From Embleya scabrispora DSM 41855 (lineage in GTDB: Bacteria > Actinomycetota > Actinomycetes > Streptomycetales > Streptomycetaceae): a stretch of DNA of 64,000 nt. How positions within the stretch are numbered: position 1 is the first letter of the stretch; each line of letters starts with the position of its first letter. The notes under the pieces were generated by a model. That model made no database searches. It saw nothing but the letters and a program-made list of their open reading frames with translations, and had not been told where the DNA came from. Shown here one piece after another: positions 1-64,000 of this stretch. The stretch spans positions 1 through 64,000 of the forward strand of contig NZ_KB889667.1 in the NCBI RefSeq assembly GCF_000372745.1, in the 5' to 3' direction. The translations under genes and the position numbers were made by a program.

Positions 1-5
1 CCCCC

Positions 6-680
6 TCACCCCCGAGATCGCACCGTCACATCATCAATCCGCGAATCAACCGGCAGCGTAAGCGTCGACACCACGACCCCCGCCACCGTCGCGGGATCGC
101 TGTAGCGCTCGCGCTCGAACACCCCGCCCTCCTGCTCCCGCACCCCACGCTGCATCGCCGTGGCCGTCCGCCCCGGATACACACTGGTCACCCGCAGCGC
201 CGGCTCCTCCTCCCGCAGCCCGTCGGCCAACGCCTTGAGCGCGTGCTTGCTCGCCGCATACGCGGTCCAGCCCGCGTTGGTGCGCAGCCCTGCCCCGCTG
301 TTGAGCAGGACCACGTCGGCCCGCCCGCGCCGCAACGCCGGCAACAACACGCGCGTGACCTCCGCCACCGCGACCACATTGACGGTCAGTGTGCGCGACC
401 ACACGTCCGCGGCCGTCTCCGCCACCGTGCCCAATTCCGCGATGCCCGCGCTGTGCACCAGACCCGCGAACGTCTCCTCGGCAAGCGGTGCCAGCGCGTC
501 CGCGATCGTCTCGGGACGCTCCAGGTCCGCGACCACGGTCCGCACCCCGGGCCCGGCCAACTCCGCGGCCCGCCGCTCCGACCGCACGATCGCGACCAGA
601 TCGTGGCCGCTCTCACGCAGCCGGCGGGCGATCTCCGCACCGATACCGCTGCCGGCACCAGTGATCACATAAGTAGTCAT
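6..680 (-). CDS. Short-chain dehydrogenase/reductase (SDR) family oxidoreductase
   Basis: A 224-residue classical SDR, predicted to be a soluble NAD(P)-dependent oxidoreductase. The N-terminal Rossmann signature TGAGSGIG lies at residues 7-14, VHSAG near 75-79 stands where NNAG is usual, and the catalytic set S128, Y141, K145 (YAASK) is present. The length is slightly below the usual 240-260, with a short C-terminus. The substrate cannot be inferred. It is transcribed away from pheST's end, and its stop lies 6 bases from the window edge, so downstream partners are not visible. Confidence 0.88.
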   Translation of the reverse strand: MTTYVITGAGSGIGAEIARRLRESGHDLVAIVRSERRAAELAGPGVRTVVADLERPETIADALAPLAEETFAGLVHSAGIAELGTVAETAADVWSRTLTVNVVAVAEVTRVLLPALRRGRADVVLLNSGAGLRTNAGWTAYAASKHALKALADGLREEEPALRVTSVYPGRTATAMQRGVREQEGGVFERERYSDPATVAGVVVSTLTLPVDSRIDDVTVRSRG

Positions 681-965
681 CCCGCCACCCTACGAGGTGT
701 GCGCGCACCCGGAGCCCGACGACCTCGGACCGAGCAACCCGGTCCACACCCCGACGTCCCGGCGGCGCCGCACGGCCGACCCGGCCGCGCCGCGGACCGC
801 ACGGCCGGCCCGTTCGGCGCCGCGAACCACACGGCCTCCCAAACTCCCCCGACGACCCGATCCCCGCCGCCCGTCGAATCCGCAGCGTCGACGTCCCGCG
901 ACCGGGCGTCCCGCCCACCGCGCCGGCCCGACCCGGTCCCGCCTCAGCCGCCCGTGCCCTGACAC
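681..965. other. Intergenic region without a supported gene
   Basis: About 285 bases of very GC-rich sequence between the SDR gene start and the pheT terminator. All reading frames stay open because of base composition, but none has a convincing ribosome binding site or recognisable protein. It presumably contains the SDR promoter, which I cannot place. Confidence 0.5.
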
Positions 966-1005
966 GGATGCGGCCCGCACCCCGGAAGGTGTGCGGGCCG
1001 CATCC
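966..1005 (-). terminator. Transcription terminator hairpin after pheT
   Basis: Perfect 15-bp inverted repeat: left arm GGATGCGGCCCGCAC (966-980), 10-base loop, right arm 991-1005. It lies 23 bases beyond the pheT stop on the minus strand. There is no U-tract, as is common for strong hairpin terminators in Streptomyces. Confidence 0.7.
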
Positions 1006-1027
1006 GGGCACGACATACGACCGGGCG

Positions 1028-3534
1028 TCACGCCCCGCGCAGCACCGCCCCGGTCCGCTCGGTCGCCAGCGCCACCGCCGCATCGCGCGCGGCCGTCGCC
1101 TCCTCGACCGTGAGCGTGCGGTCCGGCGCCCGGAAACGCAGCGCGTAGGCCAGCGACTTGCCGCCCTCGGCGACCTGCTCACCGGTGTACACGTCGAACA
1201 GCCGGACCGACTCCAACAACACGCCCGCGCCCTCGACCAGCGCCGCCTCCACCGTCGCGGCCGGCACCGAGGCGTCCACGACCAGCGCGACGTCCTGCGT
1301 GGCCACCGGGTACGAGGAGATGTGCCCGGCCTGCGGCAGGTGTTCCCCGTCGAGGTCGGCGGTCAGCAGATCCAGGTCCAGTTCCATCGCGGCCACCCGC
1401 TCGGGCAGGTGCAATGCCTTGAGCACCCGGGGGTGCAGCTCGCCCGCATGCCCCACGACCCGCTCGGTGCCGTCCGCGGCGATTGCCACGAGCGCCGCGC
1501 AGCGCCCGGGATGCCACGGCTCGTACTGGTCCTGGCGCACCGTCAACTCCACGCCGACGGCATCCGCGACCACCCGTGCCGCCTCGATCGCGTCCGCCCA
1601 GACCTGTGGCCGACCCTTGCCCCACCAGCCGGAGTGCTCCCGCTCGCCCGCCAACACCACCGCGACCCGCTGCGGCTGATCCGGCAACGCCGCCGTCAAC
1701 CCGGCGAGTTCCTCGTCGGTCGGCCGCCGGTCCACGGCAAGCTGCGGCGCGCGCGGGGTCGACGCGTTCGGCAGGAAGACCACTCCCGACTCGAACAGCG
1801 CCAGGTCCCCGTTGCCGCGCCCGAGGTTGCGGCGCAGCGTTCCGAGCAGCCCGGGCAGCAGCGTCGTGCGCAGTGCCGGCTCCTCCTCGGAGATCGGGTT
1901 GACCAGCACCACGGTGCGTCGCCGCGCGTCGTCCGGGGCCAGCCCGAGGTCGTCGAACGCGCTCTGCCCCACGAACGGGTAGTCGAGCACCTCGACGTAG
2001 CCGGCGCCCGCGAGCGCGCGCCCGATCCGACGCCTGCGCCGCTGGTCCGCGGTCAGCCCGCGACCGGCCGGCACCTGCGGCAGCGTGGAGGGCACCTGCT
2101 CGTAGCCCTCCAACCGGATGACCTCTTCGGCCAGGTCGTTCGGGTCGGTCAGGTCGGGCCGCCAGGTCGGCGGCACCACGGTCAACTCGTCGATGCCCTC
2201 GACCGAGCAGCCCACCTCCTGCAACCGCTGGGCGACCGTCTCACGGGGGTACGCGACACCCGCGACCCGCGCCGCGTGGTCCGCGGCGAGCACGATCCGC
2301 ACCACCTCGCGCGGCGCGTCCACCTCGGTCACACCGGCCTCGGCCTGAGCCCGCTCGCCGCCGAGCGCGGCCAGCAGGTCCACCGCGCGCTGCGCCGCGG
2401 CCCGGGCCGCCTCCGGGTCCACGCCGCGCTCGAACCGGCGCGACGCCTCCGAACCCAGCTTGTGCCGACGCGCGGTGCGCGCGATGGACACCGAATCGAA
2501 GTGCGCGGCCTCGATCACGATGTCCGTCGTGCCGACGCCGATCTCGGTGCTCGCCCCGCCCATCACGCCCGCGAGGCCGATCGCCCCCCGGTCGTCGCAG
2601 ATCAGCAGGTCCTCGCGGTCCAACTTGCGCTCGGCGTCGTCCAGCGTGGTCAGCGTCTCGCCCTCGTGCGCGCGGCGCACCACGATCGCGCCCTGCAACC
2701 GGGCCCGGTCGTAGGCGTGCAGCGGCTGGCCCAGTTCGAGCATCACGTAGTTGGTGACGTCCACCACGAGCGAGATCGGCCGCATGCCGCCCATCTGCAC
2801 CCGACGCTGCAACCACAGCGGCGACGGCGCCTCGGGGTCGATGCCGACCACGGTGCGCGCGACGAACCGGTCGCAACCGGCCGCGTCCTCGACCAGGACC
2901 GGGTAGCCGTACGAGTTCGCGTCCGGCACGTCCAGCAGCGCCGGGTCGCGCAGCGGCTGCCCGTAGGCGATCGCCGCCTCGCGGGCGACGCCGCGCATCG
3001 ACAGGCAGTAGCCCCGGTCCGGGGTCACCGCGATGTCGAGCACCTCGTCGATCAGGCCGAGCAGTTCGATCGCGTCCGCGCCGATCTGCGCCTCGATCGG
3101 CAGCACGATGATGCCGTCGTGGTCGTCGCCCATGCCCAGTTCGCGAGCCGAGCAGATCATCCCGCGCGAGACCCGGCCATAGGTCTTGCGCTCGGCGATC
3201 TCGAACGGACCGGGCAACACGCCGCCCGGCAGGATCACCACGACCTTGTCGTCGACCTCGAAGTTGCGCGCACCGCAGACGATTTCCTGCGGCTCACCGG
3301 TGCCGTTGGCATCACCGACGTCGACCTTGCAGAACCGGATCGGCTTCTTGAAGCCCTCCAGCTCCTCGATCTCCAGCACCCGGCCGACCACGAGCGGGCC
3401 CTTGAGGTCCGCGCCGAGCTGCTCGACCGTCTCGACCTCCAGACCCAGCGCCACGAGCTTGTCGGCGACATCGCGCCCGGACTCGCCGGCGGGGAGGTCG
3501 ACGTACTCCCGCAGCCAAGAAAGCGGGACCCGCA

Positions 3535-3535
<1 letters not shown>
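1028..3535 (-). CDS. pheT: Phenylalanine--tRNA ligase beta subunit
   Basis: Beta subunit (835 aa) of the cytoplasmic (alpha-beta)2 PheRS that charges tRNA-Phe. The full family length is present: an N-terminal tRNA-binding OB fold (about 40-155), B3/4 editing domain (about 205-380), B5 (about 400-475), a degenerate synthetase core, and a C-terminal FDX-ACB anticodon-binding domain (about 740-833). The start ATG overlaps the pheS stop as ATGA (3533-3537), so the two subunits are translationally coupled. A strong hairpin follows the gene. Confidence 0.98.
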
Positions 3536-5869
<2,334 letters not shown>

Positions 5870-6005
5870 CGGCCCCCTTCCCGTTTCGGGCCCGAGGGAG
5901 TTCCGGGCCGGACACACTATCCCAACGCGCGACGTGCCGTCCGGATGCGCCGGACGCAACGGACTGGTTCCCTGACAACCGGTGGTCAAGCCGGGTACGT
6001 CGGGG

Positions 6006-6854
6006 TCATCGCTCGCTTCGCGCGCCGGAGCGGCAGCCCCCGTGCCCGCGTTGTGCGCGGGCGGACGCGTACAGACACACGGCCGCGGCGGTCGCCAGGT
6101 TCAAACTCTCGGCCCGCCCGTGGATCGGCACGCGCACGACGGCGTCGGCCAAGGCCCGGGTCTGTTCGGGCAGCCCCCACGCCTCGTTGCCGAATATCCA
6201 CGCGGTGGGCCCGCTGAGCCCGCCCACGTCCAGCTCCCCGTCCAGGTCCGCGTCCCCGGCGCCGTCGGCGGCCAGGATGCGCAGGCCGGCGGCGCGCAAC
6301 GCGGCGACGGTGTCCTCGATCCGGGCACCGGTGACCACCGGCAGGTGGAAAAGACTGCCCACCGAGGCACGCACGGCCTTGGGGTTGTACGGGTCCACCG
6401 AAGCGTCGGTGAGCACGACCGCCTCGGCGCCGGCCGCGTCCGCCGCGCGCAGCACGGTGCCGGCATTGCCGGGGTCGCGCACGTTCGCGAGCACGGCGAC
6501 CAGATCCGGCCGCGCGGCCATGGCGCTCTCCAGCGGGACGTCCACGAACCGGCAGAGCGCGACCACGCCCTGCGGCGTCACGGTCTGGCTGATCGCCGCG
6601 ACCACCTCGTCGGTGGCGGTGAACACCGGGACCCGGGCCTCGTGCGCGCCCGCGACCAAGTCGGGGTAGCGCTCGGCCACCTCGGGAGTGATGTACAACT
6701 CGCGCAACGTCCCGGACAGCGCCACCGCCTCGCGGACCGCCTGCGGCCCCTCGGCCAGGAACAACCGTTCACGGGCCCGGAAAGCGCGTTTGGCGAGCCG
6801 CCGGGCCGCCGCCACTCGTGGTGATCGGGTGGACGTCAGCTCGGGGCTCGCCAT
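6006..6854 (-). CDS. TrmH/SpoU-family RNA 2'-O-ribose methyltransferase
   Basis: SPOUT-class methyltransferase (282 aa) that would methylate a ribose in rRNA or tRNA using SAM. An N-terminal substrate-binding domain (about 15-90) precedes the SpoU motifs: NVRDPGNAGTVLRAADAAGA (motif 1), IFGNEAWGL (motif 2) and VPIHGRAESLNLATAAAV (motif 3). Placement just after infC-rpmI-rplT is a common actinobacterial arrangement and fits an rRNA target. I chose the ATG at 6854; longer starts would run into rplT. The target nucleotide cannot be told. Confidence 0.92.
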   Translation of the reverse strand: MASPELTSTRSPRVAAARRLAKRAFRARERLFLAEGPQAVREAVALSGTLRELYITPEVAERYPDLVAGAHEARVPVFTATDEVVAAISQTVTPQGVVALCRFVDVPLESAMAARPDLVAVLANVRDPGNAGTVLRAADAAGAEAVVLTDASVDPYNPKAVRASVGSLFHLPVVTGARIEDTVAALRAAGLRILAADGAGDADLDGELDVGGLSGPTAWIFGNEAWGLPEQTRALADAVVRVPIHGRAESLNLATAAAVCLYASARAQRGHGGCRSGARSER

Positions 6855-6927
6855 CGCGTTACCGTTCTTTACTCTCGGCCTGTAACGACGTAAGAAATGC
6901 TGCGACATCGACGACGTGAGTCGACGG

Positions 6928-7320
6928 TCAGGCCGCGGCGTCTTCCTTCTTCGCGTTGACATCGGCCGGGAGGGCCTTCTGCGCTACCTCGACGAGGGCG
7001 GCGAACGCCGGGGCGTCGTTGACCGCGAGCTCGGCGAGCATCTTGCGGTCGATCTCCACACCGGCGGCCTTGAGGCCCTGCACGAAGCGGTTGTAGGTCA
7101 TTCCGTTCAGGCGGGCAGCGGCGTTGATGCGCTGGATCCACAGCTGACGGAAGTCCCCCTTCCGCTTCTTGCGGTCGTTGTAGTTGTAGACCATGGAGTG
7201 GGTGACCTGCTCCTTGGCCTTCCTGTACAGACGGGACCGCTGGCCGCGGTAGCCGGACGCCCGCTCGAGGATGACGCGACGCTTCTTGTGGGCGTTGACT
7301 GACCGCTTGACGCGTGCCAC
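6928..7320 (-). CDS. rplT: 50S ribosomal protein L20
   Basis: L20 (130 aa), a basic 23S rRNA-binding protein needed early in large-subunit assembly. The start [15 protein letters not shown] and the [10 protein letters not shown] segment are diagnostic. A short Lys/Glu/Ala tail extends beyond the usual 117-119 residues. Last gene of infC-rpmI-rplT; L20 represses this operon in other bacteria, but no L20-type mimic site is identified here. Confidence 0.98.
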
Positions 7321-7437
7321 TTGATGAACTCCTTGATGTCAGACCGCGGTGTATCGACCGCGACCCGGGTAAGTCTGGGACCGTCGCCGGTCGCCGACCG
7401 GTGGGTTCTCGTCAGCCGGTGCGACGACTGCTGCCTA

Positions 7438-7632
7438 CTACTTCTTGAGCAGCTTCTTGATCTTCTTGGCGTCGGCCGGGGCCACCTCGACGACGCCGGC
7501 GAGCCGCCGGGTCACGGTCGAGGGCTTGTGTTCGAGAAGGTGACGGCGACCCGCACGCTGACGCAGCACCTTGCCGGAGCCGGTGATACGAAAGCGCTTG
7601 CTGGCACCGCTGTGGGTCTTGTTCTTCGGCAT
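7438..7632 (-). CDS. rpmI: 50S ribosomal protein L35
   Basis: L35 (64 aa), starting [15 protein letters not shown] and ending in a basic KKIKKLLKK tail, the normal family length. The ATG at 7632 has AGGAGA about 10 bases upstream; an upstream in-frame start would add 23 residues not found in L35. It lies between infC (96 bases) and rplT (117 bases) on the same strand. Confidence 0.97.
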
Positions 7633-7728
7633 GTCGCCGCAGTCTCCTCGTCGTGCCGCACCCGCCCGGTGGTGACCGGGCAGGCACAGGTGTGTGTGCA
7701 TATCGGGCGCGGGGCGACCCGTTCCGGG

Positions 7729-8430
7729 TCAGACCTGCTCGTCGGCCTTCGGCTCCGCGTCGCTCGCGACGGGTGCCTCGGCGGCCGGAGCGGCCTCGGC
7801 CGGGGCTGCCTCGGGAGCGTCCGTCTCGTCGGGGTGGTCGTCCCCGGCCTCGACGGCCACGCGGCGCGCGTCCTTGCGAGCCGCCTGGGCCTCGCGAGCC
7901 TCGGCCATGGCCTCGGTCTTCTTCTTGTGCGGGCCCAGAACCATGATCATGTTTCGGCCGTCCTGCTTCGGGTTCGACTCGATGAACCCGAGGTCTTGGA
8001 CGTCCGTCGCGAGGCGCTGCAGCAGTCGGTAGCCCAACTCGGGCCGGGACTGCTCGCGACCACGGAACATGATCGTGATCTTGACCTTGTCGCCCTGCTT
8101 CAGGAACCGCTCGACGTGACCCTTCTTGGTGTCATAGTCGTGCGGGTCGATCTTCGGCCGGAGCTTCATCTCCTTGATGACCGTGTGCGCCTGGTTCTTG
8201 CGCGCTTCACGGGCCTTCATGGCCGACTCGTACTTGAACTTGCCGTAGTCCATGAGCTTGCAGACCGGCGGCCGGGCGTTGGCCGCGACCTCGACGAGGT
8301 CGAGGTCGTACTCCTGGGCAAGTTCCATGGCCTTGGCCAGCGGGACGATTCCGACCTGCTCGCCGCCAGGACCAACGAGTCGCACCTCGGGGACGCGAAT
8401 CCGGTCGTTGATGCGGGGCTCGGCGCTGAT
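7729..8430 (-). CDS. infC: Translation initiation factor IF-3, predicted ATC start codon
   Basis: IF-3 (233 aa), which binds the 30S subunit, monitors start-codon and initiator-tRNA pairing and prevents 70S reassociation. The N domain (about 1-80) has the family segment [20 protein letters not shown]; the linker and C domain follow to about 175, then an Ala/Glu/Pro-rich actinobacterial tail. That conserved start is encoded directly after ATC (8428-8430), four bases from GGAGG, and the same frame has a TGA 12 bases upstream of the ATC. The first canonical codon, GTG at 8385, would delete conserved residues. Rare AUU/AUA/AUC starts are an IF-3 hallmark allowing autoregulation. Confidence 0.95.
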
Positions 8431-8801
8431 GGGGCCTCCTCATACCTGAAGCGACCGCGGGCGAAGCGGCCACATGTGTCTCGGTGTAACTTCCCCCCGA
8501 GCCAGACCCTCACGAAGCCATCCAGGCAAACGCGAAAAAGCCTCGCACGGTTGCATGCGAGGCTCCACCACCGGCAACGATGCCGCCCAGGGGCGACGAA
8601 CGTGAAACGGACGCACACGAAATGCGTCACGCCGGACCGGTACCCGTCGTCCGTGAGGTCGATCGGGTGGGAGACGGAGCCTCCGCTTGCAGGCCGGGCA
8701 TGCAGATGCCCGGTCGGTCGATACACCACTCTACCACTGGCTCGAACATGCCGAAGGGCCCCGTTGTTCCCCGATTCCGGGGCATACCCGAGACTGGGCA
8801 C
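8431..8801. promoter_or_regulatory. infC leader and divergent promoter region
   Basis: About 370 bases between infC (minus) and the DUF1844 gene (plus). It holds the Shine-Dalgarno GAGGAGG before infC, the terminator at 8535-8564 and a second hairpin CCGGGCAT/ATGCCCGG with a 4-base loop (8694-8713). The infC promoter must lie upstream of the terminator, which implies a structured leader of 135 bases or more. I cannot place -35/-10 boxes confidently. Confidence 0.5.
8535..8564 (-). terminator. Intrinsic terminator (attenuator candidate) in the infC leader
   Basis: On the minus strand a 9-bp stem AGCCTCGCA/TGCGAGGCT with an 8-base loop (stem positions 8539-8547 and 8556-8564) is followed at once by TTTTT. 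It lies about 105 bases upstream of the infC start and points into the operon, with no coding gene on that strand before it. This is the classical form of a premature terminator controlling infC-rpmI-rplT. Confidence 0.75.
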
Positions 8802-9194
8802 ATGAGCGAGAGCGCCCCACTTATGTCACCCGCCCCCTCCGACGACGTCGCCGGCCGGCCCGAGCGGGTCGAGACCATGACCCGGGACATCGCGGACGTG
8901 CCCGCCGTCGAGGTCATCACCACCTTGTCCGTGCACCTGATGAGCGCGGCGGCGGTCAAATTGGGTCTGGCCGAGGACGGCGAGGCGCACAAGGACCTGG
9001 ACGAGGCCCGCAAGCTGATCACCGCCCTCGCGGGCCTGGTCACCGCCGCGGCTCCCGAGGTCGGGTCCTACCACGCGGGCCCGCTCCGCGACGGCCTGAA
9101 GACCCTGCAACTCGCCTTCCGCGAAGCCTCCACGCACCCCGACCAGGTCGGCAAGGGCCCCGGCGAAAAGCTCACCGGCCCGGTCCACGCCTGA
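8802..9194 (+). CDS. DUF1844 family protein
   Basis: Small soluble protein (130 aa) of unknown function with the DUF1844 core VITTLSVHLMSAAAVKLGL at about 43-61, a predicted helical bundle, and a Pro/Ser-rich N-terminal extension. The ATG at 8802 (MSESAPLM) was chosen; upstream starts would read through the infC leader. It is divergent from infC-rpmI-rplT, a usual neighbourhood for this family in streptomycetes. Confidence 0.85.
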   Translation: MSESAPLMSPAPSDDVAGRPERVETMTRDIADVPAVEVITTLSVHLMSAAAVKLGLAEDGEAHKDLDEARKLITALAGLVTAAAPEVGSYHAGPLRDGLKTLQLAFREASTHPDQVGKGPGEKLTGPVHA

Positions 9195-9203
9195 CCCCAC
9201 CCG

Positions 9204-9229
9204 CGGGCGGGCTGCCCCCAGCCCGCCCG
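9204..9229 (+). terminator. Hairpin terminator after the DUF1844 gene
   Basis: 10-bp inverted repeat CGGGCGGGCT/AGCCCGCCCG with a GCCCCC loop, 10 bases after the stop codon. No T-tract. Confidence 0.55.
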
Positions 9230-9270
9230 GCCCCATCCCCGCCCAAGCCACCCGGCCCAAGTCGCCATCC

Positions 9271-9360
9271 GGCCCGTCCGGCGCATGAGGACAAGCAGGC
9301 CGACCGCCGCAACCCGCCCGGACGCGGACCGGGCGACCGGCCCGTCCGACGATCGAGGAC
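9271..9360 (+). repeat. Two copies of a ~22-bp degenerate intergenic repeat
   Basis: Copies at 9271-9292 (GGCCCGTCCGGCGCATGAGG then AC) and 9339-9360 (GGCCCGTCCGACGATCGAGG then AC), 68 bases apart. Related copies sit in other gaps of this window (28519-28536 reversed, 28664-28683, 44711-44730 and 44737-44756 reversed). From memory, closely similar elements are abundant between streptomycete genes. The function is unknown to me. Confidence 0.6.
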
Positions 9361-9393
9361 ATCACCGGCCTCGGGCCGACGCCGGTCGCGTGT

Positions 9394-10131
9394 TCAGCGC
9401 GTGTACAGCGGCTCCGCGTCGAGTGCGCTGCCGGGAGGCAACATCGCCAGGTCCAGGCCGCGATCCAGCCGCGCCCGAACCACGTCGTCCTCGGCCAGTC
9501 GTCCCACGATCCGCCGCGCGGCCTCGGTGACCTCGGTCGGCGAGGCCGCCGCGACCAGGCTCAGGGTCAGTTCGTGCCCGCCGCCCTCGGTCAGGTAGAC
9601 CGCCGAGACCGCCCCCTCCGGCTCCACCGCCGCCCGCACCGCGTCCAGGATCTCCGGGTCCCGATGCGGCGCCAGGTGCGCGCGCCCCTCGGCCACCGCC
9701 CGCAACCGGCTCCCGCTGAGCTCGTACGGGTGCGGGCCGGCCAGATCCAGGAGCAGCGTGTCCGCCTCCTCCGCGTACGCGGCGTGCGCGGCCCGCGCGG
9801 CCTCGACCGGGATCGGCCGCGCATCCGACCGCCAACGGGCCAGCGCCGCCACCGAGGTGAACGCGGGCAGCGCCCGGCGCCCGTCCGGCCCCTGGATCGT
9901 GGGCACCGCCATGTCGCTGGACTTCTCCCGGCGCAACTCCCCCGGCGCGACGTCCTCCTCCTCGGTCAGAATCGCCACGACCGGTACGAGCAACCGCGCC
10001 TCGCGCAACGCCAGCGAGACCGCCTCGTCGTCCACCTCCGGAGCCGCCAGAGCCTCGGCCAGGGCCGGATGCGCGCTGCCGTCGTCGTCGGGAAAACCGG
10101 TCTCGGGAATGCTCTTGCCGCTGAAATCCAC
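9394..10131 (-). CDS. SseB family protein
   Basis: A 245-residue soluble protein with the SseB N-terminal fold: an acidic start, LALREARLLVPVVAILTEE, then WRSDARPIPVEA about residues 100-111. The C-terminal half carries two further alpha/beta segments typical of the long actinobacterial members. Biochemical function is unknown; the name comes from an enterobacterial enhanced-serine-sensitivity protein. It lies beyond the DUF1844 gene, convergent with it, a familiar Streptomyces neighbourhood. Confidence 0.8.
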   Translation of the reverse strand: MDFSGKSIPETGFPDDDGSAHPALAEALAAPEVDDEAVSLALREARLLVPVVAILTEEEDVAPGELRREKSSDMAVPTIQGPDGRRALPAFTSVAALARWRSDARPIPVEAARAAHAAYAEEADTLLLDLAGPHPYELSGSRLRAVAEGRAHLAPHRDPEILDAVRAAVEPEGAVSAVYLTEGGGHELTLSLVAAASPTEVTEAARRIVGRLAEDDVVRARLDRGLDLAMLPPGSALDAEPLYTR

Positions 10132-10570
10132 CCGTCGACTCTAGACCCGCGCCGAACCAACCTCATCCCCGCACAACGCCCGCCCACCCCGGCCACAGCC
10201 CCCGAACGGCCTTCGCGGAGGAGGCGCGGGATTGGAGCGTGGGGGTTCGGCCACACCGGCGACACGATCGGCGCGCCGCCCGCCGCGACCGCAGCCCGCC
10301 CACGGCAAGGACGCGGGTCGGCGACCACTTGCCGACCCGCGACCCCTACCGAGGTCCGGCTCGCCCGGACCGGTCGAGTCACGACGACGTCATCGAGGCG
10401 TCGCGCCCCGAACGGGCCGAGCGCCGGGCCGAGCCGGCCCGTCCTGGCCCGTGCTCGGACGGGTGGCTGTGACCGGTCCGGTTCCCGAACCGGGATCAGC
10501 GTAGGAAGCGGCGGGATTTGCCGTCCGGGACTCCCAGCAGACTCACCCATTCGAGTGACCTTCGGATCGC
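10132..10570. other. Intergenic region with a strong hairpin
   Basis: About 440 bases without a supported gene. The main feature is a perfect 11-bp stem CGCGGGTCGGC (10312-10322) / GCCGACCCGCG (10331-10341) with an 8-base loop, a likely terminator for the minus-strand carboxyltransferase gene. A weaker inverted repeat CCGGTTC/GAACCGG is at 10478-10493. Confidence 0.55.
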
Positions 10571-12136
10571 TCAGGGGAGGCCGAGGCGCCGATAGCGAAC
10601 CATCCGCGCGGCCAGGCGCTCGTCCGCGTCCAGTACCCGCAGCGTGCTCAGCTCCTGGTCGAGCACGGCCGCCACCCGGTGTACGAACGCCTCGGGTTCC
10701 TCGGCGGCGTCGGGGTGCTCGGGCACCACCCGGTCCACGATCCGGTCCCGATACAGGTCGGCGGAGCGGATCCCCTGGCGGGCGGCGATCTCGGGCGCGC
10801 GCTCGGTACTCCGATGCAGGATCGCCGCCGCGCCCTCCGGCGGCAGCGGCGACAACCAGCCGTGCCGCGCGCAGATCACCCGGTCCGCGGGCAGCAGCGC
10901 GAGCGCGCCGCCACCGGAGCCCTGGCCGAGCAGCAGGCACACGGTCGGCGCGCGCAGCCGCACCAACTCGGCCAGGCAGCGGGCGATCTCGCCGGCCAGG
11001 CCACCCTCCTCGGCCTCGCGTGAGAGCGCGGCGCCGGCGGTGTCCACCACCGTCACCAGCGGCAGGCCCAACTCGGCGGCCAGCCGCATGCCCCGTCGGG
11101 CCTGACGCAGCCCGGCCGGACCGAACGGACCGTGCTCGCTCTGCCGAGTGCGGTCGTGTCCCAGCACCACGCACGGCGCGCCGGGACCCGGGCCGACTCC
11201 GAGCCGGGCCAGCACCAGGCGCAGCGCCGGCTCGCTCTCCCCCTCGCCGGTCCCGCGCAGCGGGGTGACCGAGCGCGCACCGTGCCGCAGCAACGTGCGC
11301 AGCCCCGGACGACGCGGATCACGCGAACGCTCCACCGAGGTCCACGCCGGCACCCCGGGCGGCAACCCGACGACGTCCTCGCCCGCCGAACCGCGCGGCG
11401 GACCCGGCGGCGCACCGAGTGGCGGACCACCCGGACCCCCGGGCGGCGCCGGGCGGGCGTCGAGCACGTCGAAGACCCGGATCGCGACCTGGCGCAGTTC
11501 CTCCGGGGGCACGACCGCGTCGATCAGGCCGTGTTCGTACAGGTTCTCCGCGACCTGGACGCCGGTCGGGAACGGCTGCCCGTGCAGCGCCTCGTACACG
11601 CGCGGCCCGAGGAAACCGATCATCGCGCCGGGCTGCGCGGCGGTGACGTGGCCGAGCGAGCCCCAGGAGGCGAACACGCCGCCGGTGGTGGGGTGGCGCA
11701 GGTAGACGAGGTACGGCAGACCGGCCGCGCGGTGTGCGGCCACCGCCGCGGAGATCTTGACCATTTGCAGGAACGCGACGGTGCCCTCCTGCATGCGGGT
11801 GCCGCCGGACGTGGGCGAGGCCACCAGCGGCAGACGCTCGGCGGTGGCCCGCTCCACCGCGAGGGTGAGCCGTTCGGCACCCGCCACGCCGATCGAGCCG
11901 GCCAGGAAGTCGAACTCGCACGCGGCCACCGCCACCCGACGGCCGTGGATCAGGCCCTCCCCGGTGACCAGCGCCTCGTCCAGACCGGTCCGCGCGCGGG
12001 CTGCCGCCAGCTCGGCCGCGTACGCCGAATCCGGTGCCGCGAGCGTGGGCAGCGGGTCGTTCCAGGCACGGAAACTGCCCGGATCCAGGACGCGTTCGAT
12101 CAGATCGAGCGCCCGCACTCGCTCGGGGTGACTCAT
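10571..12136 (-). CDS. Fused acyl/acetyl-CoA carboxylase carboxyltransferase (AccD-AccA type)
   Basis: A 521-residue carboxyltransferase joining beta-like (about 1-235) and alpha-like (about 290-521) crotonase folds in one chain. It would transfer carboxyl from carboxybiotin to an acyl-CoA. The beta half carries the oxyanion segment SPTSGGTRMQEG, and the alpha half contains VVDTAGAALSREAEEGGLA and LLGQGSGGGALAL. The halves are joined by a Gly/Pro-rich linker (about 235-265). The four-cysteine zinc ribbon of E. coli AccD is absent. No biotin carboxylase or BCCP gene is nearby, so the partner and acyl-CoA substrate remain open. Confidence 0.87.
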   Translation of the reverse strand: MSHPERVRALDLIERVLDPGSFRAWNDPLPTLAAPDSAYAAELAAARARTGLDEALVTGEGLIHGRRVAVAACEFDFLAGSIGVAGAERLTLAVERATAERLPLVASPTSGGTRMQEGTVAFLQMVKISAAVAAHRAAGLPYLVYLRHPTTGGVFASWGSLGHVTAAQPGAMIGFLGPRVYEALHGQPFPTGVQVAENLYEHGLIDAVVPPEELRQVAIRVFDVLDARPAPPGGPGGPPLGAPPGPPRGSAGEDVVGLPPGVPAWTSVERSRDPRRPGLRTLLRHGARSVTPLRGTGEGESEPALRLVLARLGVGPGPGAPCVVLGHDRTRQSEHGPFGPAGLRQARRGMRLAAELGLPLVTVVDTAGAALSREAEEGGLAGEIARCLAELVRLRAPTVCLLLGQGSGGGALALLPADRVICARHGWLSPLPPEGAAAILHRSTERAPEIAARQGIRSADLYRDRIVDRVVPEHPDAAEEPEAFVHRVAAVLDQELSTLRVLDADERLAARMVRYRRLGLP

Positions 12137-12224
12137 GCGATCAAGCTAATGCCACGCCGGACAACCTTCACCCCGCGGCCGATGAGTCCTACCGGCCGGT
12201 ACGCCGATCTGGCAGGCTGCGGGA

Positions 12225-13475
12225 ATGGCCCCTCTCACCGCCGCGCCGCCCGTGTCCGCTGCCGCCCCGACGCCCACCCTCGGCGCCGATCGCTCCCGCT
12301 ACGACAAGGCCACCGCGCACCTGGACGCGCCGTTCGCCATCGTCGACCTGGCCGCCTACCGGGCCAACGCGGCGGACCTGGTGCGCCGCGCGGGCGGCAC
12401 ACCGGTGCGGGTGGCGAGCAAATCGGTGCGCTGCCTACCGCTGCTGCACGAGGTGTTGGCACTGGACGGCTTCCAAGGCGTGATGGCGTTCACCCTGCCC
12501 GAGGGCCTGTGGCTGGCTAGCGAGGGGATCACCGACATCCTGGTCGCCTACCCCTCGACCGACCGCGCCGGCTATCGCCGGCTGGCGGCGGACGCCGAGG
12601 CCGCGGCGCGGGTGACGATCATGATCGACGACCCGGCCCAACTGGACCTGATCGAGCGCGCGATCGCGGACGTGCGGCCCCGGGCCGAGCTGCGGGTGTG
12701 CGTGGACATCGACACCTCCTGGCAACCCCTCGGCGGGCGGGTGCACATCGGCGCGCACCGCTCGCCGCTGCACACGCCGGAACAGGTGGTCGCGGTGGCC
12801 GAGGCGGTCACCCGCCGACCGGGCTTTCGGCTGGTGGGGCTGATGGCCTACGAGGCACACATCGCGGGCGTCGGCGACGCGCCCGAGGGCCGTGCCGTGT
12901 ACGGCCGGATCCTGCGCGCCATGCAGGCCAGGGCCAGCGCCGAGCTGAGCCGGCGCCGGGCCGAGATCGTCCGCGCGGTGCGCGCGATCGCTGCGCTGGA
13001 GTTCGTCAACGGCGGCGGCACCGGCAGCGTGGAGCGCACTGCCGCGGAGTCCTCGATCACCGAGGTGGCGGCCGGCTCCGGGCTCTTCCAACCGCGCCTG
13101 TTCGACCACTACACCTGCTTCCGGGGCCGCCCCGCCGCGCTGTTCGCGCTGCCCGTGGTGCGCCGTGCCGGACACGGCTGCGTCACCGTGCTCGGCGGCG
13201 GCTATCCGGCGTCGGGAGTGCCGGCGGCCGACCGGCTGCCCCAGCCGTATCTGCCGCAGGGCTTGTCGTACCAACCGCAGGAGGCGGCCGGCGAGGTGCA
13301 GACACCACTGCGCGGCGCGGCGGCGGACGACCTGCGGATCGGTGACTCGGTGTGGTTCCGGCATGCCAAGGCGGGCGAACTCTGCGAGCGTTTCGACGCC
13401 TTGCATCTGGTGGAGGGCGATCGGGTGGTGCGTACGGTGCCCACCTACCGGGGCGAGGGCCACACGTTTTTGTGA
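12225..13475 (+). CDS. PLP-dependent amino acid deaminase/aldolase (alanine racemase-fold N domain)
   Basis: A 416-residue fold-type III PLP enzyme. K66 in VRVASKSVR is the expected Schiff-base lysine; the TIM-barrel part spans about 30-270, and a beta-domain follows with VLGGGYPASG and the C-terminal HAKAGELCERF. This layout matches the D-threonine aldolase/D-serine dehydratase-like group, in which C-terminal His and Cys or Asp bind a metal. The reaction is probably on a D-hydroxy amino acid, but the substrate is not decidable. It is divergent from the carboxyltransferase gene. Confidence 0.85.
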   Translation: MAPLTAAPPVSAAAPTPTLGADRSRYDKATAHLDAPFAIVDLAAYRANAADLVRRAGGTPVRVASKSVRCLPLLHEVLALDGFQGVMAFTLPEGLWLASEGITDILVAYPSTDRAGYRRLAADAEAAARVTIMIDDPAQLDLIERAIADVRPRAELRVCVDIDTSWQPLGGRVHIGAHRSPLHTPEQVVAVAEAVTRRPGFRLVGLMAYEAHIAGVGDAPEGRAVYGRILRAMQARASAELSRRRAEIVRAVRAIAALEFVNGGGTGSVERTAAESSITEVAAGSGLFQPRLFDHYTCFRGRPAALFALPVVRRAGHGCVTVLGGGYPASGVPAADRLPQPYLPQGLSYQPQEAAGEVQTPLRGAAADDLRIGDSVWFRHAKAGELCERFDALHLVEGDRVVRTVPTYRGEGHTFL

Positions 13476-13669
13476 GCAAAGGGCCGCACGGATCGCGACC
13501 ACGACGGGGATCGACCGGCCGTTAACCGGACAAGACCCACCCGTACGGCCCACCGCGCAAAAAACGACCCGTTGAGGGGCTGTCCGGCACCACCACGGAT
13601 GGCCCACAATGCCCATTGCCGGCGCTGTATCGGCGCGGCGGTACGTCCGGCCGGTGAAAGGTCGCAGCC

Positions 13670-14044
13670 ATGATCGCGCGCTTGGGCACGCTCGGGCAGG
13701 AACACCCCGTCACCGGGGTGACGATCTGGCGCGGCTGTGCGGTCGTCCACCTCGCCGGCGAACTGGACCTGCACAACGCCCCGTTGCTGCATCGCACGCT
13801 GATCGAGTTGATCGACGGCGGGTGTCGCCGGGTGGTCGTGGACGCCACCGGACTGAACTTCTGCGACTCGGTCGGCCTGGGTGTGCTGATAGACGCGTTC
13901 AAGTCGATGCACGCCTTTTCCGGCGAACTGCGCCTGGCCGCACCCGATCGCAACGTCCGCGCGACGCTGCGGATGACCGGTCTGATCGACGTGCTGGGCG
14001 TGCGGGACACCCTCCAGGAAGTGCTGGACGAGTTCGCCGACTGA
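13670..14044 (+). CDS. STAS-domain anti-sigma factor antagonist
   Basis: A 124-residue single STAS domain like SpoIIAA/BldG. Such proteins bind an anti-sigma kinase and release a sigma factor when unphosphorylated. The phospho-acceptor region is NFCDSVGLGVL with S67 as the expected site. AAAGG lies about 7-12 bases before the ATG. No anti-sigma kinase is adjacent, so its partner is elsewhere. The sigma/ZAS fusion 2 kb downstream is of another type and should not be assumed to be its target. Confidence 0.9.
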   Translation: MIARLGTLGQEHPVTGVTIWRGCAVVHLAGELDLHNAPLLHRTLIELIDGGCRRVVVDATGLNFCDSVGLGVLIDAFKSMHAFSGELRLAAPDRNVRATLRMTGLIDVLGVRDTLQEVLDEFAD

Positions 14045-14097
14045 GTCCGGCCCCGACACGCGGGCCGACGTCGGTCCGGTGCGGCATGATCGGGCGG

Positions 14098-15027
14098 GTG
14101 ACTGAACGTCTGATGCTCCTCGACACCGCGTCCCTGTACTTCCGCGCCTACTTCGGCGTCCCGGAATCGGTCAAGGCTCCCGACGGCACACCGGTCAACG
14201 CGGTGCGCGGCCTGGTCGACTTCATCACGCGCCTGGTCGAGGACCGCCGGCCCACCCGACTGGTGGCGTGCATGGACGCGGACTGGCGACCGCAGTTCCG
14301 GGTCGACGCGATCCCCTCCTACAAGGCGCACCGGGTCGCCGAGGCGGCCGGTCCGGACGAGGAGGAGATCCCGGACACGCTCGCCCCGCAGGTGCCGGTG
14401 ATCGAGCAGGTGTTGGACGCGCTGGGCATCCCGCGTGTGGGCGTGCCGGGCTTCGAGGCGGACGACGTGATCGCCACGCTGGCCGAGCGGGCCGGCATCG
14501 CGGTGGACATCGTCACCGGCGACCGGGATCTGTTCCAACTCGTCGACGACGCACGCGCGATCCGGGTGCTCTACACGGTCAAGGGCGTGGCCGCGCACGA
14601 GGTGATCGACGAGGCCGCCGTGCTCGCCCGCTACGGCGTGCCCGCCCCGGCCTACGCGGACTTCGCCACGCTGCGCGGGGACACCAGCGACGGGCTGCCC
14701 GGGGTCAAGGGCATCGGGGACAAGACCGCGGCGCAGTTGATCGGCGAGTACGGCGACTTGGCGGGCGTGCGCGCGGCCGCGGCCGACCCGGCGGCCAAGC
14801 TGACCCCGGCACGGCGGGCCCGAATCCTGGAGGCGGGCGACTACCTGGACGTGGCCCCGGGCGTGGTGCGGGTGGTGCGGGAGGTGCCGCTGCCGCCGGC
14901 GGCCGAGTGGGATCGGCCGCTGCCCACCGAGCCGGCCGATCCGGTCGCCCTCGACGCGTTGCGCCGGCAGTGGGGCCTGAGCGGTCCGGTGCACCGGTTG
15001 CTCGACGTGCTCGCCCCTCGTCGGTGA
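14098..15027 (+). CDS. 5'-3' exonuclease / FEN-like nuclease
   Basis: A 309-residue stand-alone homologue of the PolI N-terminal 5' nuclease domain. Metal-binding acidic motifs are visible in LLDTASLYFRAYFG at the start, FEADDVIATLA and TGDRDLFQLVDD; a helix-hairpin-helix follows (GDTSDGLPGVKGIGDKTAAQ). Expected activity is on DNA flaps or RNA primers. I chose GTG 14098 (VTERLMLL); an ATG four codons upstream is an alternative. It begins 53 bases after the STAS gene and may be cotranscribed with it. Confidence 0.9.
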   Translation: MTERLMLLDTASLYFRAYFGVPESVKAPDGTPVNAVRGLVDFITRLVEDRRPTRLVACMDADWRPQFRVDAIPSYKAHRVAEAAGPDEEEIPDTLAPQVPVIEQVLDALGIPRVGVPGFEADDVIATLAERAGIAVDIVTGDRDLFQLVDDARAIRVLYTVKGVAAHEVIDEAAVLARYGVPAPAYADFATLRGDTSDGLPGVKGIGDKTAAQLIGEYGDLAGVRAAAADPAAKLTPARRARILEAGDYLDVAPGVVRVVREVPLPPAAEWDRPLPTEPADPVALDALRRQWGLSGPVHRLLDVLAPRR

Positions 15028-15107
15028 TGCCCCGAATCTCCGCCTGAGGCCGGCGGCCGGCCACTCGAAAGGGTCGCTCCCGAACGCGCCGGGCGCACGG
15101 CCGGTAA

Positions 15108-15123
15108 TGTGACCTGGGTCACA
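15108..15123. promoter_or_regulatory. Crp-type palindromic operator candidate
   Basis: TGTGACCTGGGTCACA is an exact TGTGA-N6-TCACA palindrome. It also fits the GTG-N6-GNCAC form reported for Streptomyces Crp. It lies 80 bases after the exonuclease stop and 56 bases before the ATG of the hypothetical gene at 15179. A regulatory role is inferred from sequence only. Confidence 0.55.
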
Positions 15124-15178
15124 CCTGAAAGTTCCGCGGAATCTGTCACGTTCGTCGTGAAGTCATGTCTCCCCAGGC

Positions 15179-15907
15179 ATGCGTACCGACTGTGACACCA
15201 CGATCACGACCCGACCCGAACGCGATCGACTCCGAGGCGAGCGGCAACGGGTGACCTCCCGAGCCGGTCGGCCGGCCCGGGTCGCCCGGCACAGTGACGC
15301 CGTCGAGCAATGCCCGGACGCCTTCGCCCGAGGCGGCCACGTGCACTCCGCGCGCCCGGCCCCGGCCCGGGACCGGGCCGCCGCCGAGATCCCGCCGGCC
15401 GTGGCGCCGGCCGCACCGGACGCGCTTTTCCTGTGCGGCCTCGCCCACAGCGCGCCCGGCCCGCTCACACAGGTCTCCCTGGGCACCCGCGCCCGGGCCA
15501 ACCCGCCGGGCGTCCTGCCGCCGTCCACCGACCCGATCGCCGAACTCCCCTCGGCCGCCCTCCTCCGGCGGCGACGTGCCCGGCGGGCCGCCGCCGATGA
15601 GCACGTGCGGCTCGTGGTGGTGCGCCCGGAGGTGCCCGAGTCGCTGCCGTGGGACGACCCGCGTCACCTGCCACCGACCGCCGGACACCTGGAACGCGCG
15701 CTCGGCGACCGGGCGCACGCGGTGCCGCCCGGCCGACTGATGGCTCCCCTCGACGGCGACGACCCCGAGTCGCCGGACCGCCTGGACCGGCTGTGCCGGG
15801 CGCCGGTGGACCCGCCGGACGGCCCCGACGGGATGCCCGGCGGCGCTCCGCGCAGCCCGCGTTCGAGCGTGCGTTTGGCCGCCGCGCCGGGCGGGACGGG
15901 TCGGTAG
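15179..15907 (+). CDS. Hypothetical protein
   Basis: A 242-codon frame with high GC at third positions. The translation is Arg/Pro-rich at the N-terminus, with a more ordered segment around residues 140-205 (EHVRLVVVRPEVPESLPWDD). No family is recognised and no membrane segment or signal peptide is visible. The opposite strand also stays open, so this is only a probable gene. It follows the Crp-type palindrome and precedes the sigma factor gene. The start could be further downstream. Confidence 0.4.
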   Translation: MRTDCDTTITTRPERDRLRGERQRVTSRAGRPARVARHSDAVEQCPDAFARGGHVHSARPAPARDRAAAEIPPAVAPAAPDALFLCGLAHSAPGPLTQVSLGTRARANPPGVLPPSTDPIAELPSAALLRRRRARRAAADEHVRLVVVRPEVPESLPWDDPRHLPPTAGHLERALGDRAHAVPPGRLMAPLDGDDPESPDRLDRLCRAPVDPPDGPDGMPGGAPRSPRSSVRLAAAPGGTGR

Positions 15908-16149
15908 CACGAGATGAACCAACTCTTCGTGCGTGCGTTCGTCACCCGAATGACGCAGCGTCACACCCGCCGCGAACCCCCGAACGACCCGGGCGCGGGC
16001 GTTCGACCCCCGCGCCCGTGCCACGCCACCAGCGCCGGAGCGCACTCCGGGTGCCTTGCCCGGCCCCACCGCTTGTGGACAGAGCGTGTCCGGATGGTCA
16101 CGATGCTGTCCGAACAATCGGCTACGGCACGGGAACAAGGGGGCAAACG

Positions 16150-17901
16150 GTGGCACGCGAGGACGACGCGGCGACCCCGGACCCCAGCGGCGACGGGAAC
16201 GGCGGCGCCGCCGAGGCGACCGGCTCCGGCGCACGTCCGCCCTTCGTCCCCGGCCAGCGCGGCGTGCATCACTCTCGGGTGTACGACGGCGACCTCCGGC
16301 CCGAGCCGGCCGCAACCCAATCGGCCCAGCCCTGGCCGGCCGACACCACAGCGCCCCACCCCTTCGCGCCCGACCCGGGCGGGTACTTCGACCCCGCACC
16401 GGACGCCGACGTCGGCCGGGCGGCCGCGTACGACGGCCCCCCGGACGGCGAACTGGCCGATGCGGTGCGCGCCGGCGACGGCGACGCCTACGGCTTGCTC
16501 TATCAGCGCCACGTCGGCTCGGTCCGCCGCTTCGCGCACACCTGCACCCGCACCCCCGAGGCCGCCGACGACCTGTGCGCCGAGGCGTTCGCCCGCACGC
16601 TGCAGGCGTTGCGCTCGGGCCAGGGGCCGACGAAGGCGTTCCGGGCCTACCTGCTCACCACCGTGCGGCACGTCGCCGGCGACTGGACCAGGAGCGATCG
16701 CCGCGAATGGCTCACCGAGGACTTCACCGTCTTCGAGTCCGCGTGGGAGAGCCAGGACCGCGTGGTGAAGGCCGACGACGCGCGGCTCGCGCTCCAGGCG
16801 TTCCAGGACCTGCCCGAGCGGTCCCGGATGGTGCTGTGGCACGTGGACATCGAGGGCGAGCAGGCCGTCCGGGTCGCCCCCCTGGTCGGCGAGAACCCGG
16901 ACAACGTGCGCAAGATCCTGGAGCGGGCCCGCCAGGAACTGCGCGACAACTACTTCGTTGCGTTCGCCACCGGCGGCGTCAAGGACGAGAACTGCAAGAA
17001 GTTCACCCGGCACTACGGCCGGCACATCCGTAACCGGATGGACTCCGAGAAGCGCCGGGAAAGCATCGACGCGCACCTGAAGAAGTGCAGCCGATGCAAC
17101 CGGACCTACGCGGAGATGGTCGACGTCCGCGACCGGTACGGGCCGATCGCGCTGGCACTGATCGGCATCACCGCGCCGATCTTCCTCAGCGGCACCGCCG
17201 CGGCCGCGGGCACCGCCGCGGCGGCCACAGCCGTGGCCGGCGGGATGGGCCTGGCCGCGGGCGCAACCGGCGCGGGCGGCGTCGCCAGCGGCGTGGCCGC
17301 GGGCGCCGCGGCGGCCGGGAGCGCCGCGGCCGGCGCGGGCGTGGGCGCGGCCAAGGGCGCGAGCCGGGCCGGCCAGACCGCAGGCCGCTCGTCGCTGATC
17401 GCGGGCGGCGTGGTGGTGGCCGTGGCGGTGGCCGCGTTCGCCATCGTGGACACCGACGAACCCAAGCCGAGGCGCCCGGCCCCACCGGTGGCCGCCTCGG
17501 CGCCCGCCCGCCCGCCGACGCCGCCCACCGCCGAGACCCGCCCCCCGCAGCCCTCGTCGCCCGAGCCGGAGGTCGAGCCGCCCGCCAAGCCCCCCGCCGA
17601 GCCGGCCGCGACCTCGCCGCCGCGCCCGACGCCCACGAAGTACCCGCCGGCCAGGCCCACTCCGACCAGGCACAAGTCGCCCCGGTCCGGTCCGACCCTG
17701 GTGGCCGACAACAAGGAGTTCCGCGCCGACGACAACAAGGTCGGCTTCAAGTGCGACAACGGCGCCGGCAAGTGGTGCGTAAACCCGACCATCACGGTGC
17801 CCAGCGCGCTTGCCGCACCGCTGATGCCGCCCGGCTCCACCGCCCGGTGCACCGAGGTCAAAGGCAAGAACGGCTCGCACTACACGCTGTGCCGGCGCTG
17901 A
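16150..17901 (+). CDS. Sigma-70 family (ECF-like) factor fused to a ZAS-like domain and membrane segments
   Basis: A 583-residue protein from GTG 16150 (AAGGGGG upstream). After a disordered N-terminus (1-95) come sigma region 2 (about 100-185, LADAVRAGDGDAYGLLYQRH) and region 4 (about 205-270). A zinc anti-sigma-like signature follows: C282, then H309-x3-C313-x2-C316. Hydrophobic segments lie at about 331-348 and 415-433, separated by an Ala/Gly-rich stretch. Then a proline-rich spacer (435-515) and a C-terminal domain with four cysteines (535, 543, 567, 581), probably extracytoplasmic. This predicts a membrane-tethered sigma factor carrying its own regulator. The exact ECF group is not assigned. 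Confidence 0.85.
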   Translation: MAREDDAATPDPSGDGNGGAAEATGSGARPPFVPGQRGVHHSRVYDGDLRPEPAATQSAQPWPADTTAPHPFAPDPGGYFDPAPDADVGRAAAYDGPPDGELADAVRAGDGDAYGLLYQRHVGSVRRFAHTCTRTPEAADDLCAEAFARTLQALRSGQGPTKAFRAYLLTTVRHVAGDWTRSDRREWLTEDFTVFESAWESQDRVVKADDARLALQAFQDLPERSRMVLWHVDIEGEQAVRVAPLVGENPDNVRKILERARQELRDNYFVAFATGGVKDENCKKFTRHYGRHIRNRMDSEKRRESIDAHLKKCSRCNRTYAEMVDVRDRYGPIALALIGITAPIFLSGTAAAAGTAAAATAVAGGMGLAAGATGAGGVASGVAAGAAAAGSAAAGAGVGAAKGASRAGQTAGRSSLIAGGVVVAVAVAAFAIVDTDEPKPRRPAPPVAASAPARPPTPPTAETRPPQPSSPEPEVEPPAKPPAEPAATSPPRPTPTKYPPARPTPTRHKSPRSGPTLVADNKEFRADDNKVGFKCDNGAGKWCVNPTITVPSALAAPLMPPGSTARCTEVKGKNGSHYTLCRR

Positions 17902-17906
17902 CCCTA

Positions 17907-17934
17907 CCGGGCGTCCGGTCCGGTCCCCGCCCGG
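17907..17934. terminator. Bidirectional terminator candidate
   Basis: 7-bp inverted repeat CCGGGCG/CGCCCGG with a 14-base loop in the gap between the converging sigma factor and amidase genes. No T-tract. Confidence 0.4.
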
Positions 17935-17992
17935 CGCACGATGAATCGGCCGCGTCCCGCAGTGCCGTCCCCGGCGTCCCTCGACGGCCCGC

Positions 17993-19417
17993 CTAGCCCA
18001 CCGCGCCCGCGGTGCCCGCCCACGGGGCCGCCGCCTCCAATTGGCCCGCGAGCCGGAACAGGGTGGTCTCGTCGCCGTAGCGGCCGGCGAACTGCACCCC
18101 CAGCGGCAGCCCGTCCGAGGTGTGCCCCAACGGCACCGACATGGCCGGCTGCCCGGTCACGTTGAACAGGCTGGTGAACGCGGCCATCCCGCGCATCCCG
18201 CGCAGCGCGGCCAGCGGATCGCGGTTGGGGTCCAACTCGCCCAGCAGCGGCGGCACCACCGCCATCGTCGGGGTCAGCAGCACGTCGAAGCGCCCGGTCA
18301 GCCGGGTCACCGCCCGCCCGATCGCGTGCATCTTGTCGATCGCGGCCAGGTAGCGCGCCAGCGACAACCCGCGGCCCTTGTCCACGATCAGCCGGGTGGC
18401 CCCGTCCAGATCGTCCGCCTGGAGCTCGCGCCCCAACTCGGCCAGGCGCAGATCCACCATCCGCGCCATGTGCGCCGCGCTGATCGGCGCGATCACCTCG
18501 CCCGGCCGGGTCAGCGTGTCCGGCCAGGTCACCGGCTCCACGTCGTGCCCCAGCGCGACACACAGCGCGGCGGCCTCCTCGGCGACCCGTACACACTCGG
18601 GGTCCACCGCCACGTCCGCGTCCACCGGCGCCAGGATCAGCCCGATCCGCAGCCGCCCGGGATCCGCGCCCACCTCGGCGGCGTACGGGCCCACCGGTGG
18701 CGGCGCGTGATACGGATCGCCCGGCTCGGGGGTGCCGGTGACGTCGAGCAGCGTCGCGCTGTCGCGCACCGTGCGGGTGACCGCGTGCGCGACCGCGAGG
18801 CCGGCCCACGACTCGCCGTGCTCGGGCCCCGGAGTGACCCGGCCGCGGCTCGGCTTGAGCCCGAACACCCCGCAGCACGCGGCCGGGATCCGAATCGAGC
18901 CGCCGCCGTCGGTGGCGTGCGCGACCGGCACCATGCCCGCCGCGACCGCCGCCGCCGACCCGCCGCTGGAGCCGCCCGTGCTGCGGTCGCGATGCCAGGG
19001 GTTGTGCGCGGGGCCGAACAGGCCGGACTCGGTGCTCGTACCGAGCCCGAACTCGGGGGTGTTGGTCTTGCCCACGATCAGCACACCGGCCGCCCGCAAC
19101 CGGGTCACCAGCGTGCTGTCGCGCGCCGCGACCGCACCGGCGAACAACCGTGACCCGTTGCTCGTGACCATCCCGGCCACGTCGCACTCCAGGTCCTTGA
19201 TCAGATACGGCACGCCCGCGAGCACTCCGGGCAACAATCCGGCGACCGCGGCCCGGGCCTGCTCCTCGCACAACGCAACCACCGCGCCCAGGGCCGGCTC
19301 GCGCTCCTTGATCGCCTCGAAGGTGACGTCGAGCACCTGGTCCGCGCTCACCTCGCCACGGGCGATCAGGCCCGCGAGCCCGGTGGCGTCATAGGACTGA
19401 TACTCGTCGATCCGCAC
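17993..19417 (-). CDS. Amidase (amidase signature family)
   Basis: A 474-residue amidase-signature hydrolase using the Ser-cisSer-Lys triad: K74 in YLIKDLEC, cis-Ser S150 in TGGSSGGS, nucleophile S174 in [11 protein letters not shown]. It would hydrolyse a carboxamide; the natural substrate cannot be told. No GatB or GatC neighbour is present, so it is not annotated as GatA. I chose GTG 19417 because GGAGG lies 7 bases upstream; the frame extends 43 codons further upstream without family support. It follows helY on the same strand after 153 bases. Confidence 0.9.
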
Positions 19418-19570
19418 GGCACGACCTCCAGCGCTGGTGAACACGTCCGCCCCGCACCGTACGCGACGGTTGCCCGACGCCGGGCGCCCCGTGGGCGGAT
19501 CGGCAAAATCCGGCGCGCGCACCGCGATCGGCAGCGCGCGGGCCACGGAAGGTGCCGCCGCGTCGCCCGC

Positions 19571-22342
19571 TCAGCCCACCGACGAATACGCGACCACGCC
19601 TCGGCGCAGCCCCTCCACCGCCTTGCGCGCGGTGCCGCCGACCTTGCTGTCGTCGGGGGCCGCGGCCGCGATCTGGCCGAGCACGTCGACGAGTTGCTTG
19701 ATCCAGCGGACGAAGTCGCCGGCCGGCAGGTCCGCCTCGCCGAGCACCGCGTCCAGACTCAGCCCCGAGGCCCACGAGTACGCCGTCCAGGCGAAGCCCA
19801 GATCCGGCTCGCGCAGGAAGTCGAGGTGGTGCTGCCCCTCCAGCGCGTCCAGGTGGCCCCACAGCCGCACCATGTCGGCCAGCGCGGCGTGCGCCGCACC
19901 GCCCGGCAGCTTGGGCGCCATCGCGTCGTCCGGCTGCCGCGACTCGTACACCAACGCGGAGGCGCACGCGGCCAGTTCGGCCGGGGTCAGCTCCTCCCAC
20001 AGGCCCTCGCGCAGGCACTCGGCGGTGAGCAGGTCCAACTCGGCGTAGATCCGCGCGAGTCGGCGCCCGTCCTCGGTGACCGTGTCGCCCTCGAGGTAGT
20101 CCAGGTCGGTGAGCATCGCGCAGACCCGGTCGAAGGTGCGCGCGATGGTGTGCGTGCGGCCCTTCATCCGGCTCTCGATCACCTGGGTGTCGCGCAGCAG
20201 CCGGTAGTAGCGCTCGGCCCAGCGCGCATGCTCCTCACGGTCGTCGCAGCCGTGGCACGGGTGCTGCCGGATGGCCTGCCGCAACCGGGTGATCTCCGGG
20301 TCGTCGGCCGACGGCGAGCGCTGCTTGCGGGCCCGCGGCTGGTCCACGTGGCCGGCCTTGCTGCGCAGCGAGGACGCCAGGTCGCGGCGGGACTGCGGAT
20401 TGCGCGCGTTGAACGAACGCGGGATGCGCAGCCGGTCGATCACGGCGACCGGCACGGGGAAGTCGATCCCGGCCAGTCGGCGGGCCTGCCGGTCCGAGGT
20501 GAGCACGAACGGGCGCGGCCCCTCCGGTCCCTGGTCGGTGCCCGGGTCCAGGACCACCGCGAGGCCCGCGTACTTTCCGGTGGGCACCACGATGATGTCG
20601 CCGGCCCTGAGCTTCTCCAGCGACGCGGCGGCCTGGGCCCGGCGCTGCGAGGCGCCCTCGCGGGCCAACTCGGTTTCCCGGTCCTTGAGCGCGCGGCGCA
20701 ACCGCCCGTACTCGGCGAAGTCGCCCAGGTGGCAGGTCATCGCCTCGTGGTAGCCGGCCAGCCCCTCCTCGTTGCGCTGCACCTGGCGGGTCAGCCCGAC
20801 CACCGAGCGGTCCGCCTGGAACTGCGCGAACGAGGTCTCCAGGAGCTCGCGCGAGCGGTGTCGACCGACCTGGCCGACCAGATTGACCGCCATGTTGTAG
20901 GACGGCTTGAAGGACGAGCGCAGCGGATAGGTGCGAGTGCCCGCGAGGCCGGCCAGGTGGCCGGCGTCGAAGCCCTGGTGCCACAGCACCACCGCGTGGC
21001 CCTCCACGTCGATGCCGCGGCGCCCGGCGCGCCCGGTGAGCTGGGTGTACTCGCCGGCGGTCAGGTCGGCGTGCGTCTCGCCGTTCCACTTGACCAGCTT
21101 CTCCAGCACCACCGAGCGAGCCGGCATGTTGATCCCCAGCGCCAGCGTCTCGGTCGCGAACACCGCCTTGACCAGGCCCTTGACGAACAGTTCCTCGACG
21201 ACCTCCTTGAAGGTCGGCAACATGCCCGCGTGGTGCGCGGCGATCCCGCGCTGGAGCGCCTCCAGCCACGAGTGGTAGCCCAGCACGTGCCGATCCTCGT
21301 CCGGGATCCCGGTGGTGCGCGCCTCCACGATCGCGCGCACCTCGGCCCGCTCCGCCTCGCCGTTGAGCCGCAGGCCGGCGTGCAGGCACTGCTGGACGGC
21401 CGCCTCGCAACCCTTGCGGCTGAAGATGAAGGTGATCGCGGGCAGCAGGCCCTCGGCGTCGAGCCGGTCGATCACCTCGGCGCGGCTGGGGGTCCAGATC
21501 CGGCTGCGCACCGGCCGGGTCTCCTGGCCGCGGTTGCGCCGGTAGCGGTCCTGCGGTCGGCCCGTGCGCTCGCTCTCCATCCGGCCCAGCCGGATCAGCT
21601 CGGGGTTGACCTCGGTGTGGTTCTCGTCGGTGAACAGGTCGTAGGTGCGGTTGCCCGCGATCACGTGCTGCCACAGCGGTACCGGACGGTGCTCGGAGAC
21701 CACGACGGCGGTGTCGCCGCGCACGGTGCCCAGCCAGTCGCCGAACTCCTCGGCGTTGCTGACGGTCGCCGAGAGCGAGACCAGGGTGACCGACTCGGAG
21801 AGGTGGATGATCACCTCTTCCCACACCGCGCCGCGGAAGCGGTCGGAGAGGTAGTGCACCTCGTCCATCACGACGTAGCCCAGACCGTTCAACGCGTTCG
21901 AGGACGCGTAGAGCATGTTCCGCAGCACCTCGGTGGTCATCACGATCACCGGGGCGTCGCTGTTGACCGAGTTGTCCCCGGTGAGCAGGCCCACGTTCGC
22001 CGCGCCGTAGAGCTTCTGGAAGTCGGCGAACTTCTGGTTCGACAGCGCCTTGATGGGCGTCGTGTAGAAGCACTTGCGGCCCTGTTCGAGCGCGAGGTGC
22101 ACGGCGAACTCGCCGACCACCGTCTTGCCCGAACCGGTCGGCGCCGCGACCAGGACCCCCTTGCCGCTTTCCAACGCGCGGCACGCCTCGACCTGGAAGG
22201 GGTCGAGACCGAAGGGGTACTGCTCGCGGAACGCGTGCAGACTCGTCCGTTCGTCGGCGGCCCGGCGGCGCGAGGCCGCGTAGCGCTCGGCGGGGGACAT
22301 CTGGGTGTCGCGGTCCGTGCCGCGTGAAGGATCGAGAGGCAT
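19571..22342 (-). CDS. helY: DEAD/DEAH-box RNA helicase, Ski2/Mtr4 (HelY) type
   Basis: A 923-residue superfamily 2 helicase. Walker A APTGSGKT lies at about 67-74, the DEVH box in VMDEVHYLSDRFRG, motif III in SLSATVSN and motif VI in QLTGRAGRRG. The C-terminal half contains the helical domain shared with Mtr4/Ski2 proteins, implying ATP-dependent RNA unwinding in processing or decay. The start is either ATG 22342 or MSPAERYA at 22300; neither has a strong Shine-Dalgarno. Position next to tatAC and pafBC is conserved in actinobacteria. Confidence 0.93.
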   Translation of the reverse strand: MPLDPSRGTDRDTQMSPAERYAASRRRAADERTSLHAFREQYPFGLDPFQVEACRALESGKGVLVAAPTGSGKTVVGEFAVHLALEQGRKCFYTTPIKALSNQKFADFQKLYGAANVGLLTGDNSVNSDAPVIVMTTEVLRNMLYASSNALNGLGYVVMDEVHYLSDRFRGAVWEEVIIHLSESVTLVSLSATVSNAEEFGDWLGTVRGDTAVVVSEHRPVPLWQHVIAGNRTYDLFTDENHTEVNPELIRLGRMESERTGRPQDRYRRNRGQETRPVRSRIWTPSRAEVIDRLDAEGLLPAITFIFSRKGCEAAVQQCLHAGLRLNGEAERAEVRAIVEARTTGIPDEDRHVLGYHSWLEALQRGIAAHHAGMLPTFKEVVEELFVKGLVKAVFATETLALGINMPARSVVLEKLVKWNGETHADLTAGEYTQLTGRAGRRGIDVEGHAVVLWHQGFDAGHLAGLAGTRTYPLRSSFKPSYNMAVNLVGQVGRHRSRELLETSFAQFQADRSVVGLTRQVQRNEEGLAGYHEAMTCHLGDFAEYGRLRRALKDRETELAREGASQRRAQAAASLEKLRAGDIIVVPTGKYAGLAVVLDPGTDQGPEGPRPFVLTSDRQARRLAGIDFPVPVAVIDRLRIPRSFNARNPQSRRDLASSLRSKAGHVDQPRARKQRSPSADDPEITRLRQAIRQHPCHGCDDREEHARWAERYYRLLRDTQVIESRMKGRTHTIARTFDRVCAMLTDLDYLEGDTVTEDGRRLARIYAELDLLTAECLREGLWEELTPAELAACASALVYESRQPDDAMAPKLPGGAAHAALADMVRLWGHLDALEGQHHLDFLREPDLGFAWTAYSWASGLSLDAVLGEADLPAGDFVRWIKQLVDVLGQIAAAAPDDSKVGGTARKAVEGLRRGVVAYSSVG

Positions 22343-22399
22343 CTCGTCAAGCAGACTACCGGCCGGGGCCGACGGCTGTGATCACCTTTTTTTGATCAT

Positions 22400-22433
22400 G
22401 ACATGCGGTTCGATCCCGACATGCGGTTCGATC
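22400..22433. repeat. Two tandem copies of a 16-bp repeat between helY and the lipid kinase gene
   Basis: GACATGCGGTTCGATC occurs at 22400-22415 and 22418-22433 with an 18-base period; the second copy reaches into the kinase stop codon. A run of seven T on the plus strand lies just before it (22387-22393). The role is unknown; it may be a processing site or a slippage product. Confidence 0.5.
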
Positions 22434-23322
22434 ACGAGTCGTGTGGCGCGGGCGTCAGGACCCGGACCGCGTCGGGTACGCAGTCCGCAGTCAGCGGCAA
22501 CGCGCCCAGCCGCTCGCCGTCGGCCCACCCGCTGAGTCCGCGCGCGCTGAGCGACACGGTCGCGGCGCGGTACACGGTGACCAGCGGGTGGCTCACGTGC
22601 CTCCCGCTGTAGACCTTGGGGAACACCCGCAACAACTCGGCCCGCCCGCAGCCGGCCACCACGGTGACGTCGAACAGACCGTCGGTGGGGTCGGCGTCCG
22701 GACACATCCGCATGCCGCCGCCGTAGGAGCGGCCGTTGCCCACGGCGATCAGAGTGGCCTCGACGTCGAAGGGTTTGCCGTCCAGTTCCAGCTCGTAGGC
22801 GATCGGCTTGAGCGCGCCCAGCTCGCCCAGCAGCGCCGCGTTGTAGCGGGTCCGCCCGCGCGCCCAGGTCATCCGGTTGGCGCGCTCGTTGACCCGTGAA
22901 TCGAAGCCGGTACACAGTATGGTGCCGAACCAGCGCTCACCCGCCCGGCCCAGGTCCACCGGCCGCGCATGCAGGTCGGCCACCACGCGCGCGGCGGCGG
23001 CCACGTCGCCCAGCGGCAGGTCCAGGGCACGCGCGAAGTCGTTGCCGGAGCCGATCGGCACCACGCCCAGCGGCGTACTCGTGCCGGCCACCGCCTGGAG
23101 CGCGGCCGCCACCGTGCCGTCGCCGCCGACCGCGACCACGGCGTCCACCCCGCGGCGCACCACCGCGCGTAGTCGGGCGATCCCCTCCACGGCGTCGGGG
23201 GCGGACACCTGGTGCGGTGTCAGCCCCCGTTCGCGGAGCAGATCGGCGGCGACGGACGCGGCCTTCAGGCCGCGACCACGACCCGCGGTGGGGTTGACGA
23301 ATACTGCTATCTCCCGAGACAC
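22432..23322 (-). CDS. Diacylglycerol kinase family lipid kinase
   Basis: A 296-residue DAGK-catalytic-domain protein that would phosphorylate a diacylglycerol or similar lipid with ATP at the inner membrane face. NPTAGRGRG lies at 10-18, the nucleotide loop GGDGT at 66-70, GSGNDFAR at 91-98 and the late substrate-lobe motif DPTDGLFDV. The length matches YegS/DgkB-type enzymes. It is 25 bases from tatC on the same strand. Substrate specificity is not predictable. Confidence 0.92.
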   Translation of the reverse strand: MSREIAVFVNPTAGRGRGLKAASVAADLLRERGLTPHQVSAPDAVEGIARLRAVVRRGVDAVVAVGGDGTVAAALQAVAGTSTPLGVVPIGSGNDFARALDLPLGDVAAAARVVADLHARPVDLGRAGERWFGTILCTGFDSRVNERANRMTWARGRTRYNAALLGELGALKPIAYELELDGKPFDVEATLIAVGNGRSYGGGMRMCPDADPTDGLFDVTVVAGCGRAELLRVFPKVYSGRHVSHPLVTVYRAATVSLSARGLSGWADGERLGALPLTADCVPDAVRVLTPAPHDS

Positions 23323-23347
23323 AAGGCGCGAGATTAGCCCACCGACC

Positions 23348-24298
23348 TCAGGTGATGTCGTCCACCCTGGCGGTGGGGCCGGGGGCCGGTTCCTCCGCGA
23401 CGGCGCTCGGACGCTCGACCGGGCGCACCGAGGTGTCCAGGACCGACGCCTCGTCGTCGTCGAGATCGGCGCCGAACACTTCCGCGTGCCGCTTGCCGCG
23501 CCGGCGGTCGTTGAGCCAGGCCACGATCAGCGCGATCCCGTACAGGATCGTGATCGGGATGGACAGCAGGATCATCGTCAGCGGGTCGGTGGTGGGGGTG
23601 GCCACCGCGCCGAAGACGAAGATCCCCATCACCACCCAGCGCCACCAGCTCGCGAGTTGCCTCGCGGTGACGACCCCGCCGAAGTTCAGCATGATCAGCA
23701 CGAGCGGCAGCTCGCACGCGATGCCGAAGACCACGACCATGCGGATGACGAAGTTGAGGTAGTCGTCGAGCTGGATCTGGTTGCTGGCGTCCGAGAGCGT
23801 GAAGTCCAGGAGCACCTGCAGGGCGTGCGGCAGGATCCAGTACGAGAAGTAGGCGCCGCCCAGGAACAGCGGCACACCCACGCCGACGAAGGCCAGCGAG
23901 TACTTCTTCTCGTGCTTGTGCAGCCCCGGCGCCAGGAAGGCCCACATCTGGTAGAGCCAGATCGGTGAGGCCGCGATGATGCCGGTGGCCAACGAGATCT
24001 TCAGGGCCATCGAGAACGGCGAGAGCACGCCCTGTTGGACCAGGACACCCTGGCCGCACTTGGTGACGCCGGTGCCCTTGACGTTCTCGAGGTCGCAGAC
24101 GGGATCGACCAGGAAGGCGCCGATGTCCTCGTAGAAGAACGCGGCGACGATGGTCACGACGATGATGGCCAGGAGCGCCTTGACGAGCCGATTGCGCAGC
24201 TCGCGCAAGTGCTCCATCAGGGGCATGCGCCCCTCGGCGTCCTTAGTCTTCTTTTGTTTCGGGCCGGACTCTCGTCCGCGCCCTGCCTTGTCAAGCAC
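23348..24298 (-). CDS. tatC: Sec-independent protein translocase subunit TatC
   Basis: TatC (316 aa), the six-helix inner membrane receptor that binds twin-arginine signal peptides and recruits TatA. The conserved cytoplasmic N-terminus MPLMEHLRELRNRL and the first periplasmic loop ending before SPIWLYQMWAFLAPGL are present, and six hydrophobic spans are clear. An acidic/Pro-rich cytoplasmic tail (about 265-316) is an actinobacterial extension. It lies 34 bases after tatA; the GH18 and GH5 enzymes in this window carry Sec-like rather than clear RR signals. Confidence 0.97.
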   Translation of the reverse strand: MLDKAGRGRESGPKQKKTKDAEGRMPLMEHLRELRNRLVKALLAIIVVTIVAAFFYEDIGAFLVDPVCDLENVKGTGVTKCGQGVLVQQGVLSPFSMALKISLATGIIAASPIWLYQMWAFLAPGLHKHEKKYSLAFVGVGVPLFLGGAYFSYWILPHALQVLLDFTLSDASNQIQLDDYLNFVIRMVVVFGIACELPLVLIMLNFGGVVTARQLASWWRWVVMGIFVFGAVATPTTDPLTMILLSIPITILYGIALIVAWLNDRRRGKRHAEVFGADLDDDEASVLDTSVRPVERPSAVAEEPAPGPTARVDDIT

Positions 24299-24332
24299 CT
24301 TGAGGGCCGACTCCTAAAAGGCGCGCGCGGAT

Positions 24333-24614
24333 TCAGCGACGGTTGTGGTCGGGCTCGCCGACCGGCCGCGCCTCGCTCACGTCGCCCGGAGCCGCCTGGA
24401 TGGTGCGCGGCGGCGCCTCGGTGGTCTTGGCGGTCTTGTCGGACGCGGGGGCCTCGGCCGTCCCGTCCTCCTTCATCGCCTTGGTCTCGCTCTTGAGGAT
24501 GCGCAGCGAACGGCCCAGCGCACGCGCCGTGTCCGGCAGACGCTTGGCGCCGAACAGCAGCACGACGACAACCAGGATCAGGATGATCTCGGGCCAACCG
24601 AGCTTGCCAAACAT
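24333..24614 (-). CDS. tatA: Sec-independent protein translocase subunit TatA
   Basis: TatA (93 aa): a short N-terminal transmembrane helix (about 7-22) with the [13 protein letters not shown] start, the hinge [10 protein letters not shown], an amphipathic helix (about 25-45), then a charged disordered tail. It oligomerises to form the export pore or weakened membrane patch together with TatC. No TatB is present in this cluster. Confidence 0.96.
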
Positions 24615-24743
24615 AGTCAGTACCTCATTGCCGGGGCCGGGGGGTTACGGGTTCGATCGTACGCCGGTGCGTGTGACACACGTGCAACGCAATGGTGGCG
24701 AACAACTGCACCGGACGTAACCCCCAGGTGTCACGTATGCGGA

Positions 24744-24971
24744 TCACTGTCGGTGAGGGGCCGCGGGGCGGGGGTGCGGTACGGTATCGCGCCGCAGGGA
24801 CGGGCCACCGGCCGCGTCCAGCTCGGCCGCGGCTGCGGACAGTCGGGTCGAGGCGTCCGTGACGGTCGCTCCGAGGTGACGCACGTCACCGAACAATCGC
24901 CAGGCGAACCAGCCGATGACACCGAGTCCGGCGAGCACGAGCACGAGGAAGACGAGGACCCACGGCAACAT
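24744..24971 (-). CDS. Small single-pass membrane protein
   Basis: A 75-residue protein with one strongly hydrophobic N-terminal helix (about 2-27, MLPWVLVFLVLVLAGLG), then a short heptad-like helix and a Pro/Arg-rich end. It lies between tatA and the zinc-ribbon gene with short gaps, suggesting one transcript. Family and function are not recognised. Confidence 0.65.
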   Translation of the reverse strand: MLPWVLVFLVLVLAGLGVIGWFAWRLFGDVRHLGATVTDASTRLSAAAAELDAAGGPSLRRDTVPHPRPAAPHRQ

Positions 24972-25015
24972 GCGGCGACCCTAACAGCCGCGCGTCCGCC
25001 GCCGCGCGTCCCCGC

Positions 25016-25219
25016 TCAGCGGGCGACCTGCATCGACGACACCCCACCGTCGGTGAGCAGTTCGACGATCCGCTCGCCGGCCGGCCGGCGCACCGAGTCG
25101 GCGCAGGTGGGACAACGAAACAGGTAGAAGGACTTGTTCGGTCGGACCACCAGCCGTAGCTGATCCGCCGTCAGCTCGACGCGTCCGCAAACCGGGCAGC
25201 GCGCCGTGAACGTCGACAC
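25016..25219 (-). CDS. Small zinc-ribbon protein
   Basis: A 67-residue protein with two Cys pairs (CPVCGR at 8-13 and CPTC at 36-39) forming a single zinc ribbon and a short helical end. The GTG start at 25219 is preceded by GAGGAGG at good spacing, which decides it against the long upstream open frame. Partner and function are unknown. It heads the run leading to tatA-tatC after the pafC terminator. Confidence 0.75.
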   Translation of the reverse strand: MSTFTARCPVCGRVELTADQLRLVVRPNKSFYLFRCPTCADSVRRPAGERIVELLTDGGVSSMQVAR

Positions 25220-25279
25220 CGTGGGCCTCCTCGCAATCTCGGGAAGGTTGTCGTCGGTGGTACCGGAGGTGCCGCTGGG

Positions 25280-25328
25280 CCGCGGCCGGAGGCATGTGCC
25301 GTTATTGGACAGTCGCCTCCGGCCGCGG
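25280..25328 (-). terminator. Hairpin terminator after pafC
   Basis: Perfect 14-bp inverted repeat CCGCGGCCGGAGGC (25280-25293) / GCCTCCGGCCGCGG (25315-25328) with a 21-base loop, directly beyond the pafC stop on the minus strand. It probably separates pafBC from the tat-side genes. Confidence 0.65.
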
Positions 25329-25332
25329 CGAA

Positions 25333-26307
25333 TCAGCCGGCCTGGTCCGCGTAGGCCGCGAGCGCGGCCGAGGCGGTCCGTCGTACATCGTCCACCAACT
25401 CGGGCGGGGAGATCACCCTGCCGTGCCCGCCCAGACGCAGCGCGAGCCGGCGGATCCCGGCGGGGTCGGGCGTGCGCAAGGTCAACCGCAGGCCGCCGTC
25501 GGCCAGCTCCTCGACCTTGTCGTAGCGGTAGTACTCGGTGACCCAGCGCCCGCCGGGTCCCAGTTCGAGCACCACCTCGATGCCGTCGGCCGCAGTGGGC
25601 GCGAAGCCGTCCGCGAGGTCCAGCGGCTCGACCGGCTGCGGCTCGGACGCCTCGTCCAGCAGCACCGCCTCGGCGACCCGGTCCAGCCGGAACAACCGGC
25701 GGCCCTCGGCCTGTCGGCACCACGCCACCAGATAGGTGTGCCCGTCGACCAGGACCAGCCGGATCGGGTCGACCTCGCGTTCGGTGATCTCGTCCCGACG
25801 CGGTACGTAGTAGCGCAGCCGCAACCGGCGCTTCTCGCTCACCGCGCGGTCCATCGTGGCGAACGCCGACTCCTGGGCGGCATCGTCGCCCTCGAACTCG
25901 ACCGTGACCCCCTCCGCGGCGCGCGCGGCCTCGCCGGCGGCGTCCTCCAGCTTGGCGGTCACCCGGCCCAGCGCGACCTTGTCCCGCTCGCGCAGCCCGG
26001 ACAGGCCCGCCAGCGCGCGCAGCGCCACCAGCAGGGCCAGCGCCTCGTGCGGGGCAAGGCGCACCGGGCGCACCGGGGCGTCGGCGTTGTCCAGGAAGAC
26101 CCGGCCCTCGAAGTCGACGTGCGGCTCCAGCAGGTCGTCGGCCATGAAGCTGGTGCCGCACATGTGCAGCGTGCCCAGGTCCGCCTCGACCTGCGCGACC
26201 GGCAGGCCGAACGCGCGCGCGACGTCGTCCAGATGCGTGCCGGGCCGCTCGCGCAGGTAGGCCACCAGCGACAACAGCCGCCGGGTGTCGTCGATCGCGT
26301 TGCTCAT
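25333..26307 (-). CDS. pafC: WYL-domain transcriptional regulator PafC
   Basis: A 324-residue partner of PafB. The N-terminal winged helix (about 5-65) is followed by the WYL region (about 150-235) with VDPIRLVLVDGHTYLVAWCRQ and RLFRLDR, then a C-terminal extension (WCX). In mycobacteria PafBC activates the LexA-independent DNA-damage regulon and is linked to the proteasome locus. The start ATG overlaps the pafB stop as ATGA. Confidence 0.93.
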   Translation of the reverse strand: MSNAIDDTRRLLSLVAYLRERPGTHLDDVARAFGLPVAQVEADLGTLHMCGTSFMADDLLEPHVDFEGRVFLDNADAPVRPVRLAPHEALALLVALRALAGLSGLRERDKVALGRVTAKLEDAAGEAARAAEGVTVEFEGDDAAQESAFATMDRAVSEKRRLRLRYYVPRRDEITEREVDPIRLVLVDGHTYLVAWCRQAEGRRLFRLDRVAEAVLLDEASEPQPVEPLDLADGFAPTAADGIEVVLELGPGGRWVTEYYRYDKVEELADGGLRLTLRTPDPAGIRRLALRLGGHGRVISPPELVDDVRRTASAALAAYADQAG

Positions 26308-27287
26308 CCGACCTTCACCTGTTCCGTCGCCTCTCCGGCGGCCTCGCGCAGTTGCGCGACCACGGCGGCGCGCAGATGGGGCGGCTCCAGCACGACCACG
26401 TCGGGGCCGAACTCGGCGAGCCAGTGGTGCAGTCCGTGTCCGTGGCTCAGCTCCAACTCGTCCCAGCCCTCGCCGGCCGGCACCACCGCACTCGCCCGGG
26501 CGCGCAGCGGGAAGCCCGCTCCGGCGCGCACCCGAATCCGGGCGATGCCCTCGCCGCCCTCGCCGGCGAAGCGCGCGACCTGGCCGCGCACGTCCACCTT
26601 CTCCGGCACCTCGGCCCGGAACGCTTCCTTGAGCGGCTTCGGCTTGGGCTTGTCGGCGATCCGGTCGAGCCGGAACACCCGCTGCTCCTGCCGGTCCCGG
26701 GAAAAGCCCACCAGATACCACCGACCACGCCAGCAGCTCATCCCCCACGGCTCGACCACCCGGGGCGTGGCCTCGGCGGCGCCGGAGCGGCGGTAGGCGA
26801 ACTGGATCGGACGGCGGGTGCGCAGCGCGTCCAACAGCGGCCCGAAGGCGGGCTCGCGCGCGGTCACCCGGGGCTCGACGCTGGTCAGCGGCGCCGAGTC
26901 GATCTCGACGCCGGCGGCCTTGAGCTTGTACAGCGCGCCGGTCGCGGCTCCGGCCAGGGCGGACTGCTGCCAGGCGCCGGCGGCCAACGCGAGCGCGGCG
27001 GCCTCCTCCGGGTCCAGCTCCACCGGCGGCAGCGTGTTCTTCTCGGGACGGATCCGGTAGCCGTCGGCCGACTCGATCAGCGGGTCGTTGGCCCCGGTCT
27101 CGACGATGAAGCCGAGTTCGCGTACGTCGTCCTTGTCCCGCTCGAACATGCGGTCGAAGGCTTCGTCGGACGTGCACAGCCGATACGACTCGATCGACTG
27201 CCGCAGCTCTTCCTTCGTGACGTAGCGACGGGCGGCGAGCAGACACATCACCAGGCTCACCAACCGCTCCTGCTTCGGAATCGCCAT
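26304..27287 (-). CDS. pafB: WYL-domain transcriptional regulator PafB
   Basis: A 327-residue protein beginning MAIPKQERLVSLVMCLLAARR. The winged helix (about 1-75) is followed by the WYL domain with VVEPWGMSCWRGRWYLVGFSRD and FRLDRI, and a WCX C-terminus. PafB and PafC work as one heterodimeric activator of DNA-damage genes. I chose ATG 27287 (GGGGAT upstream) rather than the in-frame start seven codons earlier. Divergent from the DUF3866 gene. Confidence 0.93.
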   Translation of the reverse strand: MAIPKQERLVSLVMCLLAARRYVTKEELRQSIESYRLCTSDEAFDRMFERDKDDVRELGFIVETGANDPLIESADGYRIRPEKNTLPPVELDPEEAAALALAAGAWQQSALAGAATGALYKLKAAGVEIDSAPLTSVEPRVTAREPAFGPLLDALRTRRPIQFAYRRSGAAEATPRVVEPWGMSCWRGRWYLVGFSRDRQEQRVFRLDRIADKPKPKPLKEAFRAEVPEKVDVRGQVARFAGEGGEGIARIRVRAGAGFPLRARASAVVPAGEGWDELELSHGHGLHHWLAEFGPDVVVLEPPHLRAAVVAQLREAAGEATEQVKVG

Positions 27288-27415
27288 CAGATCCCCAGTC
27301 CCTCCCACAAGGCGCAGCCCCGACCGTACCGCGTTCGGCGCATCGGTTGGTCCCGGCCGTCGATCTCGTCCTCCGGTTCGCCCGACGGCCCCCGGCGGCG
27401 TTAGGCTGCCGGACC

Positions 27416-28501
27416 GTGATCACCTGGCGACGCGGCGAAGTGACGGCGATCCGACGGGCCTGGCGGGGGGCGATCGAGCTGACCGCGGCCGTACCGGAGC
27501 CCGCCCCCGCACGCGAGTTGCGCGCGATCGCCTACCCGCACCTGACCGGCACGCCGGTGGTCGGCGACACCGTACTGCTCAACACCACCGCACAGGACAT
27601 GGGCCTGGGCACCGGCGGCTACGCGCTGGTCGTGGCTCTGCCGGATCGACTGCCCGCGGATCCGCCGCCGGGACCGGGGCATGTGGTCAAGGCCCGGTAC
27701 ACCCCGATGCAGGCGGTCGTGCTCGGCGTGGACGAGCAGGACTCGCCGCACCACGCGAGGCTGCGCGACGCGGACTCGCTGGACGGCATGCCGGTCGTGG
27801 TCGCCGACCTGCACTCCGCGCTGCCCGCGATCTGCGCCGGCATCCGCGCCGCGCGACCGCATGCGCGCGTGGTGTACGTGATGACCGACGGCGGCACGCT
27901 GCCGCTGTGGTTCTCGATGACCGTGGACACGCTGCGCGAACAGGGGTGGCTGGCGGGCTCGGTGACGGTGGGCCAGGCGCTCGGCGGCGACCTGGAGGCG
28001 GTCACCCTGCACACCGGCCTGCTCGCGGCCCGGCACGTCCAGGGCGCGGATCTGGCGATCGTCGCGCAGGGTCCGGGCAACCTGGGCACGGGCACGTCGT
28101 GGGGCTTCTCCGGCGTCGCGGCGGGCGAGGCGATCAACGCGATCGCCGTACTCGGCGGCCGGCCGGTGGCCTCGCTGCGGATCTCCGACGCGGACGGGCG
28201 CGAACGCCATCAAGGCGTCTCGCACCACTGCCTGACCGCGTACGGCCGGGTCGCACTGGCCCGGGCCGACGTGATCGTGCCCACGCTGCCGCAGCCGCTG
28301 GCGCGGCGGGTGGCGGCGGACGTCGAGCCGTTGCGGATCGGGCACGATGTGCACACGGTGCCCGTCGACGGCCTCGACGCCGCGCTGCGCACGAGTCCCG
28401 CCCGGCTGTCCACGATGGGCCGCGGGCTCGACGCGGACCACGCCTACTTCCTCGCCGCCGCCGCCGCCGGTCGCTTCGCGGCGGACCTGCTCGCACGGTA
28501 G
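27416..28501 (+). CDS. DUF3866 family protein
   Basis: A 361-residue conserved actinobacterial protein of unknown function. The N-terminal beta-rich part starts ITWRRGEVTAIRR, then come the characteristic HVVKARYTPMQ, VVYVMTDGGTLPLWFSM and QGPGNLGTGTSWGFSG segments. No membrane segment is visible. The GTG start at 27416 matches the conserved beginning. The gene sits beside pafBC in the same way in related genomes, as far as I recall. Confidence 0.88.
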   Translation: MITWRRGEVTAIRRAWRGAIELTAAVPEPAPARELRAIAYPHLTGTPVVGDTVLLNTTAQDMGLGTGGYALVVALPDRLPADPPPGPGHVVKARYTPMQAVVLGVDEQDSPHHARLRDADSLDGMPVVVADLHSALPAICAGIRAARPHARVVYVMTDGGTLPLWFSMTVDTLREQGWLAGSVTVGQALGGDLEAVTLHTGLLAARHVQGADLAIVAQGPGNLGTGTSWGFSGVAAGEAINAIAVLGGRPVASLRISDADGRERHQGVSHHCLTAYGRVALARADVIVPTLPQPLARRVAADVEPLRIGHDVHTVPVDGLDAALRTSPARLSTMGRGLDADHAYFLAAAAAGRFAADLLAR

Positions 28502-28689
28502 CCGGCCGACGGCCCGTTCGTCCTCGACCGGCGGGCGGGCGGAGAAAGGGCCGATCACCCCGGCCGGTCCGACGTTCGAGAAACAAGCAGCGGCTCGGCC
28601 GAGCAGACCGGCCCGGCCCGCGCCCAAGGACGAGGAGCCGGGCCGACCGTCCCGGACGGTCCGGCAGTCCGGCGCTTGAGGACGCACAA
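28502..28689. repeat. Intergenic spacer with two copies of the degenerate repeat
   Basis: Between the converging DUF3866 and FKBP genes. One copy lies in reverse orientation (28519-28536, reading GCCCGCCGGTCGAGGACG on the minus strand), one in forward orientation (28664-28683, GCAGTCCGGCGCTTGAGGAC). They resemble the copies at 9271-9360. Confidence 0.5.
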
Positions 28690-28726
28690 CGGCCCCGGCA
28701 CGCGCGGGATGCGCGAACCGGGGCCG
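28690..28726 (-). terminator. Terminator hairpin after the FKBP gene
   Basis: Nested hairpin: outer stem CGGCCCCGG (28690-28698) / CCGGGGCCG (28718-28726), inner CGCGC/GCGCG. It lies 12 bases beyond the FKBP stop on the minus strand. Confidence 0.65.
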
Positions 28727-28737
28727 GGCGAAAGCGA

Positions 28738-29115
28738 CTAGCCGACCTTCATCAGGTCGACCACGAAGATCAGCGTCTCACCGGGCGCGATCGCGCCGGG
28801 CGAGCCGCGGTCGCCGTAGGCCTGGTGCGGCGGGATGACCAGCTTGCGCCGACCGCCGACCTTCATGCCCTGCACACCCTTGTCCCAGCCCTCGATGACC
28901 TGGCCCACACCGAGCCGGAAGTCGAGCGGGGAGTTTCGGTTCCAGGACGCGTCGAACTCCTCGCCGGAGGAGAAGGCGACGCCGACGTAGTGCACGCTGA
29001 CGTTCTGACCCGCCTGCGCCACCGGACCGTCGCCCTCCCAGATCTCGGTGATCTCCAGGTCGGCGGGCACGCCACCCTCGGGGAAGTCGATCTCGGGCTT
29101 CGTAAGCTTGCTCAC
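28738..29115 (-). CDS. FKBP-type peptidyl-prolyl cis-trans isomerase, cytoplasmic
   Basis: A 125-residue single FKBP domain accelerating X-Pro isomerisation. Family segments are VSVHYVGVAFSSGEEFDASW, FRLGVGQVIEGWDKGVQGMKVGGRR and the end LIFVVDLMKV. There is no signal peptide. The start is GTG at 29115. It follows the lipoprotein FKBP by 82 bases, so both compartments are served from one locus. Confidence 0.95.
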   Translation of the reverse strand: MSKLTKPEIDFPEGGVPADLEITEIWEGDGPVAQAGQNVSVHYVGVAFSSGEEFDASWNRNSPLDFRLGVGQVIEGWDKGVQGMKVGGRRKLVIPPHQAYGDRGSPGAIAPGETLIFVVDLMKVG

Positions 29116-29197
29116 AGCTTTATCCGTATCCGTTCGAGTGCTGAATGCGGGACCAACGTACCGGGCCGGGTCGTGCGATCCGTCATTCGACGGGCCG

Positions 29198-30106
29198 TCA
29201 GGCGGCCGTGCCGCCGAGCGCGTCGACGATGTCGACGACGAACACCAGCGGCGCGTTGGCCGGAATGGTCGGCGGCTTGCCCTCGGCGCCGTACGCCTTG
29301 TCGGCGGGCAGCACCAGCAACACGCGGCTGCCGACCTTCTGGCCCACCAGACCCTCGTCCCAGCCGGTCACGACCTGACCGACACCGATCTTGAACGCGG
29401 TCGCGCCGCCGTGGTCCCACGACGAGTCGAACTTGGTGCCCTTGTCGAACAGGCCACCGGTGTACTGGGCGACCAGCGTCTGGCCCTTCTGGACCACCGG
29501 ACCGGTGCCCTCGATCAGCGGCTGCACGGTCAGCTTGGTCGGCGCGGCGGTGCCCGGCGGGATGGTGATCTCCGCGGCCTTGCCGGACTCGACCTTGGCG
29601 ACGGGCAGGCCGGCCGGCGGGGTCACCGCGGCGCCCTTGGCCTCGGCCTTGGCGTCGATCGTCTTGGTCGACTTCAGGTCCAGCACCAGCACGGTGGCCT
29701 GCGTGTCCTGGGTGACCTTGGCCGGCACGACCACGAGCATCCGGGTACCGACCTTCTTGCCGATTATCCCCTGCCCGATCTCCTTCAGGAGTTCCTGGCT
29801 GCCGGCCTGGAAGACCTCGGGGGTCTTGCTGTCGTAGGAGTTGCCGACATCCTTGCCGTCCCAGCCCTTGCCGACGGTGTCCGCGACGACGTAGTCGTCC
29901 TTCTTGATCACCTCGCCGGTGCCCTCGACGAGGATCGTGGACGTCGTCTTGTCGCCCGACTTCCCCTTGGGGATCTTGATGTCCGGCTTCTGCCCGAAGG
30001 CTCCGGTCACGATGGGTTTAACGGTTTTTCCTCCGTCGTCATCGCCACACGCGACCGCGGTGAAGGCCAGTGCGGGGACCAGAAGGAGCGCAGCGAGACG
30101 GCGCAC
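29198..30106 (-). CDS. FKBP-type peptidyl-prolyl isomerase lipoprotein, two FKBP-like domains
   Basis: A 302-residue exported protein with a lipoprotein signal (MRRLAALLLVPALAFTAVAC; lipobox cysteine C20), an acidic linker, a divergent first FKBP-like domain (about 55-175) and a conserved second one (about 200-300) with LVAQYTGGLFDKGTKFDSSW and VVTGWDEGLVGQKVG. It would act as a foldase outside the membrane. It sits between the ABC ATPase and the cytoplasmic FKBP gene in the pafA transcript direction. Confidence 0.93.
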   Translation of the reverse strand: MRRLAALLLVPALAFTAVACGDDDGGKTVKPIVTGAFGQKPDIKIPKGKSGDKTTSTILVEGTGEVIKKDDYVVADTVGKGWDGKDVGNSYDSKTPEVFQAGSQELLKEIGQGIIGKKVGTRMLVVVPAKVTQDTQATVLVLDLKSTKTIDAKAEAKGAAVTPPAGLPVAKVESGKAAEITIPPGTAAPTKLTVQPLIEGTGPVVQKGQTLVAQYTGGLFDKGTKFDSSWDHGGATAFKIGVGQVVTGWDEGLVGQKVGSRVLLVLPADKAYGAEGKPPTIPANAPLVFVVDIVDALGGTAA

Positions 30107-30189
30107 GATGTTCCTCTGCTGAGTTGGACAAGGACCGGGACACTCTATGGGGTCCGGTTGTCAGGACGACGTGAAGACGACAACCGCGT

Positions 30190-31026
30190 TCAGGCAACCT
30201 CGCGACCGGGCCGCTTGAGCCGAGCGGCCCAGCGCCCGTCCTCGCTGCGCACCGACAGCGGGATGCCGAAGCACTCGCTCAGGTTGGCGTCCGTCATCAC
30301 CTCGCGGGCCGGCCCGGCCGCCACGGTCGCGCCGCGGCGCAGCAGCAGCGCGTGGGTCACCGCGCTGGGCAGTTCCTCCAGGTGGTGGGTGACGATCACC
30401 AGGGTCAGCCGCGGGTACTGGCGGGTCAGCGAGTCGATCGCCTCCAGGAGTTCCTCGCGGCTGGGCAGGTCCAGCGCGTTGGCCGGCTCGTCCAGGAGCA
30501 GCAGGCGCGGATCGGGCATCAGCGCGCGGGCGATCCGGGCCCGGCCGCGCTCGCCCTGCGAGCACACCGCGATCTCGCGCTCCGCCAGCCGCTCCAGGCC
30601 CAGCAGCGCGATCAGCTCGGCGGCCCGGCCCCGCTCGGCCGGCCCGTACCTGCCGTACAGCGGCTGCACCGTGCCGCTCGCCCCGGTGAGCACATAGTCG
30701 GTCACCGTCAGGTATTCGGGGATGCGCAGCGCAGCGTTGACCGCGCCCACTCGGGCCCGCACCTCGCGCACGTCCACCCGGCCCAGCTGCTTGCCCAGTA
30801 CGGTCACCGAGCCGTTGCCGGGAAAGCGCAGTGCGCCCGCGAGCGCCAGGATCGTGCTCTTGCCCGCGCCGTTGTGGCCCAGCAGCGCCCAGCGCTCGCC
30901 CTCGCGGACCGTCCAGTCCACGCCGACGAGCATGTCCGTGCGCCCGCCGGGCCCGTGCGCCCACACATCCACCGCGTCGAGCTCGAAGACCGGCGGAGCC
31001 ATGTCCCATGTAGGTGTATCGACCAT
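30190..31026 (-). CDS. ABC transporter ATP-binding protein (stand-alone)
   Basis: A 278-residue ABC ATPase: Walker A GHNGAGKS, Q-loop region, a variant signature CSQGERGRARIAR in place of LSGGQ, Walker B RLLLLDEPANAL and the switch His in VTHHLEELP. No permease or binding protein is adjacent, so transport is not demonstrated. It could also be a soluble ABC protein of the YlmA/ModF-like type. ATG 31026 was chosen; ATG 31002 is an equally possible start with a similarly weak ribosome site. Confidence 0.85.
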   Translation of the reverse strand: MVDTPTWDMAPPVFELDAVDVWAHGPGGRTDMLVGVDWTVREGERWALLGHNGAGKSTILALAGALRFPGNGSVTVLGKQLGRVDVREVRARVGAVNAALRIPEYLTVTDYVLTGASGTVQPLYGRYGPAERGRAAELIALLGLERLAEREIAVCSQGERGRARIARALMPDPRLLLLDEPANALDLPSREELLEAIDSLTRQYPRLTLVIVTHHLEELPSAVTHALLLRRGATVAAGPAREVMTDANLSECFGIPLSVRSEDGRWAARLKRPGREVA

Positions 31027-31107
31027 CGAGCCAGCATGCCACTCGCCCACCCCGCTCCCGGCGTCGGGAGGGGGCGGGCGAGGGCTTCGTCTCACATGCC
31101 GGGCGAC

Positions 31108-32469
31108 TCACATGCTGGAGATCAACTTCTCGACCCGGTCGTCCACCGATCGGAAGGGGTCCTTGCACAGCACGGTGCGCTGTGCCTGGTCGTTGAGCTT
31201 GAGATGCACCCAGTCCACGGTGAAGTCGCGCCGCTGCTCCTGGGCCTTCTTGATGAACTCGCCGCGCAGACGCGCCCGAGTGGTCTGCGGCGGCAGCGAT
31301 TTCGCCTCGAAGATCTTCAGATCGTTGCCGATCCGGTCGATCTGCCCGCGTCTCTCCATCAGGTAGTAGAGACCGCGGCGCCGGTGGATGTCGTGGTAGG
31401 CGAGGTCGATCTGGGCAACCCTCGGCGAGGACATGGGCAGGTTGTGCTTGGCCCGATACCGCTCGATCAGCTGGTACTTGATCACCCAGTCGATCTCACG
31501 CCCGACCAGGTCCAGATTGCCGGAGTCGATCGCGTCGAGCGTGCGCTCCCACAGATCGAGCACCTTCTCCACGGTGCCGGTGCGGATGCCCCGGCGGTCC
31601 GCGAACTCCTGGGCCTTGGTCAGGTATTCCCGCTGGATGTCCAGTGCGCTGGCCTCGCGGCCGTTGGCGAGCCGGACCTTGCGCGAGCCGGTCATGTCGT
31701 GACTGACCTCGCGAATCGCCCGGATCGGGTTCTCCAGGGTCAGGTCCCGCATGACGATGCCGGCCTCGATCATCCGCAGCACCAGATCGGTGGAACCGAC
31801 CTTGAGCAGCGTGGTGGGCTCGGCCATGTTGGAGTCGCCGACGATCACATGCAGCCGCCGATAGCGCTCGGCGTCGGCATGCGGTTCGTCGCGCGTGTTG
31901 ATTATCGGACGGGAACGGGTCGTGGCCGAACTGACGCCTTCCCAAATGTGCTCGGCACGCTGACTGACGCAGTACACCGCACCACGCGGCGTCTGCAGCA
32001 CCTTGCCCGCGCCGCACAACATCTGACGGGTCACCAGGAACGGGATGAGCACATCGGCGAGCCGGGAGAATTCCCCGTGCCGCGCCACCAGATAGTTCTC
32101 GTGGCAACCGTAGGAGTTGCCGGCGGAATCGGTGTTGTTCTTGAAGAGATACACGTCACCCGCGATGCCCTCTTCGTGCAGCCGCCGTTCGGCGTCGACG
32201 AGGAGACCTTCGAGAATGCGCTCACCGGCCTTGTCGTGCACGACAAGTTCCGGCACCGAGTCGCACTCGGGCGTCGCGTATTCGGGGTGGCTGCCCACGT
32301 CCAGATACAGCCGGGCCCCATTGCGTAGGAAGACATTGCTGCTTCGGCCCCACGAAACGACTCGGCGGAAGAGGTAGCGCGCCACCTCGTCCGGGGAGAG
32401 CCTGCGCTGCCCCCGGAACGTACAGGTGACGCCGTACTCGTTCTCCAGCCCGAAGATGCGGCGGTCCAT
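31108..32469 (-). CDS. pafA: Pup--protein ligase
   Basis: A 453-residue ligase that activates the C-terminal Glu of Pup with ATP and joins it to substrate lysines. Glutamine-synthetase-like fold with the Mg/ATP segment [12 protein letters not shown] near the start, [30 protein letters not shown] and [13 protein letters not shown]. The length is that of the mycobacterial enzyme, without the extra Dop loop. The stop lies 81 bases before the ABC ATPase gene; the MFS gene ends 9 bases upstream, suggesting a shared transcript. Confidence 0.97.
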
Positions 32470-32478
32470 GCGGCAACA

Positions 32479-33774
32479 TTACGCCGACGACGGGCCGTTC
32501 CGGGACAACTCCGCGTCGGTGGTTTCCACCAAATGGATCACGTTTGAAATCAGCCGGCCCCGACCGGCCAGCAATACCAGCAATCCGAGCCCCGCGCCGA
32601 CGCCCGCGACCGCGAACGCGCCCCGCGCGCCGGCCACTTCACCGGCCCAGCCGGCCAGCCCCATGCCCAGTGCCGACCCCGCCCCGATCGCCGCCACCAG
32701 CCACGCGAACGCCTCGGTCACCGTGCCACGCGGCGCCAACTCGTCGATCAGGGTGAACACACATGCGATCGCCGGCGCCAGGAACACCCCGGAGAGCACC
32801 GCGAGCGGCATCATCACCCACGGGCCGGGCACCGCCGTCAGCGGCAGGTAACACACCGTCAGCCACAGCATGAACCACAACAACCGCCGGGCCGGCGGGG
32901 TCCGCCAGGCCCGCACCCCGTGCACCAGCCCGCCCAGCAACGCGCCGAAGGACATCGCCGCCAGGAACACCCCGGACAGCGCACCGGAGCCCTCGTGGTC
33001 CGCGTAGGCCACGGCCGCGACGCTGAGCACGCCCAGCGCGACGCCCGCCAACGTGAACGCGACCAGCACCACCCGCAGGCCGGCCGAGCGCAGCGCGCCC
33101 GCCCAGTGCGGGGTGTGCTGCTCGCCGCGCCAGATTCGGGACGGCCGCGCGGTGGCCACGATCACCGTGCCCGCCACGCCGATCAGGCCGGTCAGCAGCA
33201 CGGCCAGCTGCGCCGAGCCCAGCTGCACCACGACCACCACGATCAGCGGCCCCACGGTGAACAGGATCTCCTGCGCGGCGGCGTCCAGGGCGTACGCCGC
33301 CTGCACCCGCTCGGGAGTGAGCACCGAGGGCCACAACGCGCGCAGTCCCGCCTCCAGGGGCGGCGTGGTGAAGCCCGCGACCAGCACCGAGGCGACCGCG
33401 AGCGGCAGCGGATACACCCCCACCAGCGCGAACACCGCGTAGGCCAGCGCCGAGACCACCGCCGAGCCGAGCAGCACGCCGGTCTGCCCACGCCGATCCA
33501 TCCACCGGCCCAGCACCGGCTGCCCGGCCGCACTGGCCAGGCCGTAGACCGCGGACAGCGCGCCCGCGAGCCCGTAGCCGCCACCGTCGGCGCGCACCAG
33601 CAGCAACACGGCCAATGCGCCCATGCCGTTGGGCAATCGGCCGAACAGCGTGCCGCCGAGCAGCCGCGCCGCGTAAGGCACCCGAAGCAGGTCCAGATAG
33701 GTCCGCATCCGCGGTACCGCCCTCCCGTGCCGCGGCAGGCACGCTCCGATCAACTCGTCAAGTGCTGAGGTCAT
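32479..33774 (-). CDS. MFS transporter
   Basis: A 431-residue membrane protein with about 12 hydrophobic spans and the MFS loop motif GRWMDRRGQTG between helices 2 and 3. An efflux-type family is likely; the substrate is unknown. I use ATG 33774 (MTSALDELIG), but ATG 33708 (MRTYLDLLRVPYAARLL) starts closer to the first helix and is a serious alternative. The start overlaps a 14-bp palindrome shared with the divergent LacI gene, so regulation by that repressor is likely. Confidence 0.87.
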   Translation of the reverse strand: MTSALDELIGACLPRHGRAVPRMRTYLDLLRVPYAARLLGGTLFGRLPNGMGALAVLLLVRADGGGYGLAGALSAVYGLASAAGQPVLGRWMDRRGQTGVLLGSAVVSALAYAVFALVGVYPLPLAVASVLVAGFTTPPLEAGLRALWPSVLTPERVQAAYALDAAAQEILFTVGPLIVVVVVQLGSAQLAVLLTGLIGVAGTVIVATARPSRIWRGEQHTPHWAGALRSAGLRVVLVAFTLAGVALGVLSVAAVAYADHEGSGALSGVFLAAMSFGALLGGLVHGVRAWRTPPARRLLWFMLWLTVCYLPLTAVPGPWVMMPLAVLSGVFLAPAIACVFTLIDELAPRGTVTEAFAWLVAAIGAGSALGMGLAGWAGEVAGARGAFAVAGVGAGLGLLVLLAGRGRLISNVIHLVETTDAELSRNGPSSA

Positions 33775-33783
33775 ACGTATGAC
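33770..33783. promoter_or_regulatory. LacI-type palindromic operator candidate
   Basis: GTCATACGTATGAC is a perfect 14-bp palindrome with the central CG step typical of LacI-family operators. It lies in the short gap between the divergent MFS and lacI-type genes, 32 bases before the regulator's ATG and over the upstream MFS start codon. Control of both genes by the adjacent regulator is inferred. Confidence 0.6.
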
Positions 33784-33815
33784 TCCCGCCACCACTGTGC
33801 CGTCGAGCCGACACG

Positions 33816-34895
33816 ATGGCAAGTGGGTTCTACGCTGGGCCCGCACCGTCCCCGACACCGCCCGAGGTCGCCTTGCCGTCGCCCCAGCCCCCCGCCGGTC
33901 GCCCGACCAGCAAGGACGTCGCCAAACACGCCGGCGTGTCGCAGTCCACCGTGTCCCTGGTACTCGCCGAGAAATGGCGCGGCCGGGTCTCCCCCGCCAC
34001 CGTCGAGGCGGTCCGCGACGCGGTCGCGGCGCTCGGCTACCGGCCCAACACCTCAGCCCGCTCGCTGCGCCTGGGCCGGACGCACACGGTGATGCTCGTC
34101 GTGCCCGTGCTCACGTCGCCGTTCTTCGGTGCCGTGCACACCGGGGCCGCACAGGTCGCGGCCGAGCGGGACTTCGGCGTGGTGGTCTACCCCACCCGCG
34201 ACGGCGTCGACCTGACCCCGAACCCCTTCTCCTCGGCCGCCATCGACGGCGTGCTGGCCTCCTCGATGGCCGCCGAACCGCTGGACGTGCTGCGCTCGGC
34301 CGGACCCGGCACCGAGGACCTGCCGCTGGTGATGCTGGACAGCGAACCCGGGCGCGGCGTGCCGACCGTGAACGACGACGTCGCCGACGGCATGCGCACG
34401 CTCGCCGAATACGTGGTCGGCCTCGGCCACCGCCGGGTCGCCCGGCTGCGCTCCGCCGTGCAGACCTGGACCTTCCGCGCCCGGGACGCGGCCTTCCGCG
34501 CCGCGCTCGGGCCCGCCGAGGTGGTCGCCGAGGCCACCGCACCGCTGACCCTGGACGGCGGGCGCGAGGCCGCCCTGACGCTGCTCGCCTCGCCGGCCCG
34601 GCCCACCGTGCTGGTGTGCGACGACGATCTCCAGGCGGCCGGTGCCTACAAGGCGGCCCGCGCGCTCGGGCGCCGGGTGCCCGAGGACGTGTCCGTCACC
34701 GGCTTCGGCGACCTGCGCTACGCACGCGTGGTCGAGCCGGAGCTGACCACCGTGCGACTGCCCGCCGTCGAACTGGGCGCGCGCGGCATGACCGCGCTGC
34801 TCGACCTGCTGGATACCGGCGACGCGGGCCCGGACGTGGTGCTGACCGGCGAACTGCTGGTCCGCGGCTCGACCGCGCCTCCGGCCTCCGGCTGA
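33816..34895 (+). CDS. LacI family transcriptional regulator
   Basis: A 359-residue repressor-type protein. A Pro-rich N-terminal extension precedes the DNA-binding helix-turn-helix (about 29-75: PTSKDVAKHAGVSQSTVSLVL) and hinge helix NTSARSLRLG, then a periplasmic-binding-protein-like effector domain (about 90-350) with DDDLQAAGAYKAAR and VSVTGFGDL. The effector is probably a sugar or nucleoside but unknown. Divergent from the MFS gene. Confidence 0.93.
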   Translation: MASGFYAGPAPSPTPPEVALPSPQPPAGRPTSKDVAKHAGVSQSTVSLVLAEKWRGRVSPATVEAVRDAVAALGYRPNTSARSLRLGRTHTVMLVVPVLTSPFFGAVHTGAAQVAAERDFGVVVYPTRDGVDLTPNPFSSAAIDGVLASSMAAEPLDVLRSAGPGTEDLPLVMLDSEPGRGVPTVNDDVADGMRTLAEYVVGLGHRRVARLRSAVQTWTFRARDAAFRAALGPAEVVAEATAPLTLDGGREAALTLLASPARPTVLVCDDDLQAAGAYKAARALGRRVPEDVSVTGFGDLRYARVVEPELTTVRLPAVELGARGMTALLDLLDTGDAGPDVVLTGELLVRGSTAPPASG

Positions 34896-34941
34896 ACCCG
34901 GCCCGGGGCCGGTCCGGGCGGCTGTGGGACCCGGAACGCGT

Positions 34942-34976
34942 CAGGGCCCGCGCACCGACGCGGTACGCGGGCCCTG
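34942..34976. terminator. Bidirectional terminator between lacI-type gene and prcA
   Basis: 11-bp inverted repeat CAGGGCCCGCG (34942-34952) / CGCGGGCCCTG (34966-34976) with a 13-base loop between two converging genes. Confidence 0.7.
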
Positions 34977-34990
34977 TGACGTGCGCGGGA

Positions 34991-35776
34991 CTACTCCTCG
35001 CCGGTCTCCGGCGTGGCCTCGGGCGCGGTCTGGGCCGTCCCCTCCTCGGCAACCTCGACCACCTCGGCGGCCGGCTCCGCCTCGCCGAGCAGGCGGGTCA
35101 GCTGACCGCCCACCAGGCGCTTGAACTTGCGCTGCTGCGGCCGGGTCCGGTCCAGCGTGGCGACCTCCAACTGCGAGGCCGTGATCGAGCGCTTCTCGCC
35201 CACGCCGTCGCGCGAGAGCGCGTCGACCGCGACCTTGAGCGCGGCCTCGAGGGTGAGCCCCTCGCGGTGGTGGCGCTTGAGCTGCTCGGTGATCTGCTCG
35301 ACGTTGCCGCCCATGGCGACGTAGTTGTGCTCGTCGGCCACCGAGCCGTCGTAGGTGAGCCGATAGATCTGGTCGTCCTCGGGCGCGCTGCCGACCTCGG
35401 CGACGATCAGCTCCACCTCGTACGGCTTCTCGCCGCCACTGGAGAAGATCGTGCCCAGCGTCTGCGCGTACACGTTCGCCAACCCGCGGGCGGTGACGTC
35501 GTTGCGCGCGTACGAGTAGCCGCGGATGTCGGCGTAGCGCACGCCGCCGATCCGCAGGTTCTCGAACTCGTTGTACTTGCCGACCGCGGCGAACGCGATG
35601 CGGTCGTAGATCTCGCTGATCTTGTGCAGGGCGCGGGAGTAGTTCTCCGCCACGAACAGGATGCCGTCCGCGTAGGTCAGCACGACCACGCTGCGGCCGC
35701 GGGCGATGCCCTTGCGGGCATAGTCGGCCCGGTCCGCCATGGCCTGCTGCGGCGACACATAGAAGGGCGTCGTCAC
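34991..35776 (-). CDS. prcA: Proteasome subunit alpha
   Basis: The alpha subunit (261 aa) that forms the outer heptameric rings of the 20S core and the gated entry pore. It begins [27 protein letters not shown], the alpha N-terminal segment that closes the gate, followed by the NTN-hydrolase fold without a catalytic Thr. The Ala/Glu-rich tail after about residue 232 is typical of streptomycetes. 64 bases after prcB. Confidence 0.97.
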
Positions 35777-35840
35777 CGTGGAGTCCTTTTCGTCGGAGCC
35801 GGTCTCGAAGGGTCGGCTGGTCGGGTCCTCGACATCGGGG

Positions 35841-36686
35841 TCACGTCAGCGGCGCGGTCGGGCCGTTGGGGTCGTCCATCCGGGCGTCGACCACGGTGCG
35901 GACGATCTCGCCGACCTCCTCCGAGGTGAGCCGGCGGATGCCGTCCTCGGTCACCAGGGTCACCACCGGGTAGATCCGCCGGGTCAGGTCCGGCCCACCG
36001 GTGGCGGAGTCGTCGTCGGCCGCGTCGTAGAGCGCCTGGATGCACACCGTCACGATGCCCTCGGCGTCCAGGCCGGGGCGGTACAGCTTCTTCAGCGCGC
36101 CGCGGGCGAACAGCGAGCCCGAACCCACCGAGTGGAAGCCGTGCTCCTCGGATCGGCCACCGGTGATGTCGTAGCTGAAGATCCGCCCGGTCCCGCCGTC
36201 CACGTCGAAGCCGGCGAACAGCGGCACCACCGCGAGGCCCTGCATGGCCATCCCGAGGTTGCCGCGGATCATCTGCGACAGTCGGTTGGCCTTGCCCTCG
36301 AGGGACAGCGTGGTGCCCTCGATCTTCTCGTAGTGCTCCAGCTCGACCTGGAACAGCCGGACCATCTCGACCGCGAGGCCGGCGGTGCCGGCGATGCCCA
36401 CGACCGAGTACTCGTCGGCCGGGAACACCTTCTCGATGTCCCGCTGTGCGATCAGGTTCCCCATCGTGGCGCGCCGGTCGCCGGCCATCACCACGCCACC
36501 GTCGAACGTCGCGGTCACGATCGTCGTGCCGTGCGGCGCCTCGATCGTCACGGGCTGCACCGGAGGCGTCCTACGCGCGGGCAACAGTTCGGGCCGGTAG
36601 GCGTCGAGAAATTCGGCGAACGAGGACGACCCGGGGGTCAGGAAGGCAGCCGGTAGACGCCCGGTGCCACGAGTGTTGGCTTCCAC
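35841..36686 (-). CDS. prcB: Proteasome subunit beta (catalytic)
   Basis: The catalytic beta subunit (281 aa). A 53-residue propeptide ([16 protein letters not shown]...) ends at PHG; cleavage before T54 of [12 protein letters not shown] exposes the N-terminal nucleophile. D/K active-site partners lie in GDRRATMG. The start overlaps the end of the endonuclease VII-like gene by 49 bases, implying translational coupling. The conserved propeptide start supports this ATG. Confidence 0.97.
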
Positions 36687-37243
36687 ACGATCCCTTCCAC
36701 ATAGGTTGCGGCCCGGCGCAACGCGTCGGGTCGATCCTTGAACATGCCCAGTGCGGCATTGCAGTTGAAGCAGAGTACGGCTCGGACCCTACCGGTTTCG
36801 TGATCATGATCGACGTGTTCGAGCTTGGTGGACTGACAGATCGGACATACGCCCATTTGGTCGGCCGTCATGCGCTGCACGTCGGCCTCGGTGAGGCCGT
36901 ATTTGCGCATGAGATGCCCGGCGCGACCGTCGACTTTACGACACGGCTTACAACGCGCTGCGAGACCGTCCCATTGTCGGGAACTTTTATGCCACTCGGA
37001 ATGCGGTTTGATCTGTTCACATTTCGGACAGCGCTTATGACCGTCCGGTACATCAATCTTCGGACGGACCTTGAACCCCGCGCGCTCGCGCCGGGCGCGA
37101 TAGGCGTCCGCGTCGCGCTTGCGAAAGCACACACGGCAATACCATGAAAGCCCGTCAGGATTCCCCGCGCTGCGCCTGAAATCCTGAGCAGGCTTCCAAG
37201 CCTTGCAATCAGGGCATTCCTTGCCCGATTTCAAATCGGACAT
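36638..37243 (-). CDS. Endonuclease VII-like HNH nuclease with zinc fingers
   Basis: A 201-residue protein with two Cys4 zinc-ribbon-like units (CPDC...CRVC at about 10-39; CPKC...CKPC at about 72-101) and a C-terminal His-Me/HNH domain similar to phage T4 recombination endonuclease [22 protein letters not shown] then LCFNCN and LGMFKD. It would cut branched or damaged DNA. It lies 6 bases after pup and overlaps prcB by 49 bases. Its GC content is only about 55-58% against roughly 70% in dop and prcBA, which suggests later acquisition. A proteasome role is not shown by sequence. Confidence 0.85.
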
Positions 37244-37249
37244 TTAGTG

Positions 37250-37459
37250 CTATTCCCCACCTTTCTGCACAAAGCCCCGCACGAATTCCTCGGCGTTCTC
37301 CTCGAGGACCTCATCGATTTCGTCCAATACCGAGTCGACGTCGTCCGTCAACTTCTCGTGTCGTTCCTGCACGTCGGACTGCGCTTCGGCAGTGGTCTCC
37401 TCGACCTCTTCCGAGCGCTTAGTCGCGCGCTGTTGTCCGCCGCTGTCCTTAGTGGCCAT
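37250..37459 (-). CDS. pup: Prokaryotic ubiquitin-like protein Pup
   Basis: Pup (69 aa from ATG 37459, MATKDSGG), an intrinsically disordered tag. The central helix-forming part (about 30-55: VDSVLDEIDEVLEENAEEF) binds the Mpa/ARC coiled coil, and the end VRGFVQKGGE is the ligation site. The C-terminal residue is Glu (GAA), so this Pup can be ligated without prior deamidation, unlike GGQ-ending mycobacterial Pup. An in-frame ATG three codons upstream is possible. GGTGGGG precedes the start. Confidence 0.96.
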   Translation of the reverse strand: MATKDSGGQQRATKRSEEVEETTAEAQSDVQERHEKLTDDVDSVLDEIDEVLEENAEEFVRGFVQKGGE

Positions 37460-37522
37460 GTCACTCACCCCACCTTGTGATCATTTCCTTGAACCGGTGC
37501 CTATCCATTCCCCGGAGCATCC

Positions 37523-37552
37523 ACACCCCCGATCCCGAAGGATCGGGGGTGT
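37523..37552 (-). terminator. UUCG-capped hairpin between dop and pup
   Basis: Perfect 13-bp stem ACACCCCCGATCC/GGATCGGGGGTGT; on the minus-strand transcript the loop is TTCG closed by C-G, an extra-stable tetraloop. It lies 64 bases upstream of the pup start. It may end dop transcripts, or protect or process a dop-pup mRNA. Confidence 0.6.
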
Positions 37553-37600
37553 AAGTGCCAACGAGTGTCGGATGCCAGGTGTTCCGGAAGGGGATTTATC

Positions 37601-37631
37601 CGTTCGTTCGCTTTGTTCCCGCGAACGAACG
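37601..37631 (-). terminator. Hairpin immediately after dop
   Basis: Perfect 11-bp stem CGTTCGTTCGC (37601-37611) / GCGAACGAACG (37621-37631), 9-base loop, starting 4 bases beyond the dop stop. Together with the next hairpin it separates dop from pup. Confidence 0.6.
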
Positions 37632-37634
37632 AGG

Positions 37635-39140
37635 TCACCCACCCGTGAGGGCGCGGACCAGATCCTCGGCTGTGCGACAGCGATCGAGCAGGTCCTTCAC
37701 GTGGGCCTTCGTCCCGCGCAGCGGTTCCAGGGTGGGTACCCGCTGGAGCGAGTCCTGACCCGCGACATCGAAAATCACCGAGTCCCACGACGCGGCCGCG
37801 ACCTCGTCGGCGTACTGCTCCAGACATCGACCGCGGAAGTAGGCCCGGGTGTCCTCCGGCGGCAGGTGCACGGCGCGCTGCACCTCGGCCTCGCCGGCGA
37901 TCCGCTCGAAACGGTCCTCCAGCTTGTTGTACAGGCCCTTGTCCGGCCGTACGTCCGCGTACTGGAGGTCGACCAGGTGCAACCTCGGCGCGTCCCAGTC
38001 CAGCGCGTCCCGCTGCCGGTAGCCCTCCAGGAGTTGCAGCTTGGCCACCCAGTCCAGCTCGCGCGCGAGCGACATCGGATCGGCCTCCAGCCGGGCCAGC
38101 ACCGACTCCCAGCGGTCGAGCACGTCGGTGGTGTCCTCGTCCACGTCCTTGCCGAACCGGTTCTCGACGTACTTGCGGGCCAGCTCCAGGTATTCGAGCT
38201 GGAGCTGGATCGCGGTCAGTTTTCGGCCGCTGCGCAGCGTGATCAGCTGCTTGAGGGTCGGGTCGTGGGAGACCTCGTGCAGCGTGCGCACGGGTTGGTC
38301 CACGGTCAGGTCGTTGCCGAGGAAACGATCCTCGATCATCGACAGGACCAGCGCGGTGGTGCCGAGCTTGAGGTAGGTGGACACCTCGGACAGGTTGGCG
38401 TCGCCGATGATCACGTGCAGGCGCCGATACTTCTCGGCGTCCGCGTGCGGCTCGTCACGGGTGTTGATGATCGGCCGCTTGAGCGTGGTCTCCAGGCCGA
38501 CCTCGACCTCGAAATAGTCGGCCCGCTGGCTGATCTGGAAGCCGTGCGCGGAGCCGTCCTGGCCGATGCCCACCCGACCCGCGCCGCAGATCACCTGCCG
38601 GGAGACGAAGAACGGGGTCAGGTGTCGGACGATGTCGGCGAACGGCGTGGCGCGCTGCATGAGGTAGTTCTCGTGCGTGCCGTAGGACGCGCCCTTGTTG
38701 TCGGTGTTGTTCTTGTACAGCAGGATCTGCTGGCCGCCGGGCAGCTCGCCGGCCCGGCGGGCGGCCTCGGCCATGATCCGTTCGCCGGCCTTGTCCCAGA
38801 TCACCGCGTCGCGCGGGTTGGTGGTCTCGGGCGCGCTGTACTCCGGGTGGGCGTGGTCGACGTAGAGCCGAGCACCGTTGGTCAGGATCACGTTGGCCAG
38901 ACCGACGTCCTCGTCGGTCAGCTGGCTGGAGTCGGCCAGCTCGCGCGCAAGGTCGAATCCGCGCGCGTCGCGCAGCGGATTCTCCTCCTCGAAGTCCCAG
39001 CGGGCCCGCCGGGCCCGCTGCATCGCTGCGGCGTACGCGTTCACGATCTGGGAAGACGTCAACATCGCGTTGGCGTTCGGATGACCGGGTACGGAGATCC
39101 CGTACTCGGTTTCAATGCCCATCACACGCCGGACGGTCAT
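37635..39140 (-). CDS. dop: Depupylase / Pup deamidase Dop
   Basis: A 501-residue paralogue of PafA that removes Pup from conjugates and deamidates GGQ-type Pup. Glutamine-synthetase-like start [11 protein letters not shown], the inserted Dop loop (about 45-78: [16 protein letters not shown]), [28 protein letters not shown] and [13 protein letters not shown]. Since Pup here already ends in Glu, depupylation would be the main task. The ATG 39140 ([10 protein letters not shown]) is the family start. It lies 220 bases after mpa, beyond a strong terminator. Confidence 0.97.
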
Positions 39141-39295
39141 GCGACCCCCTCGTCCCTCACCCGGCCGGTACCCGATTCACACTCTCCGTGATCCGGGTAC
39201 ACCCTGGTCATGCTGCCGAGCCTATTGCCGTTGGATTGCCTTGGGGATACGGCCGGAACTATTGCCCTGTGCGGAAATGTCGTCCCGGCACGGCG

Positions 39296-39330
39296 CCGCG
39301 GCCCGTGTTCGACCTGAACACGGGCCGCGG
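39296..39330 (-). terminator. Terminator hairpin after mpa
   Basis: Perfect 15-bp stem CCGCGGCCCGTGTTC (39296-39310) / GAACACGGGCCGCGG (39316-39330), 5-base loop, 31 bases beyond the mpa stop. It implies a separate promoter for dop within 39141-39295, which I cannot place. Confidence 0.75.
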
Positions 39331-39360
39331 TGTCGGTGGTCAATCGGTACTCGTTCGGGA

Positions 39361-41127
39361 TCAGAGGTACTGACCGGTGTTGGCCACGGTGTCGATGGAG
39401 CGCCCGGCCTCGTCGCCCTGCTTGCCCGAGACCAGAGTGCGGATGTAGACGATCCGCTCGCCCTTCTTGCCGGAGATCCGTGCCCAGTCGTCGGGGTTGG
39501 TGGTGTTGGGCAGGTCCTCGTTCTCCTTGAACTCGTCGACGCACGCGGCGAGCAGGTGGGCCACCCGGATGCCCTTCTGGCGGTGCTCCAGGAAGTCCTT
39601 GATCGCCATCTTCTTCGCGCGACCCACGATGTTCTCGATCATCGCGCCGGAGTTGAAGTCCTTGAAGTACAGCGTCTCCTTGTCACCGTTGGCGTAGGTG
39701 ACCTCCAGGAAGCGGTTCTCGTCGTTCTCCGAGTACATCCGCTCCACGGCGACCTGGATCATGCCGGTGACGGTGGCGGCCCGGTTGCCGCCGTGTTCCG
39801 CCAGGTCGTCGTCGTGCAGGGGCAGCGAGACCTTGAGGTACTTGGCGAAGATGTCCTTGGCCGCCTCGGCGTCCGGACGCTCGATCTTGATCTTCACGTC
39901 GAGCCGACCCGGTCGCAGGATGGCCGGGTCGATCATGTCCTCGCGGTTGGAGGCGCCGATCACGATGACGTTCTCCAGGCCCTCCACGCCGTCGATCTCG
40001 GACAGCAGCTGCGGAACGATGGTGTTCTCCACGTCCGAGCTGACGCCCGATCCTCGGGTGCGGAAGAGCGAGTCCATCTCGTCGAAGAAGACGATGACGG
40101 GCGTGCCCTCGCTGGCCTTCTCCCGAGCACGCTGGAAGACCAGGCGGATGTGCCGCTCGGTCTCGCCGACGTACTTGTTGAGCAGTTCGGGGCCCTTGAT
40201 GTTGAGGAAGTAGCTCTTGCCCTGTTCGTTGCCCTGGGCCTCGGCGACCTTCTTCGCGAGCGAGTTGGCGACCGCCTTGGCGATCAACGTCTTGCCGCAG
40301 CCGGGAGGGCCGTAGAGCAGGATGCCCTTGGGCGGGCGGAGCTCGTGCTCCTTGAACAGGTCGGGGTGCAGGTAGGGCAGCTCGACCGCGTCCCGGATCA
40401 TCTCGATCTGGTTCCGCAGACCGCCGATCTTGGTGTAGTCGATGTCCGGGACCTCTTCGAGGACCAGTTCCTCGACCTCGCTCTTGGGAACCCGCTCGTA
40501 GACGTAGCCCGATCGGGAATCGAGCAGCAGCGAGTCCCCCGCCCGCAGCGGGGAGTCCAGGAGCGGTTCGGCGAGGCGCACCACGCGCTCCTCGTCGGTG
40601 TGCCCGATGACCAGCGCTCGTTCGCCGTCCTCCAGCAGTTCCTTGAGCATCACCACGTCGCCGACTCGCTCGAACTCCATCGCGTCGACCACGTTCATGG
40701 CCTCGTTGAGCATGACCTCTTGGCCACGCCGGAGTTCGTCGAGTTCGATGTTGGGGCTGACGTTCACCCGGAGCTTGCGCCCGCCGGTGAAGATGTCCGC
40801 CGTGCCGTCCTCGTTGGCCTGTAGGAACACGCCGAACCCCGAGGGGGGTTGGGCGAGTCGGTCCACTTCCTCCTTGAGGGCCACGATCTGGTCGCGGGCC
40901 TCCCTCAAGGTCGCGACCAATCGCTCGTTCTGTGTGGTCATGCCGGCCAAGGACGCCTGAAGATCGACGACCCGCTCCTCGAGCAAACGGCTCTGGCGCG
41001 GTGAGTCGGCGAGCTTGCGACGCAGGACGGCGACTTCCTGCTCTAGAAAAGAAACCTGGCTTACGAGGTCGTCCGTACCCCGAGCCGGCCTCCCACCACG
41101 GTTCATGTCGTCGTCGTGGACTGCCAC
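39361..41127 (-). CDS. mpa: Proteasome-associated AAA+ ATPase Mpa/ARC
   Basis: The hexameric unfoldase (588 aa) that binds Pup and feeds substrates to the 20S core. An N-terminal coiled coil (about 22-92) is followed by two OB domains (about 95-225), then the AAA module with Walker A GPPGCGKT at 273-280, Walker B FFDEMD at 347-352 and LRPGRLD arginine finger region. It ends GQYL, the C-terminal motif that docks and opens the alpha-ring gate. I chose GTG 41127, 7 bases after GGAGGTGA; the in-frame GTG at 41136 abuts the Shine-Dalgarno. Confidence 0.97.
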
Positions 41128-41351
41128 GGCCCTCACCTCCTCCTGGGAGCTGCGACGTCTCCGACCCTACCTACGGCAGGAGGGGTTGAAACCCCTTGAT
41201 CAGCAAGACTGTCCGGGCGTGTCCGATCTTCACCCGTGCGATTGCCCCCACGCTTGTGAGGATCAGATACCCACCTCATCACCTCCGGAAGCAGGCGCGA
41301 GTAGGGTCTGTCGGGCGCGTGTCGATACGAATCGGTGAAGAGTGAGGCCCC

Positions 41352-41639
41352 ATGTCCGCAGAAAACGAACCCCTCGAGGTCTGGATCGATCAGGATCTCT
41401 GCACCGGGGACGGCATCTGCGTCCAATACGCGCGAGAGGTCTTCGAGCTGGACATCGACGGATTGGCGTATGTCAAGGGTGCCGACGACGAGCTGCGCAC
41501 CGAGGTGGGAGCGGTGGTCCCGGTGCCCGGGCCGCTGCTCGCGGAAGTGATCGACGCCACACGCAAGTGTCCGGGCGAATGCATCCACATGCGTCGGGTT
41601 TCCGACGGTGTCGAGGTGTATGGACCGGACGTGGCCTGA
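41352..41639 (+). CDS. Ferredoxin, single-cluster 3Fe-4S/4Fe-4S type
   Basis: A 95-residue ferredoxin. Cluster ligands are C17 and C23 (CTGDGIC), with Asp/Gly in place of the usual middle Cys, and C73/C77 (CPGEC). This Cys-x5-Cys...Cys-Pro pattern is that of 3Fe-4S P450-type ferredoxins. It could carry electrons from the ferredoxin-NADP reductase-like enzyme at 60585. Divergent from mpa; GAGTGAGG precedes the ATG. Confidence 0.9.
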   Translation: MSAENEPLEVWIDQDLCTGDGICVQYAREVFELDIDGLAYVKGADDELRTEVGAVVPVPGPLLAEVIDATRKCPGECIHMRRVSDGVEVYGPDVA

Positions 41640-41672
41640 ATTCCGCTTCGTACACTGGTGTCTGGCGACGCG

Positions 41673-42434
41673 TCAGATCCGCTGGGCACCGAGCGGGTCG
41701 AGTCGCCAACGGAGCGTTCCGGCAACGTCGGGGCAGCAGCGGGGGCCGTCCGGGACGGACCAGCTCAGGGTACTGGCGGTGATCGTGTCGCCGCTGCGGG
41801 TGACGTCGCTCACCAGGAGGCCCTCGTCGGTGTCGAGCAGGGTGGCCACCAGTCGGGGTGGGCCGGTGTCGGCGTCGACGTAGGCCAGCAGTGCCGCGGG
41901 CGGGCTCCCGGAGCCGGCCGCGCACTCGACTCGAACCACGGTGGGACCGGTCGGGTCGGTCAGCACGCCCCTGGTCCGCGTTCCGACGCCCGGGCAGTCG
42001 AGCGGGAACACGACGTTCGCAAGCTCCGCCTCGGTCGGGCCGCCGCCGGTTCCACTGCGGCTGCCGGCGAGGGGCACGGTCTGGGCGGCTTCGGGGGCAC
42101 GGATGAGCGGTTGCCCCTGATTCGACGTGCTCGCGCTGTTCTCGCCCGGTTGTATGGTGCGCGGCGCGGCCGGCGGGTCCTGCTGGTTGGGGCGGTGCCT
42201 GGCCGGTGCGGTGACGCCCGGCACGCCGCCGTCGAGTGAGGCCGCGGCCCAGATCACCAGGCCGGTGCCGACGACGAAGACGAAGACTATGGCCGCGGCG
42301 GCGAAGGCTATGCCGTTGCGGACGTCGGGGGCCTCGATGTGCCTGGGCACGGAGTCGGGTGGTGCGTCGGTGGTCACGAGCCCACGGGTACTGTCGCCGC
42401 GCGCGGGCCGGGTTTCGAAGTGATCGTCCGCCAC
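41673..42434 (-). CDS. Single-pass membrane protein with extracytoplasmic domain, unknown function
   Basis: A 253-residue protein: a 40-residue cytoplasmic N-terminus, one transmembrane helix (about 41-66), a Pro/Gln-rich spacer (70-130) and a C-terminal domain (135-253) with four cysteines (C147, C171, C233, C234) that may form disulfides outside the cell. The start is GTG 42434. It lies between the ferredoxin gene (convergent) and trmI. No family is recognised. Confidence 0.75.
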   Translation of the reverse strand: MADDHFETRPARGDSTRGLVTTDAPPDSVPRHIEAPDVRNGIAFAAAAIVFVFVVGTGLVIWAAASLDGGVPGVTAPARHRPNQQDPPAAPRTIQPGENSASTSNQGQPLIRAPEAAQTVPLAGSRSGTGGGPTEAELANVVFPLDCPGVGTRTRGVLTDPTGPTVVRVECAAGSGSPPAALLAYVDADTGPPRLVATLLDTDEGLLVSDVTRSGDTITASTLSWSVPDGPRCCPDVAGTLRWRLDPLGAQRI

Positions 42435-42451
42435 GGTGGACGACCCTATGC

Positions 42452-42487
42452 GGCGGGCCGGGCCCTGGTATAGAGTCCCGGCCCGCC
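42452..42487 (-). terminator. Terminator hairpin between trmI and the membrane protein gene
   Basis: 11-bp stem GGCGGGCCGGG (42452-42462) / CCCGGCCCGCC (42477-42487), 14-base loop, 27 bases beyond the trmI stop. Confidence 0.6.
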
Positions 42488-42514
42488 TTGTCTCAACCAT
42501 TGCCTGACGATGGG

Positions 42515-43423
42515 TCAGGATTCGAGCGGGGCACCGGTTTCCGCGCCTGGGCCGGCGTAGTCGTCGCCGTAGGAGCCCTTGGACGGGCGGCGCCGGCGCA
42601 GCGGCGGCTCGACCCCGTCGGCGAGGCGCCGGGCGGTGACGAGGAAGCCGGTGTGGCCGATCATCCGGTGGTCGGGGCGTACCGCGAGACCTTCGACGTG
42701 CCAGGAGCGGACCATCGACTCGAACGGCTGCGGCTCGGTGAAGCAGTTCATCACGCGCATGGTCTCCACGGTGCGCGAGAGCTGCGTCGTGGTGGCCACG
42801 TAGCAGCACACCAGGCCGCCGGGGGCGAGCGCCTTGTAGACCGCGTCCAGGCATTCCCAGGGCGCGAGCATGTCGAGGATCACCCGGTCGACCCCGGTCT
42901 CCACGAGGTTGTCCTGAAGGTCGCCGACGGTGAGCTTCCACGCGGGGTGGGGGGCGCCGAAGTAGCGCTCGACGTTCTTGCGGGCGATGTCCGCGAAGTC
43001 CTGTCGACGTTCGTAGGAGGCGAGCTGCCCGGTGTCGCCGATGGCGCGGAGCAGGAAGGTGCTCAGCGCGCCGGAGCCGACGCCGGCCTCGACGACGCGG
43101 GCGCCGGCGAAGATGTCGGCCATCGCGAGGATCTGGCCGGCGTCCTTCGGGTAGATCACCGCGGCACCGCGGGGCATGGACAGGACGAAGTCGGGGAGCA
43201 GAGGTCGCAGCGCGAGGTAGTCGGTGTTCCCGGTGGACCGTACGACGGTCCCTTCGGGAGCGCCGATCAGCGCGTCGTGTTGAAACGAGCCCTTGTGGGT
43301 GTGGAACGCCTTGCCCGCTTCGAGCGTGAAGGTGTGGTGGCGGCCCTTGGGATCGGTCAGCTGAACCTGGTCCCCGACCTGGAAGGGTCCGCGCCTGCGC
43401 GCGGCACCGGTCGGTTCGGACAT
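42515..43423 (-). CDS. trmI: tRNA (adenine-58-N1)-methyltransferase
   Basis: A 302-residue class I SAM methyltransferase forming m1A58 in the tRNA T-loop; family enzymes are tetramers. The N-terminal beta domain (about 10-80) precedes YPKDAGQILAMADIFAGARVVEAGVGSGALS (SAM motif I near 110-120), LDMLAPWECLDAV and ATTTQLSRTVE. A basic C-terminal tail follows residue 270. Proximity to mpa and dop is conserved in actinobacteria. Confidence 0.95.
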   Translation of the reverse strand: MSEPTGAARRRGPFQVGDQVQLTDPKGRHHTFTLEAGKAFHTHKGSFQHDALIGAPEGTVVRSTGNTDYLALRPLLPDFVLSMPRGAAVIYPKDAGQILAMADIFAGARVVEAGVGSGALSTFLLRAIGDTGQLASYERRQDFADIARKNVERYFGAPHPAWKLTVGDLQDNLVETGVDRVILDMLAPWECLDAVYKALAPGGLVCCYVATTTQLSRTVETMRVMNCFTEPQPFESMVRSWHVEGLAVRPDHRMIGHTGFLVTARRLADGVEPPLRRRRPSKGSYGDDYAGPGAETGAPLES

Positions 43424-43518
43424 GGGGGTCAGCCTAGTCGGTCGTGGGCGACGCTCCGACGCGTGGGTACGGGCCCCGTGGGGGTCAAACCCGGACTCGG
43501 TTGCATAGCATCTTGGAC

Positions 43519-44694
43519 GTGACTGATTCGAGCAGGCCGCAGGGACGCAGGATGCGGCAGGACGAGGCCCCGCGCCGGGAACCCAGGCGTGGCCTGCTCA
43601 TGGGGCGCCCCTTCGGGGTGCCGGTCTACGTCGCGCCGACCTGGTTCGTGATCGCCGCGGTGATCACGGTGTTGTTCGCGCCGACCTTCGAGAGCCTGTT
43701 CCCAAATCTGGGTCCGTGGCGGTTCGTGTTGTCGTTCGGCTTCGCGGTGCTGTTGTACGTGTCGGTCCTGGTGCACGAGTTGGCGCACGCGGTGACGGCG
43801 CTGCGGCTGGGCCTGCCGGTGCGGCGGATCACCATCCAGTTCCTGGGCGGGGTGTCCGAGATCGACAAGCCGGAGACGGCCCGGCACGAGTTCCTGGTGT
43901 CGGCGGCGGGTCCGGCGTTGTCGCTCGGGCTCGGTGGTGGGTTCTGGGTGATCGGCCTGGCCTTGGACGTGGACACGTTGGCGGGGCGGATGGTCGCGTT
44001 GCTGGCGGTGTCCAACCTGCTGGTGGCGGCGTTCAATCTGCTGCCGGGGCTGCCGTTGGACGGTGGCCGGATGTTGCGGGCGGTGGTGTGGCGGGTCAGC
44101 GGGCGGCCGTTGACCGGCACGATCGCCGCGTCCTGGGCCGGGCGGGTGCTCGCCGTGGTGGTGCTGGTCGCGGCGGCGGTGTGGTCGCTGGGGGCGGACG
44201 CGGGGGCGCGGACGTACACGCTGATCTTCGGTGCCCTGGTGGCCGGATTCATGTGGGCGGGCGCGGTGCAGTCGCTGCGCGCGGAGCGGCTTCGGGAGCG
44301 GTTGCCGGAGTTGCGGGTGCGGTTGTTGACCCGGCGGGCGATTCCGGTGGCGGCGGATGTGCCGTTGTCCGAGGCGCTGCGGCAGGCGCACGAGGAGGGC
44401 GCTCGGGGGTTGGTGGTGGTGGACCGGGGTGGCGAACCGGTGGGGCTGGTGCGCGAGGCCGCGGTGTTGGCCACGCCGGAGCATCGCCGGCCGTGGGTGG
44501 CGGTGGGGCCGTTGGCGCGGGATCTGGTGCCGGGGATGAGGGTCGGCGCGGATTTGGCCGGGGAGGACTTGTTGGTGGCGATGCGGGCGGTGCCGGCGAG
44601 TGAGTACCTGGTGGTGGAGCGGGACGGCGGGGTGTACGGGGTGCTTTCTCGGTTGGATGTCGAGCATGCGTTTTTGGCCATGATGCGGGGTTGA
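43519..44694 (+). CDS. Site-2 protease family zinc metalloprotease with CBS domains
   Basis: A 391-residue intramembrane protease of the S2P/SpoIVFB group. The zinc motif HELAH is at 86-90 inside a membrane segment, and the third ligand D181 lies in NLLPGLPLDGGR. Five to six hydrophobic spans reach about residue 255, then a CBS pair (about 285-388) that may sense an adenine nucleotide. It would cut a membrane-bound regulator such as an anti-sigma factor; no direct neighbour is an obvious substrate. The GTG start at 43519 has only a weak ribosome site. Confidence 0.92.
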   Translation: MTDSSRPQGRRMRQDEAPRREPRRGLLMGRPFGVPVYVAPTWFVIAAVITVLFAPTFESLFPNLGPWRFVLSFGFAVLLYVSVLVHELAHAVTALRLGLPVRRITIQFLGGVSEIDKPETARHEFLVSAAGPALSLGLGGGFWVIGLALDVDTLAGRMVALLAVSNLLVAAFNLLPGLPLDGGRMLRAVVWRVSGRPLTGTIAASWAGRVLAVVVLVAAAVWSLGADAGARTYTLIFGALVAGFMWAGAVQSLRAERLRERLPELRVRLLTRRAIPVAADVPLSEALRQAHEEGARGLVVVDRGGEPVGLVREAAVLATPEHRRPWVAVGPLARDLVPGMRVGADLAGEDLLVAMRAVPASEYLVVERDGGVYGVLSRLDVEHAFLAMMRG

Positions 44695-44710
44695 GGGCAG
44701 GGTTTTTCGG

Positions 44711-44779
44711 CCTCACTCGCCGGCCGGGCTACTCGGCCTCGAACGCCGGCCGGGCCGGGTGGATCGAGCGCCGGCCGGC
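44711..44779 (-). repeat. Three degenerate ~26-bp direct repeats, same family as the intergenic element
   Basis: The core CGCCGGCCGGGC occurs at 44718-44729 and 44744-44755, with a diverged copy at 44769-44779. The first two, with flanking CCTCACT or CCTCGAA, read in reverse as AGCCCGGCCGGCGAGTGAGG, closely matching the copies near 9.3 kb and 28.5 kb. They lie between converging genes. Confidence 0.5.
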
Positions 44780-44848
44780 TGAGGTGGATCGCGCGGTGGA
44801 AGTGGCGGCTTCGGGCTTTTGGCCTCGGGCCGGCCGGGCCGGCGTGGG

Positions 44849-46285
44849 TCAGGGGGTTGGGGTGACGGTGATGGTGTAGCGGCCGTCTCTGGTGGTGGTG
44901 ATTCGGGCCGTGTTGTTGTGGGTGTCGGTGTGGGTGCGGCCAGGGCCGGTGACGCGGATGGTCGGGGGCTTGGCGTAGACGTCCTTGGGGAGGGCGATCT
45001 CGGTGGGGCCGTCGGCGCCGCGGCGGGTGGTGAAGGTCAACGTGTAGGTGCGGGTGTCCGGGTCGTAGCGGTAGCTCTCCGGGTTGCCGGCCACGGCGCG
45101 CGCGTAGGGCTGCACGAGGAGTTTGTTGTTGGGCTTCATCCGGCCGGCGGCGTCCAGGGTGCAGTAGCCGCCGCCGTTGCACCATTGCCAGCCGGCCCAG
45201 CCGCCGGCGAACCGGTCCATGGCCGCGGTCATGCGCTTGTAGAACAGCGGGATGTTGGGCAGCGATTGGTCGGGCGGGCCCCACTCCCCCACGATCACCG
45301 GGAGCTTGTTCGCCTTGGGGTAGGCGCTGATCGCGGCCTCGTAGTTCTCGATGAAGCCGCCGTCGGGGTCGTAGTCGGCGCCGGTCTCCATCGCGCTCTC
45401 GTAGAAGTGCGGTGCGTAGGCGACCTTGTCGTCGGTGATCGGGCCGAGCGCGGTGGGCAGTCCGAGGCCGACCACGGGGGTGGGTTCGACGAGGATCCAG
45501 TTGCGTCGGTCGACCAGGCGGATCGCGTCGGTGAGCCGGTTCCAGGTGTCGGTGATCTGCGTCGATTCGAGCCGGGCGGCGGCGGTGGGGATGTCCTCGC
45601 CGTCGCGGAAGCGGCCCATCGGCTCGTTCATCAGGTCGTAGCCGAGCACGGCGGGGTGTCGGCCGAAGGTCGCGGCGACCTTGATCCACATCGCGGCGTG
45701 TGCGCGCTGGAGGTCACGATCCCCGTACAGGTGGTCGAACGCGGCCTGCACGCCGGGCGTGTAGTACTCGGCGAACCAGTCGCCGGGCACCGGCTCGTAG
45801 GGCAGGCCCTCGTCCCGGGTGGTCCATTCCGGGTTGCCCCGGTGGTCGTTGAAGTACGGCCCGTAGATGTCCTGGTGAGCGTCCAGGACGACCTTGATCC
45901 GGTACTTGTCGGCCCAGCCCAGGATCCGTTCGATCCGGGCCGGGTAGTCGCGGCTGTACCGACCGGGGCGCGGCTCCAGGTCGTCCCAGAAGAAGAGCAC
46001 CCGGGCCAGGTTGAAGCCGCGTTCGGACAGTTCGCGGAACTGGGTCTCGGTGACGTCCTTGAACGCGTCCGCGCCGCGGTGGTCCTTGTCGCCGATGTTG
46101 AAGCCGCGCCACTGGGTCGCCCGGCCGCGCTCGTCGGCGATGAAGGTGCGATCGCCGACGGTGACCTTGTCCGGCGTGCGGCCGGGCCGGTCGCCGTGCG
46201 CGTACGCGGGCGCGGGCAGGCTCGCCAGGAGCAGGCCGGCGGCGATCGCGGCGGCGTGCGTGCGGGGGCGGGTGAGGACGCGCAT
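44849..46285 (-). CDS. Secreted GH5 glycoside hydrolase (endoglycoceramidase/cellulase-like)
   Basis: A 478-residue exported enzyme with a Sec-type signal peptide (1-29, cleavage after AYA). The GH5 TIM barrel (about 45-385) holds the acid/base E221 in DLMNEPMG and nucleophile E334 in IVGEWGPP. A C-terminal beta-sandwich (about 390-478) resembles that of rhodococcal endoglycoceramidase II. Hydrolysis of a glycolipid or beta-glucan is expected; the substrate is uncertain. The ATG at 46285 follows GGAGG. Confidence 0.9.
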   Translation of the reverse strand: MRVLTRPRTHAAAIAAGLLLASLPAPAYAHGDRPGRTPDKVTVGDRTFIADERGRATQWRGFNIGDKDHRGADAFKDVTETQFRELSERGFNLARVLFFWDDLEPRPGRYSRDYPARIERILGWADKYRIKVVLDAHQDIYGPYFNDHRGNPEWTTRDEGLPYEPVPGDWFAEYYTPGVQAAFDHLYGDRDLQRAHAAMWIKVAATFGRHPAVLGYDLMNEPMGRFRDGEDIPTAAARLESTQITDTWNRLTDAIRLVDRRNWILVEPTPVVGLGLPTALGPITDDKVAYAPHFYESAMETGADYDPDGGFIENYEAAISAYPKANKLPVIVGEWGPPDQSLPNIPLFYKRMTAAMDRFAGGWAGWQWCNGGGYCTLDAAGRMKPNNKLLVQPYARAVAGNPESYRYDPDTRTYTLTFTTRRGADGPTEIALPKDVYAKPPTIRVTGPGRTHTDTHNNTARITTTRDGRYTITVTPTP

Positions 46286-46421
46286 GGGGCCTCCGTCGAG
46301 GTACGAAAGGGGTGCCTGGGACTCGCGGTGCCGGGACTCTACTGACCGGTAGCGGCGATTGACAGGGGTGTTCGCCCCTCGCGCGCACAGGGTGTCCCCC
46401 CGCGCGCTTAGGGTGGTCGGC

Positions 46422-47336
46422 ATGAGCGTCAGCCCCTCCGAAACCACCTCCGCCGAGGAGTCCCTCCTCGCCGAGCCCGCCGTCGAGACCGCGAGCGTCG
46501 TGGTGCCCGCCCCGGCCGGCGAACGGGCGCCGCGGCCGCCGGTGTCGCTGTCGCCGTCCCGGGCGGCGGACTTCATGCAGTGTCCGCTGCTGTATCGGCT
46601 GCGGGTGATCGACAAGCTGCCGGAGAAGCCGAGTGCGGCGGCAACCCGCGGCACGGTGGTGCACACCGTCCTGGAGCGCCTGTTCGACCTGCCCAGCGGC
46701 GAGCGCACCCCGGAGCGGGCGTTGGCGATGGTACGGCCGGCGTGGGACGAGTTGTCGGCCGAGCGCCCGGAGCTGGCCGAGTTGTTCGGCGAGGATGTCG
46801 CGGGCCTGGACACGTGGTTGCGGGACGCGGACAAGCTGGTCGAGCGCTACTTCACGCTGGAGGATCCCAACCGCCTGGAGCCGGCCCGCCGCGAGCTCTA
46901 CGTGGAGACGACGTTGGACGACGGCTTGGTGCTGCGCGGGATCGTGGACCGCCTCGACGTGGCTCCGGCGGGCGATCTGCGGGTGGTGGACTACAAGACC
47001 GGCAAGGCGCCGTCGCCGATGTTCCAGGACAAGCCGCTGTTCCAGATGAAGTTCTACGCGCTGGTGTTGTGGCGCCAACACGGGCGGGTGCCGCGCCGGT
47101 TGCAGCTGGTCTACCTGGGCAGCGGCGACGTGATCACCTACGACCCGGACGAGGGCGAGTTGTTGGCGGTCGAGCGCAAGCTGCGGGCGCTGTGGCAGGC
47201 GATCGACCTGGCCACCCGGACGGGCGAGTGGTTGCCCAGGAAGTCCAAGTTGTGCGGGTGGTGCGATCACCGCGAGGTGTGCCCCGAGTTCGGTGGCACA
47301 CCCCCGGTGTATCCGCTGCCGGTGGTCCCGGCGTAG
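46422..47336 (+). CDS. RecB-family PD-(D/E)XK exonuclease with an Fe-S cluster
   Basis: A 304-residue nuclease. Cysteines C54 (FMQCPLLYRL) and C278, C281, C287 (CGWCDHREVC) match the AddB-type 4Fe-4S arrangement that pins the nuclease fold. The catalytic core carries GIVDRLDVAP and VVDYKTGKAP (D and K of PD-(D/E)XK). A stand-alone member, not fused to a helicase; cellular DNA repair or processing is probable. Divergent from the GH5 gene. Confidence 0.92.
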   Translation: MSVSPSETTSAEESLLAEPAVETASVVVPAPAGERAPRPPVSLSPSRAADFMQCPLLYRLRVIDKLPEKPSAAATRGTVVHTVLERLFDLPSGERTPERALAMVRPAWDELSAERPELAELFGEDVAGLDTWLRDADKLVERYFTLEDPNRLEPARRELYVETTLDDGLVLRGIVDRLDVAPAGDLRVVDYKTGKAPSPMFQDKPLFQMKFYALVLWRQHGRVPRRLQLVYLGSGDVITYDPDEGELLAVERKLRALWQAIDLATRTGEWLPRKSKLCGWCDHREVCPEFGGTPPVYPLPVVPA

Positions 47337-47352
47337 GTCCCCTTCCGAGGAC

Positions 47353-47383
47353 GGGGCCGGCGGCGGCTCGAACCGGCGGCCCC
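47353..47383. terminator. Bidirectional terminator candidate
   Basis: Inverted repeat GGGGCCG/CGGCCCC with an inner CCGG pairing, between the converging nuclease and response-regulator genes. Confidence 0.45.
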
Positions 47384-47391
47384 GGTCCCGG

Positions 47392-48069
47392 TCAGATCGC
47401 GCCGGGGCGGACCAGGCCGCTCTCGTAGGCGTAGACGGCGGCCTGGACCCGGTCGCGCAGACCCAGTTTGGTCAACACGTGGCCGACGTGGGTCTTGACC
47501 GTGGTCTCGCTGACGTAGAGTTCGGCGGCGATCTCGGCGTTGGACATGCCGCGCGCGACCAGCCGCAACACCTCCACCTCGCGTTCGGTGAGCATCGCGA
47601 GCGTGTCGGGGGTGGGGTCCTCCGCGGAGGGCAGGCGCGCGGCGTACATGTCCAGAAGACGTCGGGTGATGCTCGGGGCGAGTAGCGCCTCGCCCTCGGC
47701 GATCACCCGGATCGCGGTGACCAGGTCGTCGGCGGGCACGTCCTTGAGCAGGAAGCCGCTCGCCCCCGCGCGCAGCGCCTCCACCACGTACTCGTCCAGG
47801 TCGAACGTGGTGAGCACGAGCACGCGTGCGGTGTTCTCCCCGTCCCGGCCGGAGCCGGCGATCCGCCGGGTGGCCTCGACGCCGTCCATGCGGGGCATGC
47901 GGATGTCCATCAGCACGACGTCGGGCTGCAGGGCGCGGACCTGTTCGACGGCCTGTTCGCCGTCGGCGGCCTCGCCGACGACGGCGATGTCGGGCTCGGC
48001 CTCCAGGATCATCCGGAAGCCGGTGCGCAGCAGTGGCTGATCGTCGACCAGGATGACGCGGATCGTCAT
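47392..48069 (-). CDS. NarL/LuxR-type response regulator
   Basis: A 225-residue two-component regulator. The receiver domain (1-120) has acidic D9/D10, phospho-acceptor D55 in [11 protein letters not shown] and a conserved K in FLLKDVP; the LuxR helix-turn-helix (about 150-215) has [22 protein letters not shown]. It overlaps its kinase gene as ATGA, so the pair is made together. Targets are unknown. Confidence 0.95.
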
Positions 48070-49430
48070 GGGCGGGTCTGCTCCAGTCGTTCGGGGGCGG
48101 CACCGTCCGGCGGGGCGGCGGTGTCGGCGGTGTTCGTGGCGGACAGGGGGATGCGCGCCAGGACCTCGAAGCCGTCCTGGGCCCGAGGTCCCGCGTACAG
48201 GCGTCCACCGTAGAGGGAGACCCTCTCACGCATGCCGAGCAGGCCGTGTCCGGTGCGGTCGCCGGTGGGCACGGTGCTGCCGCCTCGGCCGTCGTCGGCG
48301 ACGCGCACCAGCAGTTCGCTGCGGCTGTAGCGCAGCAGCACCCGGGCCTCGGCGGGGCCGGCGTGCTTGAGCGTGTTCGTGAGGGCTTCCTGGACGATCC
48401 GGTAGGCCGCCAGGTCGATGCCCGGCGGGAGCGCGCAGGGGGCGCCCTCCAGGGACAGCTCGACCGGGAGCCCGGCCTCGCGGACCTGGGTGACCAGCGT
48501 GTCGAGTTGGTCCAGGCCCGGCTGGGGCGCGTTGTGGCCCTCGTTGGGGCCGCCCACCGCGTCGGTGCTGTCGCGCAGGATGCCGACCAGGCGGCGCATC
48601 TCCACCAGGGCGCCCCGGCCGGTCTGTTCGACCGCGGCCATCGCCTCCTTGGCCCGGTCCGGATTGCGCGTGACCATTCGCTGCGCGGCGGATGCCTGCA
48701 CGGTCATCACCGAGACGTGGTGCGCGACCACGTCGTGCAGCTCGCGGGCGATGCGACCACGTTCCTCGGCGATCGCCGCGCGGGTGTCCGCCTCGCGGGT
48801 GCGCTCCAGGCGGTCGGCGCGGGCCTCCAGCTCCGCGGTGTAGGCGCGCCGGAAGCCGACGCTGCGGGCGAAGGCCCACACCGCGAACATCGCGGCCATG
48901 TTGGCGACCACGTCGAGGAAGACGATGTCGCTGTCGCGCATCACCAGCCACACGATGGTGGCGCTCTCGGTGAAGGCGAGCGCCGCTGCGGCGGGCACCC
49001 GGGAGCGGCCGACCGCGACCGCGTACAACGCGACGATCTGGCCGAGTCCGGCGCCGGCGGATTCGTACTGCGCGCCGGCCAGGATCAGCCCGGCGACGCT
49101 GACCCAGATCAGCACGCGCAGCGAGTGCGCCCCACGCCACAGCAGCGGGACGGCGGTGAGCAGCGCGAGCAGGATGCCCCACACGTCCGGTTCGCGCACG
49201 TCGCGCATGCCCAGTTCGTGGAAGTACAGGCCGCCCACGGCGAGGACCGACAGCAGCACCACCAGGGCCACGTCGAGCACGGTGGGACGCGGCCACGGTT
49301 GACGTGTGTCGCGGCAGAGTTCGTGGACGATGTCGGCGAGGCAGGCACGTGCTCGGGCGAGCCCGGGCAGGCATTCGCTGGGTCCGGGTCGGGCTGGGGT
49401 CCCGGCGGGGGTGTCCGGGTCGGGGGTCAC
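48066..49430 (-). CDS. Sensor histidine kinase, HisKA_3 (NarL-type) membrane kinase
   Basis: A 454-residue membrane kinase. A Pro-rich N-terminus precedes about five transmembrane helices (about 60-200), a coiled-coil linker, the dimerisation/phospho-acceptor helix [18 protein letters not shown], and the ATPase domain with [12 protein letters not shown] and [11 protein letters not shown]. No large extracytoplasmic domain is present, so it probably senses membrane state or a small ligand. I chose GTG 49430 with TAAGGGTG about 9 bases upstream; GTG 49439 is the alternative. Confidence 0.92.
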
Positions 49431-49451
49431 GGCGCGCACACCCTTACGGTA

Positions 49452-49488
49452 GGGCCCCTGGTCGGGGGTTTTGACCCCCTGGGGGCCC
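49452..49488. promoter_or_regulatory. Nested inverted repeat upstream of the two-component operon
   Basis: Outer arms GGGCCCC/GGGGCCC (49452-49458, 49482-49488) enclose GGGGG/CCCCC (49464-49468, 49475-49479) around TTTTGA. It lies 22-58 bases upstream of the kinase start on the minus strand. It could be an operator or a leader hairpin. Confidence 0.4.
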
Positions 49489-49830
49489 GGTCTCGTCCCC
49501 TGGGAGGAGCGGTGGTGCGATCTCCTCCTCCGGGCGGAGTCGCGGTCCGTACTCAACGGTCTGGCGGGATCGGCAGGAGGATGCGGAGAACGCGAGGGAC
49601 TTCCCTGAAGCCCTGCCCTTCCCGATCGCCAACACTGGACAACACACGGGGAACCCGGGAACGGGAACCTCGGGGCTGTACTACGGGGGTAGTACGGGGT
49701 CCGGACTCTCCGGGGTTCGGGCGGAGCACGGCCGACCTCTCGGCGGTCACGGGGACGGGGGAAACCGCCGCCGGGAGGTCGAGCAGGACCGACGGGGATG
49801 CAGTACGGGTCGGAGCACGGGGGCTCCGAC
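49489..49830. other. Upstream intergenic region of the kinase operon
   Basis: No supported gene. The region has runs of C/G and a CTACGGGGGTAGTACGGGG stretch near 49681-49699 resembling the units of the tandem array that follows. Promoter elements are not recognised. Confidence 0.4.
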
Positions 49831-49917
49831 ACGGGGGTAACGCAGTACACGGGGAAACGTAATACACGGGGGAACGCAGTACACGGGGGAACGCAGTACG
49901 GGGGAAACACGGGGATG
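49831..49917. repeat. 17-bp G-rich tandem repeat array
   Basis: Units: 49831-49848 (18 bases, one insertion), 49849-49865 (ACGGGGAAACGTAATAC), 49866-49882 and 49883-49899 (both ACGGGGGAACGCAGTAC), then shortened units at 49900-49908 and 49909-49917. The purine-rich strand is the plus strand, with regularly spaced GGGGG tracts and GTAC steps. Frames read across it give only repetitive peptides, so it is taken as noncoding. Confidence 0.7.
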
Positions 49918-49918
49918 T

Positions 49919-49952
49919 GGGAGCGGGCGGGCCTTCGGGCCCGTCCGCTCCC
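49919..49952 (-). terminator. Terminator hairpin after the HAD hydrolase gene
   Basis: 15-bp stem (one G-T) GGGAGCGGGCGGGCC / GGCCCGTCCGCTCCC with a 4-base TTCG loop on the plus strand (CGAA on the minus). It directly abuts the tandem array and lies 70 bases beyond the HAD stop. Confidence 0.65.
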
Positions 49953-50022
49953 GCCCGTTTGTGCCGAAAGGGCCGCCGTGCCGGGAGGCCCACCGACGGG
50001 CCGGCCCCTCGGCGTCTCGGGC

Positions 50023-50727
50023 TCAGCGTGCCACGCGGGCCCGGACCAGATCGCCCAGGAAGTCCAGGTCGACCTCTTCGAGCGATTCCACCACGGTGCG
50101 CGTCGGCGCGGACGGGATCGGCGTCATGCTGGGCACCGCCAGTACGACACAGCCGGCCGCCTCGCCGGAGGCGATGCCGGTGGGCGAGTCCTCGACGACC
50201 ACGCAGGCCCACGGCTGCGCGCCGAGCCGGCGGGCCGCGGTCAGGTACGGGTCGGGGTGCGGCTTGGTATGGGCGATCTCGTCGCCGGCCAGGGTGAAGC
50301 TGAAGTGGTGGGCGCCGATCGAGGGCAGCACCGCGTCCACGATCACCCGTTGCGAGGCGGTGACCAGTGCGCAGGGCACGCCGGCCTCGTCGACCTCGGC
50401 GAGCAGCCGCTTGGCGCCGGGGCGCAGGTCCACGCCGTCGCGCAGTGCGGCGACCATGCCGGCGTTGATCCGGCGTTCGAGTTCGGCGGGCGCGACGTCG
50501 AGGCCGGAGACCGAGAGCAGGTAGGCGACGGCGGGCTCCATCGGGCTGCCCAGCAGGTGCTCGGCGTGCTGCGTGGTGAGGGTGAAGCCGAGGTCGGCCA
50601 TGACGGCGGTCTCGGTGGCGAACCAGTTGCGTTCGGTGTCGACCAGGGTGCCGTCCATGTCGAACAGGACCGCCGCGAGGCCGTGGCCCGGGCGTGCTCC
50701 GGTCGTGGTCGTGAGCGCTGCCGTCAT
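50023..50727 (-). CDS. HAD-family hydrolase (beta-phosphoglucomutase/phosphatase-like)
   Basis: A 234-residue soluble phosphatase or phosphomutase. Motif I LFDMDGTLVDTE (nucleophile Asp), motif II LVTASQR, K in HTKPHPDPYL (motif III) and motif IV VVEDSPTGI. The four-helix cap inserted after motif I marks subclass I. The substrate is unknown. ATG 50727 (GAGAGG upstream) was chosen over a long upstream in-frame extension. Confidence 0.9.
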   Translation of the reverse strand: MTAALTTTTGARPGHGLAAVLFDMDGTLVDTERNWFATETAVMADLGFTLTTQHAEHLLGSPMEPAVAYLLSVSGLDVAPAELERRINAGMVAALRDGVDLRPGAKRLLAEVDEAGVPCALVTASQRVIVDAVLPSIGAHHFSFTLAGDEIAHTKPHPDPYLTAARRLGAQPWACVVVEDSPTGIASGEAAGCVVLAVPSMTPIPSAPTRTVVESLEEVDLDFLGDLVRARVAR

Positions 50728-50856
50728 CGTGTGGCCGCCTCTCCCCCGGTGCGGGAAAGCATGGTGTGGATGGGGTTGGTGAATCTCCTCACGCGGGCTT
50801 CTCCAGGAGTTGGATCCGCCGGTTGGCACCGGCGGGTCCTCGATTGTGCGGCCCCG

Positions 50857-51705
50857 TCAGGCATTGGGCAACCGCCGAACGGGGTCGTATACGGAAACGA
50901 TGACCGAAGCGGTCACGGCGAGTGGGTCGGCCAGCTTCGTGATCGCCGATCGCAGCCGGGCGGGGTCGGTGTGCCAGGCGCTGGGACCCATCGCCACGAC
51001 GCCGGCGATCGCGGTGTGGTCGAGCGCCATGGTGAAGGTGACGCGCTCTCGCGCGCGCACGGTGAACCACGGCGCGAGCTTGGCGTCGATGCGTAGCTGT
51101 TTGTCCGGGTCGACCTGGAGCAGGTCGAGCGCGGGCACCAACTCGGCCAGATGTCCCGCTGTCGGTGCGGCGACCACCAGGGTGCCCTCGGCGGCCAGGA
51201 TCCGGTGCAGTTCGGGCGGGTTGCGCGGGGCGAACACGTTGAGCACCAGGGCCGCAGCGCCGGTGCGCACCGGCAGCGGGCGCCATGCGTCGCACACCGC
51301 GGCGCCCATCCGCGGGTGGGCGCGGGCGGCCCGGCGCAGCGCGTATTTGGAGATGTCCAGGGCCAGTCCGTACCGGTTCGGCAGCGCGTCGAGCACGCGC
51401 GCGAGGTGGTGTCCGGTGCCCGCGCCGACGTCGACGAGGGTTCCGGGCGCCGGGCCCGCGCACGCGGCGATCAGCGCGTCGCCGATCGGGTCGTAGTGGC
51501 CGGCGCCGAGGAAGTCGACACGGGCGGCGACCATCGCGGCGGTGTCGGCGGTGCCCACCGAGCCCGCCCCGGTGAGCAGGTTGACGTAGCCCTGGCGGGC
51601 GATGTCGAAGGTGTGTCCGGCGGCGCAGCGCAGGCCGGCGGTGTCCCCCGCCAGGTCCGCGCCGCAGTGCGGACAGGCGAGGGTTTCCACGACGTCGCCG
51701 AGCAT
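50857..51705 (-). CDS. Putative 23S rRNA (guanine-N1) methyltransferase, RlmA family
   Basis: A 282-residue SAM methyltransferase with an N-terminal zinc finger (C11, C14, C27, H31) and the family segment FDIARQGYVNLL, then the Rossmann motif LVDVGAGTGHHLARVL and NVFAPRNPPELHR. RlmA-I modifies G745 and RlmA-II (TlrB) G748 of 23S rRNA; TlrB gives tylosin resistance in Streptomyces fradiae. Sequence reading cannot decide between the two. ATG 51705 was chosen over the GTG-like upstream extension. Confidence 0.87.
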   Translation of the reverse strand: MLGDVVETLACPHCGADLAGDTAGLRCAAGHTFDIARQGYVNLLTGAGSVGTADTAAMVAARVDFLGAGHYDPIGDALIAACAGPAPGTLVDVGAGTGHHLARVLDALPNRYGLALDISKYALRRAARAHPRMGAAVCDAWRPLPVRTGAAALVLNVFAPRNPPELHRILAAEGTLVVAAPTAGHLAELVPALDLLQVDPDKQLRIDAKLAPWFTVRARERVTFTMALDHTAIAGVVAMGPSAWHTDPARLRSAITKLADPLAVTASVIVSVYDPVRRLPNA

Positions 51706-51781
51706 GTGCCTCGTTCGTGCCGCCGGCACGGCCGGGGCCGGTGCGGCCCCGGCCGTCGCCGGTATGGGTGGGTGGGGTGGG

Positions 51782-54700
51782 TCAGCGGGCGTTGAAGTAG
51801 TTCGCCTCGGGGTGGTGCAACACGATCGCGTCGGTGGATTGCTCCGGGTGCAGCTGGAACTCCTCGGACAGCTCGACTCCGATCCGCTCCGGCTTGAGCA
51901 GCTCGGTGATCTTGGCCCGGTCCTCCAGGTCTGGGCAGGCGCCGTAGCCGAGCGAGAAGCGCGCGCCGCGGTAGTGCAGCTTGAGCATGCCGTCCAGGTC
52001 GTTCGGGTCCTCGCCGGCGAAGCCGAGTTCGGCGCGCACCCGGGCGTGCCAGTACTCGGCCAGGGCCTCGGCGAGCTGGACCGACAGGCCGTGCAGTTCG
52101 AGGTAGTCGCGGTAGGAGTTGTCGGCGAACAGCTTCGCGGTGGCGTCCGACAGGCGCGGGCCCATGGTGGCGATCTGGAAGCCGACCACGTCGATCTCGC
52201 CGGATTCCTCCGGGCGGAAGAAGTCGGCCAGGCACAGGTGCCGGTCGCGGCGCTGGCGCGGGAAGGTGAACCGGGTGCGCTCGTGGCCGGCGTCGTCGAG
52301 GACGATCAGGTCGTCGCCCTTGGACACGCACGGGAAGTAGCCGTAGACCACGCCGGCGTCGAGCAGGTTGTCGGTGACGATCCGGTCCAGCCAGTAGCGC
52401 AGCCGCGGGCGGCCCTCGGTCTCGACCAGTTCCTCGTAGGAGGGCCCGTCGCCGCCGCGGGTGGGCTTGAGGCCCCACTGGCCCATGAAGGTGGCACGCT
52501 CATCCAGCCAGGAGGCGTAGTCGTTCAGCTGGATGCCCTTGACCACGCGGTCGCCCCAGAACGGCGGGGTGGGCACGGGGTTGTCGGTCGCCACGTCCGA
52601 GCGGGCGGGCATCTCCTCGGGTTCGGTCTCGATCACCTTGGCGGCGGCCACCTTGCGCCGGCGCAGCGCGGGCAGTTCGACGCCGGGCACGCCGCGCTTG
52701 ACGCCCATCAGCGCGTCCATCAGGCGCAGCCCCTCGAAGGCGTCGCGGGCGTAGCGGACCTCGCCGGCGTAGATGTCGTACAGGTCCTCTTCGACGTAGG
52801 CGCGGGTCAGGGCGGCGCCGCCGAGGATGACCGGGTAGCCGGCGGCCAGGCCGCGGGTGTTCAGCTCCTGGAGGTTTTCCTTCATGATCACGGTGGACTT
52901 GACCAGCAGGCCGGACATCCCGATCACGTCGGCGCGGTGTTCCTCGGCGGCTTCCAGGATGGCCGAGACCGGCTGCTTGATGCCGATGTTGACCACGTTG
53001 TAGCCGTTGTTGGACAGGATGATGTCGACCAGGTTCTTGCCGATGTCGTGCACGTCGCCCTTGACGGTGGCCAGCACGATGGTGCCCTTGCCGTCCTCGC
53101 CCTCGACCTTCTCGATGTGCGGTTCCAGGTGCGCGACGGCGGACTTCATCACCTCGGCGGACTGGAGCACGAAGGGCAGCTGCATCTGGCCGGAGCCGAA
53201 CAGTTCGCCGACGACCTTCATGCCGGCCAGGAGGGTGTCGTTGATGATCACCAGGGCGCTGCGCTCGCGCAGTGCCTCGTCCAGGTCCTCTTCGAGGCCG
53301 GCCCGCTCGCCGTCGATGATCCGGCGCTCCAGCCGCTCGTTCAGCGGCAGCGCGGCCAGTTCCTGGGCGCGGGTGGCCCGCACCGACTTGGCGTCGACGC
53401 CCTCGAACAGGTCCAGGAAACGCTGGAGCGGGTCGTAGTCCTCGCGGCGGCGGTCGTAGACCATGTCGAGGGCGACCTCGCGCTGCTCCTCGGGGATGCG
53501 CGCCATCGGCAGGATCTTGCTGGCGTGCACGATCGCCGAGTCCAGGCCGGCTTCGATGCACTCGTTGAGGAAGACCGAGTTGAGCACGATGCGCGCGGCC
53601 GGGTTGAGGCCGAAGGAGACGTTGGACAGGCCCAGGGTGGTCTGTACCTCGGGGTGGCGGCGCTTGATCTCGCGGATCGCCTCGATCGTCTCGATGCCGT
53701 CGCGCCGGGTCTCCTCCTGGCCGGTGCCGATCGGGAAGGTGAGCGCGTCGATGATGATGTCGGAGACCTTGATCCCCCACTCGCCGGTCAGGGCGGTGAT
53801 CAGCCGCTCGGCGACACGCACCTTCCACTCGGCGGTACGGGCCTGGCCCTCCTCGTCGATGGTCAGCGCGACCACGGCGGCGCCGTGTTCCTTGACCAGC
53901 GGCATGATCCTGCGAAAGCGCGAGGTGGGGCCGTCGCCGTCCTCGTAGTTGACCGAGTTGACCACGGCGCGCCCGCCGAGCAGTTCCAGGCCCGCTTCGA
54001 GCACCTCGGGCTCGGTGGAGTCGAGCATGATCGGCAGCGTGGACGCGGTGGCGAGTCGACCGGCCAGGGCCTTCATGTCGGCGACGCCGTCCCGGCCGAC
54101 GTAGTCGATGTTCAGGTCGAGCATGTGGGCGCCGTCGCGGGTCTGGTCGCGGGCGATGTCGAGGCAGTCGTCGTAGCGGCCTTCGAGCATGGCCTCGCGG
54201 AACGCCTTGGAGCCGTTGGCGTTGGTGCGCTCGCCGATGGACAGGTAGGACAGGTCCTGGCGGAAGGGCACCGACTGGTACAGCGACGCGGCGGCGGGCT
54301 CGTGCCGGGGGTTGCGGGGGGTCAGCTCGCGGCCGTGCACGCGCTCGATCACGGCCTTCAGGTGTGCGGGCGTGGTGCCGCAGCAGCCGCCGACCAGGGC
54401 CAGGCCGTATTCGCGGGTGAAGGTGTCGTGCGCGTCGGCCAGTTCCTCGGGGGTGAGCGGGTAGTGCGCGCCGTCCTTGGTCAGGATCGGCAGGCCCGCG
54501 TTGGGCATCGCGGTGACCCCGATGCCGGCGTGCTTGGCCAGGTGGCGCAGGTGCTCGCTCATCTCGACCGGGCCGGTGGCGCAGTTGAGCCCGATGAAGT
54601 CGATGCCCAGCGGTTCCAGGGCGGTCAGCGCGGCGCCGATCTCGGAGCCCATCAGCATCGCGCCGGTGGTCTCGACGGTGACCTGGGCGAAGATCGGCAG

Positions 54701-55258
54701 GTCGACGCCGGCCTTCTTCAGCGCGCGCTGCGAGCCGATGATCGATGCCTTGGTCTGCAGCAGGTCCTGGCTGGTCTCGATGAGCAGGGCGTGCGCGCCG
54801 CCGTCGATCAGGCCGGCCGCGTTGATTTCGAACGCGTCGCGCAGCGTGGCGAAGGGCACGTGGCCCAGGCTGGGCAGTTTGGTGCCGGGGCCGATCGAGC
54901 CGAGCACCCAGCGCGGGCGGTCGGGGGTGGAGTAGTCGTCGGCCACTTCACGGGCGATCCGGGCGCCGGCTTCGGCGAGCTCGTAGATGCGGTCCTGGAT
55001 GTCGTACTCGCCCAGGTTGCCGAGGTTGGTGCCGAAAGTGTTGGTCTCGACGCAGTCCACGCCGACGTCGAAGTATTCCTTGTGCACGTTGCGCACGATG
55101 TCGGGACGCGTGACGTTGAGGACTTCGTTGCAGCCTTCATGGCCCTGGAAGTCGTCCAGGCTCGGGTCCTGAGCCTGGAGCATGGTTCCCATCGCTCCAT
55201 CGGCGACGACGACGCGGGTGGCGAGTGCTTCGCGAAGCTGCTGCGGGGTGGCTGTCAT
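51782..55258 (-). CDS. metH: Cobalamin-dependent methionine synthase
   Basis: A 1158-residue enzyme making methionine from homocysteine and 5-methyl-tetrahydrofolate. All four modules are present: homocysteine domain (about 10-310; zinc cysteines in LNCATG and GGCCGTT), pterin domain (about 340-610), cobalamin module (about 635-885; DVHDIGKNL supplies the lower axial His) and the reactivation domain (about 900-1158; RGARFSLGYGACPDLEDR). ATG 55258 has GGAGA upstream. No cobalamin riboswitch motif is evident ahead of it, but a hairpin lies about 110-150 bases upstream. Confidence 0.97.
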   Translation of the reverse strand: MTATPQQLREALATRVVVADGAMGTMLQAQDPSLDDFQGHEGCNEVLNVTRPDIVRNVHKEYFDVGVDCVETNTFGTNLGNLGEYDIQDRIYELAEAGARIAREVADDYSTPDRPRWVLGSIGPGTKLPSLGHVPFATLRDAFEINAAGLIDGGAHALLIETSQDLLQTKASIIGSQRALKKAGVDLPIFAQVTVETTGAMLMGSEIGAALTALEPLGIDFIGLNCATGPVEMSEHLRHLAKHAGIGVTAMPNAGLPILTKDGAHYPLTPEELADAHDTFTREYGLALVGGCCGTTPAHLKAVIERVHGRELTPRNPRHEPAAASLYQSVPFRQDLSYLSIGERTNANGSKAFREAMLEGRYDDCLDIARDQTRDGAHMLDLNIDYVGRDGVADMKALAGRLATASTLPIMLDSTEPEVLEAGLELLGGRAVVNSVNYEDGDGPTSRFRRIMPLVKEHGAAVVALTIDEEGQARTAEWKVRVAERLITALTGEWGIKVSDIIIDALTFPIGTGQEETRRDGIETIEAIREIKRRHPEVQTTLGLSNVSFGLNPAARIVLNSVFLNECIEAGLDSAIVHASKILPMARIPEEQREVALDMVYDRRREDYDPLQRFLDLFEGVDAKSVRATRAQELAALPLNERLERRIIDGERAGLEEDLDEALRERSALVIINDTLLAGMKVVGELFGSGQMQLPFVLQSAEVMKSAVAHLEPHIEKVEGEDGKGTIVLATVKGDVHDIGKNLVDIILSNNGYNVVNIGIKQPVSAILEAAEEHRADVIGMSGLLVKSTVIMKENLQELNTRGLAAGYPVILGGAALTRAYVEEDLYDIYAGEVRYARDAFEGLRLMDALMGVKRGVPGVELPALRRRKVAAAKVIETEPEEMPARSDVATDNPVPTPPFWGDRVVKGIQLNDYASWLDERATFMGQWGLKPTRGGDGPSYEELVETEGRPRLRYWLDRIVTDNLLDAGVVYGYFPCVSKGDDLIVLDDAGHERTRFTFPRQRRDRHLCLADFFRPEESGEIDVVGFQIATMGPRLSDATAKLFADNSYRDYLELHGLSVQLAEALAEYWHARVRAELGFAGEDPNDLDGMLKLHYRGARFSLGYGACPDLEDRAKITELLKPERIGVELSEEFQLHPEQSTDAIVLHHPEANYFNAR

Positions 55259-55605
55259 GAGAATGCGTCTCCGATGGGTGCGACGGCTGTCGGCTTGCCC
55301 GGGTCCGTCGAGACGGCTCGGGCCAGAGCGCCAGCTTAATGCGATCCGCGCGCGGAGCCCGGTGGCGCGCGAGTGACGTCGCCCACTGGTCACCCAATGC
55401 TCACTCGCGCTCACCGGTGTGTTCGGGGTGCGTTTGCGGTTCGGTTGCCCGGCGGTGCCCGGATTTCACTGTGGGCGAAGTCGACGCGGGCGGGTCTGGC
55501 CGAGGGTGCCTCAACCCGTAATGTGGGGACCGTACAGCTCTCGCGGCCCCGGGGACGGGTGCCCGCGGCGCACGGATCCCGGCCCCGGCCGGAAGGAGGC
55601 ACTGG
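55259..55605. promoter_or_regulatory. Divergent metH / PAC2 promoter region with a long hairpin
   Basis: About 350 bases without a gene. A perfect 10-bp inverted repeat GCGCGAGTGA (55367-55376) / TCACTCGCGC (55401-55410) encloses 24 bases; on the minus strand an alternative GTGAC/GTCAC pairing overlaps it. Its position in the probable metH leader suggests a regulatory role, unproven. I see no B12-box-like sequence. Confidence 0.4.
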
Positions 55606-56457
55606 GTGATCGAGCTCGACGACCTGCCCGAGCTGATCGACCCGGTCATGGTGGCCGCATTCGAGGGGTGGAACGACGCGGGCGATGCCGCTTCCGCCGC
55701 GATCGAGCACCTCGACCGGGTCTGGAAGGGCGAGGTGTTCGCGGCCCTGGATGCCGAGGACTACTACGACTTCCAGGTGAATCGTCCGACGATATGGCTG
55801 GATGGGGACGTTCGGCGGATCACCTGGCCCACCACTCGGCTGTCGGTGGTCCGGCTGGCCGAGCCTCGCCGCGACCTGGTGCTGGTGCACGGCATCGAGC
55901 CGAATCTGCGCTGGCGCTCGTTCTGCAACGAACTGTTGGGCTTCGCGCACGAGTTGGGCGTGGAGACGGTGGTGGTGCTGGGGGCGATGCTGGGCGACGC
56001 GCCGCACTCGCGGCCGGTCCCGGTCAACGGCACCACGTCGGACCCGGTGGTGGCCGCGAACGTGGGTCTGGAGCAGTCCCGGTACGAGGGGCCCACCGGC
56101 ATCGTGGGCGTCTTCCAGGAAGCCTGCGCGCATGCGGGAATGCCGGCGTTGACGTTCTGGGCGTCGGTGCCGCACTACGTGGCGCAGCCGCCCTCGCCGA
56201 AGGCCACGCTGGCGCTGTTGCGCAAGCTGGAGGACTTCCTGGACGTGACCGTGCCGATGGGCGAGCTGGCCGAGGACGCGCGGGCGTGGCAGGTGGGGGT
56301 GGATCAGCTCGCGGCCGAGGACACCGAGGTCGCCGAGTACGTGCGCTCGCTGGAGGCCGCGCGCGACACCGAGGATCTGCCCGAGGCGTCCGGCGATGCG
56401 ATCGCGGCCGAGTTCGAGCGCTATCTCAAGCGCAAGGGTGATCAGCCCGAGGGCTGA
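55606..56457 (+). CDS. PAC2 family protein
   Basis: A 283-residue protein of the PAC2 (proteasome assembly chaperone 2-like) family, common in proteasome-bearing actinobacteria. Family segments are VAAFEGWNDAGDAA, the GDAPHSRPV loop and ASVPHYVAQPPSPKA. The GTG start follows GGAAGGAGG. The function in bacteria is not established. No direct contact with the proteasome genes 15 kb away can be read from the sequence. Confidence 0.9.
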   Translation: MIELDDLPELIDPVMVAAFEGWNDAGDAASAAIEHLDRVWKGEVFAALDAEDYYDFQVNRPTIWLDGDVRRITWPTTRLSVVRLAEPRRDLVLVHGIEPNLRWRSFCNELLGFAHELGVETVVVLGAMLGDAPHSRPVPVNGTTSDPVVAANVGLEQSRYEGPTGIVGVFQEACAHAGMPALTFWASVPHYVAQPPSPKATLALLRKLEDFLDVTVPMGELAEDARAWQVGVDQLAAEDTEVAEYVRSLEAARDTEDLPEASGDAIAAEFERYLKRKGDQPEG

Positions 56458-56492
56458 TCGATCCGAGGGCTGATCGGGGCGCGGCCTGATCG
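56440..56492 (+). terminator. Hairpin over the PAC2 stop codon followed by short repeats
   Basis: Perfect 9-bp stem GATCAGCCC/GGGCTGATC with a 2-base loop (56440-56459) includes the stop codon; GGGCTGATCG recurs at 56467-56476, and GGCCTGATCG at 56483-56492. Probably the terminator between the converging PAC2 and globin genes. Confidence 0.5.
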
Positions 56493-56522
56493 GGGCGGGG
56501 GGGTGAGTGCGGCGCGGGGTGC

Positions 56523-57062
56523 TCAGGCCGAGCGGCGGCGCAGTTCCAGTGCCGCCAGGGGGATGAAGCCGCCGGGGCCGGGTTCGGCGGACGCGTCGGG
56601 GCCGGCGAGGCGGCGCAGCATGGCCAGGGCGATGCGTTCGCCCTGGGCCTTGGCCCGTTCCGCGAGCGGTCCGGCGAAGCCGCCGTCGACGCAGGCCCAC
56701 CAGAGCTGGACCCAGCGGCCGAAGTGCCGGGCGGTCAGCGGTTCGGCGTGGTGCAGCACGCGGTGCACGGCGAACGCGTCGCCGCGGTACTCGGCGGTGC
56801 GCAGCAGGGCGCGCTCCCAGAAGTCGGTGATCCGGGGCAGGTGTGCCTCCAGGTCGGTGCCGGCGATCTCGGTGAAGTAGGCGCCGATCACCGGGTCCGC
56901 GAAGGCCGCGCCGTAGAAGCGGCGGAGCAGGGCGTCCAGGTCCGCGCGAGTGCCGATGTCGGCGCGGCCGGCGGCGGTCACGGCGGTGTCCGGGGGCGGC
57001 CCGTCCTGGTCGGGGGTCGTCCGCGGGGTGAGGTCCATCGGTCGTCGCCGGTCGCCGTGCAT
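56523..57062 (-). CDS. Truncated haemoglobin-like protein (group III)
   Basis: A 179-residue globin-fold protein. The segment from LDALLRRFYGAAFADPVIGAYF to RWVQLWWACVD (about 45-130) fits group III truncated haemoglobins, with a disordered N-terminal extension of about 40 residues and a Pro-rich end. Haem binding, and ligand chemistry with O2 or NO, is expected from the family; I do not assign individual haem ligands. ATG 57062 has AAGGTGG upstream. Confidence 0.82.
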   Translation of the reverse strand: MHGDRRRPMDLTPRTTPDQDGPPPDTAVTAAGRADIGTRADLDALLRRFYGAAFADPVIGAYFTEIAGTDLEAHLPRITDFWERALLRTAEYRGDAFAVHRVLHHAEPLTARHFGRWVQLWWACVDGGFAGPLAERAKAQGERIALAMLRRLAGPDASAEPGPGGFIPLAALELRRRSA

Positions 57063-57110
57063 ACCCACCACCTTAGGGCGCGGGCGGCGCGCCGACCCGG
57101 GCCGAACGGC

Positions 57111-57146
57111 CCGGGCGGGTGGGGTCCGTGGACCCCACCCGCCCGG
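57111..57146 (-). terminator. Strong hairpin downstream of the chitinase gene
   Basis: 17-bp perfect stem (57111-57127 / 57130-57146) with a 2-base loop, built around GGGTGGGGTCC/GGACCCCACCC. It lies 140 bases beyond the chitinase stop; a smaller GCGGCC/GGCCGC hairpin (57257-57276) is closer. Confidence 0.6.
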
Positions 57147-57286
57147 TCTGTGCCGGAGCCGCCGTCCGCGCCGGTGGACGACGGGTCCGCTCGTGGTGTC
57201 GTGACCGGGCACCCCGGTGGGCCCGGCCACGACCTTGCGGTCACGAAGCGGTGAAGGCGGCCGCGTTCGTGGCCGCGTCCTCGGGG

Positions 57287-59131
57287 CTAGCCCAGGCCGC
57301 TGTGGATCGCGGACGCGAGTTCGCCGTTGGTGGTGTCACCGCTGAACTCCCAGAAGAAGGCGCCGCGCAGGTTCTGCGCCTTGGCCCAGCTCATCTTGGA
57401 GGTGACGGTGGCCGGGGTGTCGTAGCTCCACCAGTTGCTGCCGCACTTGGCGTACGCGGTGCCCGCGATGGTGCCGGTGCTGGGGCAGCTGCTCTTGAGG
57501 ACCTTGTAGTCCTCGATGCCCGCCTCGTACGTGCCCGGGGCCGCGCCGGTGGCGGTGCCGCCGGGTTCGGCCTGGGTCACCCCGGTCCAGCCGCGGCCGT
57601 AGAAGCCGATGCCGAGCAGGAGCTTGCTCGCCGGGACGCCCTTGGTCTTGAGCTTGGCGATCGCGTCGGCGGAGTTGAAGCCGTCCTTGGGGATGCCGGT
57701 GTACGAGGTCAGCGGCGAGTGCGGGGCGGTCGGCCCCTTGGCGTCCCAGGCGCCGAAGAAGTCGTACGTCATCACGTTGTACCAGTCGACGTACGCCGAG
57801 GCGCCGCCGTAGTCCGCCGCGTCGATCTTGCCCGCGGAGGACGCGTCGGCGGTGATCGCCGCGGTGACCAGATTGTTCGCGCCGAACTTGGCGCGGGTGG
57901 CGGCGAGCAGCGTCTTGATCGAGGCCGCGCCGCTGGTGTCACAGGTCAGGCCGCACGCGTTGGGGTATTCCCAGTCCAGGTCGATGCCGTCGAACACGTC
58001 GGCCCAGCGCGGGTCCTCGACCAGGTTGTAGCAGGACTCGGCGAACGCGGCGGGGTTGGCCGCGGCCTGGCCGAAGCCGCCGGACCAGGTCCAGCCGCCG
58101 AACGACCACAGGATCTTGATGTTGGGGTACTTGGCCTTGAGCTGGCGCAGCTGGTTGAAGTTTCCGCGCAGCGGCTGCTCCCAGTTGTCGGCCACGCCGC
58201 TGACGCTCTGGTCGGCCGTGAACGCCTTGTCGTAGTCCGCGTAGGAGTCGCCGATGGTGCACTTGCCGCCCTGGACGTTGCCGAAGGCGTAGTTGATGTG
58301 GGTGATCTTGGCGGCCGAGCCGGACGTGACGATGTTCTTCACGTTGTAATTGCGGCCGTAGATGCCCCAGTTGGTGAAGTAGCCGAGCTTGACGGTGCTG
58401 CCGCCGGGGTTGCCCCCGCCGCCGGTGGTGTGCACGGTGACCGCGGCACTGGCCGGGCCGGTCTGGTCGACGGTGTCCCGGGCGACCACGCTGTAGGAGT
58501 AGTCGGTGCCCGCGGCCAGGCCGCTGTCGGTGTAGGTGGGCGTGGTGACGGTGGCGATCTTGCTGCCGCCGCGCAGCACGTCGTAGTTCTTGATGCCGTG
58601 GTCGTCGGTCGCCGCGGCCCAGGTCAGCTTGACGCCGTTGTCGGTGACGTTGCTCGCCACGGGCGCACCGGGCGCGGAGGGCGGGTTGTCGCCGGGGTTC
58701 GTGGGGCCCCCGTCGCAGGAGCCGCCGTTGATCTTGCATCCGGTGGGGTTGCCGGGGCCGGTGCCGTTGAAGCCGAAGGTCACCGACGCGCCGGGCCCGA
58801 CCGTGCCGTTCCAGCCGACGTTCTTGGCCGAGTAGTGGTCGCCCGTGCGGGTGACGGTGGCGTCCCAGGACGAGCCGACGGCGGTGCCGGCGGGGAAGTC
58901 CCATTCCAGGGTCCACGAGGTGATCGCCGCGGTGCCGGTGTTCTTGATGGTCCAGCTGCCGCCGAAGCCGGAGCCCCAGTCGGAGGTCTTGACGAACGTG
59001 GCGGTGGTACCGGCGGCCTGTGCGGGGGACGCGAGGCCGACCATCGCTGCCAGGGGGAGCAGCAGGGCACTCATCATGGCGACAAGGGTGCGCCGGGACG
59101 GGGTGGTGCGTCGTTTGGTTCCTGTGCTCAA
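57287..59131 (-). CDS. Secreted chitinase: CBM2, fibronectin III, GH18
   Basis: A 614-residue exported chitinase. A signal peptide (about 1-40, ending SPAQA) is followed by a cellulose/chitin-binding CBM2 (about 42-140), a Gly/Pro linker, an FnIII domain (about 160-245) and GH18 (about 258-614) with the DGIDLDWEYP catalytic motif, whose final Glu is the acid. The modular order is typical of Streptomyces Chi63-like enzymes. I chose the TTG at 59131 because GAGGAG lies just upstream; ATG 59158 has no ribosome site. Promoter direct repeats lie upstream. Confidence 0.93.
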   Translation of the reverse strand: MSTGTKRRTTPSRRTLVAMMSALLLPLAAMVGLASPAQAAGTTATFVKTSDWGSGFGGSWTIKNTGTAAITSWTLEWDFPAGTAVGSSWDATVTRTGDHYSAKNVGWNGTVGPGASVTFGFNGTGPGNPTGCKINGGSCDGGPTNPGDNPPSAPGAPVASNVTDNGVKLTWAAATDDHGIKNYDVLRGGSKIATVTTPTYTDSGLAAGTDYSYSVVARDTVDQTGPASAAVTVHTTGGGGNPGGSTVKLGYFTNWGIYGRNYNVKNIVTSGSAAKITHINYAFGNVQGGKCTIGDSYADYDKAFTADQSVSGVADNWEQPLRGNFNQLRQLKAKYPNIKILWSFGGWTWSGGFGQAAANPAAFAESCYNLVEDPRWADVFDGIDLDWEYPNACGLTCDTSGAASIKTLLAATRAKFGANNLVTAAITADASSAGKIDAADYGGASAYVDWYNVMTYDFFGAWDAKGPTAPHSPLTSYTGIPKDGFNSADAIAKLKTKGVPASKLLLGIGFYGRGWTGVTQAEPGGTATGAAPGTYEAGIEDYKVLKSSCPSTGTIAGTAYAKCGSNWWSYDTPATVTSKMSWAKAQNLRGAFFWEFSGDTTNGELASAIHSGLG

Positions 59132-59221
59132 GGGTGCTCCTCGAGTGGGGCCAGACATACGGGGACGTGGCACCTCCCGGTGGGGAAACGATTCGACCGC
59201 CACCCCACCGCAGGTCCAGTG

Positions 59222-59278
59222 AGAGTAGGAAAGGTCTGGACCATGGGTCAATGGTCTGTACCAAAATGGTCTGGACCA
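59222..59278 (-). promoter_or_regulatory. Chitinase promoter with three DasR-like direct repeats
   Basis: On the minus strand, TGGTCCAGACCA (59267-59278), TGGTACAGACCA (59252-59263) and TGGTCCAGACCT (59232-59243) occur in direct order. They match the 12-bp chitinase-promoter repeat and resemble the DasR consensus. A -35 TTGACC (59246-59251) and -10 TACTCT (59222-59227) at 18 bases spacing are interleaved with them, so a bound repressor would block RNA polymerase. Induction by chitin breakdown products is inferred. Confidence 0.8.
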
Positions 59279-59306
59279 ACCACCCTGCCCGACGCCGGAA
59301 ATGCCA

Positions 59307-59332
59307 CACGCGGGCCCCGAAGGGCCCGCGTG
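59307..59332 (-). terminator. Terminator hairpin after the 59388-60008 gene
   Basis: 11-bp stem CACGCGGGCCC/GGGCCCGCGTG with a 4-base loop reading TTCG on the minus strand, 56 bases beyond the stop. Confidence 0.6.
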
Positions 59333-59387
59333 GTCTGGGGCTTTGCCGAACTTGCCGAAATTTTCCGCGCGTTCGGCGGATGCGGCT

Positions 59388-60008
59388 TCAGCGTCGGGCG
59401 GGGGCGTACGGCGCGCCGGGTGCGGGCGCGGTGCCGTCCACGGCCGCGCGCCAGCGGTCGTGCAGCCACATCTGGGTGCGCCGGCGGGCGGCCCGTTCGT
59501 CCCATTGCACGTCGCGCTCGTAGGTCAGCACGGACAGGTCCCCGGCGAGCACCGCCCACGTGTAGAGCCCGTTGATGTGACGCGCGTTGACCCGCATACC
59601 GCTCACCGAGGCGGCTCGGCCGGCCGCGGTGCCGATGGTCTCGTCGTGCTGCGCGACCCACTGCACGGTCAGTCCCTCGGCGTGCAGCGGGTCCACGTGG
59701 TGCCAGAACGCCTCGGCGGCGGCGTGCGCCTCCTCGGTGCCGGGCAGCGGGCCCGGGCGCGGGCCGTCGAGCCGGGTCCAGCCCAGCAGCGTGCCGTCGG
59801 CGCGGTCCACCACCACGCTGGCGTGCGGCCCGCCCGGATGTGGGTGGGTGGCGGGTTGGTGGCGCACGACCACGACGGGGCGTTCGTCGTGCCAGGCGTA
59901 GTCGAGCGCCGTGAGTATCCAGGTGCGGGGTATCGACAGTCTGCACTTCGCCAGCAGAGCGGCGACGGCGGTGGTGACGTCGGTGTCCCTGCCGGGGAAC
60001 AGGGTCAT
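59388..60008 (-). CDS. Hypothetical protein
   Basis: A 206-residue soluble protein with no recognised domain. The middle part (RPVVVVRHQPATHPHPGG, SVVVDRADGTLLGWTRLDG) looks like a beta-sheet core; the C-terminus is basic and Trp-rich. It lies 46 bases after the small TTA-codon gene on the same strand and is followed by a hairpin, so the two probably form one transcript. Confidence 0.65.
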   Translation of the reverse strand: MTLFPGRDTDVTTAVAALLAKCRLSIPRTWILTALDYAWHDERPVVVVRHQPATHPHPGGPHASVVVDRADGTLLGWTRLDGPRPGPLPGTEEAHAAAEAFWHHVDPLHAEGLTVQWVAQHDETIGTAAGRAASVSGMRVNARHINGLYTWAVLAGDLSVLTYERDVQWDERAARRRTQMWLHDRWRAAVDGTAPAPGAPYAPARR

Positions 60009-60054
60009 GGTGCGTCCTCGCGGTCGTGCGGGATTCGAACGGGGTCGGAGCGGA

Positions 60055-60384
60055 TCAGGACGGTGCGGCGGCCGCGACGAACGCGGTGGGCTCGCGTACC
60101 GGGTCGGGACCGAGGGGCCAGGAGGCGACTTCGGCGCCGCCCGAATCCGCGAGCGTCGCCAGTTTGCCGCACACCTGTTCGGCGCCGCCGTCGAGGGTGA
60201 GCCGACCCCTCGACCGACGGGCGCTTCGGGCGGCGCGGTGTCGCGTCGGCGCGAGGGTGCTCCGGGCGTCGCCGGGGCGCGCCGATGCCCCGGGGGGCCC
60301 GGTCCGGGCGTGGTCTAAACCCCTGGCGTCCGCGATCAGTGCCGGGGCGTCGGCCGAGGGAGGCGGCGCACAGGAGTTCTCCAT
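60055..60384 (-). CDS. Small hypothetical protein with a TTA codon
   Basis: A 109-residue frame from ATG 60384 (AGGG upstream). High third-position GC except for a TTA leucine codon at 60316-60318 (in ARGLDH), normally rare in streptomycetes and read by bldA tRNA. The C-terminal part (RLTLDGGAEQVCGKLATLAD) looks protein-like; the middle is Arg-rich. No family is recognised, and the gene call is tentative. Confidence 0.45.
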   Translation of the reverse strand: MENSCAPPPSADAPALIADARGLDHARTGPPGASARPGDARSTLAPTRHRAARSARRSRGRLTLDGGAEQVCGKLATLADSGGAEVASWPLGPDPVREPTAFVAAAAPS

Positions 60385-60584
60385 GAATTGGACCCTAACG
60401 ATCGGCGGGCCGGATGAGAACAAGTTCCATCGCTTCCATACGCCACCGTACGGACATTTGCCCGTGGTTGGGCGAGCTCGCGCCCGGTCGGTGCTTCCGT
60501 TCGTGTGACGCGGGGCACGAACTTGAAGAAGCTTGTGTGCCGTTGGGCTAGGGTCCGGGCAACCCCGCTCGGGAAGGAGCGCGC

Positions 60585-61565
60585 GTGTCCTCCACCGTCG
60601 ACACCGACCTGCTCGTCATCGGTGCGGGCCCGACGGGCCTGTACGCCGCCTACTACGCGGGCTTCCGGGGCCTGCGCACGGCACTGCTGGACTCGCTGCC
60701 CGAACCCGGTGGGCAGATCTCCGCGATGTACCCGGAGAAGATGATCTACGACGTCGCGGGTTTCCCCGCGATCAAGGGTCAGGACCTGGTGGACGCGCTG
60801 GTCGAGCAGGCCGCGCCGTTCGAGCCGAGCTACCTGCTCGGCCACCGCGCCGAGAAGTTGGCGCAGGACGACGACGGCGTCACGATCACCTGCGCGAGCG
60901 GCCTGGTGGTACGCGCCAAGGTGGTCCTGATCAGCGGCGGGATCGGTACGTTCAGCCCGCGCCCGCTGCCCGCCGCCGACGCGTTCACCGGCGACGGGGT
61001 GCGCTACTTCGTGCCGCGCCTGGCCGATCTGGCCGGGCTGGACGTGCTGATCGTGGGCGGCGGCGACTCCGCGTTCGACTGGGCCACCAGCCTGGAACCG
61101 GTCGCCAAGTCGATCACGCTGGTGCACCGCCGGGACAAGTTCCGCGCCCACGAGCACACCGTGCGCCGGGTGTTGGCCTCGACCACCGAGGTGATCACCT
61201 CCGCCGAGGTCACCGCGCTGCACGGAGATGGACAGGTGCGGGCCGCGGACGTGGTCGCCAAGGCCGACGGCGCGGTGCGCACCCTGCCGGTGCAGGCGGT
61301 GGTGGCCGCGTTGGGCTTCATCGCCGACCTGGGGCCGATGACGCACTGGGGCCTGGAGCAGCGCAAGCGGCACATCGTGGTGAACCAGGCGATGCGCACC
61401 AACCTGACACGGGTGTTCGCGGCCGGCGACATCGTCGACTACGACGGCAAGGTCAAACTGATCGCCACCGGGTTCGGCGAGGCGGCCACGGCGGTCAACA
61501 ACGCGATGACCGTGGTCGACCCGTCGGCGCACGTCTTCCCGGGGCATTCCTCGGACGTGCCGTAG
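60585..61565 (+). CDS. NAD(P)/FAD-dependent oxidoreductase, ferredoxin-NADP reductase (type 2)-like
   Basis: A 326-residue thioredoxin-reductase-fold flavoprotein without the redox-active CxxC. The FAD motif VIGAGPTGLYAAYYAG lies at about 11-26, EPGGQISAMYPEK at 41-53, the NADPH motif VGGGDSAFDW near 157-166 and FAAGDIVDYDG before the C-terminus. This fits the FNR of Bacillus YumC type. The ferredoxin at 41352 is a possible partner. The GTG start follows GGAAGGAG. Divergent from the TTA-codon gene. Confidence 0.9.
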   Translation: MSSTVDTDLLVIGAGPTGLYAAYYAGFRGLRTALLDSLPEPGGQISAMYPEKMIYDVAGFPAIKGQDLVDALVEQAAPFEPSYLLGHRAEKLAQDDDGVTITCASGLVVRAKVVLISGGIGTFSPRPLPAADAFTGDGVRYFVPRLADLAGLDVLIVGGGDSAFDWATSLEPVAKSITLVHRRDKFRAHEHTVRRVLASTTEVITSAEVTALHGDGQVRAADVVAKADGAVRTLPVQAVVAALGFIADLGPMTHWGLEQRKRHIVVNQAMRTNLTRVFAAGDIVDYDGKVKLIATGFGEAATAVNNAMTVVDPSAHVFPGHSSDVP

Positions 61566-61802
61566 GGGGTGTCGGGCGGGGTATTGCCGGGCGGCGTTTC
61601 GGAGGACGATTTCCGGCCGACCCCGGCCGAAAAGCGGAATAGGCACTTGTTGGCTCGGCGGATGACTCGATAGGCTCACGCAGTCGCAGATATCGATCCA
61701 TTGTTGTCGAAGGACGTCATGACGCTCGTGGTGCCGGTCACCGCCTCCACGCCCGGAGTCTCCTCCCGGCGCGTCGAGGCCGTCGCGCCCTGTGGCGCGG
61801 CC
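61566..61802. other. Upstream region of the leader peptide
   Basis: No supported gene. The last part contains complementary GGCGCG/CGCGCC/GGCGCG blocks (about 61769-61800) ending at the leader-peptide start, which could sequester its ribosome site. A promoter is not recognised. Confidence 0.4.
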
Positions 61803-61886
61803 GTGCGCCGTCCGCGAACTCCCCTGTGTACCCGCCGGCATGTCGATTTCGGCCGCGTGCACAGTTCGGCCTGTCGCACCCGCTGA
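61803..61886 (+). CDS. Putative attenuation leader peptide
   Basis: A 27-residue frame from GTG 61803 with the motif CTRRHVDFGRVHSSACR. From memory this matches the short actinobacterial 'putative leader peptides' (Arg-rich, R-x-HVD-hydrophobic-x-RV-x-SA-x-C) found before sulfur-assimilation and transport genes. It contains two cysteine codons. It lies 244 bases before the lipoprotein gene, with an intrinsic-terminator-like hairpin between them. The Shine-Dalgarno is poor. Confidence 0.6.
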   Translation: MRRPRTPLCTRRHVDFGRVHSSACRTR

Positions 61887-62002
61887 TCCCCGCGGACCGG
61901 GCTGCTCCGCCGCCGGACGCTCGCCGGCGATCCCCGTGATCACCGGTCGGCCGTCCGCCCGCCGTTCCACGACCTTCCCCTCGATTCGCCGCGTCCCGCG
62001 CC

Positions 62003-62026
62003 GGCGCGATTCCTGACGCGCCTTTT
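62003..62026 (+). terminator. Attenuator-type terminator before the ABC transporter
   Basis: Stem GGCGCG/CGCGCC with the 8-base loop ATTCCTGA, followed directly by TTTT. It lies 116 bases after the leader-peptide stop and 104 bases before the binding-protein start, reading into the operon. CGCGCC-type blocks upstream could compete with it. Confidence 0.55.
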
Positions 62027-62130
62027 GTGCCCGCGCCACTTTCGACGCCGCGCATTCGCGCGAATCGACGGTTGCCCCTGCCCGAAATCACGCGCACCGC
62101 CGCGTGAATTCGCCATGCCCGGAGATTCCC

Positions 62131-63777
62131 ATGCGCTTTTCGGTATCCGCCGCCTCCGCCCCTCCTCGAAGACTGCGCCGCACCGCCGGCACCGGCGCCG
62201 CCGTGGCCGCCCTCGCGCTGCTGGCCGGCGCCTGCGACGGCGCGGGCGACAAGGCCGCGAACTCCGCCGAGGGCGGTCCGCCGCAGTCCGGCGGCACGCT
62301 CACCTTCGCGCTGGCCGCCGACCCCACGTGCCTGGACCCGCAGCAGTTCGGCGCGAACGCGAGCCTGAACGTGGGCCGCCAGATCGTCGACTCGCTGACC
62401 GACCAGGACGCCGGGACCGGCGAGATCAAGCCGTGGCTGGCCACCTCGTGGGAAGTGGACCCACAGGCCACCCACTTCACCTTCCACCTGCGTCCGGGCG
62501 TCACCTTCGCGGACGGCGCGCCGCTGGACGGCGCGGCGGTCAAGGCCAATCTCGACGGGGTGGTCGCGCTGGGCGCCAAGGCCACCATCGCGGGCAGCTA
62601 CCTGACCGGGTACAAGGGCACCACCGTGCTGGACGCGACCACGGTGCGGGTGGAATTCGCCGCGCCCAGCGCCCAGTTCCTGCAGGCCACCTCGACCATG
62701 TCGCTGGGGCTGCTCTCCCCCGCCACAGTGGCCAAGACCGCCGAGCAGCGTTGCCAGGGCGATCTGGTCGGCTCCGGACCGTTCACGCTGCGCTCCTACA
62801 AGCCGAACCAGAGCGTGGAGTTGGCCAGGCGAACCGGTTACGCGTGGGGCTCCTCGCTGTTCGCCCACCCGGGCGAGGCGTACCTGGACAGGCTGGTGTT
62901 CAAGGTCGTGCCCGAGTCCGGCGTGCGCGCCGGCAGTTTGGAGTCCGCCCAGGTGGACGCGATCAGCGACGTGCAGCCGCAGGACGAGGGGCGGTTCGCC
63001 TCCGGGTACACCGTGCTGACCCGGCCCAACCCGGGCGTCGTGTTCAACCTCCAGGCCAATGTGTCCCGGCCCATCCTGGCCGAGGAAGCGGTCCGGCGGG
63101 CGATTCAAAAGGCGGTGAATCGGCCCGAGTTGGCGCAGACCGTGCTCACCTCCAAGTACAAGGCCGCCACTTCGCCGCTGGCCTCGGTCACCCCCGGCTG
63201 GGTGGACCTGTCCGCGCAGCTGGGCTACGACCCGGAGGGCGCCAAGCGGCTGTTGGAGGAGGCGGGCTGGAAGGTCGGTTCGGACGGCGTGCGGGTCAAG
63301 GACGGACGCCGGCTCAGCGTGGACGTGATCTTCGCGCCGCTGTTCAACGCCAGCCAGTCCGTCCTGGAACTGGTCCAGCAGGAACTGCGCAAGGTCGGCG
63401 TGGATCTGCGGTTGCGCAAGCTCGCCGCCGGTGAGCAGAACCAGGTGCAGAACTCGGGCGACTACGACTTCGCCTACTACAACGTCACCCGCTCGGACCC
63501 GGACATCCTGCGCACCCTGTTCAGCACCAGGACGGTCAACCGGCTCAAGATCGCCTCGGGCGATCTGGACACCGTGCTGGACGACCAGGCGCAGAGCCTG
63601 GATCCGGTGCAGCGCAACGCCAAGGTCGCCCAGGCGCAGCGGATCGTCGCCGACCGGGCGTATGTGATCCCGCTGTTCGAGTTGTCCCAGGTGCACGGGC
63701 TGGGCCCCAGGGTGCACGGGTTGAGTTTCGAGGCGTCCTCGCGCCTGCAGTTCCACGACGCGTGGGTGAGCAGCTGA
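62131..63777 (+). CDS. ABC transporter substrate-binding lipoprotein, peptide/nickel (family 5)
   Basis: A 548-residue solute-binding protein with a lipoprotein signal (LALLAGAC; Cys at about residue 34) and the SBP family 5 fold: GGTLTFALAADPTCLDPQ near the mature N-terminus, WEVDPQATHFTFHLRPGVTFADG, and FNLQANVSRPILAEEAVRRAI. It delivers an oligopeptide-like ligand to the downstream permease. Ligand unknown; the leader peptide hints at a sulfur-containing one. ATG 62131 follows GGAG; a GTG nine codons upstream is possible. The stop overlaps the permease ATG (TGATG). Confidence 0.92.
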   Translation: MRFSVSAASAPPRRLRRTAGTGAAVAALALLAGACDGAGDKAANSAEGGPPQSGGTLTFALAADPTCLDPQQFGANASLNVGRQIVDSLTDQDAGTGEIKPWLATSWEVDPQATHFTFHLRPGVTFADGAPLDGAAVKANLDGVVALGAKATIAGSYLTGYKGTTVLDATTVRVEFAAPSAQFLQATSTMSLGLLSPATVAKTAEQRCQGDLVGSGPFTLRSYKPNQSVELARRTGYAWGSSLFAHPGEAYLDRLVFKVVPESGVRAGSLESAQVDAISDVQPQDEGRFASGYTVLTRPNPGVVFNLQANVSRPILAEEAVRRAIQKAVNRPELAQTVLTSKYKAATSPLASVTPGWVDLSAQLGYDPEGAKRLLEEAGWKVGSDGVRVKDGRRLSVDVIFAPLFNASQSVLELVQQELRKVGVDLRLRKLAAGEQNQVQNSGDYDFAYYNVTRSDPDILRTLFSTRTVNRLKIASGDLDTVLDDQAQSLDPVQRNAKVAQAQRIVADRAYVIPLFELSQVHGLGPRVHGLSFEASSRLQFHDAWVSS

Positions 63778-64000
63778 TGCGGCGCTATCTGGTGCGCCGG
63801 TTGTTGCAGGCGGTGGTGGTGCTGTGGGCGGCGTTCACGGTGTCGTTCATCGTGTTGTTCCTGCTGCCGGGCGATTCGTTGTCGATCAAGTTGGGCGGCT
63901 TGGAGGGCACCGCCACCCGGGAGCAGATCGACGCGGTGCGCGGCGCCAACGGTCTCGACGACCCGATCCACGTGCAGTACGCCCACGCGCTGGGCGACGC
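63777..64000 (+). CDS. ABC transporter permease (peptide/nickel type), partial
   Basis: The first 74 residues of a DppB/OppB-type permease, cut by the window edge. It starts MRRYLVRRLLQAVVVLWAAF, with the first transmembrane helix (about 10-32) and the typical LLPGDS and GLDDPIHVQY segments. The start overlaps the binding-protein stop, so both are coupled; further permease and ATPase genes are expected beyond the window. Confidence 0.9.
   Translation, partial: MRRYLVRRLLQAVVVLWAAFTVSFIVLFLLPGDSLSIKLGGLEGTATREQIDAVRGANGLDDPIHVQYAHALGD

Follow-up and report, generated by a model that had tools for sequence, protein, structure and literature searches.

ECF sigma factors of the ECF48, ECF52 and ECF53 kinds are described as carrying a C-terminal fusion to a zinc-finger anti-sigma domain with one to two membrane helices, and their release is expected to be proteolytic (PMC8999054; PMC5826349). 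For such fused sigma factors, mention is also made of domains predicted to bind carbohydrate or to be glycosyl hydrolases (PMC10766802). SCO4117 of Streptomyces coelicolor is reported to activate development, and a version of it without the zinc finger, the membrane part and the CBM activates its own gene, from which its authors concluded that the sigma part is by itself able to modulate development (PMC5826349). IutY of Pseudomonas putida (ECF243), also a fused ECF protein, is described as being processed by Prc and RseP (PMC8999054).

We analyzed a gene of this fused kind in a 64,000-nucleotide stretch of Embleya scabrispora DSM 41855 (contig NZ_KB889667.1, positions 1 to 64,000), referred to here as the window. 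The first-pass annotation, made from the letters alone, had reported sigma regions, a Cys/His motif, hydrophobic stretches, a Pro-rich spacer and four cysteines, and we confirmed this layout in the frame at 16150–17901. Its proposal of a one-protein signalling device is not new, as the same layout is already in print for ECF48/52/53 (PMC8999054; PMC5826349). The parts follow one another from the N-terminal extension through sigma regions 2 and 4, the zinc anti-sigma (ZAS) motif, a weak hydrophobic stretch, an Ala/Gly linker, a strong hydrophobic segment and a Pro-rich spacer to the four-Cys domain, as follows.

16150–17901, plus strand: whole gene, 583 amino acids, GTG start (open frame, codon-position GC, conserved start)
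16150–16434, plus strand: N-terminal extension, residues 1–95, of low complexity and rich in Ala, Pro, Asp and Gly (composition)
16498–16704, plus strand: sigma-70 region 2, residues 117–185 (Sigma70_r2, E = 4e-12)
16789–16941, plus strand: sigma-70 region 4, residues 214–264 (Sigma70_r4_2 at 17 bits, below its cut-off of 25.7; TIGR02937 spans both regions)
16993–17097, plus strand: CHCC-type ZAS motif, residues 282–316 (C282, H309, C313, C316), putative fused anti-sigma domain (motif, conservation, profile matches)
17143–17199, plus strand: first hydrophobic stretch, residues 332–350, about 16–34 residues after C316 (19-residue hydropathy threshold)
17203–17349, plus strand: Ala/Gly-rich linker, residues 352–400, with no charged residue (composition)
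17392–17448, plus strand: predicted membrane anchor, residues 415–433, net charge +3 before and 0 after (hydropathy)
17458–17685, plus strand: Pro-rich spacer, residues 437–512, 38% Pro (composition)
17686–17898, plus strand: four-Cys C-terminal domain, residues 513–583, presumed to lie outside and to be disulfide-bonded (Cys pattern, comparisons)

The open frame comprises 583 codons, from the GTG at 16150 to the stop at 17901. GC content at codon position 3 was 0.91–0.97 in six pieces of the gene, whereas it was 0.60–0.64 in two pieces just upstream, marking the start of coding near 16150. The sequence AAGGGGG stands just 5′ of the GTG, and this stretch together with the GTG is identical in the window and in both of two aligned congeners. 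A consensus scan of 15000–18200 returned no promoter and no terminator. Upstream of the sigma gene, a frame at 15179–15907 of the window has a GC3 of 0.877 and no Pfam match, and its DNA is largely conserved in two congeners.

The N-terminal half matches the sigma70-ECF model TIGR02937 at 64 bits over residues 115–266 (cut-off 42.9), and with regions 2 and 4 only, the protein is assigned on these matches to the ECF sigma factors. Both regions had been named in the first-pass annotation and both are present, region 4 alone scoring under its Pfam cut-off. A single-sequence structure model of residues 96–330 was poor (mean pLDDT 46.9); Foldseek with this model returned no match at or below an E value of 0.001, and VIA-align likewise nothing usable. 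SigW, sigmaE and CnrH chains made up five of the six best Foldseek rows, but at E values of 0.85–2, and we therefore draw nothing from them.

Several lines of evidence bear on the adjoining ZAS motif. HxxxCxxC arose by chance in 0.18% of 20,000 shuffles of the window protein. Stronger than this rarity is conservation: all 38 aligned fused sequences, the window included, have C282, R294, H309, C313 and C316 without exception, although the last three ligand positions are partly selected because alignment rows were cut at a match to [HR]xxxCxxC; C282 and R294 were not selected. The 38 sequences are 30 genomic loci (window included) and eight plasmid proteins. The plasmid search matched 26 records, of which 10 were fetched, with L009 and L011 left out of the tree and the count; one distant Myxococcota locus from a scan of genome contigs was also left out. 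ZAS proteins have been described by the rule HxxxCxxC with a Cys or His 23–26 residues ahead (PMC4960319), and the window protein conforms, with 26 residues between C282 and H309 (a number difference of 27). Across the 38 rows, taking the nearest Cys, the Cys-to-His number difference was 26 in 30, 27 in four, 25 in three and 22 in one.

Profile comparisons agree with the motif. Pfam zf-HC2 aligned to residues 282–316 of the window protein at 14.9 bits, below its cut-off of 22.2; it was matched by 17 of the 19 members of a ZAS-region profile at E up to 0.1, and among 13 full relatives scanned it was over the cut-off in six, below it in two and without a listing in five. In a PDB search with the 19-row profile, the best known ZAS rows were 3hug_B (8e-5), RsiW (0.004), DdvA (0.04) and ChrR (0.047); the PDB entry of 3hug_B, which we take to be RslA, is titled as a conserved membrane protein. 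RsrA reached only 1.8 in the same search and ranked under four unrelated entries at 0.46–0.77. By profile, the family is related to known ZAS proteins. The earlier suggestion of comparing the predicted structure of residues 275–325 with the RsrA and ChrR ZAS domains was thus answered at the level of the sequence profile, with a weak match to ChrR and a still weaker one to RsrA; the poor model showed three helices over residues 280–330 (block pLDDT 52–71) with a SigW chain as best Foldseek row (E 0.85), and no fold match. The ligand conservation and the matches to RsiW, ChrR and 3hug_B uphold the first-pass description of a sigma factor fused to a ZAS-like domain and a membrane anchor, and the reading of a sigma factor with its own ZAS domain in one chain is well supported.

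We consider it probable that this protein belongs with the fused ECF48/52/53 sort and is a membrane sigma factor that inhibits itself within one chain until proteolysis, triggered by a surface signal, releases it. In this model the ZAS domain would keep the N-terminal ECF sigma factor of the same chain inactive on the cytoplasmic side of the membrane, and a single membrane segment with a stiff Pro-rich spacer would place the small, presumably disulfide-bonded domain in the wall. Once the end domain sensed a surface signal, cleavage outside would follow, and then cleavage within the membrane by a site-2 protease; after the ZAS remnant had been cleared, the sigma factor would be free. That release needs proteolysis is plausible by analogy with SCO4117 and IutY, from which we infer it, and has already been proposed for ECF48/52/53 (PMC8999054; PMC5826349).

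The rival that we take most seriously, since RsrA needs the corresponding Cys for oxidative release, is that the ZAS domain acts as a cytoplasmic redox switch, in which disulfide stress would expel zinc and free the sigma factor without cleavage, the end domain serving to tune or localize the protein. All four CHCC positions are kept in 38 of 38 sequences, with Cys as the fourth ligand as in RsrA, whose Cys11, His37, Cys41 and Cys44 are reported to bind zinc and which depends on its N-terminal Cys for oxidative release (PMC4960319). On the other side, promoters would still have to be within reach of a membrane-tethered sigma factor; zinc may be structural only in membrane-bound anti-sigma factors (PMC7406223); and the SCO4117 results, as described, point to removal of the C-terminal part (PMC5826349). 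On balance we regard a redox switch of this kind as unlikely, and redox input and proteolytic release could both be true.

The topology of the chain decides whether a proteolytic device of the preferred sort could carry an outside sensor. Both hydrophobic stretches noted in the first-pass annotation pass the 19-residue hydropathy threshold, the first in each of the six sequences of the window's clade and the second in five, the sixth (L051) ending before it. If both spanned the membrane, the Pro-rich and four-Cys parts would be cytoplasmic and there would be no outside sensor, so the outside domain and the two spans, as first written, do not go together: from a cytoplasmic start, two full spans return the end domain to the inside, and a single span fits better. 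On a biological hydrophobicity scale, the sum was 1.8 for residues 332–350, which is weak, vs −1.0 for residues 415–433, the strongest segment. The first stretch passes the threshold in 11 of the 38 sequences (among them those of the clade) and fails to do so in 27, in six of which no segment at all passed. It also sits where the sigma contacts of RsrA helix IV would lie, those contacts being described as Val75 and Leu79, or +31 and +35 from Cys44 (PMC4960319). Given its weak hydrophobicity and this like distance from the last Cys, residues 332–350 are most likely helix 4 of the anti-sigma domain rather than a membrane span, and the two stretches are probably one anchor and one such helix. Relatives carrying lectin-type or wall-type end domains also speak against two spans, which we hold to be improbable.

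With a single anchor, the spacer probably crosses the cell wall and the four-Cys domain is probably outside the cell. The positive charge before the anchor of the window protein is not common to its relatives: in the 11 other relatives from the same family whose anchor was detected, the before-side was more positive in two, equal in one and less positive in eight. The outside location therefore rests mainly on what relatives carry in the same place. A C-terminal NPCBM domain, the type of domain that SCO4117 is reported to carry, was found in five of five other same-family proteins tested, and ricin-B lectin, laminin-G-like (in plasmid proteins), CAP (in a paralog of the same genome) and weak bacterial Ig domains also occupy this position. 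The end domain has thus been exchanged among relatives, and its first-pass placement outside the cell is favored by the NPCBM, lectin, laminin-G-like and CAP ends.

The end domain of the window protein is of another kind. Its cysteines, at positions 535, 543, 567 and 581, are the sole Cys after the ZAS motif. The domain is homologous between the window's genus and a sister genus (four comparisons, z of 5.2 to 9.6, with 0 of 2000 shuffles reaching any of the scores). A five-row domain profile matched six of 121 sampled genomes of the family at E below 1e-28, all in this genus and the sister genus, in a first look that scored the best 47 of up to about 230 candidates per genome and could have missed weaker relatives. 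One of the six, G046, which does not contribute to the profile, likewise encodes a sigma–ZAS fusion with four Cys; in G003, a member of the genus with no domain match, the contig ends ahead of the domain. At E up to 0.05, 20 family genomes match, 14 of them only weakly (best 8e-5). Four of the weakly matching loci were viewed and none was read as a sigma fusion: L103 and L104 were read as transposases, L102 as an IstB-like frame and L105 as an ABC-transporter-like frame (by eye). The domain had no Pfam match up to E 5 except DUF7330 at 0.083, and no relative in the PDB, where the best rows, LIR receptors at E 0.07, were taken as chance; a single-sequence model of residues 513–583 was poor (mean pLDDT 40.3). 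Judged by these searches, the four-Cys domain is of an undescribed kind, absent from Pfam and the PDB and not clear in other sampled genera.

Some match to the sigma factor was present in all 41 genomes searched, the window's own included. Within the genus there are three orthologs at 82–91% identity, one cut by a contig end, and the sister genus has two at 50%; for the family's remaining genera, the identity of the best sigma–ZAS matches is mostly 39–45%. In a tree that is rooted at its midpoint and has long plasmid branches, the window and the sister genus form their own clade (100/98), which a split at 97/92 parts from the rows of the family's other genera. A profile of the sigma–ZAS junction matched at least 54 of 198 genomes of the phylum at E up to 1e-6, with at most the best 26 candidates per genome scored. 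Among the matches listed, 29 of the 34 rows running from column 10 or earlier to column 80 or later belong to the window's family (eight genomes), and most of the remaining matches cover the ZAS half only, as separate anti-sigma factors would. In the genus g9, each of seven listed genomes has one to six junction-profile matches.

Fused sigma factors of other make were seen beside these counts. Of the other 73 region-2 matches in the window's own genome, 38 were read, long frames being chosen, and two more have HxxxCxxC and a membrane segment: L017 (contig C58, 2687–4414, minus strand), with a CAP (cysteine-rich secretory) domain after the membrane segment, and L015 (contig C2, 3674–6316), a third fused anchored sigma factor with the motif HAKTCANC and a long end part that has no Pfam match at E up to 0.05. 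L095 (8127–10877, minus strand; the same gene as L066) ends in NPCBM, and its ZAS and anchor are separated by a very long repeat resembling collagen (Pfam Collagen, E 1.4e-26). L070, L073, L075 and L077, from a different family of the order, have a short two-Cys end (EPTICELA...WDPFC-like) and no NPCBM, with a variant in L078. On plasmids of Paenarthrobacter and Arthrobacter (L007 and L010, respectively), fused sigma genes adjoin SpaA-type pilin genes, with a class C sortase close to the sigma gene in L010; pilus or surface genes may be the targets of these two sigma factors. On a plasmid of Streptomyces sp. NBC_00334 (L002, 5935–9013), a gene for an LAETG-anchored surface protein comes after a fused sigma gene whose product ends in ricin-B.

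The locus of the window gene is shared across its clade. Genes for HelY, TatC, TatA, a WYL protein and a STAS protein lie near the sigma gene in four of four flanks from this genus and the sister genus, and an amidase gene in two of the four; the names HelY-like helicase, amidase and STAS are backed by Pfam, and TatC, TatA and WYL were named by reading the sequences. In the window the neighbors include the amidase, a DSHCT/DEAD helicase and the STAS protein, whose gene at 13670–14044 encodes a product 100% identical over 124 residues in two congeneric genomes. Queries with the window's neighbor genes found them in none of five other 20-kb flanks, including all three from NPCBM-type loci. The neighbors also differ from the atrA adjacency of the SCO4117 ortholog. 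A TetR-family gene stands just before the sigma gene in the NPCBM-type locus L094, and atrA belongs to the TetR family. Adjacency of atrA to SCO4117 is described as kept in most, not all, Streptomyces (PMC5826349).

The first-pass annotation had also pointed to a site-2 protease gene 26 kb away. This gene exists: 43444–44691, about 26 kb from the sigma gene, encodes a Peptidase_M50 protein with a CBS domain, and it starts beside a TrmI-like gene and near an Arc-like frame (Arc by eye). We rejected its proximity as evidence of partnership, since M50 genes number three in this genome and the highest score among them (149 bits) belongs to one on another contig; that score does not itself make the latter gene the partner. 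No protease gene directly beside the sigma gene was recognized among the window frames. That signal binding changes conformation only, the sigma factor working while still anchored and uncleaved, is very improbable, as the systems compared are not described as membrane anchored and ECF48/52/53 and IutY are placed under proteolysis (PMC8999054).

Compared with described systems, the window protein is closest in layout to ECF52/SCO4117, which by description has an ECF sigma factor, a zinc finger, a membrane part and a Pro-rich stretch in that order (PMC5826349). Unlike SCO4117, it has a four-Cys domain where no carbohydrate-binding domain was found, and unlike in the NPCBM-type relatives its gene stands at a different locus; for these two reasons we file it as a variant of the fused kind rather than as ECF52. 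With ECF48 and ECF53, as far as published descriptions go, it shares the C-terminal zinc-finger anti-sigma fusion and a membrane helix (PMC8999054). It resembles RsrA in its CHCC ligand pattern, and its profile matches are strongest to 3hug_B and RsiW and weak to ChrR and RsrA; unlike in RsrA, ChrR, RsiW and RslA, which are separate proteins, its ZAS domain is in the same chain as the sigma factor. IutY, by description, likewise joins a sigma factor and a membrane anti-sigma in one chain and is freed by stepwise proteolysis, but it forms part of the cell-surface signalling for an iron carrier (PMC8999054).

Given invariant CHCC ligands, it can be asked, and tested, whether the built-in ZAS domain is a redox sensor or a mere clamp. 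One speculative answer, which we would not expect to hold in full, is a sigma factor with two inputs: an inner CHCC zinc switch for disulfide stress, as in RsrA, and an exchangeable outer domain for a wall or redox signal, with the four-Cys module arising in one branch of the family and the outer domain being swapped between lineages while the sigma–ZAS core is kept. With NPCBM, ricin-B, laminin-G-like, CAP and four-Cys ends on cores that resemble one another, these proteins recall receptors whose heads can be exchanged; the window protein brings an end domain of an undescribed kind to what would be a class of self-inhibited membrane sigma factors, one that is known but has been little studied.
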